DNA of 43,926 nt, taken from Candidatus Gastranaerophilales bacterium (GTDB taxonomy: Bacteria; Cyanobacteriota; Vampirovibrionia; Gastranaerophilales; Gastranaerophilaceae). The notes below the pieces were generated by a model, which worked only from the letters and a program-made list of their open reading frames with translations, had not been told where the DNA came from and made no database searches. A program made the translations under genes and the position numbers. Every line of letters begins with the position of its first letter. The stretch's first letter is position 1. This document shows positions 1 to 43,926 of this stretch, piece by piece. The stretch lies in the NCBI GenBank assembly GCA_947588745.1, contig CANPYW010000017.1:1-43926 (forward strand), written 5' to 3'.

Positions 1-582
1 CCTTACACTCTGATCCAAAAAACCCCAAGAGGCGGTCGTCACCATATATATTTGGATAAAGGGATAATTAAACCTATAGGAAAAATAGGAAAAGATGTCG
101 ATGTTAAATACAACGGATATATAATGTGTTATCCGTCAGATATTAATGGCAAAGCATACGAATTTATAGAAGGACTTGAGGGGAAAAATTTTTATGTAAG
201 TACCTTACCGCAAGCCTGGATTGATTACCTTAACGGAGGATCCGTAAATTTTTCAAATTTCAAAAACAAAAAGAAAAAAACAATATATAAAAATGTAGAA
301 ATAAATAAAATGTTTAACGAATGTTTGTTTTTGCAATTTTGCAAGGATAATGCCGAAATTTTGGGAGAGCCGATGTGGCATAGTATGATATCCGTTTTGG
401 CGCAAATAGAAAATTCGGATTCATTGATACATGAATTGTCAAAGCCATACCCTGCGTATCGATATGAAGAAACACAAAATAAAATTAATTATGCCAGAAA
501 ATTCGGATATGCACAAACTTGCAAGTATATATCGGCAAATTATCCTGATGTATGCCGGAATTGTAAATATATTAAAGCGTAA
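1..582 (+). CDS. Prim-Pol (bifunctional primase-polymerase) domain protein, C-terminal part, cut by left edge
   Basis: The frame is open from base 1, so the TTG at 52 is not the start; 193 codons are visible and the N-terminus lies outside the window. The first residues include TPRGGRHHIYL, followed by GKDVDVKYNGYIMCYPS. This matches the late part of the Prim-Pol fold (PF09250 family), where a GGxH motif binds the incoming nucleotide; the acidic catalytic residues would lie further upstream, off the window. The second half (about 80 residues ending in CRNCKYIKA) is not recognised; its CxxC near the end is notable. The protein probably primes or copies DNA of the integrated element. It ends 12 bases before the P-loop ATPase gene, and together they look like a primase-helicase replication pair. 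I infer the family from motif only. Confidence 0.7.
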   Translation, partial: PYTLIQKTPRGGRHHIYLDKGIIKPIGKIGKDVDVKYNGYIMCYPSDINGKAYEFIEGLEGKNFYVSTLPQAWIDYLNGGSVNFSNFKNKKKKTIYKNVEINKMFNECLFLQFCKDNAEILGEPMWHSMISVLAQIENSDSLIHELSKPYPAYRYEETQNKINYARKFGYAQTCKYISANYPDVCRNCKYIKA

Positions 583-594
583 AGGAGTAACAAA

Positions 595-2559
595 ATGACA
601 GATAACAATATTAAAGAAATATCACAACCAACAATTAATAACCCTCTCGATACAGGGAAAAAGACATTAAAAGATTTATTAGATGAAAAAAACCATGAAT
701 TATTAAAAGAACTCTCTTTTATAAATGATTGCATTTTATTCTGTAATGATAATTACTTAATCCCGCCAAAACGTAAATTTTTAATAAAATATAACGATTT
801 CATTGTTTTATTAACCGTGAATAAAAAGAAGAATAGTGTAACTGTAAAAAAGATTACCAATTTTATAATTCAATCAGTTAAAGAAATAATCTACCACACA
901 AATCCATTGTTAGGCAAGGAAGAAATAAAAAAATCTTTTCTTATCACAATTAAAAATGAGAATGGCAATGTGGATGAAATTGAACTAAAAGGCGATTCAA
1001 AATCTGATTATAATAAATTTCAATCATCTTTAAGCGAAAAAACGAACGGCAATATTTTTAGTGGCGATAAAGATATTTTTAAAGAGTTTTTCTCATTGTA
1101 TATATCTCCTGATAATGCCAATAAGGTTGGTGTATATAGTAATCCGGGAGTTTTAGACCCTAATACCTTTTTATATTCTAATGCATTGTATAAAGACGGA
1201 GAAATCTATTATGCAGATAATTCCGGATATATCAAATTAGATGAAAAACATTATATCAAACTTGATTGTGATACAAAATACTTGCCTGTTTTAGCAAAAA
1301 GTTCAAAACCAGCAAAAGAAATCGCAGGGGATTTTATTACTAATATTATAGAAAGTTTTGGAAAAAATGCCTTTATGGCTTTAATAACTATAGGACATAT
1401 GGTAATGTCCCCATTCTTTAAGCATTTTATAAAAACAGGGGTTCCTACATTAATATTATTTGGAGAATCAGGCACAGGAAAATCAACTATCATAAAGAAT
1501 GGACTTTTTATAAATTGTATGCCGAGACAAGCATTAATATCGGGAGGCTCCACAACAAAAAGCACCGAATTTTTGTCTTCAAGATATAATGCAATCATTG
1601 TTTGTATTGATGATTTAAAATCTTCTATTTTATTATCAGATAATTTCACTGAACTAATAAAAAGTATGTATAATGGCACCACCAGAACCAGAATGAAAAA
1701 CTATGGAAAAGAAGTGGAAAATATTCAAGTGAATTCTCCATTGGCATATTCAACTAATGAAAAGTTACCCCAGCTAAAAGAAGTGCATAATCGTTTAAAC
1801 ATTGTTGAAATGTTTGGTAAATCGTTTGATCCAAGTAAATTTAATTATTTTGAGACAAACGAAGATAATATAAAAGAACTCTCCTTAATACACCCTGAAA
1901 TACTTAAATTTGATATTGACTTTGTAGAGAATATATACAATGAAATAATCAAATTTATCAAAAGTAATGTAAAAGAAGATACACAAGAAAGGGTTATAAA
2001 TAATGTGGCATATGCTTGTACCGGCCTCAAGTTGTTAATGAATATTTCAGGAAAAGAAATAGATAGTCTTGAAGAACAATTAATTGAATATACACAAAAT
2101 CAAATTAAAAAATACGATGATGTTAAAAATGTTGTCGATAAAGTATTAAGTGAAATTCCGGTGCAGTATAGTTTAGGACATATACATGTAGACTTAGAAT
2201 TTAGAATAGAAAGCAGGGTATCGTGTGATAAAATTGAAAACTTTGTTTGTTTTCACAAGGGAAGCCTAATTACAAAATTAAATCAGTGTAATTCTCACGA
2301 TAAGTCAAAATATATCGATGAGGATATGTTTAATTCTTACTACAAAAATCATCCAAGATATAGTGGAACTAAAACAGTAAGGTACAAAAAGGGTATCTAT
2401 TTACCATTGGAAATTAGTCGTTATTCGGTTTGTTTTTGTGTTGATGGGCTTGATGATTATGTAATGTTATTTGAAAACAATGTCCCCGAAGCCACAAATG
2501 CCTCTGAAACCACAAATGCCCCCGATGCCACAGCTAAAAATCCTTTTTGTGCATTTTAG
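595..2559 (+). CDS. P-loop replication ATPase/helicase-like protein of integrated element
   Basis: A 654-residue protein with a Walker A motif GESGTGKST at about residues 290-298 and a hydrophobic strand ending in IDDL (D339-D340) as a probable Walker B. Downstream, the NSPLAYSTNEKLP stretch resembles the sensor strand of helicases of the DUF927 or superfamily 3 type. The N-terminal 280 residues are not recognised. The C-terminus carries a short Ala/Thr/Asn/Glu-rich tail. The start is well supported: an AAAGGAG ribosome site lies 7 bases before ATG. The gene follows the Prim-Pol gene by 12 bases, so they are probably co-transcribed and replicate or mobilise the element. It could alternatively be a DNA-packaging or partition ATPase, but the Prim-Pol partner favours replication. 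Confidence 0.65.
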   Translation: MTDNNIKEISQPTINNPLDTGKKTLKDLLDEKNHELLKELSFINDCILFCNDNYLIPPKRKFLIKYNDFIVLLTVNKKKNSVTVKKITNFIIQSVKEIIYHTNPLLGKEEIKKSFLITIKNENGNVDEIELKGDSKSDYNKFQSSLSEKTNGNIFSGDKDIFKEFFSLYISPDNANKVGVYSNPGVLDPNTFLYSNALYKDGEIYYADNSGYIKLDEKHYIKLDCDTKYLPVLAKSSKPAKEIAGDFITNIIESFGKNAFMALITIGHMVMSPFFKHFIKTGVPTLILFGESGTGKSTIIKNGLFINCMPRQALISGGSTTKSTEFLSSRYNAIIVCIDDLKSSILLSDNFTELIKSMYNGTTRTRMKNYGKEVENIQVNSPLAYSTNEKLPQLKEVHNRLNIVEMFGKSFDPSKFNYFETNEDNIKELSLIHPEILKFDIDFVENIYNEIIKFIKSNVKEDTQERVINNVAYACTGLKLLMNISGKEIDSLEEQLIEYTQNQIKKYDDVKNVVDKVLSEIPVQYSLGHIHVDLEFRIESRVSCDKIENFVCFHKGSLITKLNQCNSHDKSKYIDEDMFNSYYKNHPRYSGTKTVRYKKGIYLPLEISRYSVCFCVDGLDDYVMLFENNVPEATNASETTNAPDATAKNPFCAF

Positions 2560-2899
2560 TATGTAATTAATGTAATTTATTTTAAATTGCGTTTAAAAGC
2601 AAGATAGGATAAGGAATTCAATGACATGTAATTATGTAACTATAGATTATTAATACTCTATATAAGAATATATAAAATACTAATATAAAAAATATAAAAT
2701 AAAAATCTGGTTATATAAATAATTAATTACATTATTACATAATAAATATAAATAGCTAAATCAAACAGTATATCTTTATTTTAGACAGTAATAAAGATGC
2801 AATTAAATGTAATAGAATAATTACAAAAGAATTAAATATTAACAATATAATTCAGTAAAAACACAATAGGATAATCTATATCTGCCAAAAAATTAACTA
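2560..2899. repeat. AT-rich intergenic stretch with paired TGTAAT repeats (iteron-like)
   Basis: This 340-base stretch has no credible gene. It holds eight copies of TGTAAT, ATTACA or a one-base variant, arranged in four pairs: direct pairs at 2562/2571, 2627/2635 (the second is TGTAAC) and, inverted in orientation, 2726/2734; and an inverted pair at 2809/2820. Copies within the direct pairs are 8-9 bases apart. Chance would give about one copy in such AT-rich DNA by my rough estimate. The position directly after the replication ATPase suggests binding sites for a replication initiator, or operators for the downstream genes. Function is inferred. Confidence 0.45.
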
Positions 2900-3145
2900 T
2901 TGAAAAAAGACGAAAGTAAGACCCCCAAAGTATCCGTTATTGAAATTTCAAGCCCAAATCGAAAAAAACAAAAGCAAAACATAGATACCAAGCAAAATGA
3001 AAGTATAAAAATGATAAGTTTTAAAGTAAATAATCTTACCGTAAATATAATATTAAATAATCAACTTATAAATATCAGTGAAAGAAGTCTTGAACAAATT
3101 GTTGAATACGTAGATGCAATTGATGATATATATAGGAATAGATAA
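2900..3145 (+). CDS. small protein of unknown function next to recombinase
   Basis: An 81-residue reading frame from TTG at 2900, or 44 residues if the ATG at 3011 is used; neither has a clear ribosome site, so the start is uncertain. The first 35 residues are lysine, serine and asparagine rich and probably disordered. The second half alternates hydrophobic residues (ISFKVNNLTVNIIL) and ends in a likely helix (ERSLEQIVEYVDAIDDIY). I do not recognise a family. It lies 61 bases before the serine recombinase gene in the same direction. A small accessory role in recombination, such as a directionality factor, is possible from position only. Confidence 0.45.
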   Translation: MKKDESKTPKVSVIEISSPNRKKQKQNIDTKQNESIKMISFKVNNLTVNIILNNQLINISERSLEQIVEYVDAIDDIYRNR

Positions 3146-3206
3146 AATTTTTTAAAATATGCCGACAATTAGATCTGTTCAAGCTATAATAATAAAAAAA
3201 TAAATT

Positions 3207-4828
<1,622 letters not shown>

Positions 4829-4842
4829 ATATCCACTTCTTA

Positions 4843-4871
4843 ATAATATCAAGAAAAAAAATTATTGTAAA
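4843..4871 (-). promoter_or_regulatory. sigma-70 type promoter for tRNA-Asn
   Basis: On the minus strand TTTACA (4871-4866) and TATTAT (4848-4843) are separated by 17 bases. Transcription would start near 4836, about 8 bases before the tRNA 5' end, which suits a tRNA gene. It also lies just past the end of the SucD-radical SAM gene. Confidence 0.55.
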
Positions 4872-4879
4872 GTCTTTTT

Positions 4880-6703
4880 TTAATTTTTTTCTAACATTTT
4901 TTCCACAACAGACATTCTCTCAAATGATGATACATTTATACCTTTTTGATTACCAATGTCTTTTGCATAGTAATAAAGATTTAATACTTCTTCTAACTTT
5001 CCCTTGTCTTTATTATTAAAACAGAACCAATTCAACTCTATATCTATATTTACAAACTTTACTCCGGCTTCCTGATTTTTTTCCATAAATTCTGCGATTT
5101 CTTCTTTTGAATCATTTATTTGCGGCAATATTATATATTTTGTTTTTACAAGTGAATTAATCGCCTGAACGGATGCATATTTTTTTATATTTTTCCACAT
5201 AACATCAAATTTATCCACTAACTTTATTCGCAAATAAGCTTCTCTTGTTCCGGAATCGGGTGAAATTAAAATATTAACAAGATTTTTTTTCAAACCCTTT
5301 TCTATATTTTTATTATATTTTACTCCGTTCGTAAGTATTCGAACCGGCGAAATATTATTTTTTATAAATAAATCCATTACTTTATCAAAATCTCTTGATA
5401 TAGTAGGCTCACCACCTGCAATTGTTATATCATACCGAGGTCGTAATTGATTATTTTTAATTAAATCACGTATTAACGGATAAATATTATACTCTTTTTT
5501 ACCGGAAGCATATACCTTATCACAATATATACAATGTAAATTACATTTTACATAATTATTTATGTTTATAGTAGTTATATAATCTTCACTATCCCAATTT
5601 TTTCTTTTAAGATATAAACATCCTTCGCATTGTTCAATTGTTTTACCGGATTTTTGCTGATTTCTTAATTCATTTTTTATTTTAAATAAATTTTCTACAT
5701 TAAAATTCTTTCCATTAAAATCATTTATTAAAACAAGCTTCTCTGTCGCATTTTCTTTACAAACTCTGCAACACAAATTAATTGAATCAATATTTGCATC
5801 AAAGCCGTGTTCAATAATTTCACAACTTTTATAAGATTTTAATATGAACTCCACTTTGGATCCTATAGCGGCTGGATTATCACATACTTCTACGCCGGCA
5901 GACCTTAATGCCATTATTTTGCTTTTTGCAGTACCTTTTCCGTCTGAAATAATAGCCCCTGCGTGTCCCATTCTTTTACCTTCCGGAGCACTTAATCCTG
6001 CTATAAAACTTACAACCGGTTTTGTTATATTGCTTTTTATATAATCAGCGGCTGCTTCTTCTGCACCTCCACCTATTTCACCTATCAAACATATTACATC
6101 TGTTTGTTCATCTTCCTGAAATGCTTTTAGTACATCTATAAAATTTGTACCGACTAAAGGATCACCACCTATACCAACACAAGTAGATTGACCTATTCCC
6201 AATTTTGTTAGCTGATATACTGCTTCATAGGTCAAAGTTCCGCTTCTGGAGATTATTCCCACATTACCTTGTTTATGTATATCTGACGGCATAATACCAA
6301 CTTTTGCTTTACCGGGAGATATAATTCCTGGACAATTTGGGCCTATTAATCGCACTCCATTCTGTTTAACAGCTTCCTTTGCATTATACATTTCATAAAC
6401 AGGAATACCTTCTGTTATACATACTATTAGTTCTATTCCTGCTTCTGCCGCCTCTATAATTGCACCAGCAGCATTTTTTGCGGGTACAAATATTAAGCTG
6501 GTATTCGGTTTTAGCTCATTTACCGCTTCTTTTACGGTATCAAATACAGGCACACCCAATATTTGAGTTCCACCCTTATTAGGAGTAACTCCTCCCAATA
6601 AATTTGTACCATATTTTTGACAACTTTCTGCGTGAAAAGACCCTTCTTTACCAGTTATTCCTTGAACTATTAATCTTGTATTTTCATCTATAAAAATTGA
6701 CAT
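4880..6703 (-). CDS. sucD: succinyl-CoA ligase alpha subunit fused to a radical SAM domain
   Basis: A 607-residue protein made of two parts in one uninterrupted frame. Residues 1-292 match SucD at its usual full length: CoA-binding Rossmann start, [10 protein letters not shown] at 121-130, and [14 protein letters not shown] with the phospho-accepting H247. Residues 293-607 form a radical SAM module: cysteines CCRVC (311-315) and CEGC (359-362), then the cluster motif CNLHCIYC (C387, C391, C394) and GGEP (430-433). SucD with SucC makes succinyl-CoA and ATP interconvertible; the radical SAM half should bind a 4Fe-4S cluster, but its substrate is unknown. The gene starts with a TAATG overlap on the sucC stop, so the two are translationally coupled. 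I do not know this fusion as an established architecture. Confidence 0.85.
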
Positions 6704-7833
6704 TATATTTTCCTAATTACCTCTATTGCTTCGTTTAAATCTTGAACTATCTTAAATTTCAATCCAGAATTATTCAAAATACTTATGCCTTGTTCCTTAT
6801 TTGTACCTTCCATTCTGATTATTATCGGCAATTCAATGTTCAATGTTCGAGCCGCATTATTTATACCTTCGGCTAAATAATCACATCTTAAAATTCCGCC
6901 AAATATATTTATGAATATTGCTGATACATCCTTATCGGAAACTAATAATTTGAATGCTTGTTCTATTTTTTCACTGGAAGCTCCACCGCCTACATCAAGA
7001 AAATTCGCCGCTTTTTTACCTGCATACTTAATTATATCCATTGTTGTCATTGCAAGTCCTGCACCATTTACCATACAGCCAATTCTGCCTTTTAGTTTTA
7101 CATAATTTAACCCCAGCTTTTGAGCTTTCAATTCATAAGGATTTTCTTCTGCTTCATCTTTTAATAGCATAATATCATTATGTTTATACAATGCATTATC
7201 ATCAAATACTATCTTTGCATCAAGTGCAACGAGATTATCATCAACTGTTATTGCTAACGGATTAATTTCTACCTGCAATGCATCTTTTTCAATTACAAGT
7301 TTATATAACAATATAATTATTTCAGAGAGCTTTTCCGTTATTTCTTCGCCAAGTTCTAAAGAATTTAACACAGCATTCGAATTAAAAAAGTCCTTTATCG
7401 GCACTCTAAAAATTTTTTCAGGATATAATTGACTTACTTCCTCTATATCCATCCCGCCTTCTTTTGATATTATCAGAACAATTTCTTCACAATTTCTATC
7501 AAAAGTTACACACAGATAAATTTCTTTTTTGATATTTACTTCTTCTTCAATTAATATTTTATTTACAAATTTTATGCCGGCTTGTTTAAATATTAATTCC
7601 ATTCCTAATATTTTATGTGCGGCCTCTATCGCACTATCATAGTTATCTGCTATTTTTACACCGCCGGATTTACCTCTTGCACCGGAATGAACCTGTGCTT
7701 TTATTACACAAGGTGTTCCAATTTGCTCAATGCAAGCATCTATATCTTCCTTTTTTTCACATAAAACCGAATTCGGTACATTTATCCCATAATCTTTAAA
7801 TAACTGTTTAGCTTGATACTCATGTATTTTCAT
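6703..7833 (-). CDS. sucC: succinyl-CoA ligase beta subunit
   Basis: A 376-residue SucC of normal length. The ATP-grasp half begins [17 protein letters not shown], has [16 protein letters not shown] for nucleotide binding, and EINPLAI for metal binding. The C-terminal ligase half holds [19 protein letters not shown] and the INIFGGI(L)RCD motif. With SucD it forms the alpha-beta ligase that links succinyl-CoA cleavage to ATP or GTP formation in the cytoplasm. Its start overlaps the end of the O-antigen ligase-like gene by 14 bases, and its stop shares a base with the sucD start. The place within an envelope-gene operon is unusual. Confidence 0.93.
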
Positions 7834-9199
7834 CTTCTGTCACTTTTTCTTCTTTTACAATTACCATTAAAATTGCTGCCATTGTCCAATATAGATATTG
7901 AATCTGCGGTCTAAAATATATTGTATCAACTATACCATGAATTAGCAATGATACCATTGAAATAAAAGACACAAACATTACAATTTTTGTAACATATTCG
8001 TTGCTCTTAAAAAACTTACTTATCGCTGATTTAAATAAGGAAAATACAAAAAGAATATATGCTAATAATGAGAAAATACCGCTTTCAACTGCCATTTCAA
8101 GATATATACAATAGCTGCTTAAAGCATCAAAACCAGATAACATATATAAACCGTATATTTCTCTGAAAACTTTATTACCGACCCCTATTCCGAACAGCCA
8201 ATTATCTTTAAACATTTCTAAAGATGAATTATATACATTCATTCTAAATGATGTGGAAGAATCTCCTCGCATTATAAATATTGACAGAATTCTTTGTAAT
8301 ATACCATGATTAAATGCTAAAAATAATATACCGCCTATGAAAAACAGAATAAACAAAGCCAGCCATATTTTTTTCATTTTATCAGTTTTTATATCTGAAA
8401 ATATTATGTTATAAGATGCAATAATTACACCTATAATTATTGATAATAAAGCGACATAAGCACCTCTGCATCCTGTTAGGAATATTGTTAACATTCCTAT
8501 TAAAATAAATGCAAATGATATTATTGATTTAATATGTTTTTTATTTTTCAAATTTAATGCCAAAATAGCTAAAAGTGAAGGAAATCCGCCAATTAAAAAC
8601 CCGGCGAACAAGTTTGGATTATATGGTTTTAATGTTCCGTATACTCTTGTTAAAATATCTTCCTGATTTACATAACTCGTATCTTGCCAGGTGGAAATAT
8701 TTTCCAACCCTATAGCGTTTTGAAATATGCCGAGTAAACTTTCAATGCAAATCAATGCAGATATTACAACCAATATAATATTAAAATATTTTTTATTGGT
8801 TTTAAAAAATTGACACAAAGCGAAATAAAACATTATATACACAAATGTTTTAGAAAAACCGTAAAAGCTTTTAAAAATTAATGTAGAAGTAATATTTGAT
8901 ATAAAACATATAAAAAGATAGAGTAATAAATAGAAATTACAATATTCAAGCTCTATTTTTTCGTCCTTTGTAATTAAAACCTTTAATACAACAAGTATCG
9001 GAACAAAAATCGATACTGCACCAATCATATTTGTTGAACCGAATGTTGATACAACAAATGTTAAAAGCAGAAAAAATAATATAAATTTATCAATATTTTC
9101 AAGTAAGAAGCTTTTTTGATATAATATGCTTAATTTACCCTGCATAATTGACAAGATGAAATTCAAGCCATCAAAAATTTTAGATTCTAAATTTTTCAT
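7820..9199 (-). CDS. O-antigen ligase / polymerase-like membrane protein
   Basis: A 459-residue polytopic protein with about 11-12 hydrophobic segments. The large loop in the second half carries SSLEMFKDNWLFGIGVGN, which fits the conserved loop of the Wzy_C/O-antigen ligase family (PF04932), and an Arg-rich TGCRGAYVALLSII segment in the middle also fits. Members join or polymerise polysaccharide on undecaprenyl or lipid A carriers at the periplasmic face. The start overlaps the stop of the DUF4330-like gene (TAATG). Ligase versus polymerase cannot be decided from sequence alone. Confidence 0.8.
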   Translation of the reverse strand: MKNLESKIFDGLNFILSIMQGKLSILYQKSFLLENIDKFILFFLLLTFVVSTFGSTNMIGAVSIFVPILVVLKVLITKDEKIELEYCNFYLLLYLFICFISNITSTLIFKSFYGFSKTFVYIMFYFALCQFFKTNKKYFNIILVVISALICIESLLGIFQNAIGLENISTWQDTSYVNQEDILTRVYGTLKPYNPNLFAGFLIGGFPSLLAILALNLKNKKHIKSIISFAFILIGMLTIFLTGCRGAYVALLSIIIGVIIASYNIIFSDIKTDKMKKIWLALFILFFIGGILFLAFNHGILQRILSIFIMRGDSSTSFRMNVYNSSLEMFKDNWLFGIGVGNKVFREIYGLYMLSGFDALSSYCIYLEMAVESGIFSLLAYILFVFSLFKSAISKFFKSNEYVTKIVMFVSFISMVSLLIHGIVDTIYFRPQIQYLYWTMAAILMVIVKEEKVTEDENT

Positions 9200-9708
9200 T
9201 ATAAATTTTGTTCTTCTTCAACTTCGACTATATTGGATATTGTTCCTGAATACTTGTATTTTTCGCCTTCTATCACAACAGGTATACCCATTTTTATTTT
9301 ATTACCGCCTGCTACATAACCATCAGGTGTCTTTTTTGCGGTATCTTCAAGCAGAACAACTAAATCATACAAGTTAGGTGTAGATACATCTTCTGCTACA
9401 TCGTACCCACTACCACCTTTCGCCGGCACATAAGTTAAACGGGGACGTCCGTCAAAATTTATAATTTTTAACCTGGTATAAGGAACATTTCTTATAGTAA
9501 TAAAAGCGTCCTCACCTACTTTAAATGGCATTTCGTTTGCCGTAATCGTAACGCCTCTGAAAAATACTTCGAATTGAATTTTTGATTCTTTTTCAATGGG
9601 AAGATTGGAAAAATTTTTCTTTTTGAACACAACAAATCCGCTTATTATGCAGAATATTATAGCCATTAAAATTATTATGTAATCCGTTATTTTCAGTTTT
9701 TTTAGCAT
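9199..9708 (-). CDS. DUF4330-like membrane-anchored protein
   Basis: 169 residues with one N-terminal membrane segment (about 10-28, TDYIIILMAIIFCIISGFVV) and an outer domain of beta type, including FFRGVTITANEMPFKVGED and KIKMGIPVVIEGEKYKYSGTISNI. The layout (short tail, IID segment, then a domain on permitted ligand-like values and G-x-K-Y-x-Y-S-G-x-I) resembles DUF4330 proteins, known to me mainly from Cyanobacteria and some Firmicutes; function unknown. Start supported by AGGAG, 5 bases before ATG. It lies 8 bases after the HldA-like kinase gene and overlaps the ligase-like gene by one base. Confidence 0.6.
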   Translation of the reverse strand: MLKKLKITDYIIILMAIIFCIISGFVVFKKKNFSNLPIEKESKIQFEVFFRGVTITANEMPFKVGEDAFITIRNVPYTRLKIINFDGRPRLTYVPAKGGSGYDVAEDVSTPNLYDLVVLLEDTAKKTPDGYVAGGNKIKMGIPVVIEGEKYKYSGTISNIVEVEEEQNL

Positions 9709-9716
9709 AATTTCTC

Positions 9717-10751
9717 CTAGGCTTTAATCGTATTAGTATTTACATCCATTTTTTGTATTGCTTCTTTTAAAACATCTACAGTGGTTGTGGCACATCCAAA
9801 ATATCTTATAACAATACTTGCCGCTATATTACCCAATATTGCCGCATTTTTTTTGCTCATACCACTTGCAATTGCAAGTGTATAAGTAGCGACAACAGTA
9901 TCTCCCGCACCCGTTACATCAAATACATCCGTTTTATTAAATACGGGAATTTTTTCAAAGAAACCGCTCTTTTCAAATAAAGCCATACCCTCACCGCCTA
10001 AAGTAATTAAAACAGACTCTGCATTTGTCTTTTTTAACATTTCTTCTCCGGCTTTTTTCAATGTTTCCTTGTCTTTAATAAAAAATCCGACAAATTTCTC
10101 ACTATCCGGCTGGTTTGGAGTCATCGATGTAACGCCTTGATATCTTTCCAAATTTTTTTGAGCATCAACGACTATTACTTTATTATATTTTTTACAAACA
10201 TCTATTGCTTTTTCAATAACACGATTTGACAATAATCCGACATTGTAATCCGATAATATTACCGCATCGTGTAAAGGAACGGCTTTTTCAATATTATCAA
10301 TTATTTTATCTTCTATTGTTTTTGAAAGCGGAGTTAATGTTTCTCTATCTATTCTTACAATCTGCTGCGTTATGGATTGAGAGCAAGAACCTGATATTCT
10401 CGTTTTTACAGTTGTGGCTCTTGACCCGTCTTCCACCATATATTCCGTATTAATTCCCGATTTCTTGAATGTACTCAGAAGAATAGGTGCATAATAATCA
10501 TTCCCGTATGTACCTATAACACTAACATTCCCACCGTTTAACGATGCAATATTGTTTGCCGCATTAGAAGCAGCACCCAAAATAATTTTTGTATTGTAAT
10601 GCCTTAATATTAATACGGGAGCTTCTCTGCTCATTCTGTCAGTAGTTCCGTAGACCATTTCATCTATAGCCATATCACCTATAACCAGCACAGATGGTGT
10701 TCTAAGGTTTTCAACTTCTTTTAACAGTATTTCTTTATCTACAGTAAACAT
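9717..10751 (-). CDS. hldA: PfkB/RfaE1-type sugar kinase, likely heptose-7-phosphate kinase
   Basis: A 344-residue ribokinase-fold enzyme. It opens with VLVIGDMAIDEMVYGTTDRMSREAPV, typical of the RfaE domain I of HldE, has GAASNAANNIASLNG for sugar binding and the DVTGAGDTVVA motif with the catalytic Asp near the C-terminus. The reaction would be phosphorylation of D-glycero-D-manno-heptose 7-phosphate at C1, in ADP-heptose synthesis for lipopolysaccharide or other glycans. It lacks the nucleotidyltransferase domain of bifunctional HldE, which should be encoded elsewhere. GGAG 6 bases before ATG supports the start. Another sugar phosphate substrate is possible. Confidence 0.75.
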   Translation of the reverse strand: MFTVDKEILLKEVENLRTPSVLVIGDMAIDEMVYGTTDRMSREAPVLILRHYNTKIILGAASNAANNIASLNGGNVSVIGTYGNDYYAPILLSTFKKSGINTEYMVEDGSRATTVKTRISGSCSQSITQQIVRIDRETLTPLSKTIEDKIIDNIEKAVPLHDAVILSDYNVGLLSNRVIEKAIDVCKKYNKVIVVDAQKNLERYQGVTSMTPNQPDSEKFVGFFIKDKETLKKAGEEMLKKTNAESVLITLGGEGMALFEKSGFFEKIPVFNKTDVFDVTGAGDTVVATYTLAIASGMSKKNAAILGNIAASIVIRYFGCATTTVDVLKEAIQKMDVNTNTIKA

Positions 10752-10841
10752 TATTTCTCCAATATTAAAAGACTACCTTTTTACAGTAACATAAAAGCTT
10801 TTTTTAAACTATATATTTAACATTTTATAAATATTGTTTTG

Positions 10842-12830
10842 TTATTTATATATTTTTTTATACATGTGATAACTTCTAAACACTTTTTGTACATAATTTT
10901 TAGTTTCAAGAAGCGGAATATTTTCTATAAATTCATCCAAATCATCCTTTCTATATATTTTTAACCACTTTGAAACCGAACCTTCACCGCCATTATATGC
11001 AGCGACCACAAATACATCGTTATCAAATCTTTCTTTCAAATACTTTAAGTATGTACATCCCAACAATAAATTCGTATTTATATCTTCAATTCCATCAATA
11101 GAATTTATATTTATCTGAAATTTTGAAATAATATACTTTGCTGTTTCAGGCATTAATTGCATTAGACCCAATGCATTTTTTGAGCTTTTTGCCATATCAT
11201 TAAAATAGCTTTCTTCTCTTACTAAAGATATAACAAAAAACGAATCTAAATTATTTGCCGAAGATAAACTATTTATCTCATCAACATAATATCTCGGATA
11301 TGCAAGCTTATACACCGTACTAATTACGGGTGGTTTAATTTCCATTTTATCCAGTTCTTCTCGTGCCAATAATATGGAATGAGCTTTTTTATTTTTCTTT
11401 AATTCAAACCAGCTTTCCACTATAGGATTATTAAAATCCGCATCAAGCCAAATTTCATAATCACCCATATTAAATAAAGTATTGATTAATTTCAAATCTT
11501 TCATATCCAAATTGGATGTAATTATCGGGAATTCTACTTCTTGATTTTTAGCAGGTATTTTTTCCGTTCCAGTTTTCCAAAAATCAGATTTTTTATCTAA
11601 TATGCTTTCCGCTCTTAATCCGTAATAATCATCAGAATACTTAGATGTTAATTTTGATAAATATGTGTGAGCTTCTGAAATTTTATTCTCTTTTAGATAT
11701 ATTTTTGCCATCCAAAATAACATCCTTGGTGTGGATTTTACTTTATCAAAAAGACGTAAATGTTTTTCACCTATTTGCAAGGCAGCTTCATAATCTCTGC
11801 TTTTATATTTATTCCAAAAAACTTGCCACATTGACTCAGGTGCATAATCACTTTTAGGATATTTTTGGATAAGTTCTTCATACATACTTAAGGAATCGGG
11901 GGCAGATAGTATGTTTGCAAGTTTATACATTACATAATCCTGTCCCGCAAGCTTATTTTCAGTAGAATATAAATATACCTGACTCCAATTCTTTAATTTA
12001 CTTCCCGATAAATATGAAGCATAAGCATCATATATTTTAGCTATATTATCCTTCTGTGCATTTTTACCAAATGACTTAAAGCCTGTTTCTATAAGCTTTT
12101 TTGCTATAACTTTATTTCCGGAATAATGATTTGCAAGAACCAAATAATCCCAGCACATATTTACGGGCAGTTTTGAAAAATATTCCAATGCTTTTGCATA
12201 CTTTGCGTTTTTAAAATATGCAATACCTAATGTCTTTTTTTCTTCATCATTTAGTATTTTTGTATATGTTGAAAGTTCTTCTGCCGTATTTAATATATAT
12301 TTAGTGTTTAAACCTTCATCACTTAAGGCTGATTTTAAATAATTTATTAAATATCGGGCGGCTTTTTGACTCTCGCTTTTTTCTTTTGCTATTAAACCTA
12401 GATAATATTCTTCTTCCGTTCCGTCATTTTTTGTTTTATTTTTTATTTTTTCAAAAACCTTTTGAGCTTCATCATACTGTTTTGAATAAAAATAACTCTT
12501 GCCTAAATTCAAAGTAGCAGTTGTCGTAAATACAGAATTCGGTACTTTTTGCAAGAATAAATCATACTTATATGCCGCCATTTTATAATCACCGGCTTTT
12601 TGTGCACTTTTTGCCTGCTTATACAGCGACATTGCATATAAAGGACTTATTTTACTTATTTTTCCAAAATTATAATACGCATTTGAATAATCACCTTTTT
12701 CATAAAATTCAACACCTTGTTTATAATATTGTGGTGAATTCTCTGTTATTTTATCATTATAAATAAGTACCGTTATTACACAAGGCACTATTACTACCAA
12801 TATTCCCAATATATATTTTAAATATTTCAT
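10842..12830 (-). CDS. Slt-type lytic transglycosylase with TPR-like superhelix
   Basis: 662 residues from ATG at 12830. A longer frame begins at 12932 but would overlap the cyclase gene by 86 bases; the chosen start has AAGG 8 bases upstream and begins with a signal anchor (MKYLKYILGILVVIVPCVITVLIY). Residues 30-480 are helical repeats of TPR type, like the ring of Slt70. The C-terminal SLT domain has REESYFN with E540 as the likely catalytic acid, NALGLMQLMPETA and AAYNGGEGSV. It cleaves peptidoglycan glycan strands to 1,6-anhydro products in the periplasm. It follows the diguanylate cyclase stop by 16 bases, so the two are probably one transcript. Confidence 0.88.
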   Translation of the reverse strand: MKYLKYILGILVVIVPCVITVLIYNDKITENSPQYYKQGVEFYEKGDYSNAYYNFGKISKISPLYAMSLYKQAKSAQKAGDYKMAAYKYDLFLQKVPNSVFTTTATLNLGKSYFYSKQYDEAQKVFEKIKNKTKNDGTEEEYYLGLIAKEKSESQKAARYLINYLKSALSDEGLNTKYILNTAEELSTYTKILNDEEKKTLGIAYFKNAKYAKALEYFSKLPVNMCWDYLVLANHYSGNKVIAKKLIETGFKSFGKNAQKDNIAKIYDAYASYLSGSKLKNWSQVYLYSTENKLAGQDYVMYKLANILSAPDSLSMYEELIQKYPKSDYAPESMWQVFWNKYKSRDYEAALQIGEKHLRLFDKVKSTPRMLFWMAKIYLKENKISEAHTYLSKLTSKYSDDYYGLRAESILDKKSDFWKTGTEKIPAKNQEVEFPIITSNLDMKDLKLINTLFNMGDYEIWLDADFNNPIVESWFELKKNKKAHSILLAREELDKMEIKPPVISTVYKLAYPRYYVDEINSLSSANNLDSFFVISLVREESYFNDMAKSSKNALGLMQLMPETAKYIISKFQININSIDGIEDINTNLLLGCTYLKYLKERFDNDVFVVAAYNGGEGSVSKWLKIYRKDDLDEFIENIPLLETKNYVQKVFRSYHMYKKIYK

Positions 12831-12846
12831 GTGTTTAACCTTATAA

Positions 12847-14283
12847 TTATTCGGCTGTGATAACTCTGTTTCTTCCTCGTTTTTTTGCTTCATATAATGC
12901 TTTATCTGCTGATTGTACAAATGTATCTGCATTCATATTATCAGTATATGAACATACACCTATACTTATTGTAACACTTATATATTGAACTTTATCATTT
13001 CCTGTTCCCTTCAAATCTACTTTCATTTCTTCTATTACTTTTCTTAAACGCTGTGCAACTGATACTGCTTCCGCCATTTTTGTCTGAGGCAATAATACAA
13101 AAAATTCTTCACCGCCGTATCTGCAAGCTATATCATACTCTCTTATCTCATTGCATATTACTTCAGACACACTTTTTAATACTCTATCTCCCGCCGCATG
13201 CCCGTATGTATCATTTACTATCTTAAAATAGTCCACATCAAGCATCATACAGCATAAAGGAGTATTATTTCTTTTACTGTTTGATACTTCCTGTTTAATT
13301 CTTATTTCAAATTGACGTCTGTTATTAAGGCCCGTTAAGGCATCGAGCGTTGCATATTTTAATACTTCCGCATATACATTAGCTCTTTGTATAGTTAAAC
13401 TTGACTGACGAGTCAACTGGATTAAATAATCAATATCTTTTTGGAATAATCTTTCTATATTACTGTACGCTACGACGGCACCGAGTATATTATCATCACT
13501 TATTAATGGAAATGCCCCTATTTTATAATCATCAGAAAGAATATAATCCGTACGTTTATTAATATTGTTTAACAAGGAATATATATTTTTATCATTACAA
13601 GAAGTTGGCCATACAAGCTCATATTGTTCATTCCTGTATATAAATATATAAATTAAATGAGCAGGCATAAATCTGTCTATCATTTCACCTATCAGAGGAA
13701 TTATATAAGATAATTCGTACTGACTTTCAATAATCTTGGCGATATCTTTCATGGCTTTATAAAAATTCAGACTGACTTCCATTTGTTCGTTCAACAAATA
13801 GTTAATTATTGCACCCGATATCAATTTTGATGATATATTTAACATTGCAAAAAAATCTTTTGTAAATGCATTTTTTTCGCAAAATACTCTCATTAAACCG
13901 AATATTTCACCATTTGAAGAAAGCGGAAAAATTATTGTATTTTTATCTCTTTTTAACTCTGATATTTTATACTGTTCATCACTATTAAGTTCATAACTGA
14001 AATATTCATCATTAAAATAAAATTTTGAACCGTCCGACATAGACAGATTTGAATAAGCATAATTTATTTCTTTTTCATCATTTCCGTATATTTTCCAATC
14101 ATTTGAAAAATCTTTCAACATCATATTGTTATTATCCCAAATAACAAACTCTGCTTTTTCCGTATCCAAATAAGTTTGAAATAATTTATTTATTGATAAA
14201 ATCGTACCCACAGGCGAAACTCGTTTAATGAGTATATTTGATAATTTATTTAAAAATTCAATATATTGTTCACGTTTAATCAT
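12847..14283 (-). CDS. GAF-GGDEF diguanylate cyclase
   Basis: 478 residues, no membrane segment. Two regions of GAF-like composition (about 1-165 and 170-305; for example LIGAVVAYSNIERLFQKDID) precede a GGDEF domain (about 308-478) that starts TLDALTGLNNRRQFE. The active-site loop is RYGGEEF (390-394 for GGEEF) and an inhibitory-site RxxD (R381-E-Y-D384) lies at the canonical spacing, so the enzyme should make c-di-GMP from two GTP and be feedback inhibited. The start overlaps the TPR protein stop by one base (TAATG), a sign of translational coupling. The GAF ligands are unknown. Confidence 0.9.
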   Translation of the reverse strand: MIKREQYIEFLNKLSNILIKRVSPVGTILSINKLFQTYLDTEKAEFVIWDNNNMMLKDFSNDWKIYGNDEKEINYAYSNLSMSDGSKFYFNDEYFSYELNSDEQYKISELKRDKNTIIFPLSSNGEIFGLMRVFCEKNAFTKDFFAMLNISSKLISGAIINYLLNEQMEVSLNFYKAMKDIAKIIESQYELSYIIPLIGEMIDRFMPAHLIYIFIYRNEQYELVWPTSCNDKNIYSLLNNINKRTDYILSDDYKIGAFPLISDDNILGAVVAYSNIERLFQKDIDYLIQLTRQSSLTIQRANVYAEVLKYATLDALTGLNNRRQFEIRIKQEVSNSKRNNTPLCCMMLDVDYFKIVNDTYGHAAGDRVLKSVSEVICNEIREYDIACRYGGEEFFVLLPQTKMAEAVSVAQRLRKVIEEMKVDLKGTGNDKVQYISVTISIGVCSYTDNMNADTFVQSADKALYEAKKRGRNRVITAE

Positions 14284-15344
14284 TATTTCACTTCTTCAAA
14301 TTGTTTAGTGTACGCACATTTTAGCAGTTCTTTCATATTAAAATCTTTTTGGACATCTGCTGTTACTTTTCCATTTTTATAAGTTATATTGTCCTTCGAT
14401 AATGACGTTATTTCAACCCTGTTTTTTAAATAATCATAATCATTACCGTTTAATATTCTTCTCTTTATCTCATTTATAATACCATATATATATTTACTTC
14501 GTTCTTCATTACCGTAATAATCCAATAACATTGTTGATTTTTCAAATTCATCAAGTGCTTCTTTATTCAGGTTCATTGATCTTAATAACAGTGCAAAATT
14601 ATAATGAGCTTCAAAATTATCGGGTTTTATGTTTATCGCTTTGCAATACCCGCTTGCCGCAGAATTATAATCCCCCAACAAATGATTGGTTAACGCTAAA
14701 TTATACGTATTATCAAAATCATTTTTTAAATATTTTTCGGCTTCTTTATATGCCGTTTTCGCTTTTTTTAAATATCTTACGGAAGCTCTTGTTTTATCGC
14801 CCATATACACTGCTTTTCCCCTATAGGCAAGCCCCATATTATAGTATGCCAGTCCTTTATTTGCAATTGTAGTTTTTTTATTGTTAAAAACGAAAGGAAT
14901 ATTAATCGTAAACGGATTAGAATTAATTACTCTGCCGTATTCCTGTATCGCTTTATCATAATCTGCCATTTTTTCGGACAATATTATTCCTAAATCCATT
15001 CTGCAGACCATATAATTCGGACTGTATTTCAGAGCATTTTCATAAGCATTTACCGCCTCGTAATAGTTTTCAAAACTCACATATATATTTCCTAAATTGC
15101 AGCTTGCTCTTGAATGGCCGGGATAATGTCTTAATGCCGTTTTATAGTATTCGACTGCTTTTTGATACTTCGTTGCTTTAAAGGCTTTATCCCCTTGATA
15201 TACATAATAAAAACCTATACATTTGTTATACTGAACTATATACCAACTTTTAAAAAAGTATAATGAGGCAAAAAAAGCAACAACAAGCATAAATAACAAA
15301 AATTTTGTTATTTTCAGGTTTAGCAGTTTTACAATGAACCCCAC
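14283..15344 (-). CDS. membrane-anchored TPR protein
   Basis: 353 residues from a GTG start with GGAG 8 bases upstream. One N-terminal membrane segment (about residues 13-32) is followed by at least five TPR-type repeats: AFKATKYQKAVEYYKTALRH, SFENYYEAVNAYENALKYSP, KAIQEYGRVINSNP, and later SAASGYCKAINIKPDNFEAH and KEALDEFEKS. TPR arrays bind partner proteins. The gene begins 17 bases after gyrB and overlaps the diguanylate cyclase start, so it may scaffold the cyclase or the transglycosylase; that is inference from position. Confidence 0.8.
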   Translation of the reverse strand: MGFIVKLLNLKITKFLLFMLVVAFFASLYFFKSWYIVQYNKCIGFYYVYQGDKAFKATKYQKAVEYYKTALRHYPGHSRASCNLGNIYVSFENYYEAVNAYENALKYSPNYMVCRMDLGIILSEKMADYDKAIQEYGRVINSNPFTINIPFVFNNKKTTIANKGLAYYNMGLAYRGKAVYMGDKTRASVRYLKKAKTAYKEAEKYLKNDFDNTYNLALTNHLLGDYNSAASGYCKAINIKPDNFEAHYNFALLLRSMNLNKEALDEFEKSTMLLDYYGNEERSKYIYGIINEIKRRILNGNDYDYLKNRVEITSLSKDNITYKNGKVTADVQKDFNMKELLKCAYTKQFEEVK

Positions 15345-15361
15345 TACTTTTCTCCGCAGCT

Positions 15362-17827
<2,466 letters not shown>

Positions 17828-17972
17828 CTATACTTATAATATATTATTCTACTACAAATATGTTCACGTGCCAATTTTGTTTATTAAAATTTATTTAGTA
17901 AAGATATTTATAAATATTTGCAAAAACATCCGTATTGTTTTTTAATATTAATAATTAATAAGAATTGCGAGA

Positions 17973-19139
17973 ATGGATATGGAATTTGAAAAATTATTAC
18001 AGCAAGGTGTTATAAAACAAATTATAACAGAAACTCAAAGAAATGAACTGCTAAATTTGCTGAAAGAAAATGAGGAAGAAAAACAACCACATTCCAAAAC
18101 CGTAGAAGAACAAGCATCTTGCAACACCACATCTACCGCCCCAAAAGAAGAACAAATATTTCCGGATACGGTAGTGCAACAGACATCTCCCGTTATTAAA
18201 ATATTGTATTATATTGGTGGAATACACATATTTGGTGCAATGATTGCCCTTATGTCGCATACAATTCAGCATAGTTCATATACCGTTATTTTACTTTTGG
18301 GAACTTTATATGCCATTTTATACTATCTTACAGGCGAATTTTTCTGGAAGAAAAACGAAAAAGTTCCTGCCGAAATATTATATTTTATCTTTATATGCTC
18401 CATTTCTTTCATAATTTTGGATATTGAAAAAATGACAGGGTTCTTTCCTCATTTTTCAGATATAGGCAAAATTGACAATTATTGGGAATTATGCAGATTT
18501 CCTACAATTATTCTATCGGTGCTTATAATAATAATCAATTCTTTTTTGCAAAAACACAGAAGCCTATCTTTGCTTGCAATACCTACCATATTCTGTTTTC
18601 AGAATATTTATTTGATATTATTACAATCTGTAATGAAAGATAATTTCTTTAAAACGGAAATTTTGGTTAATTCAAATTTGATTTTCTTTATAATTTTGGC
18701 TGCAATTGCTTTTATTAAAGACAGAGTTACAAAAGCCGATTATTCAAAATGGATGTATTTTATATCCTCAATCGGAATTTTATTTTCAATGCTCTTTATA
18801 TTTTACGATTACGGAAATTCGAATGTGAGTGAAAGCATTGTACAGCCTAAAATGTTTATATTATGCATAATTTATACTATTATCGGAACATTAATACAAA
18901 GAAAATCTTTTTCAATTTTAGGCATTTTGGGTATAATTGACTATATTATGTATTTTGAATTTACTCATATTAAACATAATACCCTGCTTTTAACCAGTGT
19001 GATAATAATTACGGGGTTGCTAATCCTTTCAGCGGGTGTATTGTGTAATAAAAACTCCGAAAAAATATATAATTATTTTGAAAACATGCTGCCTAACAAT
19101 GTCAAAAAGCTGCTTCCAAAAAACAGAAATATAAATTAG
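17973..19139 (+). CDS. polytopic membrane protein, unknown function
   Basis: 388 residues. A soluble N-terminal stretch of about 70 residues (two helices, then a Glu/Lys/Thr-rich linker) precedes about ten membrane segments from residue 75 on. The opening MEFEKLLQQGVIKQIITETQ resembles the start of DUF2157-type membrane proteins, but the match is loose. Two starts are possible, ATG 17973 or ATG 17979; GAGA suits the second better. It is divergent from gyrB and convergent with the ABC ATPase gene, leaving 3 bases between the stops. No function is assigned. Confidence 0.75.
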   Translation: MDMEFEKLLQQGVIKQIITETQRNELLNLLKENEEEKQPHSKTVEEQASCNTTSTAPKEEQIFPDTVVQQTSPVIKILYYIGGIHIFGAMIALMSHTIQHSSYTVILLLGTLYAILYYLTGEFFWKKNEKVPAEILYFIFICSISFIILDIEKMTGFFPHFSDIGKIDNYWELCRFPTIILSVLIIIINSFLQKHRSLSLLAIPTIFCFQNIYLILLQSVMKDNFFKTEILVNSNLIFFIILAAIAFIKDRVTKADYSKWMYFISSIGILFSMLFIFYDYGNSNVSESIVQPKMFILCIIYTIIGTLIQRKSFSILGILGIIDYIMYFEFTHIKHNTLLLTSVIIITGLLILSAGVLCNKNSEKIYNYFENMLPNNVKKLLPKNRNIN

Positions 19140-19149
19140 AATTTATATT
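19128..19149. terminator. A/T-only palindrome spanning two convergent stops, possible bidirectional terminator
   Basis: AATATAAATT and AATTTATATT form a perfect 10-bp inverted repeat with a 2-base centre. It includes the stop codons of the plus-strand membrane protein and the minus-strand ABC ATPase. With no G or C in the stem it would be a weak hairpin. Confidence 0.25.
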
Positions 19150-20198
19150 CTATTTTCTGTGTCAATATCAAAAAACATCAAATCATTTGTATTAATATGC
19201 AGGGTTATTGTACCATGTAATCTGACATCAGCAGGTAAAATTGCGGAACAATCAATCCCGTTAGCTTTAAAATACACTATCTGATTACTTCCAAGCATTT
19301 CTGAAATTTCAATATTAGACTCAAAAGCAAAATTACTATTTGTTAAACTGAAATTTTCCGCACGTACTCCGATTAATACCTGATTTCTTGAATTCAATTT
19401 TGTTTTTTGTTCTTCATTTAACTTAAATGCAGAATTATTAAATGATACCATATCACCGTTTATATCGGCTTTTATAAAATTCATTGCCGGAGAACCTAAA
19501 AACCCGCCTACAAATTTATTTTTAGGGTTATTATATACATCAGCCGGCGAACCTATCTGCTGAATAATACCTTTATCAATAACCGCAATTCTGTCCCCCA
19601 TTGTTAATGCTTCAGTTTGATCATGAGTAACATATATAAAAGTTGTCTGCAATTTTTGATGAAGCTTTTTTATCTCTGCTCTCATTTGAACCCTTAATTT
19701 TGCATCTAAATTAGATAAAGGCTCATCCATTAAAAATACTCTGGGATTTCTGACTATAGCACGACCTAAAGCTACCCTTTGACGCTGACCGCCTGACAAC
19801 TGTTTGGGTTTTCTTTGCAATAAATCACTAAGATTTAATATTTCAGCAGCTTCTTTAACCTTTATATCTATGTTCTTTTTATCTATTTTTCTCATTTTTA
19901 AAGGGAAAGCCATATTTTCATATACACTCATGTGCGGATATAATGCATAATTTTGAAACACAAACGCAATATCACGTTCTTTTGGATGCACATTATTTAC
20001 ACATTTACCATCTATATATATTTCTCCGGATGTAATATCTTCTAATCCTGCTATCATTCTTAACAGAGTTGACTTTCCGCAGCCTGAGGAACCAACCAGA
20101 ACTAAGAATTCTTTATCTTGAACAGTTAAATTAATATTATCAATAATCTTTTTCTTATCGTAAATCTTTACGGCATTTTTTAATTCGACTTGAGCCAT
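19143..20198 (-). CDS. sugar ABC transporter ATP-binding protein (UgpC/MsmX/MalK type)
   Basis: 351 residues. Walker [11 protein letters not shown] loop [16 protein letters not shown], signature [15 protein letters not shown], Walker [14 protein letters not shown] and switch His in [10 protein letters not shown] are all intact. The roughly 110-residue C-terminal regulatory part fits the OB/TOBE domains of the carbohydrate-uptake subfamily. No permease or binding protein gene is next to it, so it may power several sugar transporters, as MsmX does in Firmicutes; that is inference. It starts 9 bases after the kinase-like gene. Confidence 0.9.
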
Positions 20199-20207
20199 AC
20201 CAACTGC

Positions 20208-21353
20208 CTATTTTGCTTCTACTATTGATTTTTCCACGGGGACAATAAAACAGAACGATGCCTGATTTTCATACCTGCAATTTATCCAAATTTCTCCTTT
20301 TAATTTATGAAGATATTTTTGTGTACTGCCTAATAACAAACTTTGAAGCAGATATTTTTTTGAATTTTTATCCGCTTGCAAATATGGATTAAATACATCT
20401 TCCCCTCCATATTGTGAGGTATCTAACCCTTTACAATCTATTTCAAGCATTATATAAGATTTTTCATTAACTTTATCATTAACTTCAAATCCTTTTGTTA
20501 AAAGATATTCAGGTAGCGGATTTGATATATTTATAGTTATTGAACCTGTTTCTATACAAGTAATTGCGTTATCTATTAAGTTAGATATAACTCCTTTTAT
20601 AACATTTTTATCCGAATAACAGTTTTGTTTTATTAAATCAGATGAATTTACACTTAGTTTTATATCTTTATTTTTAAATTTGACATTCGATTCATTAATA
20701 ACAACCGAAACTAATGCCGCTATATCAAAACTGCCAAACTCAAACTTATATAAATCAGATTCGACTTCGGAAAGTTCAATCAACTTGTTTATCAATAACA
20801 ATAGTTCAGAAGAATTACTGTTAATAATATTTATATATTTTGCCTGTTTCTCGTTTAATTCACCACTTAACCCCTCCATCATAGCTTGAGAAAAGCCTAC
20901 AACAGAATGAAGCGGCGAGCGTAAATAATTTGCCATTTTGATTAATAATACATTTTTTGTATTATTTAAAAATTTATGCTCCTGCCTCTCGGCAATAAGC
21001 TGTTCCAGTAATGAATGGTCTTGCGTATTATCCGCTATCGATAAAATATATCTCTTATTTTGTGTTGATGATACATCCGTAACTTTTACATCTGTTATTT
21101 TGGTATTCTGTTCTTCCGTTATAATTTTCAAAACCTGCTTCATATTATCGGGTCTGTTTAACAAAAAATTATCAGAATGAAGTATAAAAAAGTCATTCAA
21201 ATTTCTGCCTTTTAACTTTTGAGTTTCAAAAAGCTTAAATGCACTCTTATTTGCATAATATATTTTTCCTTTATCATCCGTTACAAGAACCGCATCCGGC
21301 AAATATGCCAGAACATTGTACTGTTTACCTAACAATAGACTAAATATATTCAT
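20208..21353 (-). CDS. PAS-containing histidine kinase-like protein lacking the phospho-accepting His
   Basis: 381 residues with no membrane segment. A PAS domain (about 10-110, LPDAVLVTDDKGKIYYANKS) is followed by a HisKA-like helix pair and an ATPase-like domain. In the H box the usual SHELRTPL is replaced by ANYLRSPL, so N142 stands where the phosphorylated His should be. The N box is recognisable (NLIDNAITC), the G1 box is degenerate (DCKGLD) and a G2 box is not visible. It is therefore probably a pseudokinase or signal-binding scaffold. An AAGGGA site 8 bases before ATG supports the start. It lies just downstream of the sigma factor gene. Confidence 0.8.
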   Translation of the reverse strand: MNIFSLLLGKQYNVLAYLPDAVLVTDDKGKIYYANKSAFKLFETQKLKGRNLNDFFILHSDNFLLNRPDNMKQVLKIITEEQNTKITDVKVTDVSSTQNKRYILSIADNTQDHSLLEQLIAERQEHKFLNNTKNVLLIKMANYLRSPLHSVVGFSQAMMEGLSGELNEKQAKYINIINSNSSELLLLINKLIELSEVESDLYKFEFGSFDIAALVSVVINESNVKFKNKDIKLSVNSSDLIKQNCYSDKNVIKGVISNLIDNAITCIETGSITINISNPLPEYLLTKGFEVNDKVNEKSYIMLEIDCKGLDTSQYGGEDVFNPYLQADKNSKKYLLQSLLLGSTQKYLHKLKGEIWINCRYENQASFCFIVPVEKSIVEAK

Positions 21354-21436
21354 GAAAAAAATCCCTTACAACAGATAATTACGATAATACTTCATGAGCA
21401 TTATTTTATCACATTATAAGGAATTTTAACAGTAAC

Positions 21437-22384
21437 TTAATTCAAATAATCTTTTAAAATGTTTATATCTTCAATATTTCTAAGTTTCTTTAAAGCTGTG
21501 TTTTCTATTTGCCTTATACGTTCTTTTGAAAACCCCATAATTCTGCCTAATTCTTCAAGTGTTTTAGGTCTGCTTCCATCTATCCCAAAACGTTCTTTTA
21601 TAATTTGACGTTCCCTTTCCGTTAATTTATTCAAAAATTTTGATATATGTTTCTGCAAAAGAATATTATGAGTATTACTTTCAGGTGAAGCATAATTATC
21701 ATCAGAAATATAATCTTCCAATGATAAATTTTCCGCAACCGGTGTATCTAAACTTACAGGTTCTAACTTTAAAGTGCTAAGTGCCATTTGTACTTGCTTA
21801 ACAGGCAATTTTGTATGCTTTGATATTTCTTCTTCCGTCGGCTCATGACCTAAATTATAATTTAATTCAAAAACCGCCTTCTTAACCAGTCTGATTTTAT
21901 CTATCATGTGTACCGGTATACGAATTACTTTTGAATTATTGGCAATTGCCCTCACTATTGTCTGCCTTATCCACCATGTAGCATAAGTTGAAAATTTAAA
22001 CCCTTTTGAATAATCAAACTTATTCGCCGCCTTTATTAAGCCTAAAGAACCTTCCTGCACTAAATCCATAAACAAGACCCCCTGACCTGTATACTTCTTT
22101 GCTATACTCACAACCAGTCTTAAATTTGATTGAATTAGCTTCTTCTTTGCAATAAGTGCCTGTGCTTTATCCCCTTCTAATATCTTCCGTCCGAGTTCCT
22201 GCTCCTCCGTTCGCTTTAACAGTTTTGTTTTACCTATATCTTTTAAATACATCTGCAAAATATCATCTTTAAACACAACACTGTTAAACGATGTTATTTC
22301 GTCCTCACTTTCATCCCCATTCTCATCTTTTATTTGCAAATAATTTTCTTCATAACAATAATCATCAACATATTGAATTGCCAT
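21437..22384 (-). CDS. sigma-70 family RNA polymerase sigma factor, group 2-like or short SigA
   Basis: 315 residues. Region 1.2 is present ([15 protein letters not shown]), then region 2 with [43 protein letters not shown] and [12 protein letters not shown], region 3, and region 4 with [20 protein letters not shown]. Region 1.1 is absent or much reduced and the non-conserved insert is missing. Region 4.2 has [16 protein letters not shown], slightly different from the usual TRERIRQIEAKALRKL, so a group 2 sigma factor is likely; I cannot exclude that it is the main sigma factor. GAGGG before the ATG supports the start. Confidence 0.88.
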
Positions 22385-22442
22385 TATAAACCCTCTTTTT
22401 TACTAAAATTACGTATGTATAACTTAAAAATAATGACGATTG

Positions 22443-22470
22443 ATTATATATTGTGTTCCTGTTTTGTTAA
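22443..22470 (-). promoter_or_regulatory. sigma-70 promoter for the sigma factor gene
   Basis: On the minus strand TTAACA (22470-22465) and a perfect TATAAT (22448-22443) are 16 bases apart, 59 bases before the ATG. It lies between the terminator of hsp20 and the sigma gene. Confidence 0.6.
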
Positions 22471-22484
22471 AAAATTATTTATAT

Positions 22485-22518
22485 AAAAAGCCTGTAGTCA
22501 GATAACTACAGGCTTTTT
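22485..22518 (-). terminator. rho-independent terminator of hsp20
   Basis: A perfect 14-bp stem (AAAAAGCCTGTAGT with its complement) closes a 6-base loop, with T runs on both sides, 20 bases past the hsp20 stop. Confidence 0.85.
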
Positions 22519-22537
22519 CAAATTTCTATAATATTTG

Positions 22538-22993
22538 TTATTTTACTATTAATTTTTTAGTCTGTTCTTTTTCTTTATGAATTTTAGGTGCAATAATTAC
22601 TAATATACCATGTTCAAGCTTTGCTTCCGTTTTATCAACATCAATTGCTTCCGGAAATTGAATTATCCTTGAAAATTCGCCGTAACTGAACTCTGAATGT
22701 CTGTAATCCTTATCTTCTTCTTTTGTTTCATCAACTTTTACGGCTTTGATATTCAAATAATCTTTTTCAATATCAATGTCTAAATCCTCTTTTTTTATGC
22801 CTGGAAGTTCAGCCTTAACTTCAAACTCATTACCTTTGTCTGAAATTTCTATAGGCATTGAAAGTTTATCACCTTTATCCCAATACATATTTTGAGGAAA
22901 ATACGTGTCAAAATGCCTGTTCAACAAAGAGCTGATTTCATCATTCACAGTTCTAATAAAACTATCAGGTGCTTTTCTGATTAAGAATTTCAT
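22538..22993 (-). CDS. small heat-shock protein, Hsp20/alpha-crystallin family
   Basis: 151 residues. The alpha-crystallin domain (about 45-140) shows VKAELPGIKKEDLDIDIE, a YGEFSRIIQFPEAID segment and the closing AKLEHGILVIIAPK, all typical of bacterial Hsp20. Such chaperones hold unfolding proteins as oligomers without ATP. AAGGAG 8 bases before the ATG supports the start. I see no CIRCE operator in the 200 bases upstream, so control is probably through the sigma factor or another regulator. Confidence 0.93.
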   Translation of the reverse strand: MKFLIRKAPDSFIRTVNDEISSLLNRHFDTYFPQNMYWDKGDKLSMPIEISDKGNEFEVKAELPGIKKEDLDIDIEKDYLNIKAVKVDETKEEDKDYRHSEFSYGEFSRIIQFPEAIDVDKTEAKLEHGILVIIAPKIHKEKEQTKKLIVK

Positions 22994-23220
22994 AATTTGC
23001 TCCTTTCAATTTATTACTACTTTCAACACTTTTGTTATAACTCTTTTTTTTATGATTTCTGACTTTTTTAACATTTATTTAACAATTGAAAGTTAATGCA
23101 GCTGAACAATTATAATTTAATTTACAAGCTTAGTATCTTATTCAAAATCAAAAATTGACACTAGAGTGGACACAAGAGAAATTTAAAACAGGCAGAATTG
23201 TTATAAATAAAGAGAAAAAA

Positions 23221-23585
23221 TGTCGAAGATGGGAGCCTCTTGTTCGTTCGCATTAAACGGCGTTTCGGATTTTGTTTTCGGCTGCTTTGCAGCTTTCAAA
23301 CAAACTTCCTTCAGCCTCTATCTCTCACGCTCGAACCCTTGACCGAGCTTTGCCCGGTGTGGGTTCTCCTCCCTTTTCTCTATTCATTTTCACACTAAAA
23401 AATGTCGAAGATGGGAGTCTCTTGTTCGTTCGCATTAAACGGCGTTTCGGATTTTGTTTTCGGCTGCTTTGCAGCTTTCAAACAAACTTCCTTCAGCCTC
23501 TGCTCACTCACGCTCGAACCCTTGACCGAGCTTTGCCCGGTGTGGGTTCTCCTCCCTTTTCTCTATTCCTTTACACACTAAAAAA
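23221..23585. repeat. two tandem copies of a 182-183 bp repeat seeded by the tRNA-Leu 3' end
   Basis: Copy 1 (23221-23402) and copy 2 (23403-23585) are nearly identical and richer in G+C than the surroundings. Each begins with TGTCGAAGATGGGAG, the 3' end of the adjoining tRNA-Leu (read in antisense), which then starts a third time at 23586 as part of the real tRNA. Each unit has a GCTGC-TTT-GCAGC hairpin and a near-palindrome ACCGAGC-TTT-GCCCGGT. Copies differ at a few sites (GGGAGCC/GGGAGTC, TCTATCTCTCACG/TCTGCTCACTCACG). An open frame across both is a by-product of the repeats, not a gene. The 227 bases between hsp20 and copy 1 hold the hsp20 upstream region and nothing else I recognise. 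Confidence 0.85.
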
Positions 23586-23667
23586 TGTCGAAGATGGGAG
23601 TCGAACCCACAAAGCGTAAGCCACATGAACCTGAATCATGCGCGTCTACCAATTTCGCCACTTCGAC
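23586..23667 (-). tRNA. tRNA-Leu (CAG)
   Basis: On the minus strand, acceptor GTCGAAG pairs with CTTCGAC, the anticodon stem CATGA/TCATG carries loop TTCAGGT (anticodon CAG, Leu), a long variable arm (GGCTTACGCTT region) marks a type II tRNA, and the T arm reads GTGGG-TTCGACT-CCCAT. Discriminator is A, as in Leu tRNAs. CCA is not encoded. A TGATAGAAT extended -10-like sequence lies 11-20 bases upstream of the 5' end. Confidence 0.95.
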
Positions 23668-23837
23668 ATTTTTCTTATTCTATCACAAATACTCTTTGCA
23701 AACTACATTTTTTCCGGATGATTTGAATTTGATAAAACTATCTCTCTATACTCGTTTTTATCAATATCAACACCCATATTTTTTATATTGATTATAAATT
23801 TCTTTTTTTTTACACGTTTTTTCTTATCATTTTCCAT

Positions 23838-26800
23838 TTATAACGCAGCCGTTTCTTTTTTCACTCTGTATTTTTCAATACTGTCATAAGTTAAATCAGG
23901 ATGTTTCATATAATATTTCAACGCTTCCAAATACGCTTTTGCGGTATCCAGCACCGTAAAGCAAGGTGTCGAATACATTTCGGCAATGGTTCTTATTAAA
24001 AAGCCTCTGTCTTCAGACCCGTATCTTACGGAATTATTATTCGTCGTGGGCGTATTAATTATAAAACACAAATCTTTATTTTTCATATCACGCTGAATTT
24101 TCTTAATATCAAACTTTTCTATCTCTTTGGATTCGATATTATGCAACTTTAAAAACTTATGAGTACCCGTTGTTGCAACCAGCCGATACCCCAATTCCAC
24201 CAATGTTTGTGCAACTTCAACCGATGCTTCTTTATAATGGTCATTTATTGATATCAAAACATTTCCACGCTCTTTGGGAAGTTTATACCCCGCAGCCAAA
24301 AATCCTTTAACCAATGCTCTTTCATAGCTCGTATCAATGCCCAAAACTTCACCCGTTGATTTCATTTCGGGGGCTAATGCCGGGTCTATTCTGTTTAATT
24401 TTTGGAATGAAAAGATTGGAACTTTTGCACAAACTAGGCTAGTTTCCTCCGCTAATCCGATTTTATAGCCCTGTTCGGGTATTGTTTTGCCTAAAATTGC
24501 ATCTATTGCAATTTTCACCATCGGAATACCCGTAACTTTACTTAAAATAGGCACCGTTCTTGAAGCTCTCGGATTAACTTCGATAATATACGCTATATCA
24601 TCTTTTAACACAAACTGAATATTCATTAATCCTTTTACTTTTAGTGCTTTTGCTATTTTCTTGGTATATAATACCAAATTTTCTATTACATTTTTCGGAA
24701 TGGTTCTTGTCGGATATAACGCAATGGAATCGCCCGAATGTACGCCCGCTCTTTCTATATGTTCCGTTATTGCGGGTATAAGCACGTTTTCTCCGTCCGC
24801 TATCGCATCAAGTTCAAGCTCCGTTCCCTCAATATACTGGTCGATTAATATAGGATGCTCATCCGAAAACTTTAATGCACCCTCTATGTACGAAATAAGT
24901 TCTTCACGATTATAAACCACCTGCATTCCACGTCCGCCTATTACGTATGAAGGTCGGACAAGCAAGGGATATCCCAGCATTTTGGCAACATTTAACGCTT
25001 CAGATTGGTTTCTTACCGCACAACCTTTAGGTTGCGGAATATTGAGTTCTCTCAAAAGACTTTCAAATAACTTTCTATCTTCGGCGGCATTTATCGATTC
25101 CATGGATGTTCCGAGAATTTTTATACCTCGCTCGTATAATTTCGGAGCTAAATTGATTGCCGTCTGACCGCCAAATTGAACCAATACACCCTCGGGATTT
25201 TCTTTTTCAATTATGTTCATTATATTTTCTATGTGCATCGGTTCAAAATATAATTTATCTGCCACATCAAAGTCGGTACTTAATGTTTCGGGATTTGAAT
25301 TTACTATTAACGACTTATAATTATGGTTTCTAACCTCCCATGCGGCATGAACCGAGCAATAATCAAATTCTATTCCCTGTCCTATTCTAATCGGCCCCGA
25401 ACCCAAAATAAGTATCTTTTTACTTGTATTATCAACTTCACTTTCGTCAATTTCGTTATAAGTCGAATAATAATACGGGGTATAAGCCTTAAACTCCGCA
25501 GCACAGGTATCCACTATTTTAAATGAAGCACTTATTGAGTTATCTTTTTTTATTTTTTCTATTTCACTTATCGATTTTCTTGTGAATGCGGCTATTTCTT
25601 CATCCAAAAACCCTTTTTCCTTTGCCTGAGTATACAACGCCGTAGTCAAAGTTTCGCTTCTCAACTTATTCTCGAAATCCACAAGATTTTTTATTTTATA
25701 AATAAACCATTTGTCTATTTTGGTAATTTTATTTATCTCATTTACTGATATACCCCTGTTTATAGCCTCTGCAACTCTGAATATTCTTCTGTCATCCTGA
25801 ACATGAAGCAATGCTTTTAATTCTTCCTCGCTGCATTCTATATGTCTGCCTCTTAATAATCCCGTATATTTTGACTCTATTGAAGTAACGGCTTTTTTAA
25901 ACGAACTTTCGAAAGTCCTGCCTATTGCCATTACTTCTCCGGTTGCTTTCATTTTTGTACCCAAAATTCTGTCGCCGTGTTTAAATTTATCAAACGGCCA
26001 TTTCGGTATTTTTGTTACAACATAATCCAATGCGGGTTCAAATGCCGCAACCGTTTTTTTCGTAATCGAGTTCGGAATTTCGTGCAATTCATACCCTATT
26101 GCTATTTTTGCGGTTATTTTTGCAATGGGATACCCCGTAGCCTTTGACGCCAATGCCGAAGAACGGCTTACACGAGGATTTACCTCTATTACATAATACT
26201 GATTACTTACAGTATCAAGTGCAAATTGAACGTTACAACCGCCCTCTATCTTTAAAGCCCTTATAATTTTTAATGCCGCACTTCTTAACATCTGGCATTC
26301 TTTATTTGTTAAAGTCTGAGTAGGAGCTACAACAAAGCTGTCACCCGTATGAATTCCTATCGGGTCTATATTTTCCATATTGCATATTGCAATAGCCGTA
26401 TTATTTGCGTCCCTGATTACTTCATATTCGATTTCTTTATAACCCGCAATGCTTTTTTCCACAAGCACTTGAGAAATAGGGCTTAATGACAATCCCGTAT
26501 AAACTATTTCTTCGTATTCGTTATAATTATTCGCAATTCCGCCGCCTGTTCCGCCCAGCGTGTATGCAGGTCTTACTATTATCGGGAAACCTATTTTTTG
26601 TGCAAATTTTTTGGCTTCCTCATAATCGGATACTATATCGCTTTCGGGTATCGGTTCGCCTATTTCCAACATCAAATTTTTAAAGAGTTCTCTGTCTTCA
26701 GCCTTTTTTATCGCTTCAAGCTTCGTACCCAATAATGCCACGTTAAATTCTTCCAATATCCCGGCTTCCGAAAGTTTAACGGCAAGGTTCAACCCCGTCT

Positions 26801-27077
26801 GTCCGCCCAATGTGGCTATTACACCGTCGGGTCTTTCTTTTTCGATAATATATCTTAAAGCCTCTATTGTTAACGGTTCTATATATACCTTATCCGCTAT
26901 GTTTTCATCGGTCATAATCGTTGCGGGGTTTGAGTTTACCAATATTACCTCAATATTTTCTTCCCTTAATGCACGACATGCCTGCACTCCCGCATAATCA
27001 AATTCTGCCGCCTGTCCGATTACAATCGGGCCCGAACCGATAACCAATACTTTTTTTATATTTTTATTTAAAGGCAT
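23838..27077 (-). CDS. carB: carbamoyl-phosphate synthase large subunit
   Basis: 1079 residues, the family's usual length. Two homologous halves each carry an ATP-grasp domain: GSGPIVIGQAAEFDYAG then RPAYTLGGTGGGIA in the first, GSGPIRIGQGIEFDYCS then RPSYVIGGRGMQVV in the second, with EVNPRVSRSSALASKATGYP and EVNPRASRTVPILSKVTGIP closing each. A C-terminal MGS-like allosteric domain (about 940-1079) includes LVATTGTHKFL, where nucleotides usually bind. It makes carbamoyl phosphate from bicarbonate, ammonia and two ATP. It is the last gene of the pyrimidine operon, 18 bases after the fused PyrF-CarA gene. Confidence 0.98.
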   Translation of the reverse strand: MPLNKNIKKVLVIGSGPIVIGQAAEFDYAGVQACRALREENIEVILVNSNPATIMTDENIADKVYIEPLTIEALRYIIEKERPDGVIATLGGQTGLNLAVKLSEAGILEEFNVALLGTKLEAIKKAEDRELFKNLMLEIGEPIPESDIVSDYEEAKKFAQKIGFPIIVRPAYTLGGTGGGIANNYNEYEEIVYTGLSLSPISQVLVEKSIAGYKEIEYEVIRDANNTAIAICNMENIDPIGIHTGDSFVVAPTQTLTNKECQMLRSAALKIIRALKIEGGCNVQFALDTVSNQYYVIEVNPRVSRSSALASKATGYPIAKITAKIAIGYELHEIPNSITKKTVAAFEPALDYVVTKIPKWPFDKFKHGDRILGTKMKATGEVMAIGRTFESSFKKAVTSIESKYTGLLRGRHIECSEEELKALLHVQDDRRIFRVAEAINRGISVNEINKITKIDKWFIYKIKNLVDFENKLRSETLTTALYTQAKEKGFLDEEIAAFTRKSISEIEKIKKDNSISASFKIVDTCAAEFKAYTPYYYSTYNEIDESEVDNTSKKILILGSGPIRIGQGIEFDYCSVHAAWEVRNHNYKSLIVNSNPETLSTDFDVADKLYFEPMHIENIMNIIEKENPEGVLVQFGGQTAINLAPKLYERGIKILGTSMESINAAEDRKLFESLLRELNIPQPKGCAVRNQSEALNVAKMLGYPLLVRPSYVIGGRGMQVVYNREELISYIEGALKFSDEHPILIDQYIEGTELELDAIADGENVLIPAITEHIERAGVHSGDSIALYPTRTIPKNVIENLVLYTKKIAKALKVKGLMNIQFVLKDDIAYIIEVNPRASRTVPILSKVTGIPMVKIAIDAILGKTIPEQGYKIGLAEETSLVCAKVPIFSFQKLNRIDPALAPEMKSTGEVLGIDTSYERALVKGFLAAGYKLPKERGNVLISINDHYKEASVEVAQTLVELGYRLVATTGTHKFLKLHNIESKEIEKFDIKKIQRDMKNKDLCFIINTPTTNNNSVRYGSEDRGFLIRTIAEMYSTPCFTVLDTAKAYLEALKYYMKHPDLTYDSIEKYRVKKETAAL

Positions 27078-27095
27078 TTTATTTTCTCTTTCTTT

Positions 27096-28931
27096 TTAAA
27101 TACATACTTTTTTGCTGTTTTCGACTTCTTTAATCCATTCGGTCATTATCACATTTGCGTCATAAGGTCCTGCGGTTAATTCGGGGTGGAACTGAACTGT
27201 TTTTATATTATATTTCGGATAGCACATACCCTCGACCGTTTTATCGTTCAAATTTATATATATGACTTCGGCATCTTTAGGCAGTGTTGATTCATCAACA
27301 GCATAGTTGTGATTTTGAGAAGTCATATATATTTCTTTTGTTTTAACGTTCATAACAGGGTGATTACCGCCTCTGTGACCGTATTTCAGCTTAAACGTTT
27401 TTGCTCCGACCGCAATGGATAATATTTGGTGACCTAAGCATATTCCGTACAATTTAATTTTACCCAAAAGATTTTTTGCCGTTTCTATCGCCTGCAATGC
27501 ATCTTCCGGATTACCGGGGCCATTTGATATTAAAACGGCATCAAAATTTCCGCTTAATATTTCATCGGCTTTAACATCTGCGGGGAATATTGTGATATCG
27601 CAATTTAAACTTTTTAAATTATCAACAATACTCTTTTTTATCCCCATGTCAATTATTGCAAGCTTTATTCCCGTTCCGAAATATCTTTCGGTTTTATATG
27701 CGGTTACTTCAAGCGTTATATCTTTACTTATTTTATAGTCTTTCATTTTTTGTTTTATTTCGGAGGTAATGTCACCTGTTGTTATTGCACAATTCATCGC
27801 TCCGCAATTTCTTATAATTTGAGTAAGATACCTCGTATCAACTCCTTTTAAACCGACAATATTGTTTTGTTTTAAATAATCGCCCAATGATACGCTGCTT
27901 TTATAATGTGATTCGTTCTCACACAAGTTTTTTACAACAAAACCTTTCGCATATATTCTTCCGCTCTCGTTATCATCTTTATTTATGCCGTAATTTCCTA
28001 TTTCGGGATACGTCATAACTATTGCCTGTCCCGCATAAGAAGGGTCGGTTAATATTTCCTGATATCCGACCATTGAAGTATTAAACACGATTTCTCCGTA
28101 TGCGGTTCCGTCTGCACCGATGGATTCACCCTCAAATATCATTCCGTTTTCAAGCAGCAGTTTGCCTTTTGATACAGCATAAGATTTATTTTGAGTTAAC
28201 AGTGCATTTTCTATCTCGTCATAAATCATTTTTATTGCTTTTACTCTATCTTCGGCATTTGTAACCGCACGTCCGATTACAAGATAATCAGCCCCCTCTT
28301 TTACGGCAACACCCGGGGTCGCAAGCCGTTTCTGGTCGTTTTTATCTGCCCAATCGGGTCTTATTCCCGGACACAATACCTTAAAATCTTTTCCGCATGC
28401 CTGTTTTATTTTCCTTGCTTCCCACACGCTCGCAACAACACCGTCCAATCCCGCTTTTTTGGCGGTTACCGCAAGATGAAGTGCATAATCGTTAGGTTTG
28501 TATGGAACTTTTAGTTCGTTTTGCAAAATTTCTTCGCTAATACTTGTTAAAACGGTAACTCCCAATATGGTCGGATTTTCTTTCCCCTGAGCTTTTGCGG
28601 CACTTCTTGCGGCTTCAACGGCTCTTTTCATCATTTCTTCGCCGCCCGTCGTATGCAGATTAAAAAATGAAGCTCCGTTTCGAACGATATTTTCTGCCGC
28701 TTTTGCCACCGTATTGGGAATATCGTGCAATTTTACGTCAAAGAAAAATTTAATATTTTGTTCTTTCATAAAATTAAATATTTCATATCCGTTTCCCGTA
28801 TACATTTGCAGACCGACTTTAAATACGCCCACATAATCTTTCAGCTCGGTAATCAATGATTTTGCCTGTTCCACACTGTCCACATCAAGTGCAAGCACTA
28901 TTTTTTCTTTTATTTCAGGTTTTATTTGCAT
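27096..28931 (-). CDS. pyrF-carA: fused OMP decarboxylase (PyrF) and carbamoyl-phosphate synthase small subunit (CarA)
   Basis: 611 residues in one frame. Residues 1-242 are a complete OMP decarboxylase: LALDVDS, FKVG, FFDVKLHDIPNT with the catalytic Asp-Lys-x-x-Asp (D65, K67, D70) and VIGRAVTNA. After a linker of about 10 residues, 253-611 are a complete CarA: N-terminal domain (LLLENGMIFEGESIG, NTSMVGYQEILTDPSY) and a class I glutaminase with ISNGPGNP, nucleophile C498 in YGICLGHQI, and H582/E584 in VQFHPE. The first half performs the last step to UMP and the second supplies ammonia to CarB for the first step. Both parts keep normal length and key residues, so this is a functional fusion rather than a sequencing artefact in appearance. 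It sits between pyrC and carB. Confidence 0.93.
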   Translation of the reverse strand: MQIKPEIKEKIVLALDVDSVEQAKSLITELKDYVGVFKVGLQMYTGNGYEIFNFMKEQNIKFFFDVKLHDIPNTVAKAAENIVRNGASFFNLHTTGGEEMMKRAVEAARSAAKAQGKENPTILGVTVLTSISEEILQNELKVPYKPNDYALHLAVTAKKAGLDGVVASVWEARKIKQACGKDFKVLCPGIRPDWADKNDQKRLATPGVAVKEGADYLVIGRAVTNAEDRVKAIKMIYDEIENALLTQNKSYAVSKGKLLLENGMIFEGESIGADGTAYGEIVFNTSMVGYQEILTDPSYAGQAIVMTYPEIGNYGINKDDNESGRIYAKGFVVKNLCENESHYKSSVSLGDYLKQNNIVGLKGVDTRYLTQIIRNCGAMNCAITTGDITSEIKQKMKDYKISKDITLEVTAYKTERYFGTGIKLAIIDMGIKKSIVDNLKSLNCDITIFPADVKADEILSGNFDAVLISNGPGNPEDALQAIETAKNLLGKIKLYGICLGHQILSIAVGAKTFKLKYGHRGGNHPVMNVKTKEIYMTSQNHNYAVDESTLPKDAEVIYINLNDKTVEGMCYPKYNIKTVQFHPELTAGPYDANVIMTEWIKEVENSKKVCI

Positions 28932-28936
28932 TATTC

Positions 28937-30211
28937 TTATCCTATATTTATTATTTTACCTTTTATAATTGTCATTTTCACTTTGCCTTTCAGTTTATAT
29001 TTATCAAAAGGCGAAATTCTGCATTTGGATTTGAATTGCGAAGCATCAACAATCGTTTCTTCATTCAAATCAAATACCGTCAAATTGGCATAATGCCCCG
29101 TTTCTATTTTTCCCTGTTCGGAAAGATTTAGTATCTTTGCGGGATTATACGTCAATTTTTTTATTGCTTGCGTAAGAGTAAGCCTTCCGCTATGCACCAA
29201 ATATGTTAAAGTTACTCCCAATGCCGTTTCGAACCCCGCAATGCCCATGGGTGCTTCCTGAATGGGAAGCTGTTTTTCCCGTATCGTATGAGGAGCATGG
29301 TCTGTAGCTATTACATCTATTGTGCCATCCTTTAAGCCCTCAATTATTGCTTCTCTGTCTTCCTTTGTTCTTAAAGGGGGATTTACCTTATATTTTGCGT
29401 CATAATCCGTTATATCGTCTTCCGTAAGGCTGAAATAATGCGGTGCAGTTTCCGCAGTAACTTTCAACCCCGATTTTTTTGCCTCTCTTATCAATTCGAC
29501 CGAGCGTTTTGTCGAAACGTGGGCAAAATGATATCTTCCGTTTACGCTTGCCACTATTTCCAATTCTCGTGCAATGGCTGAAGTTTCCGTTATTGCGGGA
29601 ATACCCTTTAATCCGAGTCTTGTACTTATTTTCCCTTCGTTAATCACACCTTTATTTGCGAGTGATAAGTCCTCGGAATGAGATATAATTATCGAATCGT
29701 GCGAATTAATATATTTTAGAGCTTCTCTTAACAAACGCATATTTTGAACGGGTCTGCCGTCATCGGAGAATGCAACGGCACCGTTTGCCAAAAGTTCGGA
29801 TACGTTAACGATTTTTTCGCCCGCCTGTCCTTTTGTAACCGCACATATCGGATAAAAGCCTATTTCCGAAACTTCCTTTGCCTTTCGTATTTCATAAGTA
29901 AGCGTTGAAGTATTATCCACCGCAGGATTGGTATTTGCCATAGGACATATAGCGGTGTAGCCTCCATATATTGCGGATAAAATACCTGTTTTTACGGTTT
30001 CTTTTGCACTGTAACCGGGTTCTCGCAAATGACAATGCATTTCAACAAACCCCGGAGATATATATTTACCCGTTAAATCCACAATTTCTTCATTATTTTC
30101 GGGCAACAAATTTTTTCCGATTTCTTTTATTTTTTCGCCCTCGGTTCTTATGTCCGAAACCGCTTCAAAATCATTTGCGGGATTAATCACTACGGCATTT
30201 TTAAGAAGCAT
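28937..30211 (-). CDS. pyrC: dihydroorotase
   Basis: 424 residues of the class I amidohydrolase type. Zinc ligands HCH at 59-61 in EMHCHLREPG, YGGYTAICPMANTNPAV for substrate binding, HFAHVST, AETAPHYFSLTEDD and VIATDHAPHT with the catalytic Asp. It closes carbamoyl aspartate to dihydroorotate. The stop is 5 bases before the PyrF-CarA start and its own start abuts the pyrB stop. Confidence 0.97.
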   Translation of the reverse strand: MLLKNAVVINPANDFEAVSDIRTEGEKIKEIGKNLLPENNEEIVDLTGKYISPGFVEMHCHLREPGYSAKETVKTGILSAIYGGYTAICPMANTNPAVDNTSTLTYEIRKAKEVSEIGFYPICAVTKGQAGEKIVNVSELLANGAVAFSDDGRPVQNMRLLREALKYINSHDSIIISHSEDLSLANKGVINEGKISTRLGLKGIPAITETSAIARELEIVASVNGRYHFAHVSTKRSVELIREAKKSGLKVTAETAPHYFSLTEDDITDYDAKYKVNPPLRTKEDREAIIEGLKDGTIDVIATDHAPHTIREKQLPIQEAPMGIAGFETALGVTLTYLVHSGRLTLTQAIKKLTYNPAKILNLSEQGKIETGHYANLTVFDLNEETIVDASQFKSKCRISPFDKYKLKGKVKMTIIKGKIINIG

Positions 30212-31126
30212 TTAAACCTCTTTTCTTTCTTTTAAAAGCGTATTTAAAACCGCCATTCTAACATACACTCCGTTTTGAGCCTGTTCAAGTATTGTTGTAC
30301 CGAGCTTGTTATCCAATATTTCGGAAGATACTTCAATATTTCTGTTGGCAGGCCCCGGATGCATTAAAATAACGTCTTTTGCGGCATAACGTTTTAACAA
30401 ATCGGTATCGATTTCATAAAGTCTTTTGTATTCGGAGGAATCGGGATATCCGTCCGTTTCGTGTCTTTCATTTTGAACCCTTAAAGCCATGACTATATTT
30501 GCACCTTCCACTGCGGATTTTATATCACTGTGATATTTGACATTAAACGCTTCCGTATTTTCAAACTGAAGATAAGCAGGTGCACACAAATGAATATCCG
30601 CATTAAATTTGGATAATAAATGGATATTCGACTTTGCTACTCTGCTGTGAAGCACATCTCCTATTATTGCAACTTTTTTATTTTCTATACCGCCCGTTTT
30701 TTCAAGCATTGTATAAAAATCCAAAAGTGCCTGAGTAGGATGTTCGTGTGTTCCGTCGCCTCCGTTTATAAAAATCATCGGATATTTTACCTGACTTAAT
30801 ACGTTATTTATAATTCCCGAATAGCCGTGTCTTATGACTACGGCATTCACGCCGAGGAAATACAGGTTTTCCATTGTATCTTTTAAGCTTTCGCCTTTTG
30901 ACATGGAAGAATGAAGCGTATCAAAATTAATAACGTTCATTTGAAGTTTTTTTGCCGCTATTTCAAAACTGCACCTTGTTCTTGTCGAATTTTCATAAAA
31001 CATCAATGCCAAAGTTTTTTGTGCGACATCGGATTTTTTTGCACCGTTTTTAAACTCTCTCGCCAAATTAATTATATTTAAAATATCTTCTTTTGAAATA
31101 CTTTGAATATCAATTAAATGCTTCAT
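30212..31126 (-). CDS. pyrB: aspartate carbamoyltransferase catalytic subunit
   Basis: 304 residues. Carbamoyl phosphate loop STRTR (47-51) in ENSTRTRCSFE, SMSKGESLKDT, HPTQALLD, and the C-terminal MHPGPANRNIEVS for aspartate. It joins carbamoyl phosphate and aspartate. No pyrI regulatory gene is nearby, so the enzyme is probably of the unregulated trimer type. The start shares a base with the pyrE stop. Confidence 0.97.
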   Translation of the reverse strand: MKHLIDIQSISKEDILNIINLAREFKNGAKKSDVAQKTLALMFYENSTRTRCSFEIAAKKLQMNVINFDTLHSSMSKGESLKDTMENLYFLGVNAVVIRHGYSGIINNVLSQVKYPMIFINGGDGTHEHPTQALLDFYTMLEKTGGIENKKVAIIGDVLHSRVAKSNIHLLSKFNADIHLCAPAYLQFENTEAFNVKYHSDIKSAVEGANIVMALRVQNERHETDGYPDSSEYKRLYEIDTDLLKRYAAKDVILMHPGPANRNIEVSSEILDNKLGTTILEQAQNGVYVRMAVLNTLLKERKEV

Positions 31127-31701
31127 TATGCTTTTGCCTTTTCTTCTCTGCTTCCGGGTTTTACAACGGGAATGCTTTCTTTACACAGCGGACAATCTTG
31201 CGGTTCATAGGTTACGGGGTCTATTTGCATAAGTGATTTTATGTTATAAGGAGTTTGTCCTTTTGTTCTGTCCACAATGCAGCCCACCGCAACGATTTCA
31301 ACACCGTAATCTTTTATTGCTTCCGTTGTTTCCTTTATTGTCCTTGCCGTAGTAATTACATCTTCAATTATTACGACTTTTTCGCCTTTTTTTAACGTAT
31401 ATCCTCTTCTTAATTGCATAATTCCGTCTTTTCTTTCGACGAAAAGATTACGTTTCTTTGCCTGTTTAGCGGTTTCGTATCCTATTATAACGGCACCTAT
31501 GGCGGGGGCAACAATTGTATCAAATTCGACATCGGCAAGTTTTTCCGCCAATTTTTTACCCAATTGTTCGGTTATTTCGGGATACTGATAGAGTTTTGCA
31601 CATTGAAAATATATATCCGAATGCAATCCCGACGTAAGACAAAAATGTCCTTTTAATACACCCTCTGCTTTTTCAAGTAAATCCAATACCTCGTTTGACA
31701 T
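31126..31701 (-). CDS. pyrE: orotate phosphoribosyltransferase
   Basis: 191 residues. The PRPP-binding motif is VVIIEDVITTARTIKE, with APAIGAVIIGYETAKQ and LFVERKDGIMQLRRGY before it. The C-terminal tail has DCPLCKESIP, a CxxC seen in the longer bacterial subtype. It makes OMP from orotate and PRPP. It abuts the pyrD stop directly. Confidence 0.96.
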   Translation of the reverse strand: MSNEVLDLLEKAEGVLKGHFCLTSGLHSDIYFQCAKLYQYPEITEQLGKKLAEKLADVEFDTIVAPAIGAVIIGYETAKQAKKRNLFVERKDGIMQLRRGYTLKKGEKVVIIEDVITTARTIKETTEAIKDYGVEIVAVGCIVDRTKGQTPYNIKSLMQIDPVTYEPQDCPLCKESIPVVKPGSREEKAKA

Positions 31702-32622
31702 TTATCTCCTCAATTCTTTTTTCATTTCGTCCAAATCTTTAAATCCGTTTTTTACGACGTAATTTTCAAGCTCCTTTACAAGTTTTAAAGCCGTATCGGG
31801 ATATGTAAAATTAGCCGTACCTATTTGAACGGCCTGAGCTCCAGCCGCAAAAAATTCAATCACATCATCAATATCTTCTATTCCGCCAATGCCGATTATC
31901 GGTATATTCACCGTATTATACAACCTTAATACGGCATTTACGGCTACGGGTTTTATTCCTCTGCCCGAATATCCCCCCTGAACCATTGTTTTTACAAACT
32001 TTCCGTTTATACAATTTACTTTTAAGGAAGTTCCTTTTAATGTATTTATTGCACTTATTGCATCTGCACCCGCTTTTTCCGCTGCGGCACCCGTTTTTTC
32101 TATAGATGTAACATTCGGTGTCAATTTAACCGCCAAAAAGCCTTTGTATACTTCTCTAACGCTTTTAACAAGGTCATATAGCACATTTTCATCAACCCCG
32201 AATTCCAAACAGCCCGATTTTACGTTAGGGCAAGACACATTCATCTCTATAGCCTTTATATTATTCGTTTGACAAATTGTTGCAAGTCGAACGTACTCAT
32301 CAAATGACGAACCTGCAATATTCATGATATATTCGATGTTTTTTGATTTTAAAACGGGAGATTTTGTTTCCAAAAACTTTTCAATACCCACATTTTCAAG
32401 CCCTATGGAATTTATCATGCCTGCTTTTGTTTCGGTTATTCTGTTATGTTCGTTACCCTCACGAGGATTTAAAGATATTGCTTTTGTAACGATTGCACCC
32501 AATTGCGAAACATCAATAAAATCGTCATATTCATCCGTATAGCCGTAAGTACCCGATGCTGTCATTATGGGATTTTTCAATTTCAGTCCGTTTAAATTTA
32601 CATCCAAAATACCCATTACCAA
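31702..32622 (-). CDS. pyrD: dihydroorotate dehydrogenase, class 1B catalytic subunit
   Basis: 306 residues. LKNPIMTASGTYGY at the start, EMNVSCPNVK with the catalytic Cys of class 1, AVKLTPNVTS and GIGGIEDIDD for FMN binding. Class 1B enzymes pair with PyrK to pass electrons to NAD, and pyrK is directly upstream (7-base overlap). The first Met is followed by a second two codons later (MVMGIL); either may be used. Confidence 0.95.
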   Translation of the reverse strand: MVMGILDVNLNGLKLKNPIMTASGTYGYTDEYDDFIDVSQLGAIVTKAISLNPREGNEHNRITETKAGMINSIGLENVGIEKFLETKSPVLKSKNIEYIMNIAGSSFDEYVRLATICQTNNIKAIEMNVSCPNVKSGCLEFGVDENVLYDLVKSVREVYKGFLAVKLTPNVTSIEKTGAAAEKAGADAISAINTLKGTSLKVNCINGKFVKTMVQGGYSGRGIKPVAVNAVLRLYNTVNIPIIGIGGIEDIDDVIEFFAAGAQAVQIGTANFTYPDTALKLVKELENYVVKNGFKDLDEMKKELRR

Positions 32623-33371
32623 ACGACCTCACTTCCCCAAAATACAGGCCCGTCCTTGCATACGGTTTTATTAACAATATTTCCGTCATGTTTAACCCGT
32701 ATTACGCAACCCCTGCAAACGCCTATCGAGCATGCCATTTCTTTTTCCATGGCAACCTGAACGGGGATATCATATTTTTGAGCAGTTTGCACCAATTTTT
32801 TTAATACGATTAAAGGCCCGCAAGCATATATAATTTGAGGCTTATAATCTTTTAATATATTTTCCGCAGCGTCCAATACGCTGCCTTTTATTCCATAGGA
32901 GCCGTCATCGGTACAAATTACGTCGGCTTTAACCAAATCGGGGATTTCATTTTTATTCGGAAACCCGCATAATAACATATTTTCGATACCGCATTCATCC
33001 GATTTTGATTTCAAGAACGCAACAGGGGCATAGCCTATACCTGCACCTACCGATAAAGCTTTTTTATTTTCAAGCGTAAACCCGTTTCCGAAAGGGCCGG
33101 TTATATTAACCAAATCGCCCTTTTTCAGCGATTTGATATATTTTGTGCCTTTTCCTTTTTCTTTAAACAGAATACCGATTTTTGAAGCTTTGCAAGAGTA
33201 TACGCTGAACGGTCGTCTGAGTGTCAAACCGTCACAATATATTGAAACGAACTGTCCTGCTTTAACATCAACTTCTTCTTTCAAATCCGTTTCAATAAGA
33301 TATGCACTTCGGGATACTTTTTCAACTTTATCAACAACTGCTTCAAATATTTTTTTCTTATCTTTTATCAT
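32616..33371 (-). CDS. pyrK: dihydroorotate dehydrogenase electron transfer subunit
   Basis: 251 residues. FAD-binding barrel with LRRPFSVYSC, NAD domain with LSVGAGIGYAPV and YACGPLIVLK, and a C-terminal 2Fe-2S cluster site CSIGVCRGC plus a later Cys (KTVCKDGPVF). It takes electrons from PyrD to NAD+. It is the first gene of the operon and follows a strong promoter and possible attenuator. Confidence 0.95.
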   Translation of the reverse strand: MIKDKKKIFEAVVDKVEKVSRSAYLIETDLKEEVDVKAGQFVSIYCDGLTLRRPFSVYSCKASKIGILFKEKGKGTKYIKSLKKGDLVNITGPFGNGFTLENKKALSVGAGIGYAPVAFLKSKSDECGIENMLLCGFPNKNEIPDLVKADVICTDDGSYGIKGSVLDAAENILKDYKPQIIYACGPLIVLKKLVQTAQKYDIPVQVAMEKEMACSIGVCRGCVIRVKHDGNIVNKTVCKDGPVFWGSEVVW

Positions 33372-33409
33372 AATCGAATTCTTCCGTTTTGAACTTTTAG
33401 CGAATACAA

Positions 33410-33438
33410 AAAAAGAAAAACAAAATGTTTTTCTTTTT
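33410..33438 (-). promoter_or_regulatory. possible transcription attenuator hairpin before pyrK
   Basis: On the minus strand a perfect 12-bp stem, AAAAAGAAAAAC with its complement GTTTTTCTTTTT, closes a 5-base loop and continues into more T. It starts at the stop codon of the leader peptide. The stem has only two G-C pairs, so its strength is doubtful. In pyrimidine operons of enterobacteria (pyrBI) UTP level sets coupling of translation with such a terminator; a similar control is inferred here. Confidence 0.35.
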
Positions 33439-33475
33439 ATAATATATATTCAACTTTTATTCGATAGTGCTTCAT
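33437..33475 (-). CDS. possible leader peptide of the pyr operon
   Basis: A 12-codon frame (MKHYRIKVEYIL) in the pyrK leader, starting about 16 bases after the expected transcription start, with AGGA 6 bases before its ATG. It ends exactly where the attenuator-like hairpin begins. Its codons are A/T rich. Length and position fit a leader peptide; chance is not excluded in such AT-rich DNA. Confidence 0.35.
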   Translation of the reverse strand: MKHYRIKVEYIL

Positions 33476-33497
33476 TTCATTTCCTTTATTTTCATAT

Positions 33498-33526
33498 ATT
33501 ATGAACTCAACCTGATTCAAAGTCAA
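33498..33526 (-). promoter_or_regulatory. sigma-70 promoter of the pyr operon
   Basis: On the minus strand TTGACT (33526-33521) and CATAAT (33503-33498) are exactly 17 bases apart. The start of transcription would be near 33491, leaving a leader of about 120 bases before pyrK. This is the clearest promoter in the window. Confidence 0.7.
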
Positions 33527-33648
33527 CGAAAAAACACACATATTTACAATAAGAAATGAATTATTCCTCACATCTAATCATATAGCGAATTTCAAAGGTT
33601 AAATTTCGTAATAAATTATATCCGTAATATTTATTGAAAGGACTGCAA

Positions 33649-34071
33649 ATGTTTGGACATAATGATGAAATAACAAAAGACCTTACACGTGCAAAAAAAT
33701 TTTTTGAAGACATAATATCTTTTACAATCGGGCCTTATTCTCTGGATGAGATGATTGCACACAGAATTGAAAACATTAATATTGTTGACGTACGTGAATA
33801 TGACAACTATATCGACGGGCATATTCCCTATGCCGTTCATATTCCTTATAAAGAGATTAAAGAGCATATCGATATGCTTGATAAAGATAAAATAACAATT
33901 GTTTATACATACTCGGATACCTGTCCGAGGGCATATAATACAGCTTTGGCATTAATAGAACACCACTATCCCGCAGTTGTTTTAAGGGGCGGATTTAAAG
34001 CCTGGAAAAAGTTTGATTTTGATATCGTAAAAAATGATTCGAATTCAAGAGCCGATACGGACAACAAATAA
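33649..34071 (+). CDS. rhodanese-like domain protein
   Basis: 140 residues from ATG 33649, chosen over a TTG at 33634 because AAAGGA stands 6 bases before this ATG. After about 40 residues, a single rhodanese domain follows: NIVDVREYDNYIDGHIPYAVHIPY, then the active loop YSDTCPRAYNTA with the likely catalytic Cys, and LRGGFKAWKK at the end. Such proteins carry sulfur as persulfide. It is divergent from the pyr operon and stands alone; the partner is unknown. Confidence 0.88.
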   Translation: MFGHNDEITKDLTRAKKFFEDIISFTIGPYSLDEMIAHRIENINIVDVREYDNYIDGHIPYAVHIPYKEIKEHIDMLDKDKITIVYTYSDTCPRAYNTALALIEHHYPAVVLRGGFKAWKKFDFDIVKNDSNSRADTDNK

Positions 34072-34076
34072 TATAC

Positions 34077-34103
34077 AAAACGGAATTTAATAATTCCGTT
34101 TTT
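34077..34103 (+). terminator. rho-independent terminator after the rhodanese gene
   Basis: ACGGAATT and AATTCCGT form the stem with a 4-base loop, extended by A-T pairs and followed by TTTTTAT. It begins within 10 bases of the stop codon. The following stretch 34134-34205 is almost all purine on the plus strand and holds no gene I can see. Confidence 0.8.
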
Positions 34104-34240
34104 ATATTTTGTATATTTTTCGAACATTTTTTTGGTGTGTGGGGGAGAAGATGAAAAAAAGGGAAAGAATGAAAGGCAGAGAAGGGAAAAAGAATTAAAG
34201 CCGAGGGAGTATAATCCGACTGTTTCGGTTTTAAATCAAA

Positions 34241-35362
34241 TTAAACGCCCACTGCATGTTTAAGCCAATCACGTGCTTCTTTTTGAAGTTTTTTAAGTAT
34301 TACATAAACTTTTTCATAATCAATTTCATTTTTTAAAATGGGAGATAAACATCCATCGGCAACATATCTGTCATTAAGCCCGAATAATTCCGTTAATATA
34401 AGTATTTTTTCGTTATTTGAAATTCTTGAAAACGCATAAAAATTTTTTTTAAATATTATCGAAAAACAAATCCCGTGATATGAATTTGTAAAAATATACT
34501 TTGCCGATTTAATCAATCCCAAATATTCTTCAATACTTATCGGTGTCGGTATTCCGTCAAAAAATTTTTTGTAATTTTTATCAAAACAATTTACGATTTT
34601 AATTTTCAGATTATTTTCTTTTGCAAATTTTTTGGCACGTTCAACCATTTCGGGGTTATTTTCTTTGCAATTATACACAAAAACGTAATCCTCTTTGATT
34701 TTCGGCTCTTTCACATAAGGCAGATAATCGGCTTCATCAAGCAGGAATACCGAATCAATTATAGTGCAAGCATCATCTCTTTTTAATATATCTTTTATAT
34801 AATCAAGTTTAAATATATTTCTGAATGAAATATATTTAAAATTTTTTGCATATTCAAAAAGTTGTTTTTGATTTTCCGTTTCGATAAGACCACTTCCGAA
34901 ATCAACGGAAAAGGCTATATTATCTTTGCCTTTCATGTGGGGATAATCACACATGAATGCTCTGTCGTAATATTTCCCCCCCCCCACAAGACGACACCAC
35001 GTTATATCTGTTTCACAACAGTATAACTCTGCCATATCTTCCATATCAGAAATTGTATCTCTGTTATATATATTTTCACTTACAACACAATGCTTTTTAA
35101 AAAATTTATCAAACTTTAACTGTTTAATAAATCTAAAAAACAGCATAAAAAAACACAATGGGAAATGTCTGAAGAACAGCCTGCTATCGAATTTAAAATA
35201 AAATCGTCGATATCTTATTATTACACTTGATATGCCAATTCCATTTAAATACTTTTGAAAAGCAAATGAATGAAGTGCAGCACCAAAATTGGAATTAATA
35301 GTATGCGTATTAAATGATATTATTCCAACCTTATATTTTGTTTCGGATTTTGATTTATCCAT
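34241..35362 (-). CDS. polysaccharide pyruvyl transferase family protein with a 10-G tract
   Basis: 373 residues of the PF04230 family: N-terminal ISFNTHTINSNFGAALHSFAFQ, middle ETDITW in place of the common SDQVW motif, and C-terminal ISIEEYLGLIKSAKYIFTNSYHGICFSIIF with YxFxR after it. Members add ketal pyruvate or, more loosely, act in surface glycan synthesis. Codons 126-129 (V-G-G-G) are made of a run of 10 G at 34976-34985. One base lost or gained gives a stop within 15 codons and a protein of about 140 residues, so the gene is an on/off switch candidate; this copy is on. It is the last gene of the glycan operon, 128 bases after the previous one. Confidence 0.83.
   Translation of the reverse strand: MDKSKSETKYKVGIISFNTHTINSNFGAALHSFAFQKYLNGIGISSVIIRYRRFYFKFDSRLFFRHFPLCFFMLFFRFIKQLKFDKFFKKHCVVSENIYNRDTISDMEDMAELYCCETDITWCRLVGGGKYYDRAFMCDYPHMKGKDNIAFSVDFGSGLIETENQKQLFEYAKNFKYISFRNIFKLDYIKDILKRDDACTIIDSVFLLDEADYLPYVKEPKIKEDYVFVYNCKENNPEMVERAKKFAKENNLKIKIVNCFDKNYKKFFDGIPTPISIEEYLGLIKSAKYIFTNSYHGICFSIIFKKNFYAFSRISNNEKILILTELFGLNDRYVADGCLSPILKNEIDYEKVYVILKKLQKEARDWLKHAVGV
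34976..34985 (-). repeat. G(10) tract inside pyruvyl transferase gene, phase-variation site
   Basis: Ten G on the coding strand at codons 126-129. Slippage by one base either way shifts the frame to an early stop. Confidence 0.8.
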
Positions 35363-35490
35363 ACATTACTCCTTTTCAAAATGTTTTATCTTGTTCATAT
35401 TATCTCGCATTTAACCGATTATTTCAGTTTCCGCAAAAAATACACCCTTGCAAAATACGTGAAATCACTGCATAATCAATATCAATTATT

Positions 35491-36678
35491 TTACGGGGGG
35501 GGGGATTTTTCAGACAACAATTCTTTATATTTGTTTATTTTTTTGAGCTTATTTGAATAATGTTCCTTTTTATAGAATTTAGAAAGTAGCAAATATAAAT
35601 AATACATACCGTATATGGAAAAATAAGACAACTCCGGTTCTAATTTAAACTCTGAAGCTGTTCCGTGTCTTAATTTAGGTTTTTTGGAATGTTTTAAAAC
35701 ATATTTTAAATCTTTTTTCGAGCCGCAGTATAAACATTTTCTTAAATTTTCATAATTATATTTATTCAATTCCGCAAATTTTGCCAAAGCATTTTCTTCT
35801 TTACCGATTAAAGAGTCGGGATTATTATATCCCGTAAATTTTTCGCAGGTATCAATAAGTCTTTCACGCATAGGAAGATAAACGGACGGATTTTTTAACG
35901 GATTTTCAAAATCATATACATCTCCGTTTATTATCTGTTCATTGGTATAAGAATTAAAAAAGTTTTCATACCCCGAATACCTTGAAATCTCGCCCATTTC
36001 TTTTTCGTTTGAAATTATTCTCAAAACAGGTGTTTCCAAAGCCAAAGACGGCAATATGACATGCAATCTTGATGATACGACCAAATGAGCTTTTGAGTAT
36101 AAAAGAAGCTGTAATTTAGCGTATTCAAGCCTTTGAAGTGCAGAATAATAAGGCGAAATCATTCTGCTTATGGCAATTACGGGGCGATTTGTCCGTTTTT
36201 TAATCGATTGAATCAATTCTTCCGAAGTATCAACGCATAATATATAATTATCCCGCATTATATTTTCGTTTCTTTTCAATGTTAAAGTCAAACATCCGGA
36301 GAAATAAGAAGGAATGTTTTCACTCTCGAGCCATTTATAAGTTGCAACATCCCTGCAACCTACAGGACCGAATTTTGTTAAATATTCTTTGACTTTTTTT
36401 GTTAAGAACTCTTTTCGTATATTAGGTCTAACATACATTGCAATTAATAAAGGTTCAATAAACTTTGAAGGCGGGAAATGTTTACAGTTCCACATCCACC
36501 ACGCATTCAGAATGCATTTTGTTTTTCTGCCGGTTTCGGGATAAAAATGACTTATAAGTTCTCTGTAAACATATTCATCAATCTTCGGCAAAAATCTCAT
36601 TGCGGCGATACTTTGAATTTCATCGCCTATATTTACCGAATTATACACCAACACACCGTATGAATAATCATTATTCAC
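35491..36678 (-). CDS. polysaccharide pyruvyl transferase family protein ending in a 10-C tract
   Basis: 395 residues of the PF04230 type: NSVNIGDEIQSIAAMRFLP at the start, a central GCRDVATYKWLE motif, and LLLYSKAHLVVSSRLHVILPSLALETPVLRI at the family's His-containing motif. The final residues SPPP and the stop are set by 10 C at 35495-35504 followed by GTAA. With 9 C the stop is bypassed and 23 further residues (RKIIDIDYAV...CIFCGN) are added; with 11 C the end becomes PPPVK. So the tract chooses the C-terminus rather than switching the gene off. The start overlaps the previous gene by 8 bases. Confidence 0.82.
   Translation of the reverse strand: MNNDYSYGVLVYNSVNIGDEIQSIAAMRFLPKIDEYVYRELISHFYPETGRKTKCILNAWWMWNCKHFPPSKFIEPLLIAMYVRPNIRKEFLTKKVKEYLTKFGPVGCRDVATYKWLESENIPSYFSGCLTLTLKRNENIMRDNYILCVDTSEELIQSIKKRTNRPVIAISRMISPYYSALQRLEYAKLQLLLYSKAHLVVSSRLHVILPSLALETPVLRIISNEKEMGEISRYSGYENFFNSYTNEQIINGDVYDFENPLKNPSVYLPMRERLIDTCEKFTGYNNPDSLIGKEENALAKFAELNKYNYENLRKCLYCGSKKDLKYVLKHSKKPKLRHGTASEFKLEPELSYFSIYGMYYLYLLLSKFYKKEHYSNKLKKINKYKELLSEKSPPP
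35495..35504 (-). repeat. C(10) tract at the stop codon of the second pyruvyl transferase gene
   Basis: Ten C on the coding strand directly before G-TAA. Frame changes by slippage alter the end of the protein: immediate stop with 10, 23 more residues with 9, 2 more with 11. Confidence 0.8.
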
Positions 36679-37840
36679 TGTTTAAACTCCTTATGAATTT
36701 CTCCAAACCCTCTCGTGTCTTTTGTTTCAAGCTATCAATTTTTTCATACGGGGGGGGGGAATTTTTACATTCAATAATAGCATTTTCCAACCTATCTACT
36801 ATCAACTTTGCATTATCCAAATCCTTGTGTTCTATAAATCTTTCGGGGTGACCTATCATTTGACCGAACAGCTTTAATTTATTATTCCAAACAAAACCTA
36901 TAGAAGGGATTGAATAAGAAGCTGCTATTATATTAGCATGAAGTCTTGCGGCTATAATTGCTTTATATCCCGTTATAATTTTAACAAATTCTTTAGGAGC
37001 AGACGGACGAGGTTTCAAATATTTTTCGGTATCTTTTATATTAAGTTTTTCCAAAACACTCAAAGCGAAATCATAGTCGCTGAAAGTTCCGTTTGCAAAC
37101 ATTTGCCATTTATAATTACGATTTTCGAGTTCTTTTATAACATTAACATAAGCTTCTTTTAAGCGTTCTTCGGAATAATCCATGCAGTAATCGGTGAATA
37201 TTTTTCCTCTAATTACGCCTACACCTATTACATCACTTTGTTTTTCGTTAAGATTTCCATAAGTTTCTTTTGAATATAAAGCACTATCACCAACCAATGA
37301 TATTTTAGACTTATCTTTAATATATTTTTCCAAACTTTCCATATCATCTCTTGTGGTTATGAACTTTATGCAATCTTCATTCAAAGCCTTTTCCAAAAAT
37401 TTTGAACTTGCATTATTTTTATCATACCCTTCAACGCCAACGGCATTAAAATAAACGGGGATATTATGTTTTTTGCAATATTTTGTTATTGCATAAACGG
37501 GATAAAAAAAGCTTTGAGTGGTATATTTTATCAACCCGCCGCCAACAAAAACCACACACGATACATCTTTTAAATTTTCATCATAATACGATTTAATATT
37601 ATTTTTATTTACATGCAAATACAGTTTAAATCTTAAATGCTTAAATCTCTGCTTCCAATTAGGGACATTAAGTGTATTTGTAATCTTTATTCTTGATGAA
37701 AAACCATTTTTTGGGAATATCGAAACCACTTTGATTTTAAAATCAGAAGCTATTTTTTCTATAATATATTTAGTAGTATCACAAATAACGGCATCGCCTA
37801 AATTATTATCCTGAATTGCAATCAGAGCAATTGTTTTCAT
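36671..37840 (-). CDS. polysaccharide pyruvyl transferase family protein with a 10-C tract near the 3' end
   Basis: 389 residues of the PF04230 family: IAIQDNNLGDAVICDTT at the start, CVVFVGGGLIKYTT as the GGG motif, FITTRDDMESLEKYI, and YKAIIAARLHANIIAASYSIPSIGFVW with the family His. The N-terminal half differs from the two other copies, so these are not recent duplicates. A run of 10 C at 36750-36759 encodes SPPP about 26 residues from the end. Loss or gain of one C ends the protein after 3-10 further codons, removing about 25 residues, and moves its stop some 60-80 bases away from the next gene's start, which it now overlaps by 8 bases. Confidence 0.83.
   Translation of the reverse strand: MKTIALIAIQDNNLGDAVICDTTKYIIEKIASDFKIKVVSIFPKNGFSSRIKITNTLNVPNWKQRFKHLRFKLYLHVNKNNIKSYYDENLKDVSCVVFVGGGLIKYTTQSFFYPVYAITKYCKKHNIPVYFNAVGVEGYDKNNASSKFLEKALNEDCIKFITTRDDMESLEKYIKDKSKISLVGDSALYSKETYGNLNEKQSDVIGVGVIRGKIFTDYCMDYSEERLKEAYVNVIKELENRNYKWQMFANGTFSDYDFALSVLEKLNIKDTEKYLKPRPSAPKEFVKIITGYKAIIAARLHANIIAASYSIPSIGFVWNNKLKLFGQMIGHPERFIEHKDLDNAKLIVDRLENAIIECKNSPPPYEKIDSLKQKTREGLEKFIRSLNSE
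36750..36759 (-). repeat. C(10) tract near the end of the third pyruvyl transferase gene
   Basis: Ten C on the coding strand. A change of one base truncates the last 25 or so residues and separates the stop from the start of the downstream gene. Confidence 0.8.
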
Positions 37841-37844
37841 TCGG

Positions 37845-39161
37845 TTATCCTTCTTTCTTTATATTCAGCATATTTTCAATATACTTCCTGATATAAGACT
37901 TAACTCCACCTTCCGGCTGTTTTAACGTATTTTTTATTATATCAAGTCTTGTATTCAATAATACATCATCTTTCATGTTCAAAGCCAGTTCAAGTTCTTC
38001 TATATTATGCACTTTATAATATCCCGATGTAATCTTGCGTCCGAACTCGTTATGACCTATAGAATGCTCGGATATTAAATGAATTACGGGTTTTTCCGTA
38101 GGCAAATATTCATATAAAAATGAATTACAATCGGTAATCAGCATATCGGAGGTTCTAAACATATCAAAATAATTGCCTTTGTCATATATTTGACAGTTAG
38201 GAAGCTCTTCCCACTTTTTAAAATATTCGTTCATCTCATCATAAGTCATAAGCCCGTTTTTTACTATCTGGCATTTTAATTCGGGATGTGGCTTTAAAAT
38301 AAACTCTATTTCCTGATGTTTTTCAGCATAATCTAAGAAGAATTTATAATTCCAATCAAACGTGCCAAAGCCGAGCATTGAGCCTTTATAAAACGAATGA
38401 TGAGGTGCATAAATTACCCGCTTTTTGCCTGAAGTTTTCCACACTATATTTTCTTTATTTAATGGTTTTAAATAAGCATCGAGCTTTACCTGACCCGCAA
38501 ATTCCAAATTTACATCAATCACGCCTTTTTGCCGCATTGTTTTTATAATTTCTTCATTATCCATAAAATATGTATATAGTTCGTTAAAAAACGGTTTGCA
38601 ATACTCGTTTTCTCCGTTCGTTATGCAAGAGCCATAGCTGCAGTACAAACAAACAGCATAGTTTGAGGTTCTGTATATAGAATGAATTTCGGGCAATTCC
38701 CAGGGCTGCTCGTAAAAAATAATATCAGGATTAAATCCGCTTAAATCTTTATATTGCTTTTTTTCAATATCAAAAGCATAATCAGTATTAAATCCGTTTT
38801 CTTTAAAATAATCATAATTATCTTTTAATATTTTGGGATAATCCATATATGAATACCTTTTTTTCAATAAATATTCACTAACGGATACCAAAACTTTTAA
38901 ATTAAATTTATCATTTTTTGAAAGCACTTCGTATATATCTTGATAGCACCACTTTGAATTATCATTTGCCAAAAAAATTATATTTATTTTATCGGTTTTT
39001 ACTTTTTCCCGCAATCTTTTTATGGTTTCCGGATATCTGGCATGTATTTCGGCACAATGCCTTTTTGCGTCAAGATTTCTGCAAAACTCTCTAAATTCGC
39101 CTCTTGTTTTTTTATCGGGAAACATCCAGCTTGTTAACATTGATATGGTTGTACAATTCAC
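37845..39161 (-). CDS. CDP-glycerol glycerophosphotransferase-like protein
   Basis: 438 residues without membrane segments. The C-terminal half shows the order of motifs of the PF04464 (TagB/TagF) family: KKRVIYAPHHSFYKGS, EFILKPHPELK, and FRTSDMLITDCNSFLYEYLPTEKPVIHL. Relatives transfer glycerol phosphate, or another polyol or sugar phosphate, to a glycan; here a capsule or LPS decoration is likely. The N-terminal 100 residues are less conserved. It lies 4 bases before the next gene and overlaps the GT2 gene by 4 bases. Confidence 0.8.
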   Translation of the reverse strand: MNCTTISMLTSWMFPDKKTRGEFREFCRNLDAKRHCAEIHARYPETIKRLREKVKTDKINIIFLANDNSKWCYQDIYEVLSKNDKFNLKVLVSVSEYLLKKRYSYMDYPKILKDNYDYFKENGFNTDYAFDIEKKQYKDLSGFNPDIIFYEQPWELPEIHSIYRTSNYAVCLYCSYGSCITNGENEYCKPFFNELYTYFMDNEEIIKTMRQKGVIDVNLEFAGQVKLDAYLKPLNKENIVWKTSGKKRVIYAPHHSFYKGSMLGFGTFDWNYKFFLDYAEKHQEIEFILKPHPELKCQIVKNGLMTYDEMNEYFKKWEELPNCQIYDKGNYFDMFRTSDMLITDCNSFLYEYLPTEKPVIHLISEHSIGHNEFGRKITSGYYKVHNIEELELALNMKDDVLLNTRLDIIKNTLKQPEGGVKSYIRKYIENMLNIKKEG

Positions 39162-40198
39162 TGTTTTTCTCCGTTATTTCTCGGTTTAATACGGAATTTA
39201 ATTCCCAATACAGTTATTACCTTATATTTGACGGCATTTTTTCTTTCATTTTTTAAAGACAATATAGTTTCAAAAAACGAATTTCCGTTTGATGTGCGAA
39301 TTAAAAATTTTATATATTCACGTTTTGTTAATATTTCTTTGGCACACTTTTTATACTTTTTTCTTTGGCCTTGAGATATATTTTGATAATGACGAGAGAT
39401 AACATCTATTTTATATTTAGAAAAAGATGATTTTAATTTTTTATATATCCCTTTCCACTCAAGCAGCATTATTATTCTATGCAGATTTTCAAATATACAA
39501 AAATTATCATCCGATATGCTGTTACAAGATGAGTTATTTCTCAATCTGTAATTGTAAAGATAATCTTCCAAATAGTATATTTTATCTGAATTTATAAACA
39601 CCTGTGTCGAAAATACATCATCTTCACCGTTTTTATTATTGGGGAATTTTATTTCATACTTATCCAAAAACGATTTTCTGTAAGCTTTTGTCCACACTGT
39701 AAACTTTGAATACTTAAATCCGCAGCCAAAAACATCCTCCCAGTTATATGACTCGTAATTTTTCAGATTATAATTAAATTTCTTATTCAAAAAATCCGCA
39801 AAATTATTTATAACGTATTCTCCGGTATTCTCCGTATATTCCCTGTAATTAAACTGGATTACATCTCCATTGTTTTTTTCAAAAAAACTATATATTTTTT
39901 CAAAAGCATTCTGTTCCATCCAATCATCAGGGTCAACAAATAAAATATACTCGCCTGATGAAGCTTCCAACCCCGCATTTCTCGCACTGCCCTGACCTTT
40001 ATTCTCCTGCGTAATTACCTTAAAACGAAAATCTCTTTGCGAATACTCCTTTAATATTTCTCCGCAATTATCGGGCGAACCATCATTAATACAAATAAAC
40101 TCAACATCCTTAAAGCTTTGATTTACCAAACTATCCAGACATTGCCTTAAATAAACTTCAACATTATATATAGGTATAATTACTGAAATTTTTGCCAT
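39158..40198 (-). CDS. glycosyltransferase family 2
   Basis: 346 residues. The GT-A fold starts MAKISVIIPIYNVEVYLRQC, with CINDGSPDN, RNAGLEASSGEYILFVDPDDW (the DxD equivalent being DPDD) and WTKAYRKSFL. The C-terminal ITVLGIKFRIKP tail is common in capsule and LPS transferases of gut bacteria. It is the first gene of the leftward glycan operon. No clear ribosome site or promoter stands before it, though a TATGATAAC-like -10 is present. Confidence 0.9.
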   Translation of the reverse strand: MAKISVIIPIYNVEVYLRQCLDSLVNQSFKDVEFICINDGSPDNCGEILKEYSQRDFRFKVITQENKGQGSARNAGLEASSGEYILFVDPDDWMEQNAFEKIYSFFEKNNGDVIQFNYREYTENTGEYVINNFADFLNKKFNYNLKNYESYNWEDVFGCGFKYSKFTVWTKAYRKSFLDKYEIKFPNNKNGEDDVFSTQVFINSDKIYYLEDYLYNYRLRNNSSCNSISDDNFCIFENLHRIIMLLEWKGIYKKLKSSFSKYKIDVISRHYQNISQGQRKKYKKCAKEILTKREYIKFLIRTSNGNSFFETILSLKNERKNAVKYKVITVLGIKFRIKPRNNGEKQ

Positions 40199-40284
40199 AA
40201 TATTTCTTCATACTTATTAATACAAATATGTTATCATAAAGAAATTTATTTGAATATTTTATGCATATTTCCTTTACAAATAAA

Positions 40285-40306
40285 AAAGAGGGCAATTGCC
40301 CTCTTT
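40285..40306 (-). terminator. rho-independent terminator after the RTX gene
   Basis: A perfect palindrome AAAGAGGGCAATTGCCCTCTTT followed on the minus strand by more T, 20 bases past the stop of the RTX gene. It separates that gene from the glycan operon. Confidence 0.85.
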
Positions 40307-40325
40307 CTTTTTATTTTATTAAATT

Positions 40326-43300
40326 TTATCCATTTTGTTTTGTCCAAGCACTTTCGCCGTTGAAAAGTTTAAGCATTTCATCTCTAGCTTCACCGCCGGC
40401 ATGTTTCATTACATCATTAACGTCTTTGTATCCGTTTTTAGCAAGCCAACCTGCAACATCTTGTTTTACTTTATCAAAGTTGTATGTATAATCGTCGCTT
40501 TTATCACTATTACCACCATTTGCAACGAATTTTTCAATACCCGTTAATGTTGCACTATCATCAGAGTCTAAATCTTCAACATTAACAGCACCGGATACTT
40601 TACCGCTTTTGCTAACATTAAACCAAACTTGTATTTTGTCTTTAGATTTATTAAATTCAGCAGTATCTGAGCCTGTTTTACCTGTATCTTTTACGGTTGA
40701 AGTTTCAACGCTGTATTCAGGTCTTGTTGTGCTTTCAAACAAGCAGTATGTATCGCTTCCGTTTCCGCCGTCCAATGAATTTTTACCAAATCCACCATGG
40801 ATAACATCATCGCCGTTTCCGCCTTTGATTGTATCATTATAATGTGAACCATATATCGTATCGTTGCCGGAACCCGCATTTATGCTTGCACCTTTTGACT
40901 TTTTAATAACTACATCCGTTGCATTTAATGCACGTGCATCAATTTCTTCGGAGAACCAACTGCCTGTATAGCTGTATTCCTTTGCTGTAAAGTCTTTATA
41001 AGTAGCCAGGAATTTATCATTTCTAAGGTCATAAGCTTTTTGATCACCAACATACAATTCAACCGAACCTGATGAAGTAGTTACATCACTTTTACCAAAA
41101 TCCTTTATGGTTATTGTGCTTGTTGTGCCGTCTTCATTTGTATAGCTTATTAAAAGGTTTTTACCCGATATTTGATACGATAATTCTTCTTTGTTTGTGA
41201 AGCCCGTAAGTTTTAAATCGAGATTTTCACCTTTTGAAAGAACAATAACATCATTGCCGTCGCCTTTTTTGTATTCAAATACGTTATTTCCTGAACCGCC
41301 GTTTATAGTATCATTACCTATACCGCCATTTATAGTATCGTTTCCGGCACCGCCTTTTATTGAATCATTCAGTTGACCGCCTACAATAGAGTCATTAATT
41401 GATGAACCTGTTATTTTATTATTTTTATCTTCTTTACCTTCAAAATATATTGTAGCTTCTTTTAAATCCAAATCAGCTTTACTTTTTGATTTTAAAGTAA
41501 ATGAATTTTTGGACTTAAAGAAATCTTTTATAGTAATCATACTATTATCAGGGTCTACATTATCACCTTTTTTGGCGAAATTAATAATTAAATCGTTACC
41601 CGATTTTGTATAGCTGTATTTATTAGCACCGTCAACAATACCTTTTTCATCAAAAGATAAATCTGTATTACTAAAGTCTAATGTAGTTGAACCGCTTCCG
41701 GTTACATAAATTGTATCTTGTCCAAATGTAGCACTCTCATACTTATATGTATTATTGCCTGATTCACCATACAATTTATCGTTACCTAAGCCGCCAATTA
41801 ATACATCATCACCTTTGCCGGCTTTAATAGTATCATTACCAAGTCCACCGGTAATAGTATCATTGCCGCTTGAACCCGTTAATGTATCATAGCCTTCTCC
41901 ACCGGTAATTGTACCACTACCCTTAATTTTTTTACTTGGATTTTTACTTACTTCTTCATTAACTTTACTTAAAGAATTTTTTAAATACCATTTTTCACCA
42001 TTTTTAAATTCAACATAGTCAACAGAAACTTTGCCTTTTTTCTTAAAGTAATCAGCAATCGTAATTGAAGCACCAGTCTTTTTATCGTAGTAAATTACAA
42101 GGCTATTTCCGCTTCTTACAAGTTCAACAGCAGATTTTTCTATGCTTTTAAGTTCAATAATATCTTTACCGGAACCGGAATAAATTGTATCACTACCGCT
42201 TAAAGCGTTTTCATCGTATCTTATAATGTTATTTCCGGACTCACCATATATTTTATCATTGCCGAATGAAGATATTATTACATCATCACCGCTTCCGCCT
42301 TTTAATACATCATTGCCGTTACCGCCTGATAATGTATCATTGCCGGAACCGCCGGATAATGTATCATTGTGATTACCGCCAACCATTGAATCTCTGAATT
42401 TAGTACCGCTGATTTTATTTGTGTTATTTTTATCAATATAATTTTCGTATTCAATAAAGGTTTTTTCCAATATGTCTTTTACGAAAGCCCATTTATCGCC
42501 ATCGTTAACGGATACTCTGCCTGATTCAGCATCTGTTGTAGCCTTTATTATATATTCTATAGAACTATATAATCCCTTTTTAAAGTAATCTTGAATGGTT
42601 ACAGTACCTTTTCCTGTTGAAATTACAAGGCTTCCGTTTTTATTCATATAATGGAAATTTTTTAAAGGATTTTCATCTTTTTGTAAGAAATCGTTAAACT
42701 GAAGTGAATCTTTTCCTGAACCGGGGATGATTACATCATTACTTTTATCTTCTACTTCAGCAGAATACTGCCCGTATACATAATCTTGACCGTCTTCAGT
42801 TTCAGGTGTTGTTTCCATAGTGAATGTTTTAATGGAGGTTTTATCTTCACCTTCACCATATTCTTGAGTTGTATATTTTAAATCTTCAGGATCAGGATTT
42901 ACTGTTAATGTTTCTTTAGCGTTAAAAATATACATATCATTGCCGCTTCCACCATACAATGTATCATCGCCTAAGCCGCCAATTAATGTATCATTGTCGC
43001 TATCACCGTATAATTTATCATCACCGGCTTCACCATACAATACATCGTTACCGTTACCGCCTTTGATAGTATTTTTTGCATAGTTACCATATAATACGTT
43101 CTTTGCATTATTACCTATCAAATTTAAGTTATCAGCCCACGACTTAATATTTGATTCCGTAACAACTAACGACCCAACTTGGTCGGTAGCATCACCTTTG
43201 CTTTTTGCATAGTTTGTACCGGTTAAGAAATCATATAATCTTTGGATTGATATGAATTGAGCACCTTCAATATTACCTAAGAAACCGCCTGTATCAATTA

Positions 43301-43926
43301 CATAAAAACCTATAATATCATTAGCTGATAATTCCTGGTCTTTATATTCGTGTCCTTCAATTTCTAATGTAGTTTGATTTTCGTGTTTTTCGCCACCTTC
43401 ATCAAACCATTCGTGTGTAACATCCTGAGTAGATTTTGTAACATCTCCTCTTACAACACCAACAATGGTTATAGCATGCTGCCCGCCAGAACCGCCGCTA
43501 AATCCGTTTGCTTGACCGCCTACGATAATACCACGACCTTCGCCAATCCATTTTTCAAATTGCTGTGCAAAAGTATACAAATATTCATTTAATACATTCT
43601 TTGATTCTACTACGGTTTTTTTATCTAGGAATGAATCACCTACTACAGTATCTTGTTGACCTTCTTCGTGTACAACTTCTTCTACAGTAACGGTAGTAGT
43701 TTTTGTTGTGGTTGTATGTGTTTCATTTGTTTCTGTTACTATTGTAGTCGTTGTACGTTTATATATATCTTTACCATCTTCATTTTTCTTACCTGTGTTT
43801 TCGTATGTAATGGTAGACTCACCTTGTTCTACTATAGGGGCATCTTCTTTAATCATTTGATTAAATTTATAAAGACCGGCATCGGCTTTTACCCCCATTG
43901 CTCTTAATATGTTTTCTTGCTGCCAA
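40326..43926 (-). CDS. large RTX-type calcium-binding secreted protein, N-terminus cut by right edge
   Basis: At least 1199 codons; the frame stays open through the ATG at 43898 to the window end (WQQENILRAMGVK), so the true start is outside. Residue numbers count from that ATG. A Thr/Glu-rich linker (about 25-80) is followed by a domain with GQHAITIVGVV and NDIIGFYVIDTGG, which resembles the His and Asp half of papain-like or C39-like peptidases. Then come five blocks of GGxGxDxLx nonapeptides (about 266-323, 499-569, 663-721, 829-876, 1006-1053), separated by modules with TITIxDFFKxx that resemble haemolysin-type calcium-binding-related domains. RTX repeats bind calcium after export, usually by a type I system, so this is likely a secreted surface or extracellular protein. 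No exporter is in the window. Confidence 0.88.
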   Translation of the reverse strand, partial: WQQENILRAMGVKADAGLYKFNQMIKEDAPIVEQGESTITYENTGKKNEDGKDIYKRTTTTIVTETNETHTTTTKTTTVTVEEVVHEEGQQDTVVGDSFLDKKTVVESKNVLNEYLYTFAQQFEKWIGEGRGIIVGGQANGFSGGSGGQHAITIVGVVRGDVTKSTQDVTHEWFDEGGEKHENQTTLEIEGHEYKDQELSANDIIGFYVIDTGGFLGNIEGAQFISIQRLYDFLTGTNYAKSKGDATDQVGSLVVTESNIKSWADNLNLIGNNAKNVLYGNYAKNTIKGGNGNDVLYGEAGDDKLYGDSDNDTLIGGLGDDTLYGGSGNDMYIFNAKETLTVNPDPEDLKYTTQEYGEGEDKTSIKTFTMETTPETEDGQDYVYGQYSAEVEDKSNDVIIPGSGKDSLQFNDFLQKDENPLKNFHYMNKNGSLVISTGKGTVTIQDYFKKGLYSSIEYIIKATTDAESGRVSVNDGDKWAFVKDILEKTFIEYENYIDKNNTNKISGTKFRDSMVGGNHNDTLSGGSGNDTLSGGNGNDVLKGGSGDDVIISSFGNDKIYGESGNNIIRYDENALSGSDTIYSGSGKDIIELKSIEKSAVELVRSGNSLVIYYDKKTGASITIADYFKKKGKVSVDYVEFKNGEKWYLKNSLSKVNEEVSKNPSKKIKGSGTITGGEGYDTLTGSSGNDTITGGLGNDTIKAGKGDDVLIGGLGNDKLYGESGNNTYKYESATFGQDTIYVTGSGSTTLDFSNTDLSFDEKGIVDGANKYSYTKSGNDLIINFAKKGDNVDPDNSMITIKDFFKSKNSFTLKSKSKADLDLKEATIYFEGKEDKNNKITGSSINDSIVGGQLNDSIKGGAGNDTINGGIGNDTINGGSGNNVFEYKKGDGNDVIVLSKGENLDLKLTGFTNKEELSYQISGKNLLISYTNEDGTTSTITIKDFGKSDVTTSSGSVELYVGDQKAYDLRNDKFLATYKDFTAKEYSYTGSWFSEEIDARALNATDVVIKKSKGASINAGSGNDTIYGSHYNDTIKGGNGDDVIHGGFGKNSLDGGNGSDTYCLFESTTRPEYSVETSTVKDTGKTGSDTAEFNKSKDKIQVWFNVSKSGKVSGAVNVEDLDSDDSATLTGIEKFVANGGNSDKSDDYTYNFDKVKQDVAGWLAKNGYKDVNDVMKHAGGEARDEMLKLFNGESAWTKQNG

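Follow-up and report, generated by a model that had tools for sequence, protein, structure and literature searches.

The window analysed here is a stretch of 43,926 nt from Candidatus Gastranaerophilales bacterium (assembly GCA_947588745.1, contig CANPYW010000017.1, positions 1-43,926 of the forward strand), and the locus within it raises the question of whether three long G/C homopolymers in adjacent genes act as switches of gene expression. Its host lineage, the Gastranaerophilales, comprises uncultured animal-gut bacteria related to cyanobacteria. The source genome, G000, consists of 1,998,657 bases in 63 contigs and is 94% complete; the G+C content of the window is 32%. For comparison, 241 genomes of the order and 41 of the genus were sampled, with one genome per species. 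The survey covered G/C homopolymers, the lengths of which were read from consensus assemblies of draft metagenomes.

Three tracts in consecutive pyruvyl transferase-family genes

An initial annotation had reported runs of exactly 10 G or C in three neighbouring genes of one Pfam family, and these runs are present as described: on the forward strand they read C10 at 34976-34985, G10 at 35495-35504, and G10 at 36750-36759, one per gene in three consecutive genes that all match PF04230 over the cut-off. All remaining G/C runs in the window are at most 6 bases long, the sole run of 6 (C6, 31973-31978) lying inside ORF 31702-32622, which that annotation called pyrD. The genes and tracts, together with two tract-free genes of the same cluster, are listed below.

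34241..35362, minus strand: gene 3, PF04230 family, 373 aa, in frame as found
34976..34985, minus strand: tract in gene 3, G10 on the coding strand, codons 126-129, in a variable loop
35491..36678, minus strand: gene 2, PF04230 family, 395 aa, in frame as found
35495..35504, minus strand: tract in gene 2, C10 on the coding strand, last codons, with the stop codon immediately after
36671..37840, minus strand: gene 1, PF04230 family (polysaccharide pyruvyl transferase), 389 aa, in frame as found
36750..36759, minus strand: tract in gene 1, C10 on the coding strand, codons 361-364
37845..39161, minus strand: PF04464 Glyphos_transf-like gene (Pfam match), tract-free
39158..40198, minus strand: family 2 glycosyltransferase gene, PF00535 (Pfam match), tract-free

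With PF04230 scores of 102.7, 54.7, and 86.8 bits for genes 1, 2, and 3, respectively, against a curated cut-off of 25.3 bits, the three genes are members of this family, and pyruvyl transfer is their predicted activity. No solved structure was matched by the sequences of genes 3 and 1 at an E value of 0.01.

The products expected at other tract lengths were computed for each gene. Gene 3 encodes 373 aa at a length of 10, and 137-143 aa at lengths of 8, 9, 11, and 12, which makes the tract at 34976 a candidate on/off switch at which a one-unit change would truncate the enzyme. At the same four lengths, gene 1 loses 18-25 of its 389 residues from the C-terminus, all of them behind the Pfam domain, and gene 2 is altered in its tail alone, with 396-418 residues instead of 395. 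As judged from the predicted effect of a one-unit change, the tract at 35495 is not an on/off switch. The eight states that the initial annotation had derived from three switches are therefore too many, because the tract at 35495 occupies the final codons of gene 2: clean on/off control of a pyruvyl-transferase-family enzyme would be expected at 34976 only, a length change at 36750 would shorten the gene 1 product at its C-terminus, and one at 35495 would barely affect gene 2.

Tracts that are broken by substitutions while the amino acids are conserved had been named as evidence against switching. At 34976 nothing of this kind was seen, as 14 aligned homologs contain neither a G run nor a conserved GGG. 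The idea that a conserved VGGG motif accounts for this tract was abandoned, since the tract is located in a variable loop. Within the genus, genes 1 and 3 yielded no close orthologs, and gene 2 just one, in G003, which lacks the tract and has the same end point. A second copy of any of the three window tracts was not found.

Tract excess and reading frames across the genome

The suggested genome-wide search for G/C runs of at least 8 bases identified 29 in G000, of which 4 are of 8 bases, 12 of 9, and 13 of 10, with none longer. Expected numbers were obtained from Markov models of orders 1-3 over 210,537 G000 bases (the window and the tract regions) with tracts masked. Runs of at least 9 bases numbered 25, against 0.33-1.06 expected, and runs of at least 10 bases numbered 13, against 0.05-0.21; the tracts are longer than base composition predicts, as is characteristic of phase-variable loci. 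They occur in four PF04230 genes, four TupA-like ATP-grasp genes, one AlgX-like gene, one pilin-like gene, one IspD/epimerase/Glyphos_transf fusion bearing two tracts, and one methyltransferase gene that is split within its domain match.

Slipped-strand phase variation is the best explanation of the genome-wide set of tracts, the three window tracts included, with a probability of roughly 0.8. Pure G/C runs, 8-10 bases long in G000 and placed inside surface genes or close to where these begin, would gain or drop a base by slipped-strand mispairing during DNA copying; one base more or less would shift the frame, so that the gene would alternate between whole and truncated. The same device may act on TupA-like ATP-grasp, AlgX-like, methyltransferase, large secreted-type, and type IV pilin-like genes. 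From the pattern of tracts and frames, single cells can probably switch sugar-coat and pilus genes on and off at random; the rate of switching, its reversibility, and its effect on the cell surface we infer from the same tracts and frames. The phase-variation proposal of the initial annotation thus stands for the genome-wide set and holds in part for the window trio, where 34976 alone is clean.

Differences in length were observed between paralogs and between species, at loci outside the window. Two tandem paralogs of G029, 93.4% identical over 3,050 nt, are one C apart at the tract: the C9 copy has an open frame, with 94 codons before the tract and 888 behind it, and the C10 copy is broken. 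Four tandem AlgX-like genes of G030 carry, in order, C9 (broken), C9 (open), C10 (undecided), and C9 (broken), and the G000 homolog has an open C10 at the same place. The leader MKKIKPV precedes both a C8 (broken) and a C9 (open) in G000, and a C9 (open) in G030. Among 76 pairs of similar tracts, lengths were unequal in 18 and equal in 58. TupA-like homologs of other species that have no nearby run all start with a plain in-frame ATG (9/9), and in G000 the upstream ATG is out of frame in three of the four copies that bear a tract.

Relatives, pilin leaders and rival explanations

Tens of tracts are present in many relatives, with a maximum of 176 in one sampled genome. In the genus, 24 of the 41 genomes have at least 15 candidate tracts, and other relatives have none. 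The genes concerned encode glycan functions and surface proteins; some species also have tracts in genes for type IV pilin-like proteins. Viral contigs were searched for host fragments with either of two tract patterns, and none were found.

In some relatives, pilin leaders hold most of the tracts; in G067, they account for 47 of 51. The G/C run of these genes sits between the start codon and the prepilin motif. TIGR02532, which describes this motif, was matched over the cut-off in all five representative tract pilins, and PF07963 in three, with one below the cut-off and one for which it was not among the matches listed. By this test for the prepilin N-terminal cleavage/methylation motif, the tract genes with leaders are type IV pilin-like. 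The G067 tracts have a one-sided orientation, and 48 of 51 are preceded by a C, which had suggested a Chi- or KOPS-like element of chromosome polarity; this idea was set aside, given their location in pilin leaders.

The pilin leaders are also where programmed transcriptional or ribosomal slippage, in which the DNA run would be fixed and each gene would yield a constant share of full-length product, finds support: 67 of 73 tract-bearing leaders are out of frame in the assemblies, as slippage-dependent genes would be, and lengths are fairly uniform within a genome (10 in 44 of the 51 G067 tracts). However, the required shift varies, as one in-frame length class is shared by most G067 leaders (G10) and most G025 leaders (C9); many tract genes, genes 1 and 3 included, are in frame as found; and DNA tract length differs among paralogs. 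We consider this explanation improbable.

Less probable still is that the broken genes are decaying and that the tracts are indel-prone remnants with no role in switching. By hand count, 10 of the 29 tracts in G000 are intergenic or of undecided location, and the gene 2 tract has a small effect, as decay would allow; but beyond the tract the broken copies still have long open frames (880 aa in G029 and 436 aa in G030), homologs from different species carry tracts at a shared position, and the excess of tracts is 25-fold or greater.

An origin in sequencing or assembly is very unlikely. The assemblies are draft metagenomes, and one run, of 32 bases at a contig end in G007, does look like an artefact; the counts for G007 and G008 may therefore be inflated. 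Against such an origin, the G000 runs are internal to contigs, with G on the coding strand in some and C in others, runs lie at homologous places in separately assembled genomes, and the 22 sampled genomes from other families of the order have few, 0-6 tracts each.

A general mutator state, in which loss of mismatch repair lets homopolymers grow, is the least credible explanation. In its favour, G017 (119 tracts, the genus maximum) lacks a MutL match and G023 (43 tracts) has none over the cut-off. Against it, MutS_I was detected in 235 of the 241 sampled genomes of the order, MutL exceeds the cut-off in 37 of 41 genus genomes, G000 among them, and the remaining two without MutL over the cut-off have few tracts (one in G002, two in G006), so that missing MutS or MutL as the cause of the tracts is not supported.

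Building on slipped-strand phase variation, a more specific picture can be put forward tentatively, at somewhat less than even odds. The Gastranaerophilales may hold a very large homopolymer switching repertoire (up to 176 tracts per sampled genome), the main targets of which, in several species, would be expanded type IV pilin-like families. Most members would possess a short leader containing a G/C run, the two commonest lengths of which would both be off, so that few pilins would be shown per population, with dozens in reserve and a second, tract-free pilin on.

Comparison with known systems and significance

To our knowledge, Campylobacter is without MutS/MutL mismatch repair, whereas G000 has matches to both proteins. 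With its poly-G/C phase-variable loci (PMC8355987, PMC3068675), Campylobacter resembles the present case in having G/C homopolymers within and between genes, in the glycan and surface genes affected, and in the many loci per genome. In contrast, the Gastranaerophilales belong to another phylum, are uncultured gut bacteria, and include relatives that carry most of their tracts in pilin leaders. The simple-repeat repertoire of Neisseria meningitidis (PMC5084427) likewise involves surface-related genes, with candidate loci numbering in the tens per genome. Those candidates were tested by deep sequencing, whereas ours come from consensus assemblies and are restricted to G/C homopolymers.

Few vlhA genes of Mycoplasma gallisepticum are on at one time. 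This system (PMC6258824) is also a large family of paralogous surface proteins, the members of which are preceded by a variable repeat; its repeats are GAA repeats near promoters, whereas the pilins have a G/C run in the leader. The view that such loci are undescribed for these organisms agrees with our searches of one open-access library (preprints excluded), in which we found no paper on phase variation, repeats, or pilins in this lineage.

The significance of this reading, for which we refer to a 2025 review (PMC11868660), lies partly in the occurrence of tract-rich genus genomes beside tract-free relatives, through which public reads can address the gain and loss of repertoires, possibly driven by host immunity, phages, or competition. 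If slipped-strand phase variation is correct, consensus assemblies would conceal which sugars and pili a cell bears, and some genes that look frameshifted in assemblies would be intact genes that are switched off.

Consequences of length changes at the three window tracts

The three pure G/C homopolymers (tracts) described in the initial annotation, each of 10 bases, were confirmed by recount at 34976, 35495 and 36750, the next G/C run in the window being 6 bases long, and profile matches place all three inside minus-strand PF04230 genes. A family 2 glycosyltransferase gene and a glycerophosphotransferase-like gene precede this trio on the same strand. The window forms contig 17 of the draft genome G000 (2.0 Mb), and its source organism is placed in Candidatus Gastranaerophilales, as the 34 closest dihydroorotase relatives from named genomes (70-79% identity) come mostly from MAGs bearing that name.

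Features of the window
36671-37840, minus strand: gene 1, PF04230 (domain 13-320), tract 36750 at codon 361 of 389
35491-36678, minus strand: gene 2, PF04230, tract 35495 in the last codons
34241-35362, minus strand: gene 3, PF04230 (domain 25-313), tract 34976 at codon 126 of 373
40326-43898, minus strand: encodes 1190 residues with RTX calcium-binding repeats in 9 stretches (PF00353); oriented like the glycan genes and upstream of them
27096-28931, minus strand: single ORF, orotidine-5'-phosphate decarboxylase fused to carbamoyl-phosphate synthase small chain (PF00215, PF00988, PF00117)

Computed at tract lengths of 8, 9, 11 and 12, gene 3 is cut to 137-143 residues with the loss of most of its domain, and gene 1 loses 18-25 residues, all beyond its domain; the gene 2 product, computed at lengths of 7-13, measures 394-418 residues. 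Tract 34976 is a clear candidate switch, 36750 a possible trimmer and 35495 near-neutral, which would give two to four states where the initial annotation proposed three switches and up to eight or more surface states. As gene 2 is preceded by an AGGAG of its own, no coupling is claimed to gene 1, whose end overlaps its start.

Nineteen loci were given for comparison with gene 3, and 14 homologs aligned across tract 34976, some of them weakly; ten of these 14 carry an SDQVW-like motif in or just ahead of the site, and all 14 lack a G run at this position. Judging by these alignments, the tract lies within a variable stretch of the gene. A gene 1 paralog in contig 15 (41% identical) also has a C-terminal tract, of G instead of C, which the alignment places some 18 residues from that of gene 1. 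The single good ortholog of gene 2 in the genus (genome G003, 48%) is tract-free and has the same end point.

Tract inventory and reading frame

A search of the rest of the host genome (G000) for G/C runs of at least 8, as the initial annotation had suggested, brought the inventory to 29 (4 of length 8, 12 of length 9, 13 of length 10, none longer). Runs of at least 9 numbered 25, with 0.33-1.06 expected under Markov models of orders 1-3, trained on 210,537 G000 bases that comprise only the window and the tract regions, tracts masked.

Hand count of the 29 G000 tracts (L, locus handles)
In frame, 10: 34976; 36750; L041, three; L036, one (start uncertain); L043, one; L048, two; L045 at 10167
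Splitting a gene or putting an upstream start out of frame, 8: L032; L033; L037; L038; L039; L042; L047; L049
Tail only, 1: 35495
Intergenic or undecided, 10: L031; L034; L035; L040; L044, three; L045 at 1649; L046; L050

The automatic table differs from this count, with '?' for L033, L036, L038 and L039, 'ON?' for L040, and 'OFF' for L046 and 35495. PF04230 and the TupA-like ATP-grasp family each account for four of the genes with tracts. An IspD/epimerase/Glyphos_transf fusion carries two, both located between domains, and one AlgX-like, one methyltransferase and one pilin-like gene carry tracts as well. Some large tract proteins begin, judged by eye, with a signal-peptide-like sequence, and several tract genes have no Pfam match. 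At L044 (4746-4818, contig 31), three C9 runs lie within 73 GA/CT-rich bases upstream of a DUF520 gene, a stretch resembling a different kind of repeat. At L050 (G000), L201 and L203 (genome G030) and L276 at 1002 (genome G029), all coding for large secreted-type proteins, a G9 run lies a few bases ahead of a putative TTG start codon, at the position expected for a ribosome-binding site, and its length might tune translation, not frame.

Some related copies differ in tract length, and the frame is open or broken accordingly. Two tandem paralogs in G029 are 93.4% identical across 3,050 nt; the C9 copy reads continuously, with 94 codons ahead of the tract and 888 behind, and the C10 copy meets a stop soon after the tract, another frame keeping 884 codons open. 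Four tandem AlgX-like genes in G030 share a tract position (C9 broken, C9 open, C10 undecided, C9 broken), and the G000 homolog is C10 and open at the equivalent position. A common MKKIKPV leader is followed in G000 by a broken C8 and by an open C9, and in G030 by an open C9; a further relative in G030 has another leader and a broken C9. Among 185 tracts from six genomes, 76 pairs were similar (60 nt flanks matching at 60% identity or more on both sides); tract length was unequal in 18 of them and equal in 58.

Of 30 fetched loci of TupA-like genes, 12 could be placed by means of a motif, one being the G000 gene and 11 from other species. Nine of these 11 have an in-frame ATG and no nearby run of at least 6; in the other two a run is present, once in frame and once upstream of an in-frame ATG. 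The upstream ATG is out of frame in three of the four G000 tract copies, and the fourth has none. Genomes G009 and G010 show a large expansion of TupA-like ATP-grasp matches, 75 and 61 (G000, 11), yet only 8 tracts each.

Tracts in pilin leaders

Placement of tracts in pilin leaders is a feature of some species, not all. In G067, from a different genus, all 51 tracts were examined and 47 have a prepilin motif downstream; elsewhere the counts were 1/29 in G000, 3/47 in G030, and, among sampled tracts, 0/16 in G029, 12/23 in G017 (genome total 119) and 10/16 in G025 (total 76). Five representatives matched prepilin models. Many G067 leaders (L120-L139, L170-L196, for example L128 near 1502) share a motif of about 30 bases around the run (TTC-G10-CA, with AGCTT behind), nearly the same in reverse orientation, still within the leader, in L130, L138 and L139 at 1500. 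A C precedes 48 of the 51 runs, which over long distances mostly face one way (contig 1, 19/21 forward; contig 3, 12/13 reverse; contig 2, nine forward to 210 kb, then six reverse), probably tracking gene direction.

The compared genomes, together with two named loci, yielded 73 leaders that have an ATG and a ribosome-binding-like site, three tract pilins lacking such a leader being excluded; many are related copies, so the 73 are not independent events. The leader is out of frame in 67 and in frame in 6, and the in-frame length class excludes both 9 and 10, the commonest lengths, in 63. Of these 67, 25 lack any ATG, GTG or TTG ahead of the motif in frame with the pilin; 40 have such a codon but no ribosome-binding-like site, and 2 have both, so some out-of-frame pilins may use another start. 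A TATAAT-like box often lies ahead of such a later ATG in G067 (by eye).

The main rival for the pilins is transcriptional slippage at the tract. The G067 leaders at 10 and the G025 leaders at 9 have a common in-frame class, so unequal shifts would be needed, an argument against a built-in shift that always goes the same way.

Some tract pilins match PF20318, a family with exactly one match in 24 of the 41 genus genomes and with 34 in G017, 9 in G025 and 7 in G008. A tract precedes the motif in 4 of 30 fetched loci (G008, G025, G038, G017). Placement succeeded for 22 of the remaining 26, and these 22 are free of runs of at least 7 within 200 nt upstream; all 22 have an in-frame start codon, 21 an in-frame TTG 9-20 codons ahead of the motif and 3 an in-frame ATG (L278-L306), so these tract-free pilins may start with TTG.

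Distribution and meaning

Within the genus, 24 of 41 genomes carry at least 15 tracts of at least 9 bases and 15 carry at most 5, the maximum being 119. The order sample comprised 241 genomes, 219 of the same family with 0-176 tracts (the top being G084) and 22 of other families with 0-6 each, as raw counts. MutS_I is present in 235 of the 241, and MutL scores above cut-off in 37 of the 41 genus genomes, the remaining four carrying 1, 2, 43 and 119 tracts. A 32-base run that opens a contig of G007 (contig 108, 1-32) and long, barely interrupted runs in G008 (contig 60, from 4305) are probably in part sequencing or assembly artefacts, so the counts of these two genomes may be inflated.

The tracts, their positions and their frame effects are present in the assembled sequences, and slipped-strand mispairing in DNA is their best reading, under which we infer that the tract genes would switch reversibly, at some rate and with effects on phenotype. 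Such tracts switch surface genes in Campylobacter, Neisseria and others (PMC11868660). Searches of one open-access library found nothing on such tracts or on phase variation in the Gastranaerophilales lineage; the one paper there containing both 'Melainabacteria' and 'phase variation', PMC7018530, uses the two terms in unrelated contexts. The window locus is a further instance of an already known tract type, and the pilin-leader pattern may be a novel form of known tract switching.
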